Origin: an uncultured Maribacter sp.
GTDB taxonomy: Bacteria > Bacteroidota > Bacteroidia > Flavobacteriales > Flavobacteriaceae
DNA length: 49,949 bases
Reading direction: 5' to 3'
Assembly (NCBI GenBank): GCA_937125035.1
Contig: CAKZLG010000277.1
Location: forward strand, 1-49,949
The translations under genes were made by a program, and so were the position numbers. Positions 1-49,949 of the stretch are shown here, in pieces. Position 1 is the stretch's first letter. Each line of letters starts with the position of its first letter. The notes under the pieces were generated by a model. The model worked only from the letters and a program-made list of their open reading frames with translations. It was not told where the DNA came from and did not search any database.

Positions 1-290
1 GCTGGGTGCTGCCCTGTCTGTATGGCATATTGTTCCGCGGGAAGCCCAAAGGAATCATAGCCCTGCGGGTGCAGTACGTTAAAACCTTGGTGCCGCTTAT
101 AGCGTGCGTAGATATCGCTGGCAATGTACCCCAAAGGATGCCCCACATGCAGCCCTGCGCCAGAAGGGTATGGAAACATATCCAGCACATAGAACTTCTC
201 CTTGTCAGAATTGTTCTTTGCCCTGAATGTGCCGTTGTCCGCCCAATATTTTTGCCATTTGGCCTCAATTTCATTGAAATTGTAATGCAT
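1..290 (-). CDS. leuS: Leucyl-tRNA synthetase, N-terminal part (runs off the window)
   Basis: This class I aminoacyl-tRNA synthetase charges tRNA-Leu in the cytoplasm. Only the first 96 or so residues are present; the gene continues past base 1. The N-terminus [16 protein letters not shown] is typical of LeuS. The ATP-binding signature [13 protein letters not shown] follows at about residues 40-52, with the HIGH-like tetrad HVGH at 48-51, and then the conserved [13 protein letters not shown] stretch. The ATG at 290 is chosen because the LeuS fold begins there; the frame stays open a little further upstream. A -7 promoter box lies just upstream on the same strand. Identity is near certain; the rest of the protein cannot be judged. 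Confidence 0.95.
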
Positions 291-298
291 GCTGTAGA

Positions 299-306
299 TA
301 TCTTTG
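299..306 (+). promoter_or_regulatory. Possible -7 box for the gliding-associated protein gene
   Basis: The sequence TATCTTTG matches TAnnTTTG on the plus strand in the gap between the divergent leuS and the secreted-protein gene. It would give a leader of about 110 bases to the ATG at 424, or about 20 bases to the alternative ATG at 334. It partly opposes the leuS leader, so it could be a chance match. Confidence 0.3.
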
Positions 307-315
307 GATAAGCCG

Positions 316-323
316 CAAAAATA
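316..323 (-). promoter_or_regulatory. Bacteroidota-type -7 box for leuS
   Basis: Read on the minus strand this is TATTTTTG, a full match to the Bacteroidota -7 consensus TAnnTTTG. It lies 25 bases upstream of the leuS ATG, which would give a short leader. No clear -33 TTG was found. Confidence 0.45.
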
Positions 324-423
324 GCCCGAATCGATGAAAGTTGAAAAGATAATGATGATTAACGCTTATCCGCATCAATTGGCCTGCCCTAACATCAAAA
401 TAGTATCTTTAAAATCTGTGAGG

Positions 424-2295
424 ATGCACCAACGTACATACGGTTTTATACTTTTCCTTTTTCTATCTATTTCGCCAAACGCACTTAGGGCGCAATTGGG
501 TTTTTGCACGGGAAACTCGGGGGACCCGATCTTTACAGAGGATTTTGGCGCGGGCACCACGGATGGCCCCGCTCTGGCGCCAGGCACCACCTTCTACAAT
601 TTTACCACGGGCACACCCTTTGATGGTTCTTACACCGTTTCCAGCACAAGCAACTATTTTAATTGGCTGAGCATACAAGATAGGACCCCGGGCGACACCA
701 ATGGTAAAATGTTCATCGTGAACGCCAGTTTTACGGCCGGCGAATTTTATCAGAGAGAGGTTGGGGGACTCTGTGAAAATACCTCGTATGAATTCTCTTC
801 TTGGCTGGTAAACCTACAATCCCCTATGGAATGTGAGGGCAACAGCATCCCCATTAATGTACGGTTTCAGATTTGGGACGAGACGGACACCATCTTATTG
901 GCCCAAGGGGATACCGGGAACATCCTTGCCAGGGCCGATGCCGATTGGGAGCAGTACGCCCTTGTTTTTAAAACCGAGCCCGGACAGACCTCCGTTATCC
1001 TTAAAATGCGAAACAACAGCAATGGTGGCTGCGGCAATGACCTTGCCATTGATGACATCCTCTTTAAATCCTGCGGGGATATGGTCTCCGTTACGGATAC
1101 CGAAGATGAGACCGAACAGACCGTATGCGCGGACCAAGGGGCCGTTACCACGACCCTTACCGCAAACCCTGATTTTTCCATCTATACCACCCATGCCTAT
1201 CAGTGGCAACAAAGCACAGATGAGGAAAATTGGGTGGATATTCCCGGCGAGGTCAATGCCACGTTGACCACCCCGCCCGTAGCACAAACAACCTATTTCA
1301 GGGCAAAAATTGCAGAGGATGTCCTTAACGTTGCCAATGACCTCTGCAATGTGGTCTCAGACGTTTTTGCTATCCAAGTATTGCCAGTGCCCAACGCGCC
1401 GTTGAGCATGGGCGACTTGACCATTTGCCAAGGCGATACCGGAACCCTCAGTACAACCGTGGAAGCTGGTTACGTGGTACGATGGTATGATGCCCCAGTG
1501 GCGGGCAATCTGCTTCTGGAAAACAGCACCACATTGGCAACAGACACCCCGGGCACCTATTATGCCGAGGCCAACGTTATGGAAATAGCCTGTGCCTCCC
1601 CCACGCGTACCCCGGTGACCCTTACCGTAACCCAACCGCCCCAGGTGACCGACGAGGACCTCCTTTTTTGTGAAAATACCACACAAACCCTTTCAGCGGG
1701 GTTGGACAATCTTTCCTATCAATGGAGCACGGGCCAGACCACGAGAGACATCACCATAGATCAAGCGGGCACCTACCAGGTACAGGTAACGGATGCCAAC
1801 GGCTGCACAGCCATAAAAACGATAGTCTTGGAAGAATTGGCACAGCCAGAGATAGCACGTATCCTTTCTGATGGGTCATCCATTGTGGTACACACCGCCA
1901 ATAGGGGAGATTTTGAATATTCGTTGAATGGCACCACTTATCAAAATAGTTCCGTATTTGAAACCGTGGAAGGTGGGCGGTATAGGATATACGTGCGCAA
2001 TACCGCCAACTGTGATGCCGTTGTGCAGGAATTCTACCACTTGGTCATCCCTAAATTCTTTACCCCCAACGGGGATGCGGTAAATGACATTTTTCAACCG
2101 GACGGGTTGGAGATCTTCAATACCATCCGTTTTTCCATTTTTGACCGTTATGGCGCTTTGCTGAAAACCTCTTCGGAACAAACCCCTTTTTGGAATGGCA
2201 CCTTTCAAGGCAGGGACATGCCCGCCACGGATTATTGGTACCATATAACCGCGGACACCCTTCAATTTAAGGGCCACTTTAGCCTTAAACGTTAA
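424..2295 (+). CDS. Secreted gliding motility-associated (CHU_C) protein
   Basis: This is a probable surface or extracellular protein of about 623 residues exported by the type IX secretion system. It starts with a signal peptide (MHQRTYGFILFLFLSI...ALRAQ). A carbohydrate-binding-like or Ig-like region rich in Thr, Asn and Asp follows, including PKD/SprB-like stretches such as YQWSTGQTT and YQVQVTDANGC. The last 85 residues form a CHU_C-type sorting domain, with the hallmark FFTPNGDAVNDIF, then IFDRYG and PATDYWYHI. This type B signal keeps or releases cargo at the surface. The ATG at 424 is preferred because the signal peptide begins there; an in-frame ATG at 334 would add 30 residues ahead of it. 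The ligand cannot be read from the sequence. Confidence 0.85.
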   Translation: MHQRTYGFILFLFLSISPNALRAQLGFCTGNSGDPIFTEDFGAGTTDGPALAPGTTFYNFTTGTPFDGSYTVSSTSNYFNWLSIQDRTPGDTNGKMFIVNASFTAGEFYQREVGGLCENTSYEFSSWLVNLQSPMECEGNSIPINVRFQIWDETDTILLAQGDTGNILARADADWEQYALVFKTEPGQTSVILKMRNNSNGGCGNDLAIDDILFKSCGDMVSVTDTEDETEQTVCADQGAVTTTLTANPDFSIYTTHAYQWQQSTDEENWVDIPGEVNATLTTPPVAQTTYFRAKIAEDVLNVANDLCNVVSDVFAIQVLPVPNAPLSMGDLTICQGDTGTLSTTVEAGYVVRWYDAPVAGNLLLENSTTLATDTPGTYYAEANVMEIACASPTRTPVTLTVTQPPQVTDEDLLFCENTTQTLSAGLDNLSYQWSTGQTTRDITIDQAGTYQVQVTDANGCTAIKTIVLEELAQPEIARILSDGSSIVVHTANRGDFEYSLNGTTYQNSSVFETVEGGRYRIYVRNTANCDAVVQEFYHLVIPKFFTPNGDAVNDIFQPDGLEIFNTIRFSIFDRYGALLKTSSEQTPFWNGTFQGRDMPATDYWYHITADTLQFKGHFSLKR

Positions 2296-2358
2296 GGGAT
2301 TGAAAATGTAAGTTGCATTTCACATTACTTTGCTATTTTTACGGGACTTTTAGGCATT

Positions 2359-3237
2359 ATGGCAAACTCTTTTGAAAAGTACCAAAAACGCAAGTTGATC
2401 TCCTCCTATTTTTCAGTGGTGCTGAGCATAGCCTTGGTCCTTTTTCTTTTGGGCATATTGGGACTCCTGGTGCTCAATACCCAAAAACTGGCGGACCGCT
2501 CCAAAGAACAGATCACCATCTCCCTATTTTTGAGCGAAGATGCCAAAGAGGTGGAAGTGGACCAATTGAAGAAGACTTTGGCCATGTCTGAATATGCCAA
2601 ATCTGCCACTTACGTCTCCAAGGAGGAAGCAGCAGCGGCCCACAGTGCGGAGATAGGAGAGGATTTTGTGGACTACCTGGGCTATAATCCCTTGAAAAAT
2701 TCCATAGACGTACAGTTGAAAGCTGCTTTCGTAACTTCAGAAAAGGTAGCCGAAATTGCCGATACGCTCTTGGAAAAATCCTTTGTTGACGAAGTAAGTT
2801 ATGACAAGGTCTTAGTGGGCATGGTGGCGAAAAGTGTTGAAAAAATCGGGTTTTGGATTCTCGTGGCCAGTGGCCTTTTTACATTTATTGCCGTACTGCT
2901 GATCAACAGTTCCATACGGCTATCCATCTATTCCAAAAGGTTCATTATAAAGACCATGCAAATGGTGGGGGCCACAAAGACCTTCATTCGCCGGCCTTTT
3001 ATATGGCAGAATATAAAATTGGGCATGTTGGGCGCGCTTTTGGCCCTCATGGGCATAGGTGGTGTCATTTACTACGTAAATACCCAGTTCCAAGATCTGG
3101 GGCTGTTGGAGGAACCTTACATCATAGCGGTGCTATTGATCTCCATATTTATGTTGGGCATCCTTATATCGCTCATAAGCACGTATTTTGCCACGCAGCG
3201 TTTTTTAAATCTGAGAACTGACGAATTATATTACTAA
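2359..3237 (+). CDS. ftsX: Cell division protein FtsX (ABC permease)
   Basis: FtsX is the membrane partner of the FtsE ATPase; together they activate peptidoglycan hydrolases at the division septum. The 292-residue protein has the expected order. A cytoplasmic start (MANSFEKYQKRKLISSYFS) leads to a first transmembrane helix near residues 18-40. An extracytoplasmic loop of about 125 residues follows, including the motif ITISLFLSEDAKE. Three more helices lie near 165-190, 215-240 and 255-280, within an FtsX permease domain (MVGATKTFIRRPF). ftsE is not adjacent, as is common in this phylum. It heads a rightward cluster with the DUF3098 gene, uppP and truB, with gaps of 9, 1 and 27 bases. Confidence 0.93.
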   Translation: MANSFEKYQKRKLISSYFSVVLSIALVLFLLGILGLLVLNTQKLADRSKEQITISLFLSEDAKEVEVDQLKKTLAMSEYAKSATYVSKEEAAAAHSAEIGEDFVDYLGYNPLKNSIDVQLKAAFVTSEKVAEIADTLLEKSFVDEVSYDKVLVGMVAKSVEKIGFWILVASGLFTFIAVLLINSSIRLSIYSKRFIIKTMQMVGATKTFIRRPFIWQNIKLGMLGALLALMGIGGVIYYVNTQFQDLGLLEEPYIIAVLLISIFMLGILISLISTYFATQRFLNLRTDELYY

Positions 3238-3246
3238 ATTTGCAGC

Positions 3247-3510
3247 ATGAGCAAAAAGAACAAGAACGTTCAAGCGCCCAGACAGGAATTTATCTTTCAA
3301 AGGAAAAATTATCTTTTCATGTTCATTGGCGTGGCCTTTATCACCTTGGGCTTTATTTTGATGAGCGGGGGTGGCAGTGATGACCCCAATGTCTTCAATC
3401 CGGAAATATTCAACTTCAGAAGAATTCGCCTGGCCCCTACCTTGGTCCTCATAGGGCTTGGCATTGAGGTATATGCCATATTGTTGAACCCCCATAAAAA
3501 AGAGAGCTGA
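3247..3510 (+). CDS. DUF3098 small membrane protein
   Basis: This 87-residue protein has two predicted transmembrane helices, at about residues 22-40 (LFMFIGVAFITLGFILMSGG) and 61-80 (LAPTLVLIGLGIEVYAILL). Between them lies a short loop carrying DPNVFNPEIFNFRRI. This arrangement is the Bacteroidota DUF3098 family, which I recognise as a usual neighbour of ftsX and uppP. Its function is unknown. It lies 9 bases after ftsX and 1 base before the uppP start, so it is almost certainly co-transcribed and may act in envelope or division processes (inference from context only). Confidence 0.85.
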   Translation: MSKKNKNVQAPRQEFIFQRKNYLFMFIGVAFITLGFILMSGGGSDDPNVFNPEIFNFRRIRLAPTLVLIGLGIEVYAILLNPHKKES

Positions 3511-3511
3511 C

Positions 3512-4309
3512 TTGGATACATTGGATGCCATAATTTTGGGGATTGTACAAGGGCTCACTGAATTTCTACCGGTTTCCTCAAGCGGCCATTTAGAGCTTGG
3601 CAAGGCCATTCTGGGTGATAACTCCGTGCCTGAGGAAAGCCTCCTTTTTACGGTTGTCCTCCATTTTGCCACCGCATTGAGCACCTTGGTGGTGTTTCGA
3701 AAAGATGTCTGGGAAATCATTAAGGGGCTGCTGCAGTTCAAATGGAACGAAGAAGCACAGTTTACAGCAAAAATCATCGTTTCCATGCTGCCCGCAGTTA
3801 TGGTGGGCCTCTTTTTCGAGGAACAATTGGAAGCTTTTTTTGGGGGCAATGTACAGTTTGTAGGGTTTATGTTATTGATAACAGCGGCCCTGCTCTATTT
3901 TGCGGACAAGGCAAAGAATACAGGTAAAAAAGTAGGTTTTGGAAGCGCTTTCATTGTAGGGGTTTCCCAAGCCATTGCCATGTTGCCCGGCATTTCCAGA
4001 AGTGGGGCAACGATATCCACTTCCGTACTCTTGGGGGTGGACAAGACCAAAGCGGCCCGGTTCTCATTTTTAATGGTGGTGCCGTTGATATTTGGTAAGA
4101 TAGCCAAAGACCTGTTGGGCGGAGAGCTCCATTTCAGTGGGGATAACAATGTGGCCCTGGGCGCTGGCTTTGTGGCTGCCTTTTTGGCGGGGTTGGCCGC
4201 TTGTACATGGATGATCAAACTTGTTAGGCAAAGTAAGCTTTCCTATTTTGCCATCTACTGTCTCATCGTAGGGCTCATAGCCGTGGGCTATGGCTTTATG
4301 ACGCCTTAG
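3512..4309 (+). CDS. uppP: Undecaprenyl-diphosphatase UppP/BacA
   Basis: This integral membrane enzyme dephosphorylates undecaprenyl diphosphate to recycle the lipid carrier for peptidoglycan, and overexpression of the family gives bacitracin resistance. The 265 residues carry both family signatures: QGLTEFLPVSSSGHL at residues 13-27, with the Q/E-xxx-E motif at Q13 and E17, and the PGISRSGAT motif in the middle of the protein. About eight hydrophobic helices are visible. The start is a TTG at 3512, one base after the stop of the DUF3098 gene, and gives the expected MDTLDAIILG N-terminus. A rarer start codon plus close coupling suggests translational coupling to the gene before it. Confidence 0.93.
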   Translation: MDTLDAIILGIVQGLTEFLPVSSSGHLELGKAILGDNSVPEESLLFTVVLHFATALSTLVVFRKDVWEIIKGLLQFKWNEEAQFTAKIIVSMLPAVMVGLFFEEQLEAFFGGNVQFVGFMLLITAALLYFADKAKNTGKKVGFGSAFIVGVSQAIAMLPGISRSGATISTSVLLGVDKTKAARFSFLMVVPLIFGKIAKDLLGGELHFSGDNNVALGAGFVAAFLAGLAACTWMIKLVRQSKLSYFAIYCLIVGLIAVGYGFMTP

Positions 4310-4336
4310 CCCTACCCACACCCTAAGCAGTATAGC

Positions 4337-5047
4337 ATGAACACCACGTTGACCAAAGAGGATTTTTTAAATGGTCAGGTACTTTTCATTGACAAACCCC
4401 TGGGCTGGTCCTCATTTCAGGCCGTAAACAAGCTAAAATGGGCCATACGAAAGAAGTTTGGTCTCAAAAAATTAAAAATAGGCCACGCTGGTACCTTAGA
4501 TCCCTTGGCTACCGGGCTCCTCATCATCTGTACGGGTAAATTCACTAAAAAAATACCGGAATACCAAGGCCAGACCAAGGAATATACCGGCACGATCACC
4601 CTTGGGGCCACCACCCCGTCTTATGATATGGAAACGGAAGTGGACCAACTCTTTCCAACGGCGCACATCACCGAGGATGGCATTAAAAAAGCCACCCAGG
4701 CCCTTACTGGCGAAATAGCCCAGACGCCCCCCATTTTCTCAGCGTTGAAAAAGGATGGAAAACGGATGTACGAATACGCAAGGGCGGGAAAGGAAATAGA
4801 ACTGAAAAAGAGAAACGTAACGATTTTTGAATTTGAGATAACGGCCATTTCACTGCCCGAAGTCCATTTTAGGATCTGTTGTAGCAAAGGGACCTACATC
4901 CGATCCATAGCCCATGATTTTGGCCATCAATTGGGTAGTGGAGGGTACCTGAGTGCGCTTAGAAGAACCAAGATAGGGGATTTCAACGTAGATATAGCCC
5001 AAGACCCTGGGGCCTTTGCAGACCACATACTTCTTGGGCAAGCCTAA
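4337..5047 (+). CDS. truB: tRNA pseudouridine(55) synthase TruB
   Basis: TruB makes pseudouridine at position 55 in the T-arm of almost all tRNAs. The 236-residue protein has the N-terminal KPLGWSSFQAV motif and the catalytic GHAGTLDPLATGLL motif, with the catalytic aspartate at residue 55. The central KEYTGTITLG and the later KGTYIRSIAHDFG also match TruB. The length is short of some homologues, which have a C-terminal PUA domain, as is usual in Flavobacteria. It lies 27 bases after uppP in the same rightward cluster. Identification is firm. Confidence 0.95.
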   Translation: MNTTLTKEDFLNGQVLFIDKPLGWSSFQAVNKLKWAIRKKFGLKKLKIGHAGTLDPLATGLLIICTGKFTKKIPEYQGQTKEYTGTITLGATTPSYDMETEVDQLFPTAHITEDGIKKATQALTGEIAQTPPIFSALKKDGKRMYEYARAGKEIELKKRNVTIFEFEITAISLPEVHFRICCSKGTYIRSIAHDFGHQLGSGGYLSALRRTKIGDFNVDIAQDPGAFADHILLGQA

Positions 5048-5092
5048 GGGCAACGCATATGGGCCGGTGAAGGCGGCACGATTAAAATAAAA

Positions 5093-5845
5093 ATGCAAAA
5101 AACAGGTTATAGTACCATGAATTTGAACAGAAGCCAATTAGCATTTCTGATCACCCTTTTCACAATGGGAATCATGGTATTGACGCTCTATAACGTACAT
5201 CTGGGAGCACAGACTGAAAATGCCGATGATTATGTAGTGGAAATGGCCTTGGATGAAACCTTGCAGGAAATTCTGGATGAAGAGGAAAAGCTCAAAGAAG
5301 AAGCGCAGCAAGCAGACCCCATCAAAAGCCACATGGCCTTTAACGAAACCGCAAAACCCAGTCTTGGCAATCCAGAACCCTTAAAGACCTTGGAGGAAAT
5401 TTTGGAAGAAAAAGCCCAAATGGACGACGGAGCGGCCACTACAGATGACCTTTCTGATTCTGAGTATGCCGCCAAAGTACGGGAGCTGGCCAAAAGACGA
5501 GAGGAAAAAAAAGAGCTTCTAGGGGAAAAGGATGCCAAAAAACAGGAATACACCAATAACTTGGCCAAGCGCAGAACATCAGTTTCCTTTTCTTTGATAG
5601 ATCGTACCCATTATAAATTGCCCCCTCCCATCTATACTTGTATTGAAGGGGGAAAGGTCGTCATTAACATAGAGGTAGATCGGTACGGTAATGTTATTGA
5701 GGCCGACTTCAACGCCAAGAGCTCTGGTACAGCCAATGGCTGCCTCGTGGACAATGCCATTGCCTACGCTTTAAAATCCAAATTCAACCCTTCTGAAAAA
5801 CCTATTCAGAAAGGTAGTATTACGTACTTATTCCAAGAAAAGTAA
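5093..5845 (+). CDS. TonB-like membrane-anchored protein
   Basis: This 250-residue protein has a single N-terminal membrane anchor (AFLITLFTMGIMVLTLYNVHLG, about residues 17-38). A long acidic and charged coiled-coil-like region follows (repeated EEILEE and EEEKLKEE, about 50-160). The C-terminal domain of about 85 residues resembles the TonB C-terminal fold (VVINIEVDRYGNVIEADF...NAIAYALKSKFNP). It may span the periplasm and transmit energy or act structurally. No ExbB or ExbD is nearby, and the proline-rich region of classical TonB is missing, so the role is uncertain. The ATG at 5093 is kept because of its A-rich upstream sequence; an ATG at 5117 is possible. Its end overlaps the convergent thioredoxin-like gene by 18 bases. 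Confidence 0.7.
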   Translation: MQKTGYSTMNLNRSQLAFLITLFTMGIMVLTLYNVHLGAQTENADDYVVEMALDETLQEILDEEEKLKEEAQQADPIKSHMAFNETAKPSLGNPEPLKTLEEILEEKAQMDDGAATTDDLSDSEYAAKVRELAKRREEKKELLGEKDAKKQEYTNNLAKRRTSVSFSLIDRTHYKLPPPIYTCIEGGKVVINIEVDRYGNVIEADFNAKSSGTANGCLVDNAIAYALKSKFNPSEKPIQKGSITYLFQEK

Positions 5846-6439
5846 TTGTACCAGTTCTTTCATGGTGCTTTTCCCCTTATCCTTATTGTACCACGCCTGT
5901 AGTTCTTCCCTAAAGCTTGCGGTTAGACTGCCATGGGCGGCTTTATAATCTTCCACCATTCTCGTGGCAGGTTCCGGCCTTGGCCCCCAAGTATTCAAAA
6001 CTCGTAGGGTTTCTGGTTCCAATTGAAGGAGCTTGGGGATGGACATGGCGCCCTTGGTAAGGAAATGCCCTATAAGACCAAGATGTTCATCCCGTAAAGC
6101 CACACGCAAGGAAATATTGGGGCTGGCCTGTGCCACCTTATTCATTACGGGCAGGGCCGGAGCGGCATCCCCGCACCAACTTTCCGTGAGTACCAACCAA
6201 AGCATTGGTTTTTGCAATGCACGTATCTCGGCCTCAAGGCCATCTGAAATACTCAAGGTTTTTTCCCAGCGCTTCATGCGTCTGGCATTGAGCCGGGTAT
6301 AGGTGCTATAGTCCTCAGACGTGTTTGGACCTGTGGTCTTACCTTCAAGGGCCAATGCCATGACCATTTTATAATAGTCCTCATAGGATTGGGAAGCCTT
6401 GAGAGCGTTGTTCAAGTGTATTTTCATTTGGGTATGCAA
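5828..6439 (-). CDS. Thioredoxin-family protein with WCGD motif
   Basis: This 203-residue protein has no signal peptide and is probably cytoplasmic. The core (WLVLTESWCGDAAPALPVMNKV, residues 81-102) is a thioredoxin fold, but the active site is WCGD at 88-91. Only one cysteine is kept where thioredoxins have CxxC. A conserved cis-proline-like stretch (GAMSIPKLLQL) follows, then a motif around WGPRPEPA. I recognise it as a thioredoxin-fold family common in Bacteroidota, of unknown partner. With a single cysteine it cannot be an ordinary dithiol reductase; a bacilliredoxin-like thiol role is possible (inference). An alternative start is the ATG at 6427. Confidence 0.8.
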   Translation of the reverse strand: MHTQMKIHLNNALKASQSYEDYYKMVMALALEGKTTGPNTSEDYSTYTRLNARRMKRWEKTLSISDGLEAEIRALQKPMLWLVLTESWCGDAAPALPVMNKVAQASPNISLRVALRDEHLGLIGHFLTKGAMSIPKLLQLEPETLRVLNTWGPRPEPATRMVEDYKAAHGSLTASFREELQAWYNKDKGKSTMKELVQLLFLE

Positions 6440-6452
6440 GGTTCAAATTTTT

Positions 6453-6491
6453 AGGGTTCCGTACTTTAGTTGAGATCCGGTACGGAACCTT
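6453..6491. repeat. Inverted repeat, 13-base-pair stem
   Basis: AGGGTTCCGTAC at 6453-6464 pairs with GTACGGAACCTT starting at 6480; twelve pairs are Watson-Crick, one is G-U, and the loop is 15 bases. It lies between two leftward genes, upstream of the thioredoxin-like gene and downstream of the small secreted protein gene. There is no flanking T-run, so it is not a classical terminator. It could be a protein-binding site or an RNA hairpin in the leader of the downstream gene. Confidence 0.5.
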
Positions 6492-6593
6492 ACAAGAAGG
6501 TGATACTGCAATAGCGCTGGCAATAATAGATAAGGCCCACCTCTCATTTCTGAAAAGATGGGCCCATCCCGACTAACCAAACTTTACTTCTTA

Positions 6594-6938
6594 TTACATG
6601 CCTTTATAGGGGTTGAAATCTTCTGGCAAATAGACAGTGGTGTCAAAGTCCAATTCCACATCCTCTTCCACATCATAAACAACAATATCCTTTACGGGGA
6701 GAACCATACCTTCGTAGGGGTTAAAATCTTCTGGCAGATAAAGGTAAGGGTCAAAACCCAGGTCAATTTCCTCTTCTACCTCCAAGCGGGACAATTCCTC
6801 GTGCAAAACAAGTTCCGGTGCATTATTGTCCGTAGCCTCCCCTAATTTGGGCTGATTGGTAACCACGTTGCTTTCAGATGCTGTGGCCATTGTAAATACA
6901 CTCAACATCATTCCGCTTAAAAATATTCGCTTTTTCAT
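6594..6938 (-). CDS. Small secreted protein with two YLPEDFNPY repeats
   Basis: This 114-residue protein has no known function. It starts with a signal peptide (MKKRIFLSGMMLSVFTMATA). Its most striking feature is a 25-residue unit present twice, at about residues 54-78 and 90-114. Each copy begins VEE(E/D) and ends YLPEDFNPY(E/K)GM, and the second copy is the exact C-terminus. The rest is strongly acidic. The ATG at 6938 is preferred over 6959, because a good promoter (6964-6992) would begin transcription near or downstream of 6959. The repeats may bind a ligand or metal or act as an adhesive surface, but this is speculation. It lies downstream of the YitT gene with a gap of about 106 bases. 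Confidence 0.6.
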   Translation of the reverse strand: MKKRIFLSGMMLSVFTMATASESNVVTNQPKLGEATDNNAPELVLHEELSRLEVEEEIDLGFDPYLYLPEDFNPYEGMVLPVKDIVVYDVEEDVELDFDTTVYLPEDFNPYKGM

Positions 6939-6963
6939 ATGTACCATTTTAGTAATCATGGTG

Positions 6964-6992
6964 CAAAGATATCCATAATTCGAATATTCAAA
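6964..6992 (-). promoter_or_regulatory. Promoter (-33 TTTG, -7 TATCTTTG) for the repeat protein
   Basis: On the minus strand TTTG (6989-6992) is followed after 17 bases by TATCTTTG (6964-6971), a good match to the Bacteroidota promoter. It lies 26 bases upstream of the ATG at 6938. It shows that the repeat protein has its own promoter after the YitT gene. Confidence 0.6.
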
Positions 6993-7029
6993 CGTTTTGC
7001 TGTGTTAATTGAGTGTTAAACTTTTTATT

Positions 7030-7048
7030 ATAATAGTTTTACTATTAT
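7030..7048. promoter_or_regulatory. Perfect palindrome ATAATAGT-TTT-ACTATTAT, possible operator
   Basis: An 8-base perfect inverted repeat with a 3-base spacer overlaps the stop codon of the YitT gene and lies upstream of the repeat-protein promoter. The octamer ATAATAGT recurs twice upstream of the tetR gene at the other end of this operon (13071-13100). It may be a binding site of the encoded TetR protein, linking the repeat protein to the same control. AT-rich palindromes also occur by chance. Confidence 0.4.
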
Positions 7049-7929
7049 TCTATGCTTCTTTTCTTGATCATCCCCCCCCGGGTATCGTTGATCTTACTCA
7101 TCACCACAAAGGCCTTTGGGTCTATTTTTGAAATTTCAATGTTCAATTTTCTGATCTCCAACCTGGTAATCACCGTAAACAGAACATCGTATTCATTATG
7201 GCTACCTTGGCGGCCATACCCGCCCTTTGCAGGATAGATCGTAACGCCCCTGCCCAGAACATTGATGATCATATCCCTCAATTCTTCACTGGAATCTGAT
7301 ATGATGGTCACCCCAGTGTACTCCTCAATTCCTTCTATGACAAAGTCCAGGGTTCTGGAAGCGGCCAGATAGGTGAGCATGGAGTACAATGCCGCCTCTA
7401 CGGAGAGTAAATAGGCCGCTGCCGAGAAGACGATGATATTGATTAGGATGATGATGTCCCCAATGGTCGTTCCCATTTTCCGACTTAGGTAGATCGCCAG
7501 AATCTCCGTGCCATCCAATACACCACCTCCACGTACGGAAAGCCCAATACCAGCACCCAAGAAGAACCCACCAAAAACGGCCACTAAAAGTTTGTCTTGT
7601 GTCACCTCTGGGAATGAAACCGTGGCCAATATCAATGCCAGTCCAATAATGGCCAATGTGGTCTTAATGGCGAATTGTTTGCCTATGACCTTATAGCCCA
7701 ACACTACAAAGGGTATGTTCACCAATAGAATTAAAATGTACAAGGGCCATTCAAAGGCCTCTGCCAAAAGCAGCGAAATTCCGGTGGCGCCACCGTCTAT
7801 GAACTGGTTAGGCAACAAAAAGCTCTCCAGGCCAAAGGCCGCTGAGAAGACACCCGCCACTAAAAAGAAAGTGTCCTTGAAAACAAGACCAATATCCCCT
7901 TTGGTACGCTGTGGCAATCTATTTCCCAT
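7045..7929 (-). CDS. YitT family membrane protein (DUF161/DUF2179)
   Basis: This 294-residue protein has five to six hydrophobic helices in the first two thirds, including the glycine-rich GGGVLDGTEILA near the middle. A soluble C-terminal DUF2179 domain of about 80 residues follows (GVTIISDSSEELRDMI...GRGVTIYPAKGGY). This is the YitT family; the substrate of the family is not known. It begins 2 bases after the stop of the tolC-like gene and is the last gene of the leftward tetR-led operon. Its co-transcription with a tripartite exporter suggests a shared task such as export or membrane homeostasis, but that is only inferred from position. Confidence 0.85.
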   Translation of the reverse strand: MGNRLPQRTKGDIGLVFKDTFFLVAGVFSAAFGLESFLLPNQFIDGGATGISLLLAEAFEWPLYILILLVNIPFVVLGYKVIGKQFAIKTTLAIIGLALILATVSFPEVTQDKLLVAVFGGFFLGAGIGLSVRGGGVLDGTEILAIYLSRKMGTTIGDIIILINIIVFSAAAYLLSVEAALYSMLTYLAASRTLDFVIEGIEEYTGVTIISDSSEELRDMIINVLGRGVTIYPAKGGYGRQGSHNEYDVLFTVITRLEIRKLNIEISKIDPKAFVVMSKINDTRGGMIKKRSIE

Positions 7930-7931
7930 TT

Positions 7932-9335
7932 TTAAAGATTCTCTGGATTTACGGCCAGACTATTAAACAATTTGGCCTTTGCACTAAAGAATTTGTTCTC
8001 CACCATATTGCGTTTCAGCACGGCATCTATAAGCTTGCTCTCCCTAGAGTTGATCAAAAAGAGGGAGCTTTCCCCAAAACTGAATTTCCGTTCCTCAGCC
8101 ATGAGCAAGGCTTGGTAGTTGTCCACGATATCCTCAATGAGCCTGTTTTGGGTTTCAAAGGATTCCAGCTCATTATAGATGGCCAATATCTTGTTCTGTA
8201 TTTCTATCTGCGCATTATCAAACTCAAACTCGGCATCACGCAATTTTATATTGGCCAATCTCAGGTCTCCCCGCTCTTTTCTCAAGAACAGGGGCATTTC
8301 AAACCTTAGACCGCCCTTGTACTGGTCCGTTATGAACGAATTGGCCAGTTCTGGCGTTTCCGTGAGAAAATTATATTCCAGGTCTATGGTAGGCAACAGC
8401 TTGTTGGTCTTTAGCCTCCGGTCCACTCTTAGACCATCTATTTTATAGCCTAATGAGCGCAATTTGGGATGGTTTTCCAAATCAAACCGATCCAGCGGAA
8501 GCCCTTGTATCTCAAAAGCACGGTCAATTTCGGTATCCAGCCCCAGGTCAGGTCTCACATTGGGCTGGAGTTCCACGGGTATGTTGTCTCCCAGCCACAA
8601 AAAACTGCTGAGCTCCAACGTTCTATTGCGAAGCGTTACTTTGGCTTGTTCCAGCTCCAGCGCCCTGTTCTGTACGGCAATTTTGGCCTCTACCGTATCT
8701 ATGGCGGCGATATCCCCGGCCAGTGCACTGCTTCGTATGCCCCTAAAACGAATTTGGGCATTGTTCAGGAAATTGGCAAAAACCTCTCTGTTCCTGTAAG
8801 CTTGCAACCAATCAAAATAAGCCAAAGAGGCATCAAACAGGATCTGGTTCACCAGAAGGTCACGGTCGGCCTCGGATTGCTCCCTGAAGAACTTGGCCTG
8901 TTTCAGTGTGGCCATGCGCTCATTGATCCAAGACCCGCGCCCCAAGGATAGGGTAACCCCGGCACTGTACAGCCCATCTTCTGGCACTGCCTCCTCTGGA
9001 TTGATGAAGGCCCCTTCATTCTGTTCAAAATTACCTTTGAGCTCTATGCCGTACCAAGTGGGTATTTTAAAGGTAGCGTTCAAGCGGTCAAAATATTCGG
9101 TGCCCTTGAACTCCTTGCGCTCATAATCCACATTCAGTTTGGGATCAAAACCACCCCGTGCCTTTAAGAGATTGGCCTGCCCCATATCCAAGGCCAACTC
9201 TGCCTGTTTGGCTATGGGATGAAAGCTCTTGACATACCCCAAATATTCAGGGAACCCCAAGATAAGGCTATCCTGGACCTGCGCATGGGAAAAAGCCCCT
9301 GCCAAGAGAAATACGTACACCATGAATCTGCCCAT
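7932..9335 (-). CDS. TolC-family outer membrane efflux protein
   Basis: This 467-residue protein has a signal peptide (MGRFMVYVFLLAGAFSHAQ) and the two alpha-helical repeats of TolC proteins. Examples are the long helical stretches around residues 150-215 and 360-440, with features such as LDMGQANLLKARGGFDP and KAKLFNSLA. It would form the outer-membrane channel for the HlyD and ABC proteins encoded just upstream. It begins 2 bases after the stop of the HlyD-like gene, so translation is probably coupled. The transported substrate is not evident. Confidence 0.9.
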   Translation of the reverse strand: MGRFMVYVFLLAGAFSHAQVQDSLILGFPEYLGYVKSFHPIAKQAELALDMGQANLLKARGGFDPKLNVDYERKEFKGTEYFDRLNATFKIPTWYGIELKGNFEQNEGAFINPEEAVPEDGLYSAGVTLSLGRGSWINERMATLKQAKFFREQSEADRDLLVNQILFDASLAYFDWLQAYRNREVFANFLNNAQIRFRGIRSSALAGDIAAIDTVEAKIAVQNRALELEQAKVTLRNRTLELSSFLWLGDNIPVELQPNVRPDLGLDTEIDRAFEIQGLPLDRFDLENHPKLRSLGYKIDGLRVDRRLKTNKLLPTIDLEYNFLTETPELANSFITDQYKGGLRFEMPLFLRKERGDLRLANIKLRDAEFEFDNAQIEIQNKILAIYNELESFETQNRLIEDIVDNYQALLMAEERKFSFGESSLFLINSRESKLIDAVLKRNMVENKFFSAKAKLFNSLAVNPENL

Positions 9336-9337
9336 GC

Positions 9338-10690
9338 TTATTTTTTTACCGTTTCCGACTTTCCACCTTGTGGCTGATAATAGTTGGGGGGGAAACCGTT
9401 CAACTGCCTCCAGAGTTCAAACCAGATGGGCACGTCTTCCAAAAGGGCAATGGTATTTGCCCCAGAGCCCACCCTAAGGTCTTTTGGCCAAGGATGATCT
9501 TCCGGATCGGGCGCTATCAAAACCCTATACTTACCATTGTCACTGATAAAGGTCTCAATGGCAACGACCTTGCCCCCATAAGTACCGTAGGATACATTGG
9601 GCCAACCGCTGAAAATGATCACGGGCCAACCATCAAACTGGATACGGACGCTCTCACCCAAATGAATCAATGGCAGGTCTATGGGCGCCACAAAGGTTTC
9701 CACGGCCATATCATAATTAGCGGGCATGATGCCCACCAGTCTGTCCCCTTCTTTGAACGTCTCCCCAATGCCCCCTTGTATGGCGCGGTTAATATACCCG
9801 CTCTGGGGTGCACGTATGTAGTACATGTCGTTCCTCATGGAGTAATTGGTGAATTCATTCTCCAGCTTGGTCACTTGCGCCTCAGAATCAAATTGATTGG
9901 ACTGTGCGGTGAACATATCACTCCTGGCCTTTGAGATCTTATCACTGTATTCTGCCTTTATACGGTTGATCTCCACTTGGGCATTGATGACCTCATTGGC
10001 TGCCGCCAATAATTTGTTCTCTTGAGAGATGAGTTTTGCCTGGGTCTCTTGGAGCTTCAGTCGTTTTTCCTCCACATCGGTCACTGCTTTAAGGCCTTCG
10101 CTCTCTAATTGGGTGGTACGATCAAACTGTCTTTGTGCGATCAATATGTTAGTCTTGGCCGCTTCTAGATCTATACTGTCACTCTGCACCTTAAGCCTAG
10201 CCTGCAAGAGTTTGTTCCTGGCCTGTTCCAATTTAAGTTCCCTTTCATTGGCAAGGGCGCCCACTTGGGTGTTCAATGCCTTTACCTTTTCTTGGTAGGA
10301 GACAACGGACATCTCCTTGGCCTTGATCTGCTGGCCGGTACGCTCCACCAAATTGGGGTCAAAATATTCGTTCTTTATTTCAGAAATGAACAATATGGTG
10401 TCCCCTTGCTGTACAAAGTCACCCTCGCGCACGAACCATTTCTCAATACGCCCCGGAATGGGCGACTGTATGGTCTGGGGGCGCTGGTCTGGGGTGAGCG
10501 TGGTCAAAAACCCCGTACCGGAGACGTTCTGCGTCCATGGAAGAAACAGAATAATGATGAGAATGATGGCAAAGGTGATCAAAAAGCGATTGAAATGTTT
10601 GAAATGCCTTTTATGGGACACCCGTTGATACGCTTTAAAACCCGATAAGTCCACATTTCTTTTGAGGCTCGTCTTAGAGATATTCAACAT
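9338..10690 (-). CDS. HlyD-family membrane fusion protein
   Basis: This periplasmic adaptor is anchored in the inner membrane and links an ABC exporter to TolC. With the ATG at 10690 it has 450 residues. A short cytoplasmic tail leads to one transmembrane helix (FLITFAIILIIILFLPW, about residues 36-52). A lipoyl-like half follows (IQSPIPGRIEKWFVREGDFVQQGD), then a long coiled-coil hairpin (about 105-270), the second lipoyl half (IRAPQSGYINRAIQGGIGE), and a beta-barrel domain. The start at 10690 leaves a 4-base gap to the ABC gene; the longer reading from 10726 would overlap it by 32 bases. The family match is clear. Confidence 0.9.
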   Translation of the reverse strand: MLNISKTSLKRNVDLSGFKAYQRVSHKRHFKHFNRFLITFAIILIIILFLPWTQNVSGTGFLTTLTPDQRPQTIQSPIPGRIEKWFVREGDFVQQGDTILFISEIKNEYFDPNLVERTGQQIKAKEMSVVSYQEKVKALNTQVGALANERELKLEQARNKLLQARLKVQSDSIDLEAAKTNILIAQRQFDRTTQLESEGLKAVTDVEEKRLKLQETQAKLISQENKLLAAANEVINAQVEINRIKAEYSDKISKARSDMFTAQSNQFDSEAQVTKLENEFTNYSMRNDMYYIRAPQSGYINRAIQGGIGETFKEGDRLVGIMPANYDMAVETFVAPIDLPLIHLGESVRIQFDGWPVIIFSGWPNVSYGTYGGKVVAIETFISDNGKYRVLIAPDPEDHPWPKDLRVGSGANTIALLEDVPIWFELWRQLNGFPPNYYQPQGGKSETVKK

Positions 10691-10694
10691 AAGG

Positions 10695-12365
10695 CTACGT
10701 GTTACTTTTGATTTTTCCGTTTTCAAGGGTGATCACACGACCACACTTATCAATCCAATTCTTATCATCACTCACCACAATCAGGCTCCAAGGCTGGGAG
10801 GCATCTGTCAAGATATCCATGATGCGCACGGCCTCGTCCTCATCAAACTGGTCCAAGGGATCGCGAAGCACTAACAATTTGGGTCGTTTAATGAGGCTTC
10901 TGGCCAAGACGATCTTTTTGGCGAAGGTATAGGACATTTGTTTACCTTCCGGATAAATTATGGTGTCAAGGCCTTCCGGCATATCCTTTATCTCCCTGTC
11001 CAGACCGGTGATCTCCAAGACCCAAAGTATATCCTCCTTTTTAATGGAAGTATCCCCAAAGGTGATGTTCTGAATGAGCGTACCCTCAAACGGGGTCTCC
11101 AACTTAAGGGATTGCCCCACTTTAGATCTATAATGGTTCAGATTCTCTGATTTAAGACGGACTCCGTTTACATTGATGTTACCGGCACTAGGATCAATAA
11201 GGCCAGCGATCAAATGCAGTAAAGTTGACTTTCCCGATCCATTTGAGCCCCGCAACAAAATCCTGTCACTGCCCTTTATGGTCATAGAGAGGCCGTCTAT
11301 GATATTTTTGGGCCGGTCTGGCACACTATAGTAAAGGTCGTCCAGATCAAGCTGAAAATCGCTCTTATCAAAAAGTTCAAGGTCCGTTTGTGAGGGCTCC
11401 AAGTCCTTGTCCACCACCTGGCCCAATTTTTCCAGGGCCGTGAGGACATCATAGAAAGATTCCAAGCTTACGATAAGTTTTTCCACCGAGGCAACCACCA
11501 AAAGGATAATGATCTCAGCCGCAACGAACTGGCCAATGTTCATTTCTTGGTTGAGCACCAAGAGCCCCCCTATGACCAATAGACCACCGGTGACCAGTAC
11601 TTTGAACACGATCATTTGCACAAACTGCAGCACCAAGATCTTAAAGTGGTTTTCCCTGGCCTCAAGGTAACCACTTACCAAATAATCATTTTTGTTCAAG
11701 GCATGGCTTGTTCTACCAGACAGCTTAAAACTGATCAATGACCGGGCCACCTCCTGTATCCAATGGGCTACCTTATATTTTTGTTTGGACTCCATTAAAC
11801 TGGTCTCCAAGCCCCTTGTTATGGTATATTTGAAGACCACGTATATCAGTGCGATCAACAGGACGCCGTATACAATGAAAAAAGGATGGTAAAGGGACAA
11901 GAGCAACAGCCCAAAGATGATCTGCAACAGGGCTGTTGGCACATCTATCAGTAATTTGGAGATGCCCTTTTGAATGTTGAGTGTATCAAAAAAACGGTTG
12001 GCCAGTTCCGGTGGGTAAAAGTTGCGCAGTTCAGACATCTTTATTTTTGGAAACCTATAGGCAAATTCAAAAGAACTACGGGTGAATATCTTCTGTTGCA
12101 CATTTTCAATGATCCTTATCTGCATTAACTGCAAAACCCCAACAAAGGCCACCCCCAAAGTGACCACGATTACCAAAATGATCCATGAGGTACTCACTTG
12201 GGCGCCTTGAATCAAATTAATGATCGCTTGTATTCCAAGAGGCAGGGACAAACTGACCAACCCAGCGAAAACAGCATAATAAAAAACTTGGCGAACGTCC
12301 TTTTTATCTAGCTTTAGCAGGTTTATGAGTCGCTGCCAAGCGGTTATGATATTCTTACTCATCAA
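10695..12365 (-). CDS. ABC exporter protein with a degenerate ATPase domain
   Basis: This 556-residue protein has the half-transporter layout: six transmembrane helices (about 25-310) then a nucleotide-binding domain (about 338-556). Walker A is intact (GSNGSGKST, 373-381) and a Q-loop glutamine is present at 418. The other ATPase motifs are lost. The LSGGQ signature reads MSYTF (477-481). Walker B, normally LLILDEP, reads LLVLRDP, so the Mg-binding aspartate is Arg501 and the catalytic glutamate is Asp502. The switch histidine position reads VSDD (531-534). The frame is open and well kept, so this looks like selected loss of hydrolysis rather than decay. It overlaps tetR by 11 bases and precedes hlyD and tolC genes. 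Substrate unknown. Confidence 0.85.
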   Translation of the reverse strand: MMSKNIITAWQRLINLLKLDKKDVRQVFYYAVFAGLVSLSLPLGIQAIINLIQGAQVSTSWIILVIVVTLGVAFVGVLQLMQIRIIENVQQKIFTRSSFEFAYRFPKIKMSELRNFYPPELANRFFDTLNIQKGISKLLIDVPTALLQIIFGLLLLSLYHPFFIVYGVLLIALIYVVFKYTITRGLETSLMESKQKYKVAHWIQEVARSLISFKLSGRTSHALNKNDYLVSGYLEARENHFKILVLQFVQMIVFKVLVTGGLLVIGGLLVLNQEMNIGQFVAAEIIILLVVASVEKLIVSLESFYDVLTALEKLGQVVDKDLEPSQTDLELFDKSDFQLDLDDLYYSVPDRPKNIIDGLSMTIKGSDRILLRGSNGSGKSTLLHLIAGLIDPSAGNINVNGVRLKSENLNHYRSKVGQSLKLETPFEGTLIQNITFGDTSIKKEDILWVLEITGLDREIKDMPEGLDTIIYPEGKQMSYTFAKKIVLARSLIKRPKLLVLRDPLDQFDEDEAVRIMDILTDASQPWSLIVVSDDKNWIDKCGRVITLENGKIKSNT

Positions 12366-13041
12366 CAGAAATGTTTAAGGCATTAAAAACAACGTGTACA
12401 AAATAGTCCGTTGGCGTAACTTCTTCAGAACAGTTCGTTAAGGTGGCAAAATGCTCCTTCAGAAAATACTGGTGCAACGACCCCTCCAATACGGTGCTGG
12501 CCAGGCTTGTGGGATAAAGGTAGCCCGGATCTACTTCTTGGATCATTTTACTGATGCGCTGTACCAAACGTTTATAGATGACAAAGTAGCCCTCTTTGTT
12601 CTCCACATCCACTTCTTTGGTCAAGTAGGACTTTGAGTATTCATTGATCACTATTTTGTTCAAGAAGATTTCATTGATATGGGAGAAGGAAGAATCCTCC
12701 TTTGTCTCCCGGGTAACGATTTCAATGGCCCTATGCAACTTTTGCTGGGAACTGGCTATGTTGTTCGTGGCGAAGACCAATTGATACTCTAACCAGCCCC
12801 AGTACCATGAGGCCAAATAGAGCAACAACTTATGCTTGTTTTCAAAATACCTATAAATGGAACTTTCATTGGATCCAATTTTAGTTCCCAATTTTTTGAA
12901 GGTGAAGGTTTCAAAGCCCATTTCATTGATCATAATGATGCTCTCCTTTATTATCCGTTTCCCCAGATCGGACGACTCCGGGTCCTTCACATAAATTTTT
13001 TCATTGATGATAATCTTAACAGATTGAAATAACTCCTCCAT
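12355..13041 (-). CDS. TetR-family transcriptional regulator
   Basis: This 228-residue protein has a TetR-type helix-turn-helix at about residues 27-72 (IIKESIIMINEMGFETFTFKKLGTKI..., then SIYRYFENKHKLLLYLASWYW), followed by an all-helical ligand or dimerisation domain. Its end overlaps the ABC gene start by 11 bases, so it is the first gene of the exporter operon and very probably regulates it. Two ATAATAGT copies and a TAATA-G-TATTA palindrome overlap its promoter, consistent with autorepression. The inducer is unknown. Confidence 0.88.
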   Translation of the reverse strand: MEELFQSVKIIINEKIYVKDPESSDLGKRIIKESIIMINEMGFETFTFKKLGTKIGSNESSIYRYFENKHKLLLYLASWYWGWLEYQLVFATNNIASSQQKLHRAIEIVTRETKEDSSFSHINEIFLNKIVINEYSKSYLTKEVDVENKEGYFVIYKRLVQRISKMIQEVDPGYLYPTSLASTVLEGSLHQYFLKEHFATLTNCSEEVTPTDYFVHVVFNALNISVDE

Positions 13042-13065
13042 GACCTATTTTTAAAATGAACAGAG

Positions 13066-13100
13066 CAAATATAATAGTATTACACGCAGCGTATAATAGT
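13066..13100 (-). promoter_or_regulatory. tetR operon promoter with overlapping operator-like repeats
   Basis: On the minus strand TATATTTG (13066-13073) is a perfect -7 box, 25 bases upstream of the tetR ATG. TATAATAGT occurs on the plus strand at 13070-13078 and again at 13092-13100, 22 bases apart. The 11-base palindrome TAATA-G-TATTA (13072-13082) overlaps the -7 box. A repressor bound here would block RNA polymerase, so autoregulation by the TetR protein is likely. Confidence 0.5.
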
Positions 13101-13182
13101 TTAACTTACTTTTAACGATAGCGATTCTTTTTTTTATCTATTTCTTATTATTTTAGCGTTTACCTTAGAATCTTTCATTCAA

Positions 13183-13554
13183 ATGAAATTATTGTTACCA
13201 TATCTTTTGTTCTTTGTTGTTGTGCAAGCGACAGCACAGGAAATGTCGTTGTTGCGTTTGCACGCGGCTCAGCCTTGGGAACCTTTTCATGAAGATGTGA
13301 AACAAGACCTAAGAAGCAAAAACGACAAGGTTATCGCAGTAATGGGTGGTCTCAACGATTGGGACGGCGCCAATAATTATTTTAATTTTTTTGGCGCAAA
13401 GGTCATCATAGAAAAAATGGATAAAACCTCATATGGCAGCACCACCTTGGTCCTTAGACGTGAGGATGGACAGAATTTTTATGGTTTATATCCCATTATG
13501 AATGCCGAGGTCATTCCCATGGGTAGTAAAGAATTTAAATTGTACAATCCATAA
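13183..13554 (+). CDS. Small secreted protein of unknown function
   Basis: This 123-residue protein has a signal peptide (MKLLLPYLLFFVVVQATAQ) and a compact mixed region with KVIAVMGGLNDWDGANNYFN and TTLVLRREDGQNFYGLYPIMN. It is probably periplasmic or exported. I do not recognise the family with certainty; a DUF4174-like or small beta-rich domain is possible. It is divergent from the tetR operon and separated from it by 141 bases of AT-rich DNA. A hairpin with a partial T-run follows at 13580-13603, so it is probably a single-gene unit. Confidence 0.6.
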   Translation: MKLLLPYLLFFVVVQATAQEMSLLRLHAAQPWEPFHEDVKQDLRSKNDKVIAVMGGLNDWDGANNYFNFFGAKVIIEKMDKTSYGSTTLVLRREDGQNFYGLYPIMNAEVIPMGSKEFKLYNP

Positions 13555-13579
13555 AGCAAGAACACTTCATAAGTATTTT

Positions 13580-13603
13580 AAGGACGGTTCCAATACCGTC
13601 TTT
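13580..13603 (+). terminator. Hairpin terminator after the secreted protein gene
   Basis: GACGGT (13583-13588) pairs with ACCGTC (13595-13600), loop TCCAAT, and the stem extends by A-T pairs into TTTG. This fits a weak intrinsic terminator 26 bases after the stop at 13554. Confidence 0.5.
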
Positions 13604-13646
13604 GTTTGATACTATGATAATAGCAGATTCCAATTTGTTCTCCAAT

Positions 13647-13695
13647 ACGGCCCGCACCACCTTCATACGCTAGTGAATGGTCTGCGGGCCGTTTT
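13647..13695 (+). terminator. Strong hairpin with T-run right before the CutA-like gene
   Basis: ACGGCCCGCA (13647-13656) pairs perfectly with TGCGGGCCGT (13683-13692), and an inner stem ACC-TTCA/TGAA-T-GGT closes an 8-base loop. TTTT follows. It has the shape of an intrinsic terminator, but the ATG of the next rightward gene is only 13 bases beyond the stem. It could be a second terminator for the upstream gene or an attenuator for the downstream one. Confidence 0.6.
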
Positions 13696-13705
13696 ATTGT
13701 TCCAT

Positions 13706-14011
13706 ATGATACTACTTCATGTTATTGCGGAAAGTAAAAAAGATGCTGAATTCCTGGTACGTTTTCTCATCAAGGAAAAATTTCTGTTCTCCGGCCATAT
13801 CCACCCAATTACGGAATATGAATCCTCAAGTGGCATGCCACAGCCCAAATGGGAGCTAACCGGCAGAACTAAGGCACTCCTCTTCCAGAACATAAAACAG
13901 GCCTTACAGTCAAATGACATTGGTAAGCACCTTCCCATTTATGCCACACCCATTGTGTATTTGGATGAAGACCAAAGTGAAATCATAAGAAATCATACCC
14001 TTAAAACGTAA
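13706..14011 (+). CDS. CutA-like small protein
   Basis: This 101-residue protein has no signal peptide. The order of segments resembles the CutA1 / PII-like ferredoxin fold. There is a first strand (MILLHVIAES), a helix with KKDAEFLVRFLIKEKFLFSG, a strand pair ending in WELTGRTKALLF, a helix FQNIKQALQSN, and a last strand LPIYATPIVYLDED. In CutA the same places carry the sequence for uptake-related signal binding and metal tolerance. This is an assignment by layout only. The ATG at 13706 is preferred; an upstream ATG at 13673 lies inside the loop of the strong hairpin. The next gene, lysR, converges with a 7-base gap. Confidence 0.55.
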   Translation: MILLHVIAESKKDAEFLVRFLIKEKFLFSGHIHPITEYESSSGMPQPKWELTGRTKALLFQNIKQALQSNDIGKHLPIYATPIVYLDEDQSEIIRNHTLKT

Positions 14012-14018
14012 AAGTAAC

Positions 14019-14939
14019 TCAATACCTCTGGATCCAATTGAAGCTTTGCTCAATGATGCGCTCCTTGTGTTCATTCAGATAATTCAAAAAAGCTTCAGCA
14101 GCTGGGGATAATTTTTTGGAGCGAAGCCATACCAAGTTCCACGTAGTGCTCAAGGGCAGTCCCTTGACCGGAACAATTTTCAGATCCTTGCTCTTTAATT
14201 CGTTCTTAATTCCGATCAAAGGCATAATGGAATAGCCCAGTCCCGCTACAACTGCTTGTTTTACGGCTTCATTGGAGGTCAATTCCATCTTTTTAATGGC
14301 GTGGAACTTGTTTTTTGCAATGAACTCTTCCATGGCCTTTCTGGTGGCAGACCCGGGTTCCCTGAAAATGAGCGGGTGCCTTTCAAACAGTTCCCGTTTG
14401 GTATGTAGGTTTAGTGTGACTTCTTTTCCGCCAACAAAAAACAATTTATTTTCCAATAAGGGTACGGCATTGATCTTTAAATTGTGGGGGACTACGGAGA
14501 CAAGGGCAAAATCGATTTCATTGCGCTCCAAGGCCCTAAGTACTTTCAACTTATTGGTAACGTCCATAATAAGTTCCAAACCTTCATTTTTCCGCATAAA
14601 GTCGGTTAGAAAAAAAGGCATTACATACTTGCCCGTAGAGACCACTGAAAGTTTTAAACGCCCGGAAAGGTTTCCTTGAAAAGCCAAGGTCTTGTAATTG
14701 ATGGCGTACACCTCATTGATGATCTTTTCCGCAGCTGCGGCGATCTCCTTGCCAAAATCCGTTACATAGAGCTTTCTCCCCACCACCTCCGTTAGGGGAA
14801 TGGGAAACTGATCTTGAAAATTCTTTAATTGAATGGATACGGCAGGTTGCGATAAGAACAGTTCCTCCGCCGCCAGCGTAATGCTCTCTTTTTGAGAGAC
14901 CTTTAAGAACACTTGGAGCTGGTGCAACGTATAGTTCAT
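14019..14939 (-). CDS. LysR-family regulator, probably of the adjacent bicarbonate transporter
   Basis: This 306-residue protein has an N-terminal winged helix (residues 1-60; LHQLQVFLKVSQKESITLAA, then SQPAVSIQLKNF) and a type 2 periplasmic-binding-like effector domain (about 90-300; RLKLSVVSTGKYVMP, GLGYSIMPL). This is a standard LysR regulator and resembles the CbbR/CmpR branch that controls carbon fixation or uptake genes. It is transcribed divergently from the sbtA-like gene across a 317-base gap, the typical arrangement for a LysR protein and its target. The effector cannot be read from the sequence. Confidence 0.9.
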   Translation of the reverse strand: MNYTLHQLQVFLKVSQKESITLAAEELFLSQPAVSIQLKNFQDQFPIPLTEVVGRKLYVTDFGKEIAAAAEKIINEVYAINYKTLAFQGNLSGRLKLSVVSTGKYVMPFFLTDFMRKNEGLELIMDVTNKLKVLRALERNEIDFALVSVVPHNLKINAVPLLENKLFFVGGKEVTLNLHTKRELFERHPLIFREPGSATRKAMEEFIAKNKFHAIKKMELTSNEAVKQAVVAGLGYSIMPLIGIKNELKSKDLKIVPVKGLPLSTTWNLVWLRSKKLSPAAEAFLNYLNEHKERIIEQSFNWIQRY

Positions 14940-15256
14940 TACTATTTTTTATGTTTCCCATAATAAATATAAATAAAAATTTATGAGCAAGGATGTACAA
15001 CTTTACAAGGGCTGGCTCTATTGAATGGGATCTTATGGTAAAAGCTGCCACCATTGGGAAATTGAAAAATCAAGGATACGATAGCGTTCCCCTTGGCAGA
15101 TAGGCGCCAATAATGGGATAAACCCTACCTTAGCGATTCCATATGATGCCTTTTGCGCAGTATTCATTAATTGGAATATGTGGCCGTGCTGGCTTTTATG
15201 TGCCCAAAAGATCATGGATATTTGCACCGGACCATACCCGTACCAACTAAGACCCT
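14940..15256. promoter_or_regulatory. Divergent control region between lysR and the sbtA-like gene
   Basis: This gene-free stretch of 317 bases separates two divergent genes. The first 50 bases are very AT-rich and include CATAA (14959-14963) and TTATG (14981-14985) as arms of an imperfect inverted repeat, a plausible LysR site near the regulator start. The rest shows only short open frames (the longest from 14983 has 13 codons). No riboswitch or strong hairpin was seen. Confidence 0.4.
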
Positions 15257-16216
15257 ATGGATTTACACTTACTCATTGATAACCTCAGCAACCCCGCCCT
15301 CTTGTTCTTTTTTTTAGGGATTTTGGCAGTACAGCTTAAAAGTGACCTTGAAATACCGCAAAACTCCTCAAAATTCATCTCCCTTTACCTCATGTTCTCC
15401 ATTGGCTTTAAAGGTGGCCTGGAGCTTTCCCACAGCAATTTGGATATGGACATATTTTGGTCTTTGCTCTTTGGTGTATTCTTGGCACTCTTTGTGCCCA
15501 TTTACAGTTATTTCATTTTGCGGAGAAAATTCAGTGTGGCCAATTCTGGCGCCATAGCCGCGGCCTATGGCTCCGTAAGTGCCGTGACCTTTGTGACCGC
15601 AGTGGCCTTTTTGGAAATGGAACAGATAGATTTTGGTGGGCACATGGTAGCCGTTATGGCCCTTATGGAGGCCCCCTCCATCATTATTGGCGTGCTTTTA
15701 ATGTCCTATTTCCAAAAAGACAAGAAAAACAAGATCAACCTTGGTGGGGTCGTACGGCATTCCCTGACCAATGGTAGCGTGCTCCTTATTCTAGGGAGCC
15801 TTGTCATTGGCTTCTTGGCCAGTGACCAACAGGCCAGGGGAATTGAGCCCTTTACCACGGATATTTTTAAAGGGTTCTTGGCCGTTTTCCTTTTGGACAT
15901 GGGCATCACCAGCGGTAAAAAACTTGCTGATTTCATGAAGAAAGGATGGTTTGCCTTTTTGTTTGCCATCGTAATACCCCTAATCAATGGATGCACCGTA
16001 GCCGTAGTGAGCGGTATGTTCATTGAAGGAACGGGAAACCGCTTCCTCTTTGCCATTCTTGCGGCAAGCGCGTCTTATATTGCCGTACCGGCCGCCATGC
16101 GCTTGGCCGCACCCAAGGCCAACCCTAGTCTGTACCTCCCCATGGCACTGGCCATAACCTTTCCCTTCAATATTACCCTGGGCATGCCCCTCTATCTTTT
16201 TTTGGTACAAAATTAA
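15257..16216 (+). CDS. sbtA: SbtA-type sodium-dependent bicarbonate transporter
   Basis: This 319-residue integral membrane protein has about ten helices in two similar halves and the family stretches FFFLGILAVQLKSDLEIP, LYLMFSIGFKGG and AYGSVSAVTFVTA. The C-terminal half has ILAASASYIAVPAAMRLAAPKANPSL in short blocks typical of SbtA (DUF897). SbtA imports bicarbonate with sodium. In a heterotrophic marine flavobacterium this would supply carbon for anaplerotic carboxylases (inference). The protein is at about the size of the short bacterial SbtA proteins. No SbtB-like PII partner gene is directly adjacent, though the small CutA-like protein two genes away has a similar fold. Confidence 0.88.
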   Translation: MDLHLLIDNLSNPALLFFFLGILAVQLKSDLEIPQNSSKFISLYLMFSIGFKGGLELSHSNLDMDIFWSLLFGVFLALFVPIYSYFILRRKFSVANSGAIAAAYGSVSAVTFVTAVAFLEMEQIDFGGHMVAVMALMEAPSIIIGVLLMSYFQKDKKNKINLGGVVRHSLTNGSVLLILGSLVIGFLASDQQARGIEPFTTDIFKGFLAVFLLDMGITSGKKLADFMKKGWFAFLFAIVIPLINGCTVAVVSGMFIEGTGNRFLFAILAASASYIAVPAAMRLAAPKANPSLYLPMALAITFPFNITLGMPLYLFLVQN

Positions 16217-16251
16217 CAGTACCTTGATGGTGGCGTAGCTAGAACGATATT

Positions 16252-16824
16252 ATGGAAAAACGACGATGCGGGTGGTGCCTGTCCAGCCCTCTCTACATGG
16301 AATATCACGACAATGAATGGGGTGTGCCCGTAAAGGATGATCACACCTTATTTGAATTCTTGATCTTGGAAAGCTTTCAGGCGGGTCTCAGTTGGATCAC
16401 CGTTCTAAGAAAAAGGGGCAATTTCAGAAAAGCGTTTGATGATTTTGACCCTGCTAAAATAGCGGAATATCAAGATGATAAGATCCAAGCGCTCCTCCAA
16501 GATTCAGGCATCATCAAGAACAGGCTCAAAATCAAGGCCGCCGTAACCAACGCCAGGGCCTTTTTGTCCATACAGCAAACCTTTGGCTCTTTCAGTGCGT
16601 ATGTATGGTCCTTCGTAGGCCATGAGCCCATTCAGCACCATTATGTAAACTATAAGGACGCCCCTGCCCATACGACGGTTTCGGGCATTCTGTGCAAGGA
16701 CCTAAAAAAAAGAGGCTTCAAATTTATGGGTCCCACGGTGGTATATGCCTTCATGCAGGCCGTTGGCATGGTCAATGACCATGAGACGGGTTGCTATAGG
16801 CATACTGAATTACAAAATGCCTAA
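16252..16824 (+). CDS. tag: DNA-3-methyladenine glycosylase I
   Basis: Tag removes 3-methyladenine from alkylated DNA in base excision repair. The 190-residue protein has the conserved start RCGWCLSSPLYMEYHDNEWGVP, with zinc ligand candidates C6 and H19. The C-terminal pair is in NDHETGCYRH. The helix-hairpin-helix core includes FEFLILESFQAGLSWITVLRKR, where the conserved glutamate contacts the lesion base. It lies 35 bases after sbtA but is functionally unrelated. Identification is firm. Confidence 0.95.
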   Translation: MEKRRCGWCLSSPLYMEYHDNEWGVPVKDDHTLFEFLILESFQAGLSWITVLRKRGNFRKAFDDFDPAKIAEYQDDKIQALLQDSGIIKNRLKIKAAVTNARAFLSIQQTFGSFSAYVWSFVGHEPIQHHYVNYKDAPAHTTVSGILCKDLKKRGFKFMGPTVVYAFMQAVGMVNDHETGCYRHTELQNA

Positions 16825-16834
16825 TTTTGCACCT

Positions 16835-17419
16835 ATGAAGAACTTGGGCTTTATACTGGTGCTGTTTCTATTGATCGCCCCCTTGGGCATGGCCCAAAAT
16901 AAATATGAACGGGAATTCCGTATACGTAAATCACAGTTTCCCGCTAAGGCATACGATCTGATCCAGGACAAAATCAGCGATGCCAAACGGCTGCGATACT
17001 ATAAGGAAATAGATAGTACCAAGATAAGTTTTGAGGCCAAATTCAAAAAGGACCGGCTTTGGTACAGTGTAGAATTTGATGAGCAGGGCGCCTTGGAGGA
17101 TATTGAGATCTTGATCAAGCCTGTGGACATCCCTGCAGACGTCCTTGCTGAAATACAACGCTATCTAGACCGGGAATATACCAAATATAAAATAAAACGG
17201 TTGCAGCAGCAATACCGTGCCACACCCCAGGTACCTGTTGACAAAACGATCAAAGATGCTTTTCAAAACCTTATGTTGCCCTCTCTTAATTATGAGCTCA
17301 TCGTGGCTGGTAAACAAGATCGCTCCTATTTGCAATTTGAAATTCTCTTTGATGCCCAGGGCAATTTTTTGAACAAACGGCAATCCCTGCCTCCCAATTA
17401 TGACCATGTCCTTTACTAG
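16835..17419 (+). CDS. Secreted protein of unknown function, 194 residues
   Basis: The protein has a signal peptide (MKNLGFILVLFLLIAPLGMAQ) and a charged, periplasmic-type body. It has two beta-alpha-like repeats: KISFEAKFKKDRLWYSVEFDEQG in one half and YLQFEILFDAQGNFLNK in the other. The layout resembles PepSY-like or BLF-like repeats, but I do not recognise a named family. The ATG at 16835 is chosen for the signal peptide; the frame is open further upstream into tag. It overlaps the next gene by 14 to 20 bases, so the pair is probably co-translated. Confidence 0.65.
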   Translation: MKNLGFILVLFLLIAPLGMAQNKYEREFRIRKSQFPAKAYDLIQDKISDAKRLRYYKEIDSTKISFEAKFKKDRLWYSVEFDEQGALEDIEILIKPVDIPADVLAEIQRYLDREYTKYKIKRLQQQYRATPQVPVDKTIKDAFQNLMLPSLNYELIVAGKQDRSYLQFEILFDAQGNFLNKRQSLPPNYDHVLY

Positions 17420-18095
17420 GCTGTCCCAGCTTTTTTCATGGCCCTTGTTCCTCATGGGCCATTTGACCCTTGCTCAAGAAAACCTTACCGGGTACTGGCA
17501 GCCCCAAGTGGCCTTTAATTATGATGTGGCCACCAATTATTCGCACAACTTTTCTTTGGCGAAACGTACTTATATTTTTTTGGAAGAGACATCCACCTTT
17601 GAGGTTAGGCAGTTGGATCTTGCCCATTTTTCGAACCTTAAGATCGCGGGCAACCAAAGTGTGGGCCTCGGGATACAATACCGCTTCCGCAACCTTTTTG
17701 AAAAAGATGCCCTTAATGAACTTAGGATCACCCAACAATACAATATGACCCACACGTCTGGCAAGCTGCGCTTTGGCCACCGTCTAAGATCAGAGCAGCG
17801 CATTACGGCACCGATCACGTTACATCGTTTCCGGTACCGTTTTGCCTTGGATATGCCCTTGCAGGGCGAGGAGTTGAACGTGGGCGAGACTTATTTAGTG
17901 GCCACCACAGAGAGCCTCTTGAGTGCCGCTAGGGGCAACACCCCGGAATATGACCAACGTGTCACCCTCTTTTACGGATGGCTCTTGGACAAAGGGGCAA
18001 AACTACAACTGGGCACAGAGTTCCGATCAGAGAACTATACGCAAGACACGGGCTATGTGTTTTTTTTACTGACCAATCTGGTCTTTTCCCTTTAA
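17400..18095 (+). CDS. DUF2490 outer-membrane beta-barrel-like protein
   Basis: This 231-residue protein has a signal peptide ending near LTLAQ. Alternating beta-strand segments follow and end in a terminal aromatic/leucine strand (VFFLLTNLVFSL). The pattern TGYWQPQVAFNYDVATNYSHNF, then RFRYRFALDMPL and GTEFRSENY, fits the DUF2490 family, whose members look like small outer-membrane barrels. Function is unknown. It starts inside the end of the previous gene (ATG at 17400, or 17406). Its last 30 bases overlap the convergent aat gene. Confidence 0.8.
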   Translation: MTMSFTRLSQLFSWPLFLMGHLTLAQENLTGYWQPQVAFNYDVATNYSHNFSLAKRTYIFLEETSTFEVRQLDLAHFSNLKIAGNQSVGLGIQYRFRNLFEKDALNELRITQQYNMTHTSGKLRFGHRLRSEQRITAPITLHRFRYRFALDMPLQGEELNVGETYLVATTESLLSAARGNTPEYDQRVTLFYGWLLDKGAKLQLGTEFRSENYTQDTGYVFFLLTNLVFSL

Positions 18096-18746
18096 CAGTT
18101 CCATGAACCGTTTTCTCGGTACTTCCACCGCCCCAAGACTTGCCAAATGTTGGGTGTGCAATTGACAATCCACGCACACATAATCCTTGGACCTCAAATC
18201 CTCGGCCAAGGAAATAAAGGCAAATTTAGAGGCATTGGACCTAAGGCTGAACATACTCTCCCCGCAAAAAACATGGCCCAGGTCCACACCATAGAGCCCC
18301 CCAACCAATACATTGTTCTCAAAGACCTCGTAACTTTTTGCGTAACCTTGTTGGTGAAGGCGCTCATAGGCCATCTGCATCTCATGGGTGATCCAAGTAC
18401 CTTCTTGGCCCTTGCGCTCTATATGGGCGCATTGGGCAATGACCTCACTAAAGGAGGTGTTCTTTCTAAGTTCAAACTGTTCTGATGCAATGACCTTCCG
18501 CATGCTCTTGGAGACCTTTACTTCTTTGGGGAAAAGGACCATGCGAGGGTCTGGGCTCCACCATAGGATCAATGAGTTTTCATTGAACCAAGGGAAAATA
18601 CCGTTCTTGTAGGCCAATAGCAAGCGCTCACTACTAAGGTCCCCGCCTACGGCCAAAAGGCCGTCTGGGTTGGCGCTTTCCACTGGGGGAAACACCAAGC
18701 GGTCCGTTAGAAAATGAATGCTGCTCTGATTGTTCTTCCTTTTCAA
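18066..18746 (-). CDS. aat: Leucyl/phenylalanyl-tRNA--protein transferase
   Basis: Aat adds Leu or Phe from tRNA to the N-terminus of proteins with Arg or Lys at the end, marking them for ClpAP degradation (N-end rule). The 226-residue protein has the family landmarks: FPPVESANPDGLLAVGGDLS, LLLAYKNGIFPWFNE and LWWSPDPRMVLFP near the start, then GTWITHEMQMAYERLH, VGGLYGVDLGHVFCGESMFS, and VDCQLHTQHLASLGA. Its 3' end overlaps the DUF2490 gene by 30 bases, an unusually long convergent overlap. Identification is firm. Confidence 0.96.
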   Translation of the reverse strand: MKRKNNQSSIHFLTDRLVFPPVESANPDGLLAVGGDLSSERLLLAYKNGIFPWFNENSLILWWSPDPRMVLFPKEVKVSKSMRKVIASEQFELRKNTSFSEVIAQCAHIERKGQEGTWITHEMQMAYERLHQQGYAKSYEVFENNVLVGGLYGVDLGHVFCGESMFSLRSNASKFAFISLAEDLRSKDYVCVDCQLHTQHLASLGAVEVPRKRFMELLKGKDQIGQ

Positions 18747-18815
18747 ATTAATTTTTAAATTAAAATAAGAAAAACGCTACACCCTTAAAAATTTGTTGAA
18801 GATTTGGATATAAAA

Positions 18816-18840
18816 AACCCCCATTCCTAAAATGGGGGTT
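18816..18840 (-). terminator. Intrinsic terminator of the DUF3127 gene
   Basis: AACCCCCATT (18816-18825) pairs perfectly with AATGGGGGTT (18831-18840), loop of 5 bases. Six A residues flank the left side, which is a U-run for leftward transcripts. It lies 33 bases after the DUF3127 stop. Confidence 0.8.
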
Positions 18841-18872
18841 CACATCATGTCATCGCGGCAATGCCAGTACTG

Positions 18873-19247
18873 TTAAAAGGGTAGGTCGTCATGATCTTCC
18901 TCGTTAAGGTCGTCTGCCGGCTCAAAGGCCTCCATAGGCGGCACGGGGGGCATTCCCTCGGGTTGGGAAGCCTGCAGATTTTCTATGCGCCAACCCTGTA
19001 TGGAGTTGAAGTATTTCACCTCACCCTGGGGGTTGGTCCACTCCCGTCCCCTAAGGTTTATACTTATCTTTACATCCTGTCCTACGTTGTGATTGTTCAA
19101 CAAATCACATTTATCCTGCACAAACTCCACCATTAAGTGCTGTGGATACTGCTCATCTGTGGTGATCACCACTTCCCGTTTTCTAAAACCATTGTTGCCG
19201 AACGTTTTGGTTTCCCCAAGCATTTTGATTTTTCCTTCAATTTCCAT
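18873..19247 (-). CDS. DUF3127 protein with an SSB-like acidic tail
   Basis: This 124-residue protein has an OB-like beta-rich part of about 95 residues (MEIEGKIKMLGETKTFGNNG, then REVVITTDEQYPQHLMVEF and KISINLRGREWTNPQG). A Pro/Glu-rich linker leads to the C-terminus EEDHDDLPF. That tail closely matches the tip of single-stranded DNA-binding protein (DDDLPF in the ssb of this window), which recruits repair proteins. So it may be a DNA-metabolism protein of the DUF3127 family. The ATG at 19247 is preferred; the frame is open to 19286 but the domain starts here. A -7 box lies at 19284-19291. Confidence 0.8.
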   Translation of the reverse strand: MEIEGKIKMLGETKTFGNNGFRKREVVITTDEQYPQHLMVEFVQDKCDLLNNHNVGQDVKISINLRGREWTNPQGEVKYFNSIQGWRIENLQASQPEGMPPVPPMEAFEPADDLNEEDHDDLPF

Positions 19248-19283
19248 GTTATATCTGATTTGTTCCCTAAAACTCTTAGTTTT

Positions 19284-19291
19284 CAAAAGTA
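19284..19291 (-). promoter_or_regulatory. -7 box for the DUF3127 gene
   Basis: On the minus strand TACTTTTG matches TAnnTTTG and lies 37 bases upstream of the ATG at 19247. It supports that start over the one at 19286, which would be at the promoter itself. No clear -33 element was found. Confidence 0.5.
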
Positions 19292-19384
19292 CACAAAATG
19301 ATGGGTTCTAAAAACTTTGAATTACGGCTTCGCACAACAATTAAGTACATTTTGGGTTATCTTTAGTAGTGATAAACAAGTTGA

Positions 19385-20599
19385 ATGCAGTTCAATCCAA
19401 AAAACAAGATCACCAATATTTTCTTATTGGTAAGCTCTTTTATCTTGGTAAGCCTGATCCTCTGGAACACCAATAGCTTTTTTAAGACCTTTAAGGAAGA
19501 AGAGCGTCTAAAAATGGAGATTTGGGCCACGGCCCAATCAGAGTTCCTACAGTCTGCGGAAGACGTGGACTTGGGCAGTTTGCACCTCAAGGTATTCCAG
19601 AACAATACCTCCACTCCCATGATCTTGATCAATAAGGATGGCTCTATACGGGTTAACAATATCCCCAAGGAACTGGCGTCAGATTCGCTCTACATACAAA
19701 AGAAGCTTCAGCTCTTTGAACGGGAGAACACGCCCATTTCAGTAGATCAACAGGGAGAGCATTTGGCCACCCTGTACTACGGTAATTCTGAAGTGCTGAA
19801 CAAATTGAAGTACTATCCCATTGCGCTGCTGTTGATCATCTTTTTGTTCGGGGCGGTCATTTATTTTCTGTTTAAGACGAACAAGGCCTCTGAGCAGAAC
19901 AAATTGTGGGCCGGCATGGCCAAAGAAACCGCCCACCAGATCGGTACGCCACTATCTTCTTTGTTGGGTTGGAACGAGCTCTTGAAGCAGGAGGACATCA
20001 ACCCTGATATCACTGTGGAAATTGAAAAGGATATTGCGCGTTTGCAGACCATTACCGAAAGGTTTTCAAAAATTGGATCTCTCCCCAAACTGGATGCCCA
20101 TGATATTGTGAAAGAGACCCGAGACGCCTTTGCCTACCTCAAAAAAAGGAGTTCCAAACTGATCCATTTCTCTTTTACCAGCAAAGATCAGCACATTCCG
20201 GTGCTATTGAACCCATCCCTTTACAATTGGACGATAGAGAATCTCGTCAAAAATGGCATAGATGCCATGAAGGGAAAGGGCAGCATTGCCATTGAGATCG
20301 TGCCCGATGGGAAATACGTCAATATTCTTATTGCGGATACGGGCCACGGCATTCCCAAAAGTAATTACAGTACGATTTTCAATCCTGGGGTCACTTCCAA
20401 AAAAAGGGGTTGGGGGCTTGGACTTTCATTGGTAAAACGTATCATAGAGGAATACCATCAAGGAAAGATAAAAGTACTTTCCTCTGGCAAGGAGGGTACC
20501 ATTATGCAAATATCCTTAAAAGTAGCTCCGCTGGCGGGAGTTCTTGAGGACACTAAGAACCGCTCATTGTTCAAGGCTGACAAAAGCCCCCCTTTATAA
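19385..20599 (+). CDS. Membrane sensor histidine kinase
   Basis: This 404-residue protein has transmembrane helices at about 9-29 and 145-163. They enclose a periplasmic sensor region of about 115 residues (LINKDGSIRVNNIPKEL). The H-box ETAHQIGTPLSSLLGW puts the phospho-accepting histidine at residue 184. The catalytic domain has the N-box NLVKNGIDAMKGKG, the G1 box ADTGHGIP and the G2 box GWGLGLSLVKRI. There is no receiver domain and no response regulator nearby, so it is an orphan kinase. The proline after the H-box (IGTP) and the type of the core match a Bacteroidota-rich kinase group. Confidence 0.9.
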   Translation: MQFNPKNKITNIFLLVSSFILVSLILWNTNSFFKTFKEEERLKMEIWATAQSEFLQSAEDVDLGSLHLKVFQNNTSTPMILINKDGSIRVNNIPKELASDSLYIQKKLQLFERENTPISVDQQGEHLATLYYGNSEVLNKLKYYPIALLLIIFLFGAVIYFLFKTNKASEQNKLWAGMAKETAHQIGTPLSSLLGWNELLKQEDINPDITVEIEKDIARLQTITERFSKIGSLPKLDAHDIVKETRDAFAYLKKRSSKLIHFSFTSKDQHIPVLLNPSLYNWTIENLVKNGIDAMKGKGSIAIEIVPDGKYVNILIADTGHGIPKSNYSTIFNPGVTSKKRGWGLGLSLVKRIIEEYHQGKIKVLSSGKEGTIMQISLKVAPLAGVLEDTKNRSLFKADKSPPL

Positions 20600-20656
20600 T
20601 GGATAAGGGCAGACGGCAAAGCATGGGCATGTAGATCAAAGCGTAAATCAAAAGCC

Positions 20657-21013
20657 ATGGCAAAGGAAAAAATGGTGCCGATCAAAGAGGCACAACTCAC
20701 CAACAATTGCCCTGAATGTTATCATCAGGACCTGAAGCTCACGTTTTACCAAAAACATACCTATGGGGTCTTTTTCCATAGGACCACGAAAGAGGTCATT
20801 CACCAGATCGTGTGTAAAAAATGCAATTCCATGATCTATCCCGTAAAATGGACCGATGATATTGAGCGCCTGTTCACCTATTATGAAAAAACGGTGGTTC
20901 CGGAAAAGAAGTCCAGAAAACCCACCTTACTGTTCTACGCCCTGTTCTTGGTCTTGATCGTCATTGTGGCTGTTGGGGTGTACTTTTCTTTAGGGGGCAC
21001 CATTACATATTAG
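20657..21013 (+). CDS. Zinc-ribbon membrane protein
   Basis: This 118-residue protein has two Cys pairs, NCPECYHQD near residue 17 and VCKKCNSMIY near residue 52, which would form a zinc ribbon in the cytoplasm. A C-terminal transmembrane helix (LLFYALFLVLIVIVAVGVYF, about 91-110) anchors it. It lies 57 bases after the histidine kinase gene and is in the same direction, so the two may form a unit. The function is unknown. It overlaps the convergent HIT gene by 11 bases. Confidence 0.75.
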   Translation: MAKEKMVPIKEAQLTNNCPECYHQDLKLTFYQKHTYGVFFHRTTKEVIHQIVCKKCNSMIYPVKWTDDIERLFTYYEKTVVPEKKSRKPTLLFYALFLVLIVIVAVGVYFSLGGTITY

Positions 21014-21392
21014 CCCTTATCTTGGCAGCCATTTCCTTGAACTCTTGCTCGGAGCACTGCACTTTGTGTTGAAACGTGGCATTGGCCATACTGTTCAAAG
21101 GAATGAGGTGCACGTGCACGTGGGGCACTTCCAAACCTATGACCGTGAGGCCCACACGTTTGCATTCCACACTTTTTTCAATGGCGCGGCCCACTTTTCT
21201 AGAAAAGGCCATAAGCCCCAAATAGGTGTCCTCATCCAGGTCCATGAGCTTGTCCACCTCCTTTTTGGGAATGCACAGGGTATGTCCGGGCGCATTGGGA
21301 TTAATGTCCAAAAACGCATAGAAGTATTCCTCTTCCGCTATTTTATAGGAAGGGATTTCCCCATTGATGATCTTGGTGAATATACTGGCCAT
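21003..21392 (-). CDS. HIT-family nucleotide-binding protein
   Basis: This 129-residue protein has the histidine triad motif HVHVHLIP near residue 93, the start ASIFTKIINGEIPSYKI, and the motif NPNAPGHTLCIPK. It is the size and type of Hint/PKCI-like nucleoside phosphoramidases or diadenosine polyphosphate hydrolases. The usual in vivo substrate is unknown. It follows greA on the same strand after a 64-base gap that contains a terminator, so it probably relies partly on readthrough or its own promoter. Confidence 0.92.
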   Translation of the reverse strand: MASIFTKIINGEIPSYKIAEEEYFYAFLDINPNAPGHTLCIPKKEVDKLMDLDEDTYLGLMAFSRKVGRAIEKSVECKRVGLTVIGLEVPHVHVHLIPLNSMANATFQHKVQCSEQEFKEMAAKIRANM

Positions 21393-21403
21393 GGAAATTG
21401 GTT

Positions 21404-21435
21404 TAAAAAAAATCCCGCACCTTTGGGTGCAGGAT
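21404..21435 (-). terminator. Intrinsic terminator after greA
   Basis: AATCCcGCACC (21411-21421) pairs with GGTGCaGGATT (21425-21435), with one C/A mismatch and a TTTG loop. The A-run on the left (21404-21412) is a U-run in the greA direction. It lies between greA and the HIT gene. Confidence 0.75.
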
Positions 21436-21456
21436 TAAAGATAAAGAATATCATTG

Positions 21457-21933
21457 TTATTGCCGTGTAATCTCCAAGATATCAAACTTAAGAACCCCGT
21501 TGGGCACTTGAATCTCCGCCACATCACCCACACTTTTGCCCAAGAGGCCTTTTCCAATGGGCGAACTAACGGAAATCTTGCCGGCCTTAAGATCTGCCTC
21601 ACTCTCCGCCACCAACTTATACTTCATTTCCATACCGTTGTTCTGGTTCTTCAATTTCACGGTAGAGAGCACCAGCACTTTGGTCGTATCCAACTGGGAC
21701 TCATCTATTAAACGGGCGTTGGCCAGGGTGGCCTCCATTTTGGAGATTTTCATCTCCAACAACCCTTGTGCTTCCTTGGCCGCATCATACTCGGCATTTT
21801 CGGAAAGATCGCCCTTGTCCCTAGCTTCGGCAATGGCTTGTGAGGCTTTGGGCCTTTCCACGTCCCTGAGGTAATTGAGCTCATCCTTCAATTTTTTCAG
21901 CCCCTCTGCGGTATAATAAGATACGTTACTCAT
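21457..21933 (-). CDS. greA: Transcription elongation factor GreA
   Basis: GreA rescues backtracked RNA polymerase by stimulating transcript cleavage. The 158-residue protein has the N-terminal coiled coil (LKKLKDELNYLRDVERPKAS, then EARDKGDLSENAEYDAAKEAQ). The conserved DLSENAEYDAAKE tip carries the acidic pair that enters the secondary channel. The C-terminal FKBP-like domain has ISVSSPIGKGLLGKSVGD. It has a promoter at 22009-22016 and a 5' leader of about 70 bases with a hairpin. Confidence 0.96.
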   Translation of the reverse strand: MSNVSYYTAEGLKKLKDELNYLRDVERPKASQAIAEARDKGDLSENAEYDAAKEAQGLLEMKISKMEATLANARLIDESQLDTTKVLVLSTVKLKNQNNGMEMKYKLVAESEADLKAGKISVSSPIGKGLLGKSVGDVAEIQVPNGVLKFDILEITRQ

Positions 21934-22008
21934 AATGATCTCGTTTACTAAATAAGAAAATCCTCTATAACAGCCCGTATCACAGGGTTTTTTAGAGAGG
22001 ATTTAACG

Positions 22009-22016
22009 CAAATATA
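22009..22016 (-). promoter_or_regulatory. -7 box for greA
   Basis: On the minus strand TATATTTG matches the -7 consensus exactly. It is 76 bases upstream of the greA ATG. Between them lies an imperfect hairpin (TCCTCT 21961-21966 with AGAGGA 21996-22001) in the leader, of unknown role. Confidence 0.6.
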
Positions 22017-22066
22017 CATAATTTTTGTGCAATTTTGTTGAAGATTTCTTAAAACAAAACGTATTG

Positions 22067-22504
22067 ATGAAGCACCTTCCCAAGCTATTCCTATTGCTGT
22101 TTTTATGCGCTTGCGAAACGGATAGAACCAATAGAAATCCGTATCTACAGGAGATTGGGTTCCGGTTTGACATCAACCTTAATCTACCCTTGTACAGCCC
22201 TTTGACCAATACGGGAAGTGCGGTCCCTATAGATAATCCCGGCGTGGGCACCCGAGGTGTTTTTGTGATCAATACGGGATTCAACCAATTCCGGGCCTTT
22301 GAGGCCAGTTGTCCCAACCACGAGCCCAATTCCTGTTCTACCATGGAGCTGAGCGGGCAAGTGGTCACCTGCTCCTGTGAGGACTACCAGTACAGCCTTT
22401 TTACGGGCCAAATGCTCAACCGCCCCAATGATGGCAACCGGTATTTTGATATGTTGGAATACAGGGCCAATTACAGCGGCAATATAGTGGTCATCTCCAA
22501 TTAG
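22067..22504 (+). CDS. Rieske-like lipoprotein with incomplete cluster ligands
   Basis: This 145-residue protein has a lipoprotein signal (MKHLPKLFLLLFLCAC, lipobox LCAC). The fold matches small Rieske [2Fe-2S] proteins: a Cys-His type box (ASCPNHEP) and a second box (VTCSCEDYQYSLFTGQML) about 25 residues on. True Rieske boxes are CxH and CxxH. Here the first is CPNH and the second CEDY, which has no histidine, so the usual 2-Cys 2-His ligand set is not kept. It is probably a Rieske-fold lipoprotein without a normal cluster (inference). The ATG at 22067 is chosen for the lipoprotein signal. Confidence 0.7.
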   Translation: MKHLPKLFLLLFLCACETDRTNRNPYLQEIGFRFDINLNLPLYSPLTNTGSAVPIDNPGVGTRGVFVINTGFNQFRAFEASCPNHEPNSCSTMELSGQVVTCSCEDYQYSLFTGQMLNRPNDGNRYFDMLEYRANYSGNIVVISN

Positions 22505-22505
22505 A

Positions 22506-23480
22506 TCAAAGCACCCCTAAAATGCTATCCATGACCCAACTGGTGTGCAGGGCTGATTTTCCAATGGATGGATGCTGTATCCCTCCGTTAAGGTGACGGG
22601 CCATATGGGCCACATGGTATTGTTGTACGTGCTTTGGGTGTGCTATGACCAATCGTTCCGTTCCTTTTTCCGTGATCAGTTCCAAAGGAGCCTCGTCCAA
22701 GACCGAAAAACGGATCTCCCCTTTGGAGCCCAAAATAGTGACCTCATCTTTGGGAATCCCTGCCCCAAAAATCCAACTCCCCGATCCCGTTGTACCATTC
22801 TCATGTACCCAACTGCCCGTTATGGCGTCATGGGCGGTATACAGGCCCATTTGGTTCGTGGCATGGCCAGAAGCCTTGCCTATGGGCCCCAATAGAAAAG
22901 TAAACAGGTCCAATCCATGACTGGCCAAATCATCAAAATACCCCCCGGGCGCCACCTTGGCATCCGTACGCCAGTTGTAGGCACCACTTTGGTCCGTGGG
23001 GCTGATACTTCTGCTCTTTTGCCATTGAACATGGCGTACCTCTCCTATATGATCAGCTTGTAACCACTCCCTTATTTTTAAGAACCGGGGCAGGGACCTA
23101 CGGTAATAGGCCACAAAAAGAGGGAGTTGCCGCTCCTCAAAGGCGGTGTGGATGGCCAAACTATCCGCGTAATTGGGGGCCATGGGCTTCTCCATACAAC
23201 AGGGCTTTCCCGCTTGGGCCACCATAAGCGCATATTTTTTATGGGTATCCGGTGGGGTAGCAATGTAAACCGCATCTATTTCAGGGGCCTCAATGATTTC
23301 AGAGGCGCTGTTGGTATAAAAGGGAACCCCGTGCCTAGTTGCATAATCCTTTGCCTTTTCAAGGCTTCTCCGCATAACACCATGCAGCTCAAAACCAGCG
23401 GTCATGCTATAGGGCGGGCCACTCTTTACCTCTGTGACGGCCCCACAGCCAATAATGCCCCACCGTATGGGCCTGGTCAT
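22506..23480 (-). CDS. Gfo/Idh/MocA-family oxidoreductase
   Basis: This NAD(P)-dependent dehydrogenase-like protein has a Rossmann fold at the start (RWGIIGCGAVTEVKSG), the motif AVYIATPPDTHKKYAL, and EKPMAPNYADS, in which the lysine of EKP is the usual catalytic residue. The C-terminal alpha/beta domain has GGYFDDLASHGLDLFTFLLG with a His at the expected place. Substrates of this family are mostly sugars or cyclitols, and the one here is unknown. It is the last gene after the THI5-like gene, with a gap of 75 to 129 bases. The ATG at 23480 gives the usual start; an ATG at 23534 would add a charged 18-residue extension. Confidence 0.88.
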   Translation of the reverse strand: MTRPIRWGIIGCGAVTEVKSGPPYSMTAGFELHGVMRRSLEKAKDYATRHGVPFYTNSASEIIEAPEIDAVYIATPPDTHKKYALMVAQAGKPCCMEKPMAPNYADSLAIHTAFEERQLPLFVAYYRRSLPRFLKIREWLQADHIGEVRHVQWQKSRSISPTDQSGAYNWRTDAKVAPGGYFDDLASHGLDLFTFLLGPIGKASGHATNQMGLYTAHDAITGSWVHENGTTGSGSWIFGAGIPKDEVTILGSKGEIRFSVLDEAPLELITEKGTERLVIAHPKHVQQYHVAHMARHLNGGIQHPSIGKSALHTSWVMDSILGVL

Positions 23481-23609
23481 GGATCCTACTGTTGTTGTTT
23501 TGTCCGTTTTTGGGCTTTCATTTTCCTTTTCCATGTGAGTAGTGTCTTAGGGACTCCTAATGTAGGGATTCCCTTAAAACCCAGATGAGATCCAGTCGCC
23601 CTTTTTAAA

Positions 23610-24515
23610 CTAAAGCAAGTCTCCCACCACAAGATTGGAATAGCCTAAACTACTGGTTTCCAATCCTTGCGCCCTTAACCAGTTTAGATAATCGGCAACA
23701 CCGTTTTGTTCCAACCTTCCCCAGTTCTTATCGTCTCCATAATAGGCATTGGCGAATTCCTGACTTTTCAAAAGATCGATGTCCTTATCCGCCGGGGCAA
23801 TGAAGGCCTGCAAACAATCCACGGCCAAACGGGCATCTGCCTTTACCGCCATAAAGCCACGCTTTGTGGCCCTAAGAAAGGAACGGTAGCCCTCCCGATC
23901 CAACGCAATGCGGGCTCTACTGGCCAAGAGCACAGGGGAATACCCGTAGGGAATACCGTAATCCGCCATTTTAAAAGTTCTAAGCGGTATTCCTTTGGCC
24001 TCTGCATGTACGCCCTCCCAATTCATGAAGATCCAGGTGGCATCATACTTGCCTGAGCACAGGGTCTCCCAAATGCCCAACTTTTCCGGATAGGCCCATT
24101 GTAAACTGCCGGTACCCCCGTCATTTTTCACCATTTGCGCCACAATATGGTCCTCATAACGGGCTTGGTAAGAGGCATAGGACCTATGGTCCAGATCTTT
24201 TGGGCGTTCAATGCCACTGCCTTCCAGTACGGCAATAGCGCTGACATCTTCCCTGAAAATGGCTGCCACGGCAACCGCGTCAAAAGCTTTCTGCTTGGTA
24301 CGGTAGCTCAGCACACTTTCAAAAGGGCAAAGGGCCAGATCCGCTGATCCCAGTTCCACTTTTTTTGCTGGGGTTAGGGCGTAATTGTCCCTATCTGGGG
24401 TAAGGAGCTCTACCTCCAACCCCTCTTCCGCATAAAATCCCATGGTTTTGGCCACATAAAATCCGCTATGGTTGGTGTTGGCCGTCCAATCCAGGGCCAG
24501 TGTCATTTTCTTCAT
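23610..24515 (-). CDS. THI5/NMT1-like substrate-binding protein without a signal peptide
   Basis: This 301-residue protein belongs to the NMT1/THI5 type 2 periplasmic-binding fold. It starts at MTLALDWTANTNHSGFYVA and has RSYASYQARYEDHIVAQMVKN and YGIPYGYSPVLLAS. Relatives are ThiY-type pyrimidine-binding proteins of ABC importers and the THI5 pyrimidine synthases. It has no signal peptide or lipobox, and no ABC permease or ATPase gene is near, so it is probably cytoplasmic. By eye, the positions of the yeast Lys and His active-site residues (LKAMIH) read LCPFES here, so the fungal suicide chemistry is not expected. It follows a TPP-riboswitch-controlled receptor gene by 67 bases, so a thiamine-related role is likely. 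Confidence 0.8.
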   Translation of the reverse strand: MKKMTLALDWTANTNHSGFYVAKTMGFYAEEGLEVELLTPDRDNYALTPAKKVELGSADLALCPFESVLSYRTKQKAFDAVAVAAIFREDVSAIAVLEGSGIERPKDLDHRSYASYQARYEDHIVAQMVKNDGGTGSLQWAYPEKLGIWETLCSGKYDATWIFMNWEGVHAEAKGIPLRTFKMADYGIPYGYSPVLLASRARIALDREGYRSFLRATKRGFMAVKADARLAVDCLQAFIAPADKDIDLLKSQEFANAYYGDDKNWGRLEQNGVADYLNWLRAQGLETSSLGYSNLVVGDLL

Positions 24516-24582
24516 CTACTTCCTTTTAGTTTTTTTAAATCCGATAAACTACTGTAGCTGCGATCGGCGCTACTATGGCCCA

Positions 24583-26847
24583 TTAAAAATTGACCGTGGC
24601 CCCCACCAAAAAATTGATGCCCGCTTGTGGGTAATACCCTGCACCTTCCACCGTGGTGACTGTTCCTGGGGTTGTAAAATCATCGTCAAACGTGAAAAAG
24701 TAGCCGTTGGTCACCAATTTGGCATCAAATACGTTGTTCACCAAACCAGAAAACACGATGCTCTTTAAAAATCCATCGCACTTCAACTCGTATTGTACAT
24801 TGAAATCTGTTTGGGAATAGGCTTCCAAAATAGAGCTTTCCGCATCTATATTGCCCATATACTGCTCCCCCACATATTTGGACAACAAGACGAACTGCCA
24901 ATTGGGTCTGGGCATGTAAGTGAGCATATTTCCAGCAATAATACTGGGGGAATAGGCAATGGTGGTATTGCCCAAATTTTGGAGGACCCCATCTCGCTGA
25001 AAGACAAAATCCTGATTTCTATTGGCACTGAAGGCGATGTTGGGGGTGATCTTAAACTGGTCTCCCAAGCTAATATTGGCATCCACTTCCAAGCCCAATC
25101 GGTAACTATCTCCCACATTGGCCCTTAGGGGAGCGCCAACATCGTTCAGTTGACCCGTGAGCACCAATTGGTTCTTATAATCCATGTAATAGATATTGGT
25201 GCTCACTTGCACCGCTGGGCTCACATAGCGCCAACCGAGCTCAATATCGTTTAGGCGTTCCGGTTCCGGGCTCCCATTTTCGTAATCGTTTCTATTGGGC
25301 TCCCTTTGGGCCACTGCATAGGAAAGATAGAAATTATTGTTCCTGTTCAAGTCAAAAGTAATACCCGCTTTGGGGTTGAAGAAATGGAACGTATCATCCA
25401 CCAGACCGGTCTCCACCCCATTGGCGGTATAGCCCACGGTCCTATACTGCAGATCGCCATACATGGACCATTGGTTGTTGAGTGCGTAATTGGCCTTGGC
25501 ATATAGGTTGAAATCGGTTTTTGTGGAGGTATCGTCATAGTACCGATCACGGTAATCCAAGGTATTGGCGAACCGTGCCCAGATGACCTCTCCAAAGTGG
25601 TCCCCCACATAGCGGTTCCAGCCCCCTCCCAGAATAACATCCAGGTTCTCTTTTTTATAATTGGCGGAGAACACGGTTCCGTAGAAATCATTGTCCAGCC
25701 AACGCCGGCGAATAAGATCCGTGGAGTTGACTTCCTCGCCATTTATACTGATGGGTGCTATGCCGTAGGTTGCAAAATCATCGTCCTCACGAAATTGTTC
25801 AAAGAAGCCCCGGCCCCGTGTGTAGTGCAAGGCGAGGTTACTGCTCCATGCTTCGGACAACTGTTCGTTCCATAACAACTGAAAATGGTCTTGTTTGTAA
25901 TTGTCCACTTCATTTTCATAGAATTGCGTATTCCCATTTTCATCGGTAAAGATGCCCGAAGGATTGAAGGTACGGTCCCTGGCCAAAGTCTCAGCGTCTA
26001 TGCCATACCATGCCTGGTAGGTAATCTCATGCCCACCGAACAATAGGGCCTTGATCAAGGTGTTATCATCTTTATAGGCCCCTTGCAAGAAGTAGGAGTC
26101 CAAATCGGACGAAGCCCTGTCAATATATCCATCTGAAGTGATACGGGACAACCTTCCGGAGATTTCCACATGGTCGTTCATAAGCCCTGTACTGAACTTT
26201 ATATTGTTCCTTAGGGTATTGAAACTGCCCAAAGAAGACGAGACCTGGGCATAGGCCTCCTCAGAGAACCCATCGGTCAATAGGTTGAGACTGGCCCCAA
26301 AGGCCCCAGCCCCGTTGGTGGAAGTGCCCACGCCCCGTTGCAGTTGCAAGCTCTCTGTGGAAGAGGCGAAATCTGGCATGTTCACCCAAAATGTACCTTG
26401 AGACTCCGCATCGTTGTACGGTATACCGTTGATGGTAACATTGACCCGCGTGGCATCACTGCCCCGAACCCTGATGCCCGTATAGCCCACCCCGGCACCC
26501 GCGTCTGAAGTGGTGACCACAGAGGGCAGAAAATTCATGAGAATGGGGATGTCCTGGCCCAAGTTTCTAGGCTGTACATCCTCTTTTGTAAGGTTGGAAA
26601 AGGTCACCGGAATGGCATTGGTGACCCTAATGGCAGAAACAAAGACCTCGTCCAAGACGACTTTGCTGCCCTCCAGACTATCAATTTCCTTATCCTGCCC
26701 AAAAAGCCCAAGGCCCAAAAAAAAGGAAAAGGTGAGCATGCCCATGGCATACCTGGGTTTTGACCAATTATGGAACGACCTCTGTTGTTGTGTAATAGAA
26801 CGGGTCCGTGCCCCGCTGCTGCGTAAGATTGAATAAAACGTTTTCAT
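24583..26847 (-). CDS. TonB-dependent receptor under TPP riboswitch control
   Basis: This 754-residue outer-membrane protein has a plug domain (IPILMNFLPSVVTTSDAG, then GIRVRGSDATRVNVTINGIPYNDAESQ) and a 22-strand barrel ending in the terminal phenylalanine (FLVGATVNF). It imports a ligand with TonB energy. The TPP riboswitch upstream (26941-27033) points to thiamine, a thiamine phosphate or a pyrimidine or thiazole precursor as the ligand (inference from regulation). The N-terminus is odd: about 34 charged residues precede a credible signal peptide (MGMLTFSFFLGLGLFGQ), so the start may be the ATG at 26745 rather than 26847. Confidence 0.9.
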   Translation of the reverse strand: MKTFYSILRSSGARTRSITQQQRSFHNWSKPRYAMGMLTFSFFLGLGLFGQDKEIDSLEGSKVVLDEVFVSAIRVTNAIPVTFSNLTKEDVQPRNLGQDIPILMNFLPSVVTTSDAGAGVGYTGIRVRGSDATRVNVTINGIPYNDAESQGTFWVNMPDFASSTESLQLQRGVGTSTNGAGAFGASLNLLTDGFSEEAYAQVSSSLGSFNTLRNNIKFSTGLMNDHVEISGRLSRITSDGYIDRASSDLDSYFLQGAYKDDNTLIKALLFGGHEITYQAWYGIDAETLARDRTFNPSGIFTDENGNTQFYENEVDNYKQDHFQLLWNEQLSEAWSSNLALHYTRGRGFFEQFREDDDFATYGIAPISINGEEVNSTDLIRRRWLDNDFYGTVFSANYKKENLDVILGGGWNRYVGDHFGEVIWARFANTLDYRDRYYDDTSTKTDFNLYAKANYALNNQWSMYGDLQYRTVGYTANGVETGLVDDTFHFFNPKAGITFDLNRNNNFYLSYAVAQREPNRNDYENGSPEPERLNDIELGWRYVSPAVQVSTNIYYMDYKNQLVLTGQLNDVGAPLRANVGDSYRLGLEVDANISLGDQFKITPNIAFSANRNQDFVFQRDGVLQNLGNTTIAYSPSIIAGNMLTYMPRPNWQFVLLSKYVGEQYMGNIDAESSILEAYSQTDFNVQYELKCDGFLKSIVFSGLVNNVFDAKLVTNGYFFTFDDDFTTPGTVTTVEGAGYYPQAGINFLVGATVNF

Positions 26848-26940
26848 CCGTAAAAAATTTTACGAATAAAAGGGGCGATTATTCTAAGTTCATCATGATT
26901 TTTGCCCAGTTAAGGACGGTGTATTCCAATAAAAGCACCG

Positions 26941-27033
26941 TTTGGCGCATCCCTTGGCGGCATTACCCGCCCAGGTTCTTTGGGTATAATCTCAGCCTGT
27001 TCTGCAACAAGCACCCCTTTGAGATGGCACAAA
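26941..27033 (-). promoter_or_regulatory. TPP riboswitch (THI box)
   Basis: On the minus strand the conserved blocks appear in order: GGGGTGC, CTGAGA (26990-26995 in complement), ACCC, GAACCTG (26972-26978), GGTAATGCC (about 26959-26967) and AGGGA. The closing stem can pair CATC/GATG and, further out, TTTG/CAAA. This is the classical thiamine pyrophosphate aptamer. Downstream, ACGGTG (complement of 26936-26941) can pair with CACCGT (complement of 26916-26921), which may be part of the expression platform. The regulated gene is the TonB-dependent receptor 94 bases downstream; no T-run is seen, so control of translation start is more likely than termination. Confidence 0.93.
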
Positions 27034-27077
27034 GTTACATTGCTTAATTAAATTAAACCGCATTTTTCAATAAAAAA

Positions 27078-27101
27078 AGGGAGCCACTTTCGTGACTCCC
27101 T
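27078..27101 (-). terminator. Terminator after the small reading frames
   Basis: GGGAG-C-CAC (27079-27087) pairs with GTG-A-CTCCC (27092-27100), TTTC loop, one mismatch. Seven A residues at 27072-27078 form the U-run for leftward transcripts. It ends whatever is transcribed leftward from 27157-27498 before the riboswitch region. Confidence 0.7.
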
Positions 27102-27156
27102 GACAACCAACCAAAAAAACCAATCCTTAAAACTCTTCCTATAAACGTAAGCGTGT

Positions 27157-27246
27157 TTAGAAACCTACTATTACAGCAAAGGGGAAAGCTTTGTTGAACC
27201 TAAAATGGTTGGTGCTACCTTCATAGTCAATGGTCAGTGTTTCCAT
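27157..27246 (-). CDS. Candidate small ORF C, 29 residues
   Basis: A reading frame begins METLTIDYEG and ends FPFAVIVGF. It starts inside the end of ORF B (13-base overlap) and stops 56 bases before a strong terminator. Nothing is known of it. The overlap chain B-C and the terminator suggest translation, but the length is too short to exclude chance. Confidence 0.35.
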   Translation of the reverse strand: METLTIDYEGSTNHFRFNKAFPFAVIVGF

Positions 27247-27371
27247 AAAGGTGTTTTCTCAATTCTGTTTTCTTTACTTGATTTACCCGTTAAGTTATCT
27301 TGGCTTCCCGTTCTGTCATCCTGCATATAAGAGGCCAACAAACAGGCCGAGATGAAAAAAAGGCCCCACAT
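27234..27371 (-). CDS. Candidate small ORF B, 45 residues
   Basis: The frame begins MWGLFFISACLLASYMQDD, so it has a short hydrophobic N-terminus with a lipobox-like SAC, followed by a polar tail ending in ENRIEKTPLWKH. It could be a tiny lipoprotein or a membrane peptide. It lies 25 bases after ORF A and overlaps ORF C. No family is recognised. Confidence 0.35.
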   Translation of the reverse strand: MWGLFFISACLLASYMQDDRTGSQDNLTGKSSKENRIEKTPLWKH

Positions 27372-27396
27372 CAATGTTTTTCTAAAATGCCCCACA

Positions 27397-27498
27397 CTAT
27401 TGAATTTTTTTATGTTTTTTATTTTCCATGATCATAATTCCAAACAAGGAACCGATGAACGTAACAACCGCGACTACTGTAAATAAAATTGCCAACAT
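27397..27498 (-). CDS. Candidate small ORF A, 33-residue membrane peptide
   Basis: The frame begins MLAILFTVVAVVTFIGSLFG and ends MENKKHKKIQ: one transmembrane helix with a basic cytoplasmic tail. This is typical of accessory single-helix subunits of membrane complexes. It lies 66 bases after an upstream terminator (27565-27592) and is first of the A-B-C series. No family is recognised. Confidence 0.4.
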   Translation of the reverse strand: MLAILFTVVAVVTFIGSLFGIMIMENKKHKKIQ

Positions 27499-27564
27499 CC
27501 TATATCTTAATTACTCTTACACCTTTTAAGACACCACATTGTTCTTTTGGTCACTTTCAAAAAC

Positions 27565-27592
27565 AAAAAAAGCCACTTTCGTGGCTTTTTTT
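27565..27592. terminator. Bidirectional-type terminator after the 27610 gene
   Basis: AGCCAC-TTTC-GTGGCT is flanked by seven A on the left and seven T on the right. It lies 17 bases downstream of the stop of the leftward gene at 27610. The core GCCACTTTCGTG is the same as in the terminator at 27078-27101. Confidence 0.85.
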
Positions 27593-27609
27593 CAATAGTC
27601 AATATACAA

Positions 27610-27924
27610 TTACTTCATTTTAAACCAATTACCATGAGCATCAATAAAAACAGTTCTCCGAGTACCACTCTGTAAAACCATGATCAATTTAAATTCCCCT
27701 TTATCATTTTTATAGACCGCTGCCAATTTTGACGTGGGATATTCCTTTAATAGTTCATCTATGACCGGCGGTGTCAATTCAGAGGCGCTCACTTTTTTGA
27801 ACTCCTCCGAGATGGCCTCATAGCACGCCACCACATGTTTAACCCTATCTTCCTTTGCCCGCGCTTGCACGGCCATCCCCATAACGCTCAGCGCAATGAT
27901 CCATGATTTTCCAATTCGCTTCAT
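27610..27924 (-). CDS. Small secreted protein of unknown function
   Basis: This 104-residue protein has a signal peptide (MKRIGKSWIIALSVMGMAVQARA) and a compact C-terminal part with YKNDKGEFKLIMVLQSG and TVFIDAHGNWFKMK. That part recalls the small beta-alpha-beta PepSY-like secreted proteins common in Bacteroidota. The function is unknown. It has its own terminator and 238 bases upstream without a gene, so it is a single-gene unit. Confidence 0.65.
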   Translation of the reverse strand: MKRIGKSWIIALSVMGMAVQARAKEDRVKHVVACYEAISEEFKKVSASELTPPVIDELLKEYPTSKLAAVYKNDKGEFKLIMVLQSGTRRTVFIDAHGNWFKMK

Positions 27925-28162
27925 TTGGATTTTTTTTGATTACCCTACTATGTACGGACCAAAATGCTGTCTTGGATGGTCACTTTTGAATTTTGTCAAA
28001 AAAAGGGCATCCAATGCGTCTACTGCACACTATCCTATTAGGCGGAGTTGAAACGTATTGATCATAATGAACTCAACGTTCTCCAGTCCATTCGGACAGA
28101 CAGAGAAATCCCTTTCCAAACGCTCCCCATGACAATTGAGCGTTGAGATTCATTTAATTGCT

Positions 28163-30262
28163 TTAGGCTTGGTGGGATGGCTTTAGGAGATCATTTACCG
28201 TTTTTACAGGATTGAAGGTTACCAAGGGTACTTCCACAAACAGGGTGTTCCAATGTGCCATGGCCCCATTCCACAATCCAGGAAGCTCAAGGGCCTTGAG
28301 TTCCATCCCAGCCTTGGTCTTTTCCGTAATAAAGCCTTGTTTTTCATCAACAAAACGCTGCAGATCGTATTTCATTCCGTGGTGGTCCTTCATGGCACAG
28401 ACCAAATCCACAGGGTTAAAGTGAGTGGCGTTTTTCAAAATGGCCACTTGGGCCCCATCCTCCATATTGATCTGGGCAGACTCAATGATCTGCAGGGATA
28501 CATGTCCGTTTTTGTCCTTAATAAAAAATGGGCCACCTCCGGGTTCCCCCTCATTTTTTACCATACCGCAAATTCGTATGGGCCTGTGCAGTATTTTTTG
28601 AAGTAGGGCTATTTTTCCCGGTGTATCCGAAGATTCATACGTATCTGGCAAGGCCACATTAAGGTCTTTTTCCAAGAATTGTTGCATGTGCCCCAAGGTT
28701 TCCTTTGATACCTCACCGGTTTCCAACTCCTTGAGATGTTCAAAGACCTTGGCCTGTACTCTAAGTAAGAGTCCGGCCAATACCTTTTTGCTTTGGGCCA
28801 CTTGGGTCAAATTCCGGTCAACTACCACATTGTCTATATTCTTTATAAAAATGATGTCCGCATCTTGATCGTTCAAGTTTTCAATCAATGCGCCATGTCC
28901 GCCCGGCCTAAATAGGATGCTGCCATCCGCATCCCTAAAAGGCTTGTTGTCCATATCTACGGCCAAGGTATCCGTGGCCGACTTTTGATTGGAATAGGAA
29001 ATTGAAAAGGTGGTATTGGTTTCCTCTGAGATTTTGGATACCACTTGGGCCTCTTCTTCCTTAAAAAGATCATTATGCTGTTCCGATATCGTGAAATGAA
29101 GGTTGGCCCTTCCCTTGGTCTTGGCATAAAGTGCTGCTTCTTTCAAATGCTCCTCAAAAGGGGTGGCGGCCCCTGAGGCATATCCATGAAAGGGCAAAAG
29201 CCCCTTGGGGTAAAAACCATAGTTGAGGCCGTTCTCAGTAAGCATTTCGGTCACGAAGGCATACAGCTGCTGCCCCTTGTCCATATCCTTTTTTGGCAAA
29301 CGCTGAAGCACCTTTTCATAAAATGGCAGTTTCTCCATGCCCTCTGCAAATTTTTTAAGGTCTTTGTCTTGGGTACGTTCAAAATAAGCCTCCAATGGCT
29401 CCGTATTTGGGTCGTACACCTCTAGAAAATTAAAGAGCGATTTGAACATGCGACTCGCCGCCCCAGAGGCGGGCACGAACTTTAATAGGGACAGGTTTTT
29501 GGTTTGGGCCTCAAAATAAGCGGCCAGATCTTGTTGTTCCGTTTCTGTAAATCTAGAAATGCCCTTTCCAACAATGGCTGCGTCCACCAATTGTACAAAA
29601 GGAATACCTTCCTTAAAAGTTGCTATTTGCTGTTCCACTTTGGCTTTGGTGATGCCTTTCTCGTTGAGTTGAGCTTCGTCTTTTTGGGTAAATGCTATCA
29701 TGTTGTTCCTTAATTTATCTATTGCTGAAATGGCCGTTTGAAGTCGGACTCTTTTATTCCCCTTTAAAATAATAAAATTCTTGCCATTTTGTTCTAAGGC
29801 TTCCTTAAAGTAATTGAACATTTTTTCGCGCTCGTGGGGCTTGTCTCGCAGATCGTCCGGTTCCCAAGGGGTGTCCACATAGGTAAGAAGGTACAAATCA
29901 TATGTGTTCCGTTGGGCATATTTCTCAAGTAGGGGATCACAATACCCTAAATAATAAGCTTCAGAATATACTTTGGTCTCCAGCAGATCGGTATCACAGA
30001 TCAATATGCCATTGGCTTGTTGGGCCCGTTCATTCTCCAACTTCATTTGCCCTTCGGCAATGGGCAACAGATCTTTGGGCTCACAGGTTTTTTGTTCCCG
30101 GTCCCATTTGTGCTGTAGGTACTCCCGCGCGTATTCCGGAACCCAAACAGTATTATAATGTGTTGCCAGTTGTTCGGATAGCGTGGTCTTTCCGGTGGAC
30201 TCGGGGCCAAAGAGCACTACCTTAAAGAGGTCTGTGGGCTGTTGTCTATACTTTTCTTCCAT
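28163..30262 (-). CDS. Fusion of NadR-like P-loop kinase and DUF4301
   Basis: This 699-residue protein has two parts. Residues 1-185 form a P-loop kinase like the ribosylnicotinamide kinase domain of NadR (Walker A GPESTGKTT at 19-27, VPEYAREYLQ, ICDTDLLETKVYSE, then VDTPWEPDDLRDKPHER). Residues 188-699 are DUF4301, of unknown function, with ASGAASRMFKSLF and GHGALIEN. The second part begins with its own methionine (Met188, base 29701), where separate DUF4301 proteins start. The fusion seems to come from loss of the first gene's stop. It overlaps the pnuC gene by 46 bases. A kinase beside a PnuC transporter is the known way to trap a vitamin by phosphorylation; here thiamine is possible. Confidence 0.85.
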   Translation of the reverse strand: MEEKYRQQPTDLFKVVLFGPESTGKTTLSEQLATHYNTVWVPEYAREYLQHKWDREQKTCEPKDLLPIAEGQMKLENERAQQANGILICDTDLLETKVYSEAYYLGYCDPLLEKYAQRNTYDLYLLTYVDTPWEPDDLRDKPHEREKMFNYFKEALEQNGKNFIILKGNKRVRLQTAISAIDKLRNNMIAFTQKDEAQLNEKGITKAKVEQQIATFKEGIPFVQLVDAAIVGKGISRFTETEQQDLAAYFEAQTKNLSLLKFVPASGAASRMFKSLFNFLEVYDPNTEPLEAYFERTQDKDLKKFAEGMEKLPFYEKVLQRLPKKDMDKGQQLYAFVTEMLTENGLNYGFYPKGLLPFHGYASGAATPFEEHLKEAALYAKTKGRANLHFTISEQHNDLFKEEEAQVVSKISEETNTTFSISYSNQKSATDTLAVDMDNKPFRDADGSILFRPGGHGALIENLNDQDADIIFIKNIDNVVVDRNLTQVAQSKKVLAGLLLRVQAKVFEHLKELETGEVSKETLGHMQQFLEKDLNVALPDTYESSDTPGKIALLQKILHRPIRICGMVKNEGEPGGGPFFIKDKNGHVSLQIIESAQINMEDGAQVAILKNATHFNPVDLVCAMKDHHGMKYDLQRFVDEKQGFITEKTKAGMELKALELPGLWNGAMAHWNTLFVEVPLVTFNPVKTVNDLLKPSHQA

Positions 30263-30855
30263 GCCAAATAGCCTTGAACGGCAAGAATGGTAAAGATAAG
30301 ATATTGCAAGGAAAGCATGCCCCAGCCACGGTAGGCGTATAGCGGAACTGTAATGACATCAGCAATGATCCAAAGCGTCCAATTTTCCAATTTCTTGAGG
30401 GCCATGTACCACATGGCGGTAAAAAAGATTCCAGAGGTGAATATATCCACATAATTACTGGGGTCCATGGCATGACCAAAAAAGTGGTACACCCCATAAT
30501 TCAACAGAATCGTGCCCATGAACAGCGCTACACCAACGGCTTTTTCCTTAGGAGTGGTCCTGGATATGCGCACCACCTTTTTATTGTTTTTGGTCCTAGA
30601 CCAGTTCCACCAACCATAAATGCTCATGGCAGACCAATAAAAATTCATCATCATATCCCCCAACAGGCCATCCCTATAAAAAAGATAGACCGTGATCACA
30701 GTGGCTACAAGCCCGGTTGGATAAACCAAAATGTGTTCCCGTTTGGCAAACCAAACACTGGCAATTCCGGTAACGAAGACAATGGCCTCCAATATAATGA
30801 TCGCGGTTTCCTTACCCCGGTACCCATCTAAAAAAAAATCAAAAATGGGGCTCAT
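30217..30855 (-). CDS. pnuC: PnuC-family vitamin transporter (possibly thiamine, PnuT-like)
   Basis: This 212-residue membrane protein has seven or so helices and the PnuC landmarks SVWFAKREHILVYPTGLV, NFYWSAMSIYGWWNW and LWIIADVITVPLYAYRG. PnuC proteins carry nicotinamide riboside by facilitated diffusion; the PnuT variants carry thiamine. Its overlap by 17 bases with a thiamine-binding protein gene and its place near a TPP riboswitch favour thiamine, while the NadR-like kinase downstream favours nicotinamide riboside. I cannot decide between these. No riboswitch was found upstream of this cluster. Confidence 0.88.
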   Translation of the reverse strand: MSPIFDFFLDGYRGKETAIIILEAIVFVTGIASVWFAKREHILVYPTGLVATVITVYLFYRDGLLGDMMMNFYWSAMSIYGWWNWSRTKNNKKVVRISRTTPKEKAVGVALFMGTILLNYGVYHFFGHAMDPSNYVDIFTSGIFFTAMWYMALKKLENWTLWIIADVITVPLYAYRGWGMLSLQYLIFTILAVQGYLAWKKSIDNSPQTSLR

Positions 30856-31099
30856 AGTCGCTTCGGTCAGATTTCACGATCTTCATATGGAGCAATCCCT
30901 TGTCCATCATAGTGAAAGCCTCTTTTATTTCAGTTCCCAAAACGGCCATGACCTCATCATAAGAGCCATACACCTGTGTACTGAGCGGATTTTCTATAAC
31001 GGTAAGACCAGATGTCCTGAGCTTTTTTATAAAGAGGATGATGTGCTCCTCAAAATCATCCTGTAAAGGTGAAAAAGTAAGTTCTACTGATATTTTCAT
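30839..31099 (-). CDS. Thiamine-binding YkoF/MTH1187-like protein
   Basis: This 86-residue protein begins MKISVELTFSPLQ and shows the beta-alpha-beta-beta-alpha-beta pattern of the YkoF/MTH1187 family. The helix is DFEEHIILFIKKLRTSG, the strand is LTVIENPLSTQVYG, and the end is LHMKIVKSDRSDY. Members of this family bind thiamine or pyrimidines. The start ATG at 31099 is chosen because the fold starts there; the frame is open to 31138. It is the first gene of the three-gene unit with pnuC and the fused kinase, with overlaps of 17 and 46 bases. Confidence 0.75.
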   Translation of the reverse strand: MKISVELTFSPLQDDFEEHIILFIKKLRTSGLTVIENPLSTQVYGSYDEVMAVLGTEIKEAFTMMDKGLLHMKIVKSDRSDYEPHF

Positions 31100-31203
31100 A
31101 GTATACTGTGTTCCATGTATAAAGATGTAACGGCCCACGGGGCGCGCACTATCCCTTTGTTTTCATGTTTCCATTGCCAAGCCACATGCATGCCTTTGGC
31201 ATT

Positions 31204-31851
31204 TCATTGCACTGTTTCATTCATGGGATGAGCATAGGCGCAGGTAAATCCTTCAAATTCAATAAAATAAACGTGGTATTGTGATTTTTTTCCCCTGTAC
31301 CTTATTACGGCGGTTGTCGCTCCTTGGTCCATATCAAAATCTGAAACCACGATGTGCTGCAGAAAACTCAACCCTTTTTGGCCATATATCTTGTAGAGGG
31401 ATTCCTTGGCCCCCCAGACCATGGTAAGTTTCCGTACCAAAGCGTCTGAATTGGCCATGGTTCGATATTCGCTTAGTGGCGTGAACTTATGGGCAATGCG
31501 CAAAATTTTATCCCGTTGCTTTTCAATATCTATGCCCACCTCCACACCCTTGCCCAATATGACGGCCGTAAACTGGTGGGAATGGGTAATGGATATCCTG
31601 GTGCCATCATGCAGGTGGGGCTTCCCATTTTCGTCGTAATACAGGTCAGCATCTGAATACCCGTACTTTGCCATAAGGTGCCGAATGCTCAAGAAGGCCC
31701 GCCGGTGCATGGTAGACTTCATGCCATTGAACCGTTGTTGACAATGTTCTGTAAGAACCACCGGCGCCCCGAGTTCTGCCTCAGTCTCCGTAACCTGCCA
31801 AATAGCGGCTTTTATATCTTTATTAACCGTTATAGTCCTATACAGGGGCAT
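31204..31851 (-). CDS. 4'-phosphopantetheinyl transferase (Sfp type)
   Basis: This enzyme moves phosphopantetheine from CoA to acyl carrier or peptidyl carrier proteins. The 215-residue protein has the family motifs ISITHSHQF, VGIDIEKQRDKILRIAHKF (Mg-binding Asp and Glu) and VWGAKESLYKIYG (the WxxKEA-type motif). It is of the two-lobed Sfp size. It is divergent from ahcY and lies 104 bases before the thiamine-binding protein gene. Confidence 0.92.
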   Translation of the reverse strand: MPLYRTITVNKDIKAAIWQVTETEAELGAPVVLTEHCQQRFNGMKSTMHRRAFLSIRHLMAKYGYSDADLYYDENGKPHLHDGTRISITHSHQFTAVILGKGVEVGIDIEKQRDKILRIAHKFTPLSEYRTMANSDALVRKLTMVWGAKESLYKIYGQKGLSFLQHIVVSDFDMDQGATTAVIRYRGKKSQYHVYFIEFEGFTCAYAHPMNETVQ

Positions 31852-31871
31852 GGCATTCCTAGCTTAATTTG

Positions 31872-31879
31872 TACCTTTG
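31872..31879 (+). promoter_or_regulatory. -7 box for ahcY
   Basis: TACCTTTG matches TAnnTTTG and lies 57 bases upstream of the ahcY ATG, in the 85-base gap between the divergent PPTase and ahcY genes. No SAH or SAM riboswitch was seen in this gap. Confidence 0.55.
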
Positions 31880-31936
31880 TAACCAATTTTGATGGTTTGA
31901 TTTTCATTAAAACGAAAGTACTTAAAAAAATAAGAT

Positions 31937-33253
31937 ATGAGCACCACAACGATACCGTACGTACCTTTTAAAGTAAAGGATATGAGCCTAGCGGCCTGGG
32001 GAAGGAAGGAAATTGAATTGGCCCAGGCCGAAATGCCGGGACTCATGGCCCTGCGTGAGGAATATGGCGCTGATCAACCCCTTAAAGGAGCACGTATTGC
32101 GGGTTGTTTGCACATGACCATTCAAACGGCGGTACTCATTGAGACCTTAGTGGCACTAGGGGCAGAGGTCACCTGGAGTTCCTGCAATATCTTCTCTACC
32201 CAAGACCAGGCCGCGGCCGCCATTGCCGATGCTGGCATACCGGTCTATGCCTGGAAAGGAATGAACGAGGAAGAGTTTGACTGGTGCATAGAACAGACCC
32301 TTTTCTTTGGGGAAGACAGGAAGCCCTTGAACATGATCTTGGATGACGGGGGAGACCTCACCAATATGGTGTTGGACAACTATCCGGAACTGGCCAAAGG
32401 AATAAAAGGACTTTCAGAAGAGACCACCACAGGGGTACACAGGCTCTACGAAAGGGTAAAAAAGGGCACTTTGCCCATGCCCGCGATCAACGTGAACGAT
32501 TCTGTGACCAAATCCAAATTTGACAATAAATATGGTTGTAGGGAAAGTGCCGTGGACGCCATTAGAAGGGCCACGGATACGATGCTGGCCGGAAAAAAAG
32601 TTGTCGTGGCCGGTTATGGAGACGTTGGTAAGGGCACAGCGGCCTCCTTTAAAGGGGCTGGATCCATTGTCACCGTCACTGAAATAGACCCCATCTGTGC
32701 CTTACAGGCCTGCATGGACGGCTTTGAAGTGAAAAAACTGGAAACGGTCATTGGCAATGCGGATATCGTCATTACGACCACCGGCAACAAGGATATCATT
32801 AAAGGTGAGCACTTTGCCGCTTTAAAGGATAAGGCCATCGTATGCAATATTGGGCATTTTGACAATGAGATCGATATGGCGTGGCTCAACACCAATTATG
32901 GGCATACCAAAGACGAGATAAAACCCCAAGTGGATAAGTATACCATTGATGGCAAGGATGTCATTGTTCTGGCCGAAGGCCGATTGGTAAATTTGGGCTG
33001 TGCCACGGGCCACCCCAGTTTTGTGATGAGCAATTCCTTTACCAACCAGACCTTGGCCCAAATTGAACTTTGGAAAAACAGTGCCAATTACGAGAATAAA
33101 GTCTACATGCTGCCAAAGCATCTAGACGAAAAAGTGGCCAAATTACATTTGGCACGTTTGGGAGCGGAACTTACAGAATTGAAACCCTACCAGGCGGAAT
33201 ATATTGGCGTCACCGTAGAGGGACCTTTTAAACCAGAGTATTACAGGTATTGA
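31937..33253 (+). CDS. ahcY: Adenosylhomocysteinase (SAH hydrolase)
   Basis: AhcY splits S-adenosylhomocysteine to homocysteine and adenosine and keeps methylation reactions going. The 438-residue protein has the expected N-terminal substrate part ([38 protein letters not shown]). The NAD-binding motif GYGDVGKG lies at residues 226-233, and the end [11 protein letters not shown]...PFKPEYYRY is typical. It is followed by a strong bidirectional terminator. Identification is firm. Confidence 0.97.
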
Positions 33254-33275
33254 TCATGGCCTTAAGACAAAACGC

Positions 33276-33312
33276 AAAAAAAAGCCTTGGTCATGGACCA
33301 AGGCTTTTTTTT
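33276..33312. terminator. Bidirectional terminator between ahcY and the DUF3332 gene
   Basis: GCCTTGGTC and GACCAAGGC form a perfect 9-base stem with an ATG loop, flanked by eight A and eight T. It serves both the rightward ahcY and the leftward gene at 33344. Confidence 0.92.
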
Positions 33313-33343
33313 GCCAATGTATAGGGCTTATTTTGTGGGCACT

Positions 33344-33928
33344 TTAATTGTTCTCTGCCAACATCCCTTCCATGTAATAGCAGTCGGTGCTTTCCTTTAG
33401 CAGGGCAAGACCCTCTTCTCTATTGTCCATGGGGTTGATTTTGACCTCCGTACCGTTGGGGAGGTACACAATGTAAAATCCTTCCTCAAAGGAGGAAAGC
33501 TTGATCACCTCGCCATTGGGCCGTACGGCATTCCATGACTTTTCATGGGGCTTATAGACCAGATCCACCTTTTTCCCTTTTTTCGGTCCCTCCACTACAG
33601 TCACCTGTATCCTGTTCTTTGTAGCGATCATCTCAAAGGTGTTCCCATCTCGTTCCACCATTTGTAGTTCCTCATCCCCTTCTTCCATGGCAATGGGATT
33701 GGAGCCGCTCCAAAATTCAATAACGTTGAAAATAATGGTATCCCCCAGAAAGAACAGGCCGTAGACCGGTATTATGTTGAGGCCCCAAAATACCAAATTG
33801 TTCACAAACCTACTGTCAGATACCTCTTGGTTCCAGTCCTTAAGGTTGTTGAATGCGCTAAAAGAACCAAGGCAGCTGGAAAATAACAAAGTACTGGCCA
33901 TGGCCACACAGATAATTGATTTTTTCAT
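33344..33928 (-). CDS. DUF3332 lipoprotein
   Basis: This 194-residue protein has a lipoprotein signal (MKKSIICVAMASTLLFSSC, lipobox FSSC), then LGSFSAFNNLKDWNQEV. A hydrophobic segment with FWGLNIIPVYGLFFLGDTIIFNVIEFW follows; the rest is a beta-rich soluble part. The layout matches DUF3332. Function unknown. The ATG at 33928 is preferred to that at 33937. Confidence 0.85.
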   Translation of the reverse strand: MKKSIICVAMASTLLFSSCLGSFSAFNNLKDWNQEVSDSRFVNNLVFWGLNIIPVYGLFFLGDTIIFNVIEFWSGSNPIAMEEGDEELQMVERDGNTFEMIATKNRIQVTVVEGPKKGKKVDLVYKPHEKSWNAVRPNGEVIKLSSFEEGFYIVYLPNGTEVKINPMDNREEGLALLKESTDCYYMEGMLAENN

Positions 33929-34062
33929 AATGTTCATTATTTTAGATTATCCCTTGAAATTACTTAAACTTGTATTAAATATTAATCGATTCCACCTTTT
34001 TATTGACCGGAAAGAAAGGGTAGTGCTCTGATCAAAAGAGCATGGACAAATTCAGCAAAACA

Positions 34063-34590
34063 ATGAAAAAGACCATTTTCATAGACATGGATGAGGTAAT
34101 TGCGGATACTTATGGTGCGCACATAGAAATGTACAACCAAGAATATAACGGTCAACTTACATTGGATGTATGTAAGGGATATGAAGTATGGATGAAAGTT
34201 CCTGAAGCCCACCAGGAAAGCGTTCGTGGGCATGCCAAGCGCAGGGGTTTCTTTAAAAACCTGAAACCCATTCCGGGCAGTATTGAGGTCATTGAAGCAC
34301 TGGCCCATGCACATGAGGTCTACATCGCCTCGGCCGCCATGCAATTTCCAAATTCCCTTGAGGAGAAAAGTGAATGGTTGGATATGTTCTTGCCCTTTAT
34401 CCCTTGGCAGAACAGGATTTTATGCGGCCACAAGCATATTTTACGGGGAGATGTCCTTATTGATGACCGCAGTTACAATCTCAAGGCCTTCAATGGCAGA
34501 AGCATCATGTTCTCTTCGCCCCACAATGCCCATAGCAATGGGTTTGAAAGGGCGGACACATGGGAAGATATCAGAACTATGCTATTGTAG
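34063..34590 (+). CDS. 5'(3')-deoxyribonucleotidase (HAD, C-type)
   Basis: This 175-residue HAD phosphatase starts MKKTIFIDMDEVIADTYG, with catalytic DMDEV. It has GFFKNLKPIPGSIEVIEAL and VYIASAAMQFPNSL as motifs II/III, and DVLIDDRSYNLKAF with the acidic pair of motif IV. It matches the mono-domain pyrimidine deoxyribonucleotidase family, which removes the phosphate from dNMPs. The ATG at 34063 has an A-rich upstream and gives the usual start; 34042 is the alternative. It is 24 bases from the convergent GAF gene. Confidence 0.88.
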   Translation: MKKTIFIDMDEVIADTYGAHIEMYNQEYNGQLTLDVCKGYEVWMKVPEAHQESVRGHAKRRGFFKNLKPIPGSIEVIEALAHAHEVYIASAAMQFPNSLEEKSEWLDMFLPFIPWQNRILCGHKHILRGDVLIDDRSYNLKAFNGRSIMFSSPHNAHSNGFERADTWEDIRTMLL

Positions 34591-34614
34591 ATCAGAACAT
34601 GACCGCCCTACGGT

Positions 34615-35124
34615 TCATCCCTCACCTTGGGCCAAATACTGTCCTATCCTTTCCCCAATGGCCATAAGGGCCTCACTTTCCTCCTTCGTAAAATTATAGG
34701 ACACCGGTTTGGCCACCCCCAGCGTGCCGTAAAGGGTGCCTTTGTAGATCATGGGTGCGGCCAAGGAACCTTCCATTTTCGTCTCTTTGGCAGCTGGCCG
34801 TGCCACCCCAGACGCGTCGGTTTGCAGATTGCACATTTCTACAGGTTTACGGCGCTCTGCCGCAATTCCTGCCATGCCTTTGCCTATGGGTATGGTGGAA
34901 ACCTTGGGCATTAAAAATTCCGGTATTCCCTTTTGGGCCTTTAGTTGTAATAGATCGGTGCCAGGTTCCAAAAAATGTAGTGTGCCCGTTGCACATTCAA
35001 AGGCAGTTATGCAGGTTTCCAAAACCGCGTTCCAGTCCACCTCTTTGGAGTGCAATAACTCGTTGACAAGGGTTGTGCTTGTGCTTTTTTCTTTCGCCAT
35101 TTCCGGGGTGTATTTTAAATTCAT
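34615..35124 (-). CDS. GAF domain protein
   Basis: This 169-residue protein is almost entirely one GAF domain: LETCITAFECATGTLHFLEPGTDLLQLKAQKGIPE, then GKGMAGIAAERRKPVEMCNLQ and SLAAPMIYKGTLYGTLGVAKP. No output domain is attached. It could sense a small molecule or redox state (free methionine sulfoxide reductases are also stand-alone GAF proteins, but the three-cysteine arrangement is not seen). The start could also be the ATG at 35100. Confidence 0.85.
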   Translation of the reverse strand: MNLKYTPEMAKEKSTSTTLVNELLHSKEVDWNAVLETCITAFECATGTLHFLEPGTDLLQLKAQKGIPEFLMPKVSTIPIGKGMAGIAAERRKPVEMCNLQTDASGVARPAAKETKMEGSLAAPMIYKGTLYGTLGVAKPVSYNFTKEESEALMAIGERIGQYLAQGEG

Positions 35125-35294
35125 GGTAAAGGTAAGGGAAACCTGAATTTATCACGGTACGGAAAGTCGGCTTTCTAAAAAACGAACGTCCCTCCGAAAT
35201 TGAATGAGGGTGCCCAGAACTGTAGTGGGCTTCCACTTCATAGCCCCTCTATTTTATGGCTCCTCTGCCCCGCCCACGCACCACATGCCAAAAG

Positions 35295-35331
35295 AAAAAG
35301 CCCCTGCACATGTTGTGTGCAGGGGCTTTTT
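35295..35331. terminator. Bidirectional terminator after rpmA
   Basis: GCCCCTGCACA pairs with TGTGCAGGGGC over 11 bases (35300-35310 with 35316-35326), flanked by five A and five T. It is 25 bases downstream of the leftward rpmA. The 231-base gap around it (35125-35355) holds no other recognisable feature. Confidence 0.9.
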
Positions 35332-35355
35332 AAATTATTTTGAACGGGCAGTACC

Positions 35356-35616
35356 TTATGCCTCAAAAGGCTCTATGGAAACAAAGGATTTTCCGCCGGC
35401 CTTCTTCTCAAATTTCACAAGACCATCTACTTTGGCGTGCAATGTATGGTCTTTTCCAAGATATACGTTTTCACCAGGATTGTGTTTGGTTCCGCGTTGC
35501 CTAACGATGATGTTTCCGGCGATGGCGGCTTGCCCACCGAATATCTTAACGCCCAAGCGTTTCGATTCTGACTCCCTACCGTTCTTTGAACTACCTACAC
35601 CTTTTTTATGTGCCAT
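35356..35616 (-). CDS. rpmA: 50S ribosomal protein L27
   Basis: bL27 sits near the peptidyl transferase centre. The 86-residue protein has the usual features: [24 protein letters not shown], then [19 protein letters not shown]. The N-terminus starts directly with the mature AHKKG, so no N-terminal cleavage step as in Firmicutes is needed. It follows rplU with a gap of 47 bases. Confidence 0.97.
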
Positions 35617-35663
35617 TTTTTACGGTTTTAAAAAATTATACTTTAGAAGGATGGTTTTGGAAC

Positions 35664-36326
35664 TTAGGCCTTACCGCCGTCCAATTCATCTTGCCATTTC
35701 TTCAATTCATCCCATTTGCCTTCCGCGGCCAGTTTGGCCTGTGCTGGCCAAGTGTCCGTAACATGGTTGCCACGTACCCCAGAAATAATCTCTGCGATCT
35801 TTTCGGGTGATGTCTTTGCAAGCTCTGCATACGTACTGATGCCTGAGTCGGTCAAGGTCTCGGCAATTTTTGGTCCTATCCCTTCAATTTTTTTAAGGTC
35901 GTCCCCCTTGGTGGACGCCTTTTTGGTGGCCTTTGGCGCCGGCGCCTCTTTTTTGGGCTCTGCTTTTGCTGCGGGCTTCTCCTCTTTCTTTGCCGGCTCG
36001 GCTTTCTTGGCCCCTTTCGCCACTATGCCCTCTACCATGATTTCGGTCAAGGACTGGCGGTGGCCATTCTTCTTTTTGTATCCTTTTCTTCTTTTCTTAT
36101 GGAAAACGATAACTTTATCACCTTTAAGGTGCTTAATGACTTTGGCCTCTACAGCGGCACCTTCTATGGCCGGGGCGCCAATGGTCACGTTCTTACCGTC
36201 ATCCAATAGGAGAACTTGGTCAAAAGTTATCTTTTTCCCTTCTTCTGCCTGCAAGCGGTGAACGTACACTTTTTGGTCTTTTGCAACTTTGAATTGCTGC
36301 CCTGCCATCTCTACGATTGCGTACAT
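35664..36326 (-). CDS. rplU: 50S ribosomal protein L21 with C-terminal HhH extension
   Basis: bL21 binds 23S rRNA domain III or so early in assembly. The first 104 residues are normal L21 (MYAIVEMAGQQFKVAKDQ, FHKKRRKGYKKKNGHRQ). The protein then continues to 220 residues. A Lys/Ala/Glu-rich linker (about 105-145) is followed by a helix-hairpin-helix-like domain (LKKIEGIGPKIAETLTDSGI, then TYAELAKTSPEKIAEIISG) of the type found in DNA-repair and ribosomal proteins. Extended L21 proteins are known in this phylum. A good promoter is at 36379-36408. Confidence 0.95.
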   Translation of the reverse strand: MYAIVEMAGQQFKVAKDQKVYVHRLQAEEGKKITFDQVLLLDDGKNVTIGAPAIEGAAVEAKVIKHLKGDKVIVFHKKRRKGYKKKNGHRQSLTEIMVEGIVAKGAKKAEPAKKEEKPAAKAEPKKEAPAPKATKKASTKGDDLKKIEGIGPKIAETLTDSGISTYAELAKTSPEKIAEIISGVRGNHVTDTWPAQAKLAAEGKWDELKKWQDELDGGKA

Positions 36327-36378
36327 ATGCGTTGAAAATGAATGGTTCTAAGCCTTGGATTTTTTCCAAAGGCGGGTG

Positions 36379-36408
36379 CAAATATACTGCTTAATGTGTA
36401 ATCCACAA
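36379..36408 (-). promoter_or_regulatory. Promoter of rplU-rpmA
   Basis: On the minus strand TTG (36406-36408) and TATATTTG (36379-36386) are 19 bases apart, the best-spaced Bacteroidota promoter in the window. The -7 box lies 53 bases upstream of the rplU ATG. Confidence 0.7.
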
Positions 36409-36424
36409 GGGTTTTGACAAGTTT

Positions 36425-36880
36425 TTAAGCCCGTTTTTTCTGGGGATTTAAAGAAGGTTTGAACAATTGCATAAAAGACAGGGTCAGCACCAAAGTGGTA
36501 CTAAAGCCCATGGTGGCCACCACCAAAAAGACAATGGCCTCAAAATTCTGGTACTCGCTGGCCCATTTCGTGGACAATTCCTCCAAAAAGCCAGGACTCA
36601 ACTCTGTTGAGTAAAGGGCAAAAAACAGCGTGAATATTAAAGTAGCCACGCCACCAGTGACCAAACCGGCAACGAATCCGCTACCATAGTCAAAAGAACT
36701 CGCCAATTTCAATTTATAATATTTTATGGCCTCATATATTCCAAAACCCGTTATGACCGCATTGAACAAGCTATAAAACACGTTGGTATGGAGACCCATT
36801 AGCGAGAGTATTAAAAAATAAGCAATGAGGCTACCACTCGTGGCCACCCCAAAGCGCAAGGGCAAAGCATATTTCTTCAT
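36425..36880 (-). CDS. DUF4199 membrane protein
   Basis: This 151-residue protein has four predicted transmembrane helices, with the motifs FGVATSGSLIAYFLILS, YEAIKYYKLKLASSFDYGSGFVAGL-like in the middle (in short form GSGFVAGLVTGGVATLIF), and a last helix FLVVATMGFSTTLVLTLSF. The pattern matches the Bacteroidota DUF4199 family. Function unknown. It is leftward and stands alone between rplU and the M16 peptidase pair. Confidence 0.82.
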   Translation of the reverse strand: MKKYALPLRFGVATSGSLIAYFLILSLMGLHTNVFYSLFNAVITGFGIYEAIKYYKLKLASSFDYGSGFVAGLVTGGVATLIFTLFFALYSTELSPGFLEELSTKWASEYQNFEAIVFLVVATMGFSTTLVLTLSFMQLFKPSLNPQKKRA

Positions 36881-37072
36881 AGTTTTGTTTTTTGGTGTTT
36901 GTCTTAATTTAAGAAATAATAGGCGTTAGACGGGTATAATTTCTTGTTAAATTGTGCCGCAAACGCCCAAAAAATTTCATTTTCCGCTATATTTCTCCAC
37001 CATTAAAGGTGCTGTGCTGACCTTTGCCAAGTTCTATAGGCAGTATAGCACATAACACTTAAACACTGACAA

Positions 37073-38395
37073 ATGAAAAAGCAACTATTCATGGCCGTGG
37101 CGTTCTTTGCCTTGGCCGTAACGGGCCGGGCGCAAGAAGTGGCCTACGAGGAGTATGACCTGGACAACGGCCTGCATGTAATCCTGCACCAAGACAACAC
37201 CGCTCCCGTGGTCACCACCTCGGTCATGTACCATGTGGGCGGCAAGGACCGTACTGAAGGCCGAACGGGTTTTGCCCACTTCTTTGAACATCTTTTGTTC
37301 GAGGGCACTAAGAACATAGAAAAGGGGAAATGGTTTGAAATCGTGTCCGCCAACGGCGGCACCAACAATGCCAATACCTCCAATGACAGGACCTACTACT
37401 ACGAGGTTTTTCCATCAAATAATTTGAAGTTGGGGCTATGGATGGAATCTGAGCGGATGTTGCACCCCGTCATCAACCAAGTTGGCGTGGACACCCAAAA
37501 TGAAGTGGTAAAGGAGGAGAAGCGCCTGCGCTATGATAATTCCCCTTATGGAAAGATCTTGTTCGCCGTGGCAGAGAACTTGTTTAAAAAACATCCTTAT
37601 AAAGATCCAAACATTGGTTACATGGAAGATTTGGATGCTGCTTCCTTGGAGGAGTTCATTGCCTACAAAGAAAAATATTATGTGCCCAACAATGCCGTAC
37701 TCGTAGTAGCGGGAGATATAGACATCCCCCAGACCAAGAAATGGATTGCGGATTATTTTGGCCCCATTCCAAGAGGGGCGGACATTCAGAGAAGTTTTCC
37801 TTTGGAAGACCCCATTACCCAAGAGATAAGGGCCACTCAGTACGACCCCAACATTCAAATACCAGCTTCCATCATGGCCTATAGGACGCCCGGTTTTAAA
37901 AACAGGGACGCCTATGTGCTGGATATGATATCCACCTATCTCAGTGATGGGCCCTCTTCCAAATTGTACAAGAAAATGGTGGATGACCAAAAAGAGGCCC
38001 TCCAAGTAGGGGCTTTCAATATTGGCCAAGAAGATTATGGCATGTACCTTGTTTTCGCCTTGCCCGTTGGGGATACCTCTTTAGAGCAATTGAACACCTC
38101 TATTGAGGAAGAGATGGCCAAGACCAGGGAAGCGCTCATTTCCGAGAATGACTATAAGAAATTACAGAACAAATTTGAAAATCGCTTTGTAAACTCCAAT
38201 GCCAGTATTGAGGGCATTGCGGGCTCATTGGCCACGAACTATCTGTTGTATGGGGATACTTCGCTCATCAACAAGGAAATTGAAATCTACCGATCCATAA
38301 CCCGTGAGGAAATCATGGAAGTGGCCCAGAAATACCTGAAGCCCAACCAACGTGTCATCATCGATTATTTGCCAGAGGAAAATCCTTCGAACTAA
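37073..38395 (+). CDS. M16 zinc metallopeptidase (catalytic subunit)
   Basis: This 440-residue protein has a signal peptide (MKKQLFMAVAFFALAVTGRAQ) and the M16 inverted zinc motif HFFEH at residues 69-73. The third zinc ligand is a glutamate about 76 residues on (E149 in VVKEEKR), so it should be active. It has the two M16 domains (N-terminal catalytic about 25-230, C-terminal about 240-440). It probably works in the periplasm. The downstream gene encodes a non-catalytic M16 partner, the usual pair of this family. The genes are 10 bases apart. Confidence 0.93.
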   Translation: MKKQLFMAVAFFALAVTGRAQEVAYEEYDLDNGLHVILHQDNTAPVVTTSVMYHVGGKDRTEGRTGFAHFFEHLLFEGTKNIEKGKWFEIVSANGGTNNANTSNDRTYYYEVFPSNNLKLGLWMESERMLHPVINQVGVDTQNEVVKEEKRLRYDNSPYGKILFAVAENLFKKHPYKDPNIGYMEDLDAASLEEFIAYKEKYYVPNNAVLVVAGDIDIPQTKKWIADYFGPIPRGADIQRSFPLEDPITQEIRATQYDPNIQIPASIMAYRTPGFKNRDAYVLDMISTYLSDGPSSKLYKKMVDDQKEALQVGAFNIGQEDYGMYLVFALPVGDTSLEQLNTSIEEEMAKTREALISENDYKKLQNKFENRFVNSNASIEGIAGSLATNYLLYGDTSLINKEIEIYRSITREEIMEVAQKYLKPNQRVIIDYLPEENPSN

Positions 38396-38405
38396 AAAAA
38401 ATACC

Positions 38406-40478
38406 ATGCAAAAGCTATATACATTCCTATTCCTTTCATTTACGGCCACATTGGCCTTTGGGCAAGTAGACCGGACCAAAATGCCAGAGCCGGGTCCGGC
38501 CCCGGAAATCAATCTGGAGGAGCCCCAACGTTTTGAACTCAACAACGGCCTTACGGTTCTTGTTGTAGAGAACCACAAGCTACCAAGGGTATCCGTACAA
38601 CTCACCTTGGACAACCCACCTATTCTGGAAGGTGAAAAAGCAGGGGTGGCCAGTTTAACCGGGTCTCTCCTGGGCTTGGGATCCAAAAGCATCCCCAAGG
38701 ACGAGTTCAATGAAGAAATAGACTTTTTGGGAGCCACCATGAATTTTGGTCCCCAAGGCGCCTATGCCAGTTCCCTCTCCAAATATTTCCCCCGTATTCT
38801 TGAGCTAATGGCAGACGCCGCCATAAATCCCAATTTTACGCAAGTGGAGTTTGATAAGGAAAAGGACAAACTGATCACCGGCCTAAAGACCCAGGAAAAA
38901 GATGTGGCCGCCATTGCAGAGCGGGTTCAGCGGGTCTTGGCCTACGGCAAAGATCACCCGTTTGGCGAATATACCTCAGAGGAGACCGTCAACAATGTGC
39001 TGCTTACGGATGTTCAAGAATTTTACCGCAACTATTTTGTGCCTGCCAATGCCTATCTCATTGTTATTGGCGATGTTACCTTTGGTGAGGTCAAAGATTT
39101 GGTGGAGACCCATTTCACACCATGGACGAAGGCCGCGCCACCCTCCTTCTCCTACTCCAATCCCAAGGATGCCCAATACACCCAAATCAATTTTGTGGAT
39201 ATGCCCAATGCCGTGCAATCAGAAATTGCCGTGCAGAACTTGGTGAACCTTCAAATGAAGGATGCGGACTATCTCCCTGCACTAATGGCCAACCAGATAC
39301 TTGGCGGTGGTGGCGAGGGCAGGCTTTTTCTGAATCTCAGGGAAGACAAAGGATATACCTATGGTTCCTACTCCGGTATTGGAAATGATAAATACGGACC
39401 CTCGCGCTTTAGGGCTACGGCAAGTGTACGAAACATGGTCACGGACAGTTCTGTGGTGGAACTCCTCAAAGAGGTGGACCGCATGGTGAACGAACCCGTG
39501 AGCCAAAGAGAACTTGAAAATACCAAGGCCAAATATGCCGGAAGGTTCGTCATGGCCTTGGAACAACCCCAGACCCTGGCAGGGTATGCCCTGAATATTG
39601 AAACCGAAGACCTGCCAAAGGATTTTTACAAAACCTATTTGGAGCGTTTGGAAAAAATAACCGTGGCCGATGTGCAAAATGCCGCCAAAAAATACTTTAG
39701 TCCGGAAAATGCACGCATTGTGGTTGCAGGCAAAGGCAGTGAGGTTTTGGAAAATTTGGAACAAGTGACCTTCCAAGGCAAGAAGATACCCCTAAAATAT
39801 GTGGATAAGACAGGGGCCCCCAGCCAAAAGCCAGAGTACGACATGGCATTGGAAGAAGGAGTGACCGCTACTGGTATTCTGGAAAAATACATTGAGGCCA
39901 TTGGCGGTAAGGACAAACTAAAGGCTGTGGAATCTTATGCCTTGGCCGCCGATGCGGACATGCAGGGCGTAACCTTACAACTGGAACTGAAGAAGACCGC
40001 CAGCGACCAATTTATGCAAAATATAAACATGATGGGGAATTCCGTATCCAAACAGGTCTTGGACGGCGACAAGGGATATATGGTAATGCAGGGCCAACGA
40101 AAGGACCTGGGCCCTGAGGAAATTGAAAAGGTGAAAGAAGAGTCGGCCCCCTTCCCAGAATTAAATTATTTAGCGGCAGGCGACATTAGCTTGGAGGGTA
40201 CGGAAATGGTGGGCGATAAAAAAGCCTATAAGCTTCAGATCACGGACCAAAAGACCGCGTTTTACGATATGGCCACGGGATTAAAGCTGCAAGAGGTGAA
40301 CGTGGCGGAAATGCAGGGCCAACAGATGAGCCAAATTCTGTTGTATGATGATTACCAAGAGGTCTCCGGAATCTTGTTCCCCTTTAAGCTGACCCAGAGC
40401 ATGGGCCCGCAGAGCCTGGAGTTTAATGTAACGAAAATTAAGGTGAACGACGGAGTGGCTCCATCGGATTTTGAATAA
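38406..40478 (+). CDS. M16 peptidase-like protein, inactive subunit with extension
   Basis: This 690-residue protein has a signal peptide (MQKLYTFLFLSFTATLAFGQ) and two M16 domains (about 45-240 and 250-460). The zinc motif HxxEH is missing: the place reads SLTGSLLGLG. It therefore should not cleave by itself but pairs with the preceding M16 protein to form the substrate chamber. It carries an extra C-terminal part of about 200 residues, containing TGILEKYIEAIGGKDKLKAV and an outer-membrane lipoprotein-sorting-like fold. The ATG at 38406 is the real start; the frame is open upstream into the previous gene. Confidence 0.88.
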   Translation: MQKLYTFLFLSFTATLAFGQVDRTKMPEPGPAPEINLEEPQRFELNNGLTVLVVENHKLPRVSVQLTLDNPPILEGEKAGVASLTGSLLGLGSKSIPKDEFNEEIDFLGATMNFGPQGAYASSLSKYFPRILELMADAAINPNFTQVEFDKEKDKLITGLKTQEKDVAAIAERVQRVLAYGKDHPFGEYTSEETVNNVLLTDVQEFYRNYFVPANAYLIVIGDVTFGEVKDLVETHFTPWTKAAPPSFSYSNPKDAQYTQINFVDMPNAVQSEIAVQNLVNLQMKDADYLPALMANQILGGGGEGRLFLNLREDKGYTYGSYSGIGNDKYGPSRFRATASVRNMVTDSSVVELLKEVDRMVNEPVSQRELENTKAKYAGRFVMALEQPQTLAGYALNIETEDLPKDFYKTYLERLEKITVADVQNAAKKYFSPENARIVVAGKGSEVLENLEQVTFQGKKIPLKYVDKTGAPSQKPEYDMALEEGVTATGILEKYIEAIGGKDKLKAVESYALAADADMQGVTLQLELKKTASDQFMQNINMMGNSVSKQVLDGDKGYMVMQGQRKDLGPEEIEKVKEESAPFPELNYLAAGDISLEGTEMVGDKKAYKLQITDQKTAFYDMATGLKLQEVNVAEMQGQQMSQILLYDDYQEVSGILFPFKLTQSMGPQSLEFNVTKIKVNDGVAPSDFE

Positions 40479-40497
40479 GAACCTTTTTTAAACGGTT

Positions 40498-40576
40498 AAG
40501 CCGTTCAACATGGGGTGGTCCATTTCCCGGTCACCCTCCGAAAGCCAATGGAAGATACATGTTGAACGGCTTTTTT
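40498..40576 (+). terminator. Long-stem hairpin and T-run after the M16 pair
   Basis: A perfect 15-base inverted repeat (AAGCCGTTCAACATG at 40498-40512 and its complement at 40558-40572) encloses 45 bases that can fold further (GGGTG/CACCC, TCCATT/AATGGA). A T-run follows (40571-40576). It looks like a terminator of an unusually long kind. Confidence 0.7.
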
Positions 40577-40586
40577 ATGGCACCTC

Positions 40587-41330
40587 CTAGCCTATTTTCA
40601 CGATTTCTGCCTCACCAATGACAAGGCCCCGCTGTAGTTGTGCGCCACCTTTATAGGTAACGGTGGTCTCCCCATAACAGGTTACTTTCAACCGGTCTTC
40701 CACGTTGACCCTAAAGTTGCTCTCGCCGTAGGCGGTGATCTTGGTCTCGCTATTGGCAATGGCCTCAGTATTCACCTCACTTTCACCGTAGGCTCGGTAT
40801 ACCTGCCTGTGTACCCTCCCCGTTTGCAGCTCCAAATAGCTTTCTCCGTAAATGGCCACGACCAGGTCATCAAGGTCAACCGCGTTAAGGTATACTTTAG
40901 CCTCTCCATACATGGTGAGCTTAAAAGCCTCTTGCTGCAAGGGGCTTTTGCAACGAACGATTTCCTCTCCCCTAACGGAAAGATTTTTCAACGTTTTGTA
41001 CGTAATGGTCAAGGTGGCCATGGTACCTTGGTAAAGGGGCAGCTTACCTTGCCAATGGTCCGTACTCACCCGTTCTGCCTTGGTGACCACCTTGGCCCCA
41101 TCCAAGTATACCCGTAAGGTGTTGCCCTCCACCACCATATGTATTTTTTCTTGGGGCAGTTTGGCGTTGTCAATGGTCACGGATTCCTTGTCCCCCTGGA
41201 CCAAGGTAAGTTCTATATGGGGGCTTACGATAACTTTTTCAAAAGAGGGTAAGGTGAACTCATTTATTTGTGCCTTGAGACCCATGGCCATGACGTTCAA
41301 TAGGGCGAAGAATAGGTATGTTTTTTTCAT
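40587..41330 (-). CDS. Head-GIN domain protein (DUF2807-like)
   Basis: This 247-residue protein has a signal peptide (MKKTYLFFALLNVMAMGLKAQ) and a right-handed beta-helix of short repeated strands, with recurring YGE-type turns (TMYGEAK, AIYGESY, RAYGESE, TAYGESN, TCYGETT). This is the head-GIN (DUF2807) domain. It is probably periplasmic or cell-surface; function unknown. The ATG at 41330 is chosen for the signal peptide. Confidence 0.82.
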   Translation of the reverse strand: MKKTYLFFALLNVMAMGLKAQINEFTLPSFEKVIVSPHIELTLVQGDKESVTIDNAKLPQEKIHMVVEGNTLRVYLDGAKVVTKAERVSTDHWQGKLPLYQGTMATLTITYKTLKNLSVRGEEIVRCKSPLQQEAFKLTMYGEAKVYLNAVDLDDLVVAIYGESYLELQTGRVHRQVYRAYGESEVNTEAIANSETKITAYGESNFRVNVEDRLKVTCYGETTVTYKGGAQLQRGLVIGEAEIVKIG

Positions 41331-41385
41331 GATGTTCTGGTTTTTGTTTGGTTTAAAGACCATGTCCTTTCCTTTTTGTTACACT

Positions 41386-42345
41386 TTACGTAGCTGCAGA
41401 TGATGACGTTGCCCTTTTTCTGTTCACCAAGTAAACGCCCAATAGAATGACCATGGCCGCAAGGAACTGGCCCATGGTAAAACGCTCCCCATCCAACATG
41501 CCCCAGAAAATACCCACCAAGGGGATCAGATAGGTAACCGAGACCGAGAAAACGGCAGAAGAAATCTGAATGAGTTTATTGAACATGACCTTGGCAATGC
41601 AGGTGCCAATGATGCATAACAGTACAATATAACCAAAGCTGCTCCAAAAGTGGGTCCCTGTGAGCACCGTTTTATCAAAAAAGCCAGAAAGGGGCAAAAC
41701 AATGAGCGCGGGTAACAGAATAGTGGCAAAATTACCCACGGCAATGCCCATGGGAGACACCTCCTGCAATTTACTTTTAATGATATTGGCATTGCAACCA
41801 TAGCATAGGGTAGCCAATACCACAAGGCCGGCATAGGCATAGTTCTGATCGGGGTTGATGTCCGTACCCAAACCCACCAAGAGCAATGCGCCGGCAAGGC
41901 CCACCAAAACACCCAGCATTTGCTGGCGGGTAAAACGCACCCCAAAGGCCATGAGGCCCACCAATAAGGTGAAAAGCGGCACCAAAGAATTTAGGATGGA
42001 GGTAACCCCGCTATCTATTTCGGTTTCAGCAAAGGCGAAGAGGAACATGGGCGCAAAACTCCCCACAAAACCGGATAGTGCCACCCATCTCCAATGGTGC
42101 CGTTGTATGGTCCGTATAGATCTAAAGCCGATGACGAACAAAAACGAAGCTGCCAGCACCACGCGCAAGGAGCCCAACTGCAATGGGGTAAAGCCTTCCA
42201 GGCCCTTTTTTATCAAGATGTATGAAGTGCCCCAAATGATGGAAAGCACAAAAAGATACACCCATTTTTTTCGTTCTGCCGTCACGCCTCCTGTATTAGG
42301 TGACAAAAATGGGACTTTTAATTGGGCATTGGGGTATTTTGCCAT
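41386..42345 (-). CDS. EamA-family (DMT) transporter
   Basis: This 319-residue protein has ten transmembrane helices in two EamA repeats. It has LFVLSIIWGTSYILIKKGLEG at the first, LNSLVPLFTLLVGLMAFGVRF at the repeat end, and the last part with SVTYLIPLVGIFWGMLDGERF. DMT transporters move amino acids or other metabolites out of or into the cell; the substrate is not known. The ATG at 42345 is preferred to that at 42360, because the promoter of the divergent gene covers that region, but both are possible. Confidence 0.9.
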   Translation of the reverse strand: MAKYPNAQLKVPFLSPNTGGVTAERKKWVYLFVLSIIWGTSYILIKKGLEGFTPLQLGSLRVVLAASFLFVIGFRSIRTIQRHHWRWVALSGFVGSFAPMFLFAFAETEIDSGVTSILNSLVPLFTLLVGLMAFGVRFTRQQMLGVLVGLAGALLLVGLGTDINPDQNYAYAGLVVLATLCYGCNANIIKSKLQEVSPMGIAVGNFATILLPALIVLPLSGFFDKTVLTGTHFWSSFGYIVLLCIIGTCIAKVMFNKLIQISSAVFSVSVTYLIPLVGIFWGMLDGERFTMGQFLAAMVILLGVYLVNRKRATSSSAAT

Positions 42346-42354
42346 GGCAATCCG

Positions 42355-42383
42355 TTGCAAGAAGCCCCTATTTGGTATCTTTG
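42355..42383 (+). promoter_or_regulatory. Promoter of the HMA protein gene
   Basis: TTG (42355-42357) and TATCTTTG (42376-42383) are 18 bases apart, a good Bacteroidota promoter. It lies 49 bases before the ATG of the HMA gene and next to the start of the divergent EamA gene. Confidence 0.6.
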
Positions 42384-42431
42384 TACCGTTAGTTTAATCT
42401 AGAGCCATGCCTCCCTTTACCGTTATAGACC

Positions 42432-42779
42432 ATGCAGATACCCATTAAAAAAATCAGGACACTTCTGGCCGTACTTTTCATTACAGGCCTTGGCTTGGCG
42501 CAACAACCTGGGCAAAGCATGGGGGGCACGTACAAGTGGGCCCTGATCACCATAGACGGTATGGCCTGCCAAGAGGGCTGCGCTGCCACGATTGAAAAAA
42601 ACCTGCTTGAAGCCACCGGCGTATTGGAGGCCACGGTCCTTTATGAGACCGGAAAGGCCAATGTATATTTTGATGAGGCCTTGATAAGCATGGCATCTAT
42701 AAAGCAATTGATAACGGGCACCAAAGTAAAGGATTACGTGTACCGTATAGAGGAAGTGACTTATTTAAACCATGAATGA
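42432..42779 (+). CDS. Secreted heavy-metal-associated (HMA) domain protein
   Basis: This 115-residue protein has a signal peptide (MQIPIKKIRTLLAVLFITGLGLAQ in two parts) and an HMA-like fold with GMACQEGCAATIEKNL near residue 44. Its metal motif is C-x3-C rather than the C-x2-C of copper chaperones, as is often seen in the periplasmic proteins of this phylum. It may carry Cu or another soft metal in the periplasm. It overlaps the next gene by 8 bases (ATG at 42772). Confidence 0.75.
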   Translation: MQIPIKKIRTLLAVLFITGLGLAQQPGQSMGGTYKWALITIDGMACQEGCAATIEKNLLEATGVLEATVLYETGKANVYFDEALISMASIKQLITGTKVKDYVYRIEEVTYLNHE

Positions 42780-43203
42780 TATGAAGAAATGTATTCCTAT
42801 GGTCCTGGCCGTTTTATTTTTGGCCATTTCGTGCAAAGAAAGCGACAAAAGCGAAGAAGGAACCAAGCAAATGAAGGAAGTCATGGCCATTCATGACGAA
42901 GTAATGCCCAAAATGGGCCATTTAGGTAAATTGGTGGGGCAATTAAAGCCCATGGCCGACTCACTGGGCATGGAATCCCCACAGGGCAAGGCCATGCGCG
43001 ACCTTCAAGAAGCCAATAGGGCGATGATGGACTGGATGAGGGGCTTTGGCAACACCTTTGACGCTGAGGAAATCATGAAAGGCAAAGCACTGACCCCGGA
43101 AAAGAAAGCCCTACTGGACGAAGAGGAGGATAAGGTGAAGGTGGTACGGGAAAAGATAAACACCAGTATTGCCAATGCCGAGGCCCTATTGGCCAAGGAA
43201 TAG
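42772..43203 (+). CDS. Small lipoprotein of unknown function
   Basis: This 143-residue protein has a lipobox (LFLAISC, cleavage before Cys about residue 21) and an all-helical body with a long coiled-coil-like helix (VMAIHDEVMPKMGHLGKLVG, then EEEDKVKVVREKINTSIANAE). It resembles the so-called viral A-type inclusion proteins of Bacteroidota lipoproteins. The gene overlaps the HMA gene end by 8 bases and may act with it. Met-rich (MxxM) sites in the helices could bind a metal (inference). Confidence 0.65.
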   Translation: MNDMKKCIPMVLAVLFLAISCKESDKSEEGTKQMKEVMAIHDEVMPKMGHLGKLVGQLKPMADSLGMESPQGKAMRDLQEANRAMMDWMRGFGNTFDAEEIMKGKALTPEKKALLDEEEDKVKVVREKINTSIANAEALLAKE

Positions 43204-43225
43204 CCGTGCGGGGAGGCCAGGGCCC

Positions 43226-44185
43226 CTATCCCAATTTTTGGAAGGGCAACTTGTCCAAATCCACATTGCCCCCAGAAATGATAATACCAATGGCCTTGCC
43301 CTTGTAGTGGTTGGGATGATCGGAGACATCCCGGATCAAAGCCGCCAAGGTAACGGCACTGGAGGCCTCGATTATGATCTTCATGCGTTCCCAGACCAAG
43401 CGCATGGCTTCCACGATCTCCATCTCGGTTACCCGCACTATTTTAGAGACATGGGCTTGGATGATGGGAAAGTTTCGGTCTCCCAGAACCGTTTTGAGTC
43501 CGTCCGCAATGGTATTGACCGTGTCATTCCCTTCAATTGTACCGCTTAACATGGACCTGTAGGCATCATCCGCTTCAAAGGGCTCTCCACCCAGTACAGC
43601 ACAGTCCTTCCCAAAATATGCTGCCGCCAAGGCAGAACCCGCAATGAGTCCGCCCCCACCCACAGGGCAAAAAATGGCATTTAGACCGGGGTGTTCAAAA
43701 AGGAGTTCCAGGGCCGCTGTGCCCTGGCCCAAAATAACATGGTCATCATTGGAGGGGTGTAAAAAAGTGGCCCCTGTCTTCTGACCGATCTCGGCTGACA
43801 TGGCTTCACGGGCCTCAACTGTTGGTGCACATTCATAAATGGTGCCGCCATAGGTGTGCACCCCCGCTTTTTTAATACTGGGCGCGGTCTCTGGCATTAC
43901 AATATGGGCCGGTATGCCCAATGAACGTGCGGCCAGAGAAAGGGCTTGCGCAAAATTTCCAGAGGAATGGGTCACCACCCCTTTCTTTCGCCGGCCTTCA
44001 GGAATGTGTAAAATGGCGTGAGTGGCACCCCGTATCTTATAGGCCCCGGCCCGCTGAAAGTTCTCACATTTAAAGAAAACCGAACAGCCCAATTGATCAT
44101 TGATCAGGCTGGAGGACATGACAGGGGTGTGATGTACGTAGGGTTTTATGCGCTCGTGGCAGGCCAATAGCTCTTTTTTATCCAT
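43226..44185 (-). CDS. PLP-dependent serine/threonine dehydratase or serine racemase
   Basis: This 319-residue fold type II PLP enzyme has the lysine motif FQRAGAYKIRGA (PLP lysine in AYKIRGA), HSSGNFAQALSLAAR, and the glycine-rich phosphate loop CPVGGGGLIAGSALA. It lacks the C-terminal regulatory ACT domains of biosynthetic threonine deaminase, so a catabolic threonine or serine dehydratase or a serine racemase is likely. The choice between them cannot be made by sequence alone. It is 12 bases after gldD but not obviously linked. Confidence 0.88.
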   Translation of the reverse strand: MDKKELLACHERIKPYVHHTPVMSSSLINDQLGCSVFFKCENFQRAGAYKIRGATHAILHIPEGRRKKGVVTHSSGNFAQALSLAARSLGIPAHIVMPETAPSIKKAGVHTYGGTIYECAPTVEAREAMSAEIGQKTGATFLHPSNDDHVILGQGTAALELLFEHPGLNAIFCPVGGGGLIAGSALAAAYFGKDCAVLGGEPFEADDAYRSMLSGTIEGNDTVNTIADGLKTVLGDRNFPIIQAHVSKIVRVTEMEIVEAMRLVWERMKIIIEASSAVTLAALIRDVSDHPNHYKGKAIGIIISGGNVDLDKLPFQKLG

Positions 44186-44197
44186 AGGTAACTGTCC

Positions 44198-44746
44198 TTA
44201 TTTCCATTGAAGGGATTCTATAATGCCACGAATGTCATTTTGCAGATAGGCCGCAGCGGGCAAAATGGAATCGTAATTGGGACGGGTATGAAAGTACACC
44301 GATCCTGTAAGGAAATGTTCCGTGCTGTCCGTAACAAAGAATTGTGATTGTGATGCGGCGTTGCCCTGTACCTCGAACAGGGAGCCATACACTCCCTTAT
44401 CAGGGTTCACGTAAGGTTGCTCCACGATATTGTCTGCTTTTACCGCATGTTCGTAGCTCAATTTTTTGGCATCTATGATCAATTTTTCCAAGTTGCCATC
44501 AATTTTTTTATAACTCAAAAATATGGCACCCTTCATTTCCGGATAGGAAATGGTATAGGCGTTTTCATTGTTAGCCGCGGCCTGGGCAAGGCCATTGTAG
44601 CGAAATGTGAAATGATCCGTTTCCAAGCGGGTTGGGGTTCCTTGCGGGTATTCCAAACGCATTTGGGCCTTTGGTTTTGGAATGGGCGCGTCCTTGCAGC
44701 CCACCGCCAAGACCATTCCCAAGAGTACAAGAACGCTATGCTTCAT
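44198..44746 (-). CDS. gldD: Gliding motility lipoprotein GldD
   Basis: GldD is a lipoprotein needed for gliding and type IX secretion in Flavobacterium. The 182-residue protein has a lipobox (GMVLAVGC), then KDAPIPKPKAQMRLEYP, LETDHFTFRYNGLAQ, and MKGAIFLSYKKIDGNLEKLI. It overlaps the upstream gldE by 11 bases, the same arrangement as in other Flavobacteria. Its molecular role is not settled. Confidence 0.93.
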   Translation of the reverse strand: MKHSVLVLLGMVLAVGCKDAPIPKPKAQMRLEYPQGTPTRLETDHFTFRYNGLAQAAANNENAYTISYPEMKGAIFLSYKKIDGNLEKLIIDAKKLSYEHAVKADNIVEQPYVNPDKGVYGSLFEVQGNAASQSQFFVTDSTEHFLTGSVYFHTRPNYDSILPAAAYLQNDIRGIIESLQWK

Positions 44747-46073
44747 CCGGTAAGGTGATTTTAATCTGTTTCAATCTTTTCTTATCCAAACTTTCCACGA
44801 TAAAGGTATAATTTCCAAAGGTTACCTTTTCGCCCCTTTTGGGAAAGCTGCCAGCAATTTCAAGTACAAATCCGGCAATGGTCTCGGATTCGCCCTTGTT
44901 CTCCTCAAACCACGATTCATCATCCAACTTAATGACCCGGTAAAAATCCTTGAGGTTGGTCTTGCCATCAAATACATAATTGTGGTCATCCAATTTGGAA
45001 AATATCAAATCCTCATCATCAAACTCGTCACTGATGTCGCCCACTATCTCCTCTATAATATCCTCCAAGGTAACTATACCAGAGGTGCCCCCATATTCAT
45101 CAACCACCACGGCCAGGTGGTTCTTCTTGTCCTGAAACTCCGCTAGCAGGTCATCCAATTTTTTGTTTTCCGGAACAAAGTATGGTTCCCTGATCAGGGA
45201 GACCCAGTTGAAGGACTTTCGATCTAAATATGGCAGCAGGTCCTTTACATAGAGTACCCCTAAGACCTTATCTATGTTTTCAGAAAACACGGGAATCCGT
45301 GAATACCCGTTTTTCTTGATTTCCTCCAAAACTTCCAGAAATTTCAATTGGTCGTTGAGGGCAAAGATATCGATCCTTGGCCGCATGACCTGCTTGGTGT
45401 CCGTATTGCCAAACGTAACAATGCCCTCCAATATTTTTTGTTCCTCCTTTGTGGTATCGCCATCAGAGGTAAGCTCCAAGGCCTGCGAAAGGTGGTCCAC
45501 GCTAAGGCTGCTTTTTTCCCGGCCCAATTTTTTATGCAGGTAAAGCGTACCTGCGCGCATGGGCAGGCTTAGGGGCGAGAATAGATAGTCCAGCACGGCC
45601 AGCGGATAGGTCATAAAATGGGAAAAGGAATGCTTGTTCCTATTGGCGTACACCTTGGGCAGAATTTCCCCAAACATAAGGATCAAGAAAGTGGCCACGA
45701 CCACTTCCAATAGAAAACGCAGGGAAAGGAAGTTGAAAAGTAGCTGGTCCACCGAGGCAAAAAGGGTGTCTCCAATGATATTGAACAGCAGGACTATGCC
45801 AATATTTATGGCATTGTTGGCAATGAGAATGGTGGCCAATAATTTCTTGGGGCGTTCCAAAAGCCTTACCAATAGGTTGCCACGCGCACTATTTCCTTCC
45901 GCTATGTCCTTGATTTCGGTTACAGAAAGCCCAAAAAAGGCCACCTCGGCACCAGAAATCATGGCCGAACAGACCAATAGAAGGACAAGCAGCCCAATAT
46001 TCAGTGCAAATAGGGTGTCCATGACCAAAAAATACACCGATAAATAAAGGGGGTCAGGATCCAATGGTTCCAA
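44736..46073 (-). CDS. gldE: Gliding motility protein GldE (CorC/CNNM-type)
   Basis: This 445-residue protein has a DUF21 membrane domain of about four helices (LLVLLLVCSAMISGAEVAFFG, GEILPKVYANRN), two CBS domains (about 220-345; MRPRIDIFALND, HLAVVVDEYGGTSGIVTLEDIIEEIVG) and a C-terminal CorC_HlyC domain (FVLEIAGSFPKRGEKVTF). In Flavobacterium GldE helps gliding and partly overlaps in function with GldD. The start is ATG at 46073; ATG at 46022 (MDTLFALNIGLLV) is another likely choice. Confidence 0.93.
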   Translation of the reverse strand: MEPLDPDPLYLSVYFLVMDTLFALNIGLLVLLLVCSAMISGAEVAFFGLSVTEIKDIAEGNSARGNLLVRLLERPKKLLATILIANNAINIGIVLLFNIIGDTLFASVDQLLFNFLSLRFLLEVVVATFLILMFGEILPKVYANRNKHSFSHFMTYPLAVLDYLFSPLSLPMRAGTLYLHKKLGREKSSLSVDHLSQALELTSDGDTTKEEQKILEGIVTFGNTDTKQVMRPRIDIFALNDQLKFLEVLEEIKKNGYSRIPVFSENIDKVLGVLYVKDLLPYLDRKSFNWVSLIREPYFVPENKKLDDLLAEFQDKKNHLAVVVDEYGGTSGIVTLEDIIEEIVGDISDEFDDEDLIFSKLDDHNYVFDGKTNLKDFYRVIKLDDESWFEENKGESETIAGFVLEIAGSFPKRGEKVTFGNYTFIVESLDKKRLKQIKITLPDEA

Positions 46074-46086
46074 ATTTAGTCATCTC

Positions 46087-46545
46087 TTAGAAGGGAAGGT
46101 CATCGTCTGGCTCATGGGCCTGGGTCACTTCTTGGGATTTGCCCGCCGAAGCTTGGGGCCCGTTCCCGGTGGTGGCAGGGCTTGGGTTGTTTTGAGCATT
46201 ACTTTCCTGCTTGGTGGTCAGAAAGGTGAACTCTTGCACGTGCACTTCTGTAGTATACCGGGTGTTGCCATCCTCCCCTTGCCATTGCCTGTTCTTTAAG
46301 CGGCCCTCTACGTATACTTTGTCCCCTTTGCTCAGATATTTCTCACATATTTCGGCCGCTTTGTTCCGCACCACAATATTGTGCCAATCCGTATTGGTCA
46401 CTTTTTCACCCGTTTGTTTATTGGTGTAGGTTTCATTGGTGGCCAGAGGAAAGCGTCCTATACTGCCGCCGCCCTCAAAATAATGCATCTTTACCTCATC
46501 ACCCAGATGCCCGATCAGCATCACCTTGTTCAATGTACCGCTCAT
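46087..46545 (-). CDS. ssb: Single-stranded DNA-binding protein
   Basis: SSB coats single-stranded DNA in replication, repair and recombination. The 152-residue protein has the OB fold (MSGTLNKVMLIGHLGDEVKM, FPLATNETYTNKQTGEKV, GDKVYVEGRLKNRQWQGEDG) and the acidic tail HEPDDDLPF, which recruits partner proteins. It starts the cluster ssb-gldE-gldD, as is usual in Flavobacteria, and is 13 bases before the gldE start. Confidence 0.96.
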   Translation of the reverse strand: MSGTLNKVMLIGHLGDEVKMHYFEGGGSIGRFPLATNETYTNKQTGEKVTNTDWHNIVVRNKAAEICEKYLSKGDKVYVEGRLKNRQWQGEDGNTRYTTEVHVQEFTFLTTKQESNAQNNPSPATTGNGPQASAGKSQEVTQAHEPDDDLPF

Positions 46546-46562
46546 AATTTTTTTCTAATAGT

Positions 46563-46570
46563 CAAAAGTA
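46563..46570 (-). promoter_or_regulatory. -7 box for ssb
   Basis: On the minus strand TACTTTTG matches TAnnTTTG and lies 18 bases before the ssb ATG, at the end of mutY. It suggests that the ssb-gldE-gldD cluster can be expressed apart from mutY. Confidence 0.5.
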
Positions 46571-47620
46571 CTAAAATTTAAATGTTTTGATGAAGTCCGC
46601 GATCAAAACCGGAACCGGGTATTTTTCCAATTCGGAAACCGGAACAGCGTGCTCACCCCACACCTTTTGCCCTACGATCCAAAACTTGGTGTGCAAGTGC
46701 TGGTGTGAAAGTTTGTGCACCACGGGGCGTTCGTTGAACAAAACGGTTTCCTCCGTGTTTTTTAGAGGGGTGTTGGCGGTCAATTCATGTTGTACTTGGG
46801 CCAAATCCGCCTCGGCATCGGTCTCCAATAATGGAAACTGCCATAACCCCTGCCAGATGCCCTTGCCCTTTCGCTGTACAAGGCAGGTGTACGGCACATC
46901 ATTCCGATCCTTAAAAACGGGGACCATGTAATTGAAATGTCTTGTGCGCACCTTTGTCTTTTTTGTTTTAACCGGCAGTTGCCCCACTTTACCTTCTTTA
47001 AGGGCAACACAGCCTTCTTTTAAGGGACAAAAGAGGCAATTCGGGTTTTTGGGAGTGCAGTGCATGGCCCCAAATTCCATGATGCCCTGGTTATAGTCGC
47101 GCGGCCGCTCCGCGTCCATTACTTCCTGTGCCAACTGCCTAAAATACCTTATCCCCACTGTGCTGTTAACAGGATGTTCCACCTCAAAATAGCGCGAAAG
47201 TACACGGTATACATTACCATCTACAACAGCCTGTGGCTCGTTGTAGCAAATGGAGGCAATGGCACTGGCGGTATAATCCCCCACACCTTTTAGGGCCAAC
47301 AGACCCTTATGGTTTTGAGGGAAGGTACCGTCATGTTCCCGGACCACCGTTTTGGCGGCGGCATGGAGGTTTCTGGCCCTGGAATAATACCCCAAACCCT
47401 GCCAAAGCTTCAACACCTCTTCCTCATCTGCCTGGGCCAAATGAAACACGGTGGGAAACGCGGTAATGAATCTCTGGTAATAAGGGGTGCCCTGTGCCAC
47501 CCTGGTCTGCTGAAGAATGATCTCTGACAGCCAAATTTTGTAAGGTTCCTGTGTGGACCTCCAAGGCAGATCACGCTTGTTATCATGGTACCACCGTATT
47601 ATTTTTTCGGAAAAAGACAT
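46571..47620 (-). CDS. mutY: A/G-specific adenine glycosylase MutY
   Basis: MutY removes adenine paired with 8-oxoguanine. The 349-residue protein has the start RWYHDNKRDLPWRSTQEPY, the catalytic helix with TRVAQGTPYYQRF, the helix-hairpin-helix and Asp motif (LKGVGDYTASAIASICYNE, VVDGNVYRVLSR), and the 4Fe-4S Cys set C-x6-C-x2-C-x5-C (CTPKNPNCLFCPLKEGC). A C-terminal NUDIX-like domain recognises the oxidised base (HLHTKFWIVG). Identification is firm. Confidence 0.96.
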   Translation of the reverse strand: MSFSEKIIRWYHDNKRDLPWRSTQEPYKIWLSEIILQQTRVAQGTPYYQRFITAFPTVFHLAQADEEEVLKLWQGLGYYSRARNLHAAAKTVVREHDGTFPQNHKGLLALKGVGDYTASAIASICYNEPQAVVDGNVYRVLSRYFEVEHPVNSTVGIRYFRQLAQEVMDAERPRDYNQGIMEFGAMHCTPKNPNCLFCPLKEGCVALKEGKVGQLPVKTKKTKVRTRHFNYMVPVFKDRNDVPYTCLVQRKGKGIWQGLWQFPLLETDAEADLAQVQHELTANTPLKNTEETVLFNERPVVHKLSHQHLHTKFWIVGQKVWGEHAVPVSELEKYPVPVLIADFIKTFKF

Positions 47621-47701
47621 GCCCTGAAGTACTAAGAATTAAATGTATCAGTTTAAATACTTAAAATTAGCCCATTAGAAAGAAAGATTGAATTTAATTT
47701 A

Positions 47702-47709
47702 TATATTTG
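47702..47709 (+). promoter_or_regulatory. -7 box for the HU gene
   Basis: TATATTTG matches the -7 consensus and lies 38 bases before the HU ATG. No clear -33 TTG at the right distance was found (a TTG 11 bases upstream is too near). Confidence 0.6.
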
Positions 47710-47746
47710 CAACCCGAAAAAAATACAGTAAAATTAATATAGTAAG

Positions 47747-48037
47747 ATGACGAAAGCTGAAATTGTATCTAAAATCTCAGACAAACTGGGAATTGAAAAA
47801 GGAGATGTGCAGGCAACGGTAGAGTCTTTCATGGAAGAGGTGAAAACTTCTTTGGAGAGTGGAGACAATGTTTATTTAAGAGGTTTTGGAAGTTTCATCA
47901 TAAAGACCAGAGCGGAGAAGACCGGAAGGAACATCTCTAAAAATACGACCATTAAGATCCCCGCACACAACATACCCGCCTTTAAACCGGCAAAGGTTTT
48001 TGTAGAAGGTGTCAAGAGCAACGTACAAGTAAAATAA
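47747..48037 (+). CDS. HU-family DNA-binding protein
   Basis: This 96-residue histone-like protein has the HU/IHF fold: MTKAEIVSKISDKLGIEK, the DNA-binding arm with FGSFIIKTRAEKTGRN, and IPAHNIPAFKPAKVF, where the conserved proline in the arm intercalates in DNA. It bends and compacts DNA. It lies 20 bases before the 29-residue basic protein gene, with which it shares a terminator. Confidence 0.95.
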   Translation: MTKAEIVSKISDKLGIEKGDVQATVESFMEEVKTSLESGDNVYLRGFGSFIIKTRAEKTGRNISKNTTIKIPAHNIPAFKPAKVFVEGVKSNVQVK

Positions 48038-48057
48038 CAATCTAAAATAAGAACCGT

Positions 48058-48147
48058 ATGCCGAGTGGTAAGAAAAGAAAAAGACATAAGGTAGCTACCC
48101 ATAAGCGTAAAAAGCGCAGGAGAGCTAACCGACACAAGAAAAAGTAG
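48058..48147 (+). CDS. 29-residue extremely basic protein
   Basis: The frame begins MPSGKKRKRHKVATHKRK and ends ANRHKKK. About two thirds of its residues are Lys, Arg or His. It lies between the HU gene and the RNase E/G gene, is rightward, and a terminator begins at its stop codon. A peptide of this composition most likely binds rRNA or DNA and could be a small ribosomal protein (Bacteroidota have extra small ribosomal proteins, such as one named bL38), but this identity is not established here. It is too short for most gene finders. Confidence 0.7.
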   Translation: MPSGKKRKRHKVATHKRKKRRRANRHKKK

Positions 48148-48164
48148 TTTTTTAACTACTTTTT
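48139..48164 (+). terminator. Terminator overlapping the stop of the basic protein gene
   Basis: AAAAAGTAGTT (48139-48149) pairs perfectly with AACTACTTTTT (48154-48164), loop of four T. The stem starts inside the last codons of the 29-residue protein. Confidence 0.7.
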
Positions 48165-48295
48165 CAGTTTTATATGTTCTTTGACATAGAGGTTACGACA
48201 AAAACCCCGGCAGATTTCAACAAATCTGTTTCCAACATTGTTTAATCCGTTCATAGGAGGCCAAGTGCCATCCTGTGAATACTAAATACAATCAG

Positions 48296-49846
48296 GTGAA
48301 TAGAGAATTAATCGTAAGATCTAGTTCTGATGCCGTTGACTTTGCCCTGTTGAAGGACGGGAAACTCACTGAGCTCCATAAAGAAGAGGACAACAATAAT
48401 TTTTCTGTGGGCGATATTTTTCTCGCCAAGATCAGAAAACCGGTTACGGGCCTCAACGCTGCGTTCGTTAACGTGGGTTATGAAAAAGATGCTTTCTTGC
48501 ACTACCATGACCTAGGCCCCCAATTGGCCTCCATGCTCAAGTTCATAAAACAAGTGAGTATGGGAAAATTAAAGGATTATTCCTTGAAGAATTTTCCGTT
48601 TGAGAAGGATATTGATAAGAATGGCAGCATCAATGACGTCATTAAGGCCAACCAATCCCTCTTGGTGCAGATCGTTAAAGAACCCATTTCCACCAAAGGC
48701 CCCAGAATAAGCTCAGAGCTTTCCATAGCGGGCCGATATTTGGTGATGGTGCCGTTTTCGGACCGTGTATCCGTATCGCAAAAGATTGCGAGCAACGAAG
48801 AAAAAGACCGTTTAAAAAGATTGGTGAAGAGCATTAAGCCCAAAGGGTTCGGTGTCATCATCAGAACCGTGGCAGAAGGCAAAAAAGTAGCGGAACTGGA
48901 CAAAGATCTAGAGAATTTGCTGAACAAATGGTCAGCTATGTGCTCTAAATTACAGCGCGCCAAAACACCTTCAAAAGTTCTTGTTGAACTCAATAGGGCT
49001 TCCTCTATCCTCAGGGATGTCTTCAACGATTCCTTTACTGGCATCTTTGTAGATGATGAGACGTTGTTCGATCAAATAAAAGACTATGTGATCGAAATAG
49101 CCCCAGAAAAGGAATCCATTGTAAAACTGCACAACGCAACAGTTCCCATTTTTGAAAAATTTGGCATAGAAAGGCAGATCAAAACGTCTTTTGGAAGAAC
49201 GGCCACTATGAGCAAAGGTGCCTACCTTATCATAGAGCATACAGAGGCCCTGCACGTCGTAGACGTTAACAGCGGCAACCGTTCCAATAAAGCCAAAAAC
49301 CAAGAAGACACTGCGCTGGAAGTAAATTTACTTGCCGCAACGGAAATTGCCCGCCAACTTCGTTTACGGGACATGGGAGGCATCATTGTCATAGACTTTA
49401 TTGACATGGGAAAGCCGCAGCATAGAAAAAAACTCTTTGAGCATCTCAGGAACGAGATGAAGGACGATCGCGCAAAGCACAAAATTCTACCGCCCAGTAA
49501 ATTTGGCCTGGTCCAAATTACAAGACAGCGTGTTAGACCGGAAATGAACATCAAAACAACAGAGGTAGACCCCAACCAACAAGGTGTGGAAGTGGAAGCC
49601 CCCATTGTTTTGATAGACAAGATCAATGTAGATCTTGAACGGCTTCTAAAGGGCCCTGCAAAGGACAACAAAAGCATAACATTGAACATACACCCGTTCA
49701 TTGCCGCCTATGTTACCAAAGGGTTTCCTTCCATAAGGACCAAATGGTTCTTGGAGCACAAAAGGTGGATCAAAATCCAACCTAGGGACGCCTATACGTA
49801 TTTGGAATACCGTTTTAAGAACAAGGACGGTAAGACCATTTATTGA
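48296..49846 (+). CDS. rng: Ribonuclease E/G
   Basis: This endoribonuclease matures rRNA and starts mRNA decay. The S1 domain follows the start (DIFLAKIRKPVTGLNAAFVNVGYEKDAFLHYHDL in parts). The catalytic region has EHTEALHVVDVNSGNR and MGGIIVIDFIDM, with the Mg-binding aspartates in DVNSGN and IDFIDM, and KFGLVQITRQRVRP. The C-terminus is short and has no RNase E scaffold, as in RNase G. The start is a GTG at either 48296 (VNRELIVRSSS, usual start) or 48275. A terminator follows. Confidence 0.95.
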   Translation: MNRELIVRSSSDAVDFALLKDGKLTELHKEEDNNNFSVGDIFLAKIRKPVTGLNAAFVNVGYEKDAFLHYHDLGPQLASMLKFIKQVSMGKLKDYSLKNFPFEKDIDKNGSINDVIKANQSLLVQIVKEPISTKGPRISSELSIAGRYLVMVPFSDRVSVSQKIASNEEKDRLKRLVKSIKPKGFGVIIRTVAEGKKVAELDKDLENLLNKWSAMCSKLQRAKTPSKVLVELNRASSILRDVFNDSFTGIFVDDETLFDQIKDYVIEIAPEKESIVKLHNATVPIFEKFGIERQIKTSFGRTATMSKGAYLIIEHTEALHVVDVNSGNRSNKAKNQEDTALEVNLLAATEIARQLRLRDMGGIIVIDFIDMGKPQHRKKLFEHLRNEMKDDRAKHKILPPSKFGLVQITRQRVRPEMNIKTTEVDPNQQGVEVEAPIVLIDKINVDLERLLKGPAKDNKSITLNIHPFIAAYVTKGFPSIRTKWFLEHKRWIKIQPRDAYTYLEYRFKNKDGKTIY

Positions 49847-49855
49847 AAATTACCG

Positions 49856-49885
49856 AGCGACCTCCGAAAGGGGGTCGCTTTTTTT
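49856..49885 (+). terminator. Intrinsic terminator after the RNase E/G gene
   Basis: AGCGACCTCC pairs with GGGGGTCGCT (one G-U pair, GAAA loop), followed by seven T. It lies 9 bases after the stop. The last 64 bases of the window hold nothing else recognisable. Confidence 0.9.
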
Positions 49886-49949
49886 GTTCCTACATTTAAG
49901 GCCCCACCATGTTCCCTAGGGTAGGTATATGATCATCAAATGGGGGGTA

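Follow-up and report, generated by a model that had tools for sequence, protein, structure and literature searches.

In the window (the whole stretch of 49,949 nucleotides analysed here), a TonB-dependent receptor gene preceded by a TPP aptamer is followed by a gene for a THI5/NMT1-fold protein without a signal peptide, hereafter the THI5-like protein. We give about an even chance to the reading that this is a cytoplasmic binding protein for thiamine, or a thiamine phosphate, in a thiamine-import operon, the ligand and the carrier role being what we infer. The THI5-like protein is not an ordinary ABC binding protein, and a function as a pyrimidine synthase is very unlikely. In the mechanism proposed, the aptamer, which has no P1, would control translation of the receptor (OMthi), and one transcript would probably supply the THI5-like gene too. 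A former ABC thiamine-binding protein that had lost its signal peptide and transporter would now be cytoplasmic, where it would most likely bind imported thiamine or its phosphate and hold it or pass it on. Such binding would assist the inward movement of thiamine through a facilitator, for example PnuC, the putative inner-membrane route. A joint reading of switch and protein is put forward only tentatively: AAAGGGG, the 5' strand of P2 shared by the aptamer and the CCCCUUUU element, would set the hairpin over the start codon in a P1-less TPP switch, and a clade of ABC thiamine-binding proteins, its pocket rebuilt, would have become cytoplasmic, as an enzyme acting on vitamin B1 or an intracellular trap for it.

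Operon layout and gene neighbourhood

The receptor, THI5-like and Gfo/Idh/MocA oxidoreductase genes were found on the minus strand where the first-pass annotation had placed them (Table 1), with spacings of 67 and 75 bases. In the order of transcription, all on this strand, a terminator-like stem, a candidate −7 box, the aptamer, the receptor, the THI5-like gene and the oxidoreductase gene follow one another; terminator-like stems were only slightly more frequent in the region than in shuffled sequences. The position of the receptor behind a TPP aptamer is that of the OMthi type, for which transport of thiamine is predicted. A small lipoprotein-like ORF (22025-22504, plus strand) is convergent to the operon and has relatives in 15 loci. 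It gave no match in a Pfam profile search, and it carries a CPNH...CSCEDY pattern, which we take to be Rieske-like.

Table 1. Features of the operon and its upstream region in the window.
Feature	Position	Strand	Evidence or remark
Gfo/Idh/MocA oxidoreductase	22506-23534	−	PF01408 match; optional neighbour, probably outside the function
THI5/NMT1-fold protein without signal peptide	23610-24515	−	PF09084, 144.3 bits
TonB-dependent receptor, OMthi type (predicted thiamine receptor)	24583-26847	−	PF00593 and PF07715; TPP aptamer ahead in relatives and controls
Start-codon hairpin of receptor mRNA	26842-26871	−	AUG paired in predicted fold
CCCCUUUU element, possible partner of AAAGGGG	26868-26875	−	CCYCUUUU then AUUCG in 27/28 Flavobacteriaceae receptor leaders
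TPP aptamer, P2 to P5 and conserved junctions, P1 unformed	26933-27028	−	RF00059, 44.0 bits
AAAGGGG including 5' strand of P2, complementary to platform CCCCUUU	27014-27020	−	Duplex fold
AUCUC near 5' end of leader, complementary to GAGAU of aptamer core	27021-27025	−	
Candidate −7 promoter box TAACTTTG	27030-27037	−	Ends 12 nt ahead of P2 GGGG
Terminator-like stem, first in transcription order	27078-27101	−	
AAA_28 (NadR-like kinase) fused to DUF4301, common receptor neighbour	28163-30262	−	PF13521 and PF14134
PnuC-family transporter, candidate inner-membrane route	30217-30855	−	PF04973, 169 bits; sole one found in genome

The THI5-like gene was linked to the receptor in 18 of the 36 loci of its clade. 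It lies directly downstream of the receptor in 15 of them, follows the receptor, a 2OG-Fe(II) oxygenase and PnuC in L013, and is located just upstream of the receptor, with its own TPP aptamer 71-150 bases before its start, in two loci of Cyclobacteriaceae (L032 and L035). The receptor was not seen beside the gene in the other 18 loci (the L016 locus is truncated at a contig boundary), which speaks against the thiamine-binding reading. In each of the 11 further THI5-like genomes read (L093-L103; G168, G170, G173, G178 and G181 are outside this count), a TPP aptamer and receptor occur elsewhere in the genome. Near the TPP-led receptor, an AAA_28/DUF4301-type gene was found in 13 of 15 loci (L084-L096, L099 and L100), and PnuC was matched in 10 of these 15, with or without a THI5-like gene. 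Against a PnuC route for thiamine, a PnuC encoded next to a NadR-like kinase may instead transport nicotinamide riboside. The 2OG-Fe(II) oxygenase and PnuC stand right after a TPP-led receptor in L013 (6595-7971, plus strand) and L085 (5321-6597, minus strand), the latter without a THI5-like gene.

A partnership of the THI5-like protein with the downstream Gfo/Idh/MocA oxidoreductase had also been suggested. The oxidoreductase gene occurs in 12 of the 36 loci and directly follows the THI5-like gene in nine, as such a functional pair would predict; however, none was detected in the remaining 24 loci, contig ends truncating some of these, and in two controls (L087 and L092) it follows the receptor in the absence of a THI5-like gene. 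The link was dropped on these grounds, and we consider the pair improbable.

TPP aptamer and start-codon hairpin

The default covariance scan of the window detected no TPP match, because the score of the aptamer (44.0 bits over model positions 1-105, with E 3.9e-7 for the 1,001 bases searched) is below the RF00059 gathering score of 54.3 bits. Nevertheless, all the conserved core blocks (GGGGUGC, CUGAGA, ACCC, GAACCUG, UAAUGCC and AGGGA) are present, and this is the only TPP match of the genome at E 0.1. The same core was found ahead of the receptor in all 14 receptor-upstream THI5-like loci with enough flank, a count that leaves out L011 and L012, which are cut by contig ends, and at the receptor loci of all nine control genomes read (of 12) that lack the THI5-like gene. 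The first-pass annotation had named a score below the threshold as grounds against its aptamer. The score did fall short, but the comparative evidence overrides it: the aptamer was accepted because the same core precedes the receptor across relatives and control genomes. Its place ahead of the receptor, there as in the window, also agrees with the proposed control of the operon by TPP. With E of at most 0.01, a TPP match was obtained in 46 of 47 genomes, with a score above the gathering score in 17 and none above it in 30. The exception is G170, a THI5-like genome without a TPP match under stricter filters, which counts against the thiamine-binding reading.

Computation showed P1 to be unformed. 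Its best run in the window is two pairs, and P1 of at least five pairs was found in only 2 of 27 Flavobacteriaceae receptor leaders (L091 and L096). The best run in these leaders averages 2.36 pairs, compared with 2.26 when the two sides were taken from different leaders, and the bases ahead of P2 do not pair with those after AGGGA. P1 has at least five pairs in 11 of the 14 readable rows from the 17 loci of high-scoring aptamers, and five to seven pairs in all nine aptamers that have a ThiC or ThiE match no more than 2 kb away (L055-L063). In L032 and L035, P1 is six pairs in the aptamer ahead of the THI5-like gene, and three and two pairs, respectively, in that of the receptor. P5 varies on both strands between leaders, reading GCGG/CCGC in the window and ACAG/CUGU in L085. 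A TAnnTTT[G/A] box ends 12-16 nt ahead of GGGG in all 27 receptor leaders; TAnnTTTG is presumably the Bacteroidota −7 box. Crowding of P1 by the promoter was rejected as an explanation: in L055, L057, L058, L061 and L063 the box ends 14 nt before GGGG, yet P1 has five or six pairs. Because the distance between box and GGGG is equal in several P1-forming leaders, the box does not explain the loss of P1. AUCUC is a recurrent element of Flavobacteriaceae receptor leaders, its UCUC being kept in all those read.

CCYCUUUU followed by AUUCG precedes the start codon in all Flavobacteriaceae receptor leaders except that of L096, and in none of nine other loci. In all 27 leaders with this element (including L006, L014, L094 and L095), the start codon is paired in a predicted hairpin whose pairs at −3 to −7 vary on both sides between leaders, the counts leaning towards structure since the pairs were taken from predicted folds. 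The mean z of the hairpin was −4.96 (24 leaders). In the folded leaders, AAAGGGG is predicted to be able to pair with CCYCUUU, and the AAAGGGG:CCCCUUU state was predicted to lie below the aptamer-locked state in energy in all 24 leaders. Because AUG remains paired in this state in 22 of the 24, the release of the start codon is a proposal, as is the manner in which TPP may free or block the receptor start.

The THI5-like protein and its clade

The THI5-like protein matches Pfam NMT1 (PF09084) far above the cut-off of 20.5 bits. Since the codon directly ahead of its ATG is an in-frame TAG, no upstream in-frame start could add a signal. In 34 of the 35 aligned rows of the clade, taking the longest ORF gains no more than 14 residues upstream of the conserved start, at which the fold begins; the exception is L028, whose ORF could begin 29 residues earlier. 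Thus, judged from sequence, the protein lacks a signal peptide as had been claimed, none is reachable from a different start in the window gene, and the THI5-like protein is probably cytoplasmic. The claim that it has no ABC partner also held: no PF00528 permease was matched in the draft genome (92.75% complete, 360 contigs, which makes absences less sure), and the same search was positive in all 14 control genomes. An ordinary ABC binding protein with an unrecognised export route, whose permease was missed in the draft, would accord with this completeness. However, neither an export signal nor a permease partner was found, the lack of room for a signal is clade-wide, and 20 neighbours examined at nine signal-less loci include no ABC component; this alternative is therefore highly improbable.

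A scan of species genomes yielded 51 loci, 35 of which, at 42-66% identity, belong to Bacteroidota or Balneolota. The signal-less Bacteroidota/Balneolota clade comprises 36 loci and forms one side of a 100/99 tree branch, with the outside relatives on the other. These relatives (13 readable of 16) begin 27-121 residues upstream of the match, and lipoprotein or Tat-like signals were recognised by eye in these 13. Ten neighbours tested from five of their loci included a permease in four loci, an ATPase in three and Thiamine_BP in three. Thiamine_BP (PF01910), presumably the YkoF/MTH1187 family, stands beside thiamine ABC genes in L039, L041 and L049; its role is cytoplasmic. The nearest kin found for the signal-less clade are thiamine ABC binding proteins. 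In L036 (8001-8902) the THI5-like gene is broken into ORFs of 93 and 205 aa; G384, perhaps the same genome, likewise has a split copy.

The AlphaFold model of the THI5-like protein (pLDDT 95.1) gave Foldseek TM scores of 0.90 with 4NMY, 0.88 with ThiY (3IX1) and 0.75-0.82 with Thi5, and the family profile scored 183, 89 and 45 bits, respectively, 4NMY being counted as thiamin-bound on its title. DszB and a biosynthetic-pathway enzyme were also in the Foldseek list. Of the structures compared, 4NMY was the nearest. As had been noticed, the active-site residues of the fungal enzyme are lost: C63 is opposite K62, S67 is opposite H66 in one alignment (a gap makes another uncertain), and the CCCFC motif is absent from the protein and the clade alignment. 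Among the invariant positions of the clade, 16 are kept in at least 10 of 13 ABC relatives and 36 are not. The latter include many polar residues (D43, Y45, E66, D90, S92, D122 and E167) and, in our reading of the model, lie mostly at strand ends and following loops, the ligand-binding region of this fold. The clade also has a specific insertion, DxYxxTPAK. These sequence features indicate a rebuilt pocket, which may point to a new ligand or an enzyme.

Thiamine genes, alternative roles and known systems

Profile searches of the draft genome found no ThiC, ThiE or TPK and no true ThiD, the only candidate for the last being a weak PfkB-like match (44.5 bits). ThiL is a fragment at a contig edge. 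The flavobacterium looks like a full thiamine auxotroph. Among the 35 THI5-like genomes, ThiC was found in three, ThiE/TenI in 13 (11 strong), strong ThiD in seven and TPK in four; the 22 genomes without a ThiE match all lack a strong ThiD. Six isolates (L004, L007, L019, L020, L023 and L038) carry the THI5-like gene and have no ThiC, ThiE or ThiD match. The idea that the THI5-like protein stands in for a missing TPK was dropped, TPK being present in only 1 of 12 controls without the gene. ThiL was over its cut-off in 44 of the 47 genomes, while TPK was detected in five and ThiE in 20; an unrecognised thiamine kinase is therefore likely. AAA_28 is a candidate for it.

A THI5-type HMP-P synthase replacing ThiC would fit the Thi5 fold match and the absence of ThiC from 32 of the 35 genomes. 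Early on, ThiC in 3/35 contrasted with 6/12 controls, but the controls were chosen for completeness, not randomly, and the 35 genomes are not all Flavobacteriaceae. The contrast faded against the family rate of 82/397 (3/35 versus 82/389, Fisher p 0.08; 0/8 for the THI5-like genomes in that family sample versus 82/389, p 0.21). With K62 replaced, no conserved histidine near H66, no CCCFC, and neither ThiD nor ThiE found in the window genome to use the product, this reading is close to excluded. A ThiY-like protein that carries a pyrimidine precursor, HMP or FAMP, in the cytoplasm is unlikely, even though ThiY is the second-best structure and strong ThiD and ThiE occur in 7 and 11 of the 35 genomes: the profile score of 4NMY is twice that of ThiY, and 21 of the other 34 genomes, like that of the window, have no ThiE match or strong ThiD. 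HMP would be unusable in the window organism because neither enzyme was found in its draft genome, and HMP handling is unlikely as a shared role because the six isolates and most THI5-like genomes lack ThiE and ThiD. The first-pass annotation's proposal of a thiamine precursor as the ligand was accordingly set aside for this organism, the nearest solved relative binding thiamin itself.

A cytosolic enzyme on the binding-protein fold, converting an imported vitamer (damaged, phosphorylated or substituted) to thiamine or TMP, is a less likely but serious alternative. The 36 clade-specific invariants and the enzymes among the structural matches (Thi5, DszB and the biosynthetic-pathway enzyme) argue for it, whereas a known catalytic motif was not found and there is no evident substrate. 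The cysteine of CPxES was dropped as a catalytic residue since five of 35 rows have S or A in its place. The same invariants and the insertion, in pointing to a rebuilt pocket, weigh against binding of thiamine, as do the ThiC genes of three THI5-like genomes and the rarity of the gene (8 of 397 Flavobacteriaceae), which means that the majority of auxotrophs manage in its absence.

In the accessible portions of the literature searched (including PMC5613172, PMC10881298, PMC7373994, PMC9870897 and PMC2258182; most subscription journals were outside its scope), neither a THI5-like protein lacking a signal nor a TPP switch lacking P1 was found for Bacteroidota. A coastal survey, in the part available, describes several Bacteroidota populations without described B1 synthesis and transport systems (PMC10881298), and the available part of PMC5613172 calls the mode of action of TPP riboswitches in Bacteroidetes uncertain. 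An aptamer form under the Rfam cut-off, by which default scans miss the switch of the window, together with a binding protein re-used in the cytoplasm, would bear on both questions.

The Bacteroides OMthi/PnuT system likewise has a TPP-linked TonB receptor for thiamine, but its partners, in the portion of the source available, are PnuT and Tnr3 and not a THI5-like protein (PMC5613172). Compared with the TPP riboswitch of RF00059, the window leader shares the P2 to P5 core and the conserved junctions and differs in having no formed P1 and a start-codon hairpin as the platform. Thiamine_BP is also soluble and thiamine-binding, but it is a separate, unrelated protein family. Fungal THI5/NMT1, the HMP-P synthase, is alike in its fold, its lack of a signal and its link to thiamine, whereas its active-site Lys, His and CCCFC are missing here. 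ThiY, which binds formylaminopyrimidine, shares the fold and part of the N-terminal motif; however, it is an exported ABC component with a pyrimidine ligand and half the family-profile score of 4NMY. The Clostridium difficile protein 4NMY, an ABC binding protein with bound thiamin, and its relatives in Bacillota have the same fold, and the LDWTxNxNHxG motif, E121 and W166 are common to the THI5-like clade and its ABC relatives. The clade differs from the 4NMY group in having no signal and no permease or ATPase partner, and in its rebuilt pocket loops with the DxYxxTPAK insertion.
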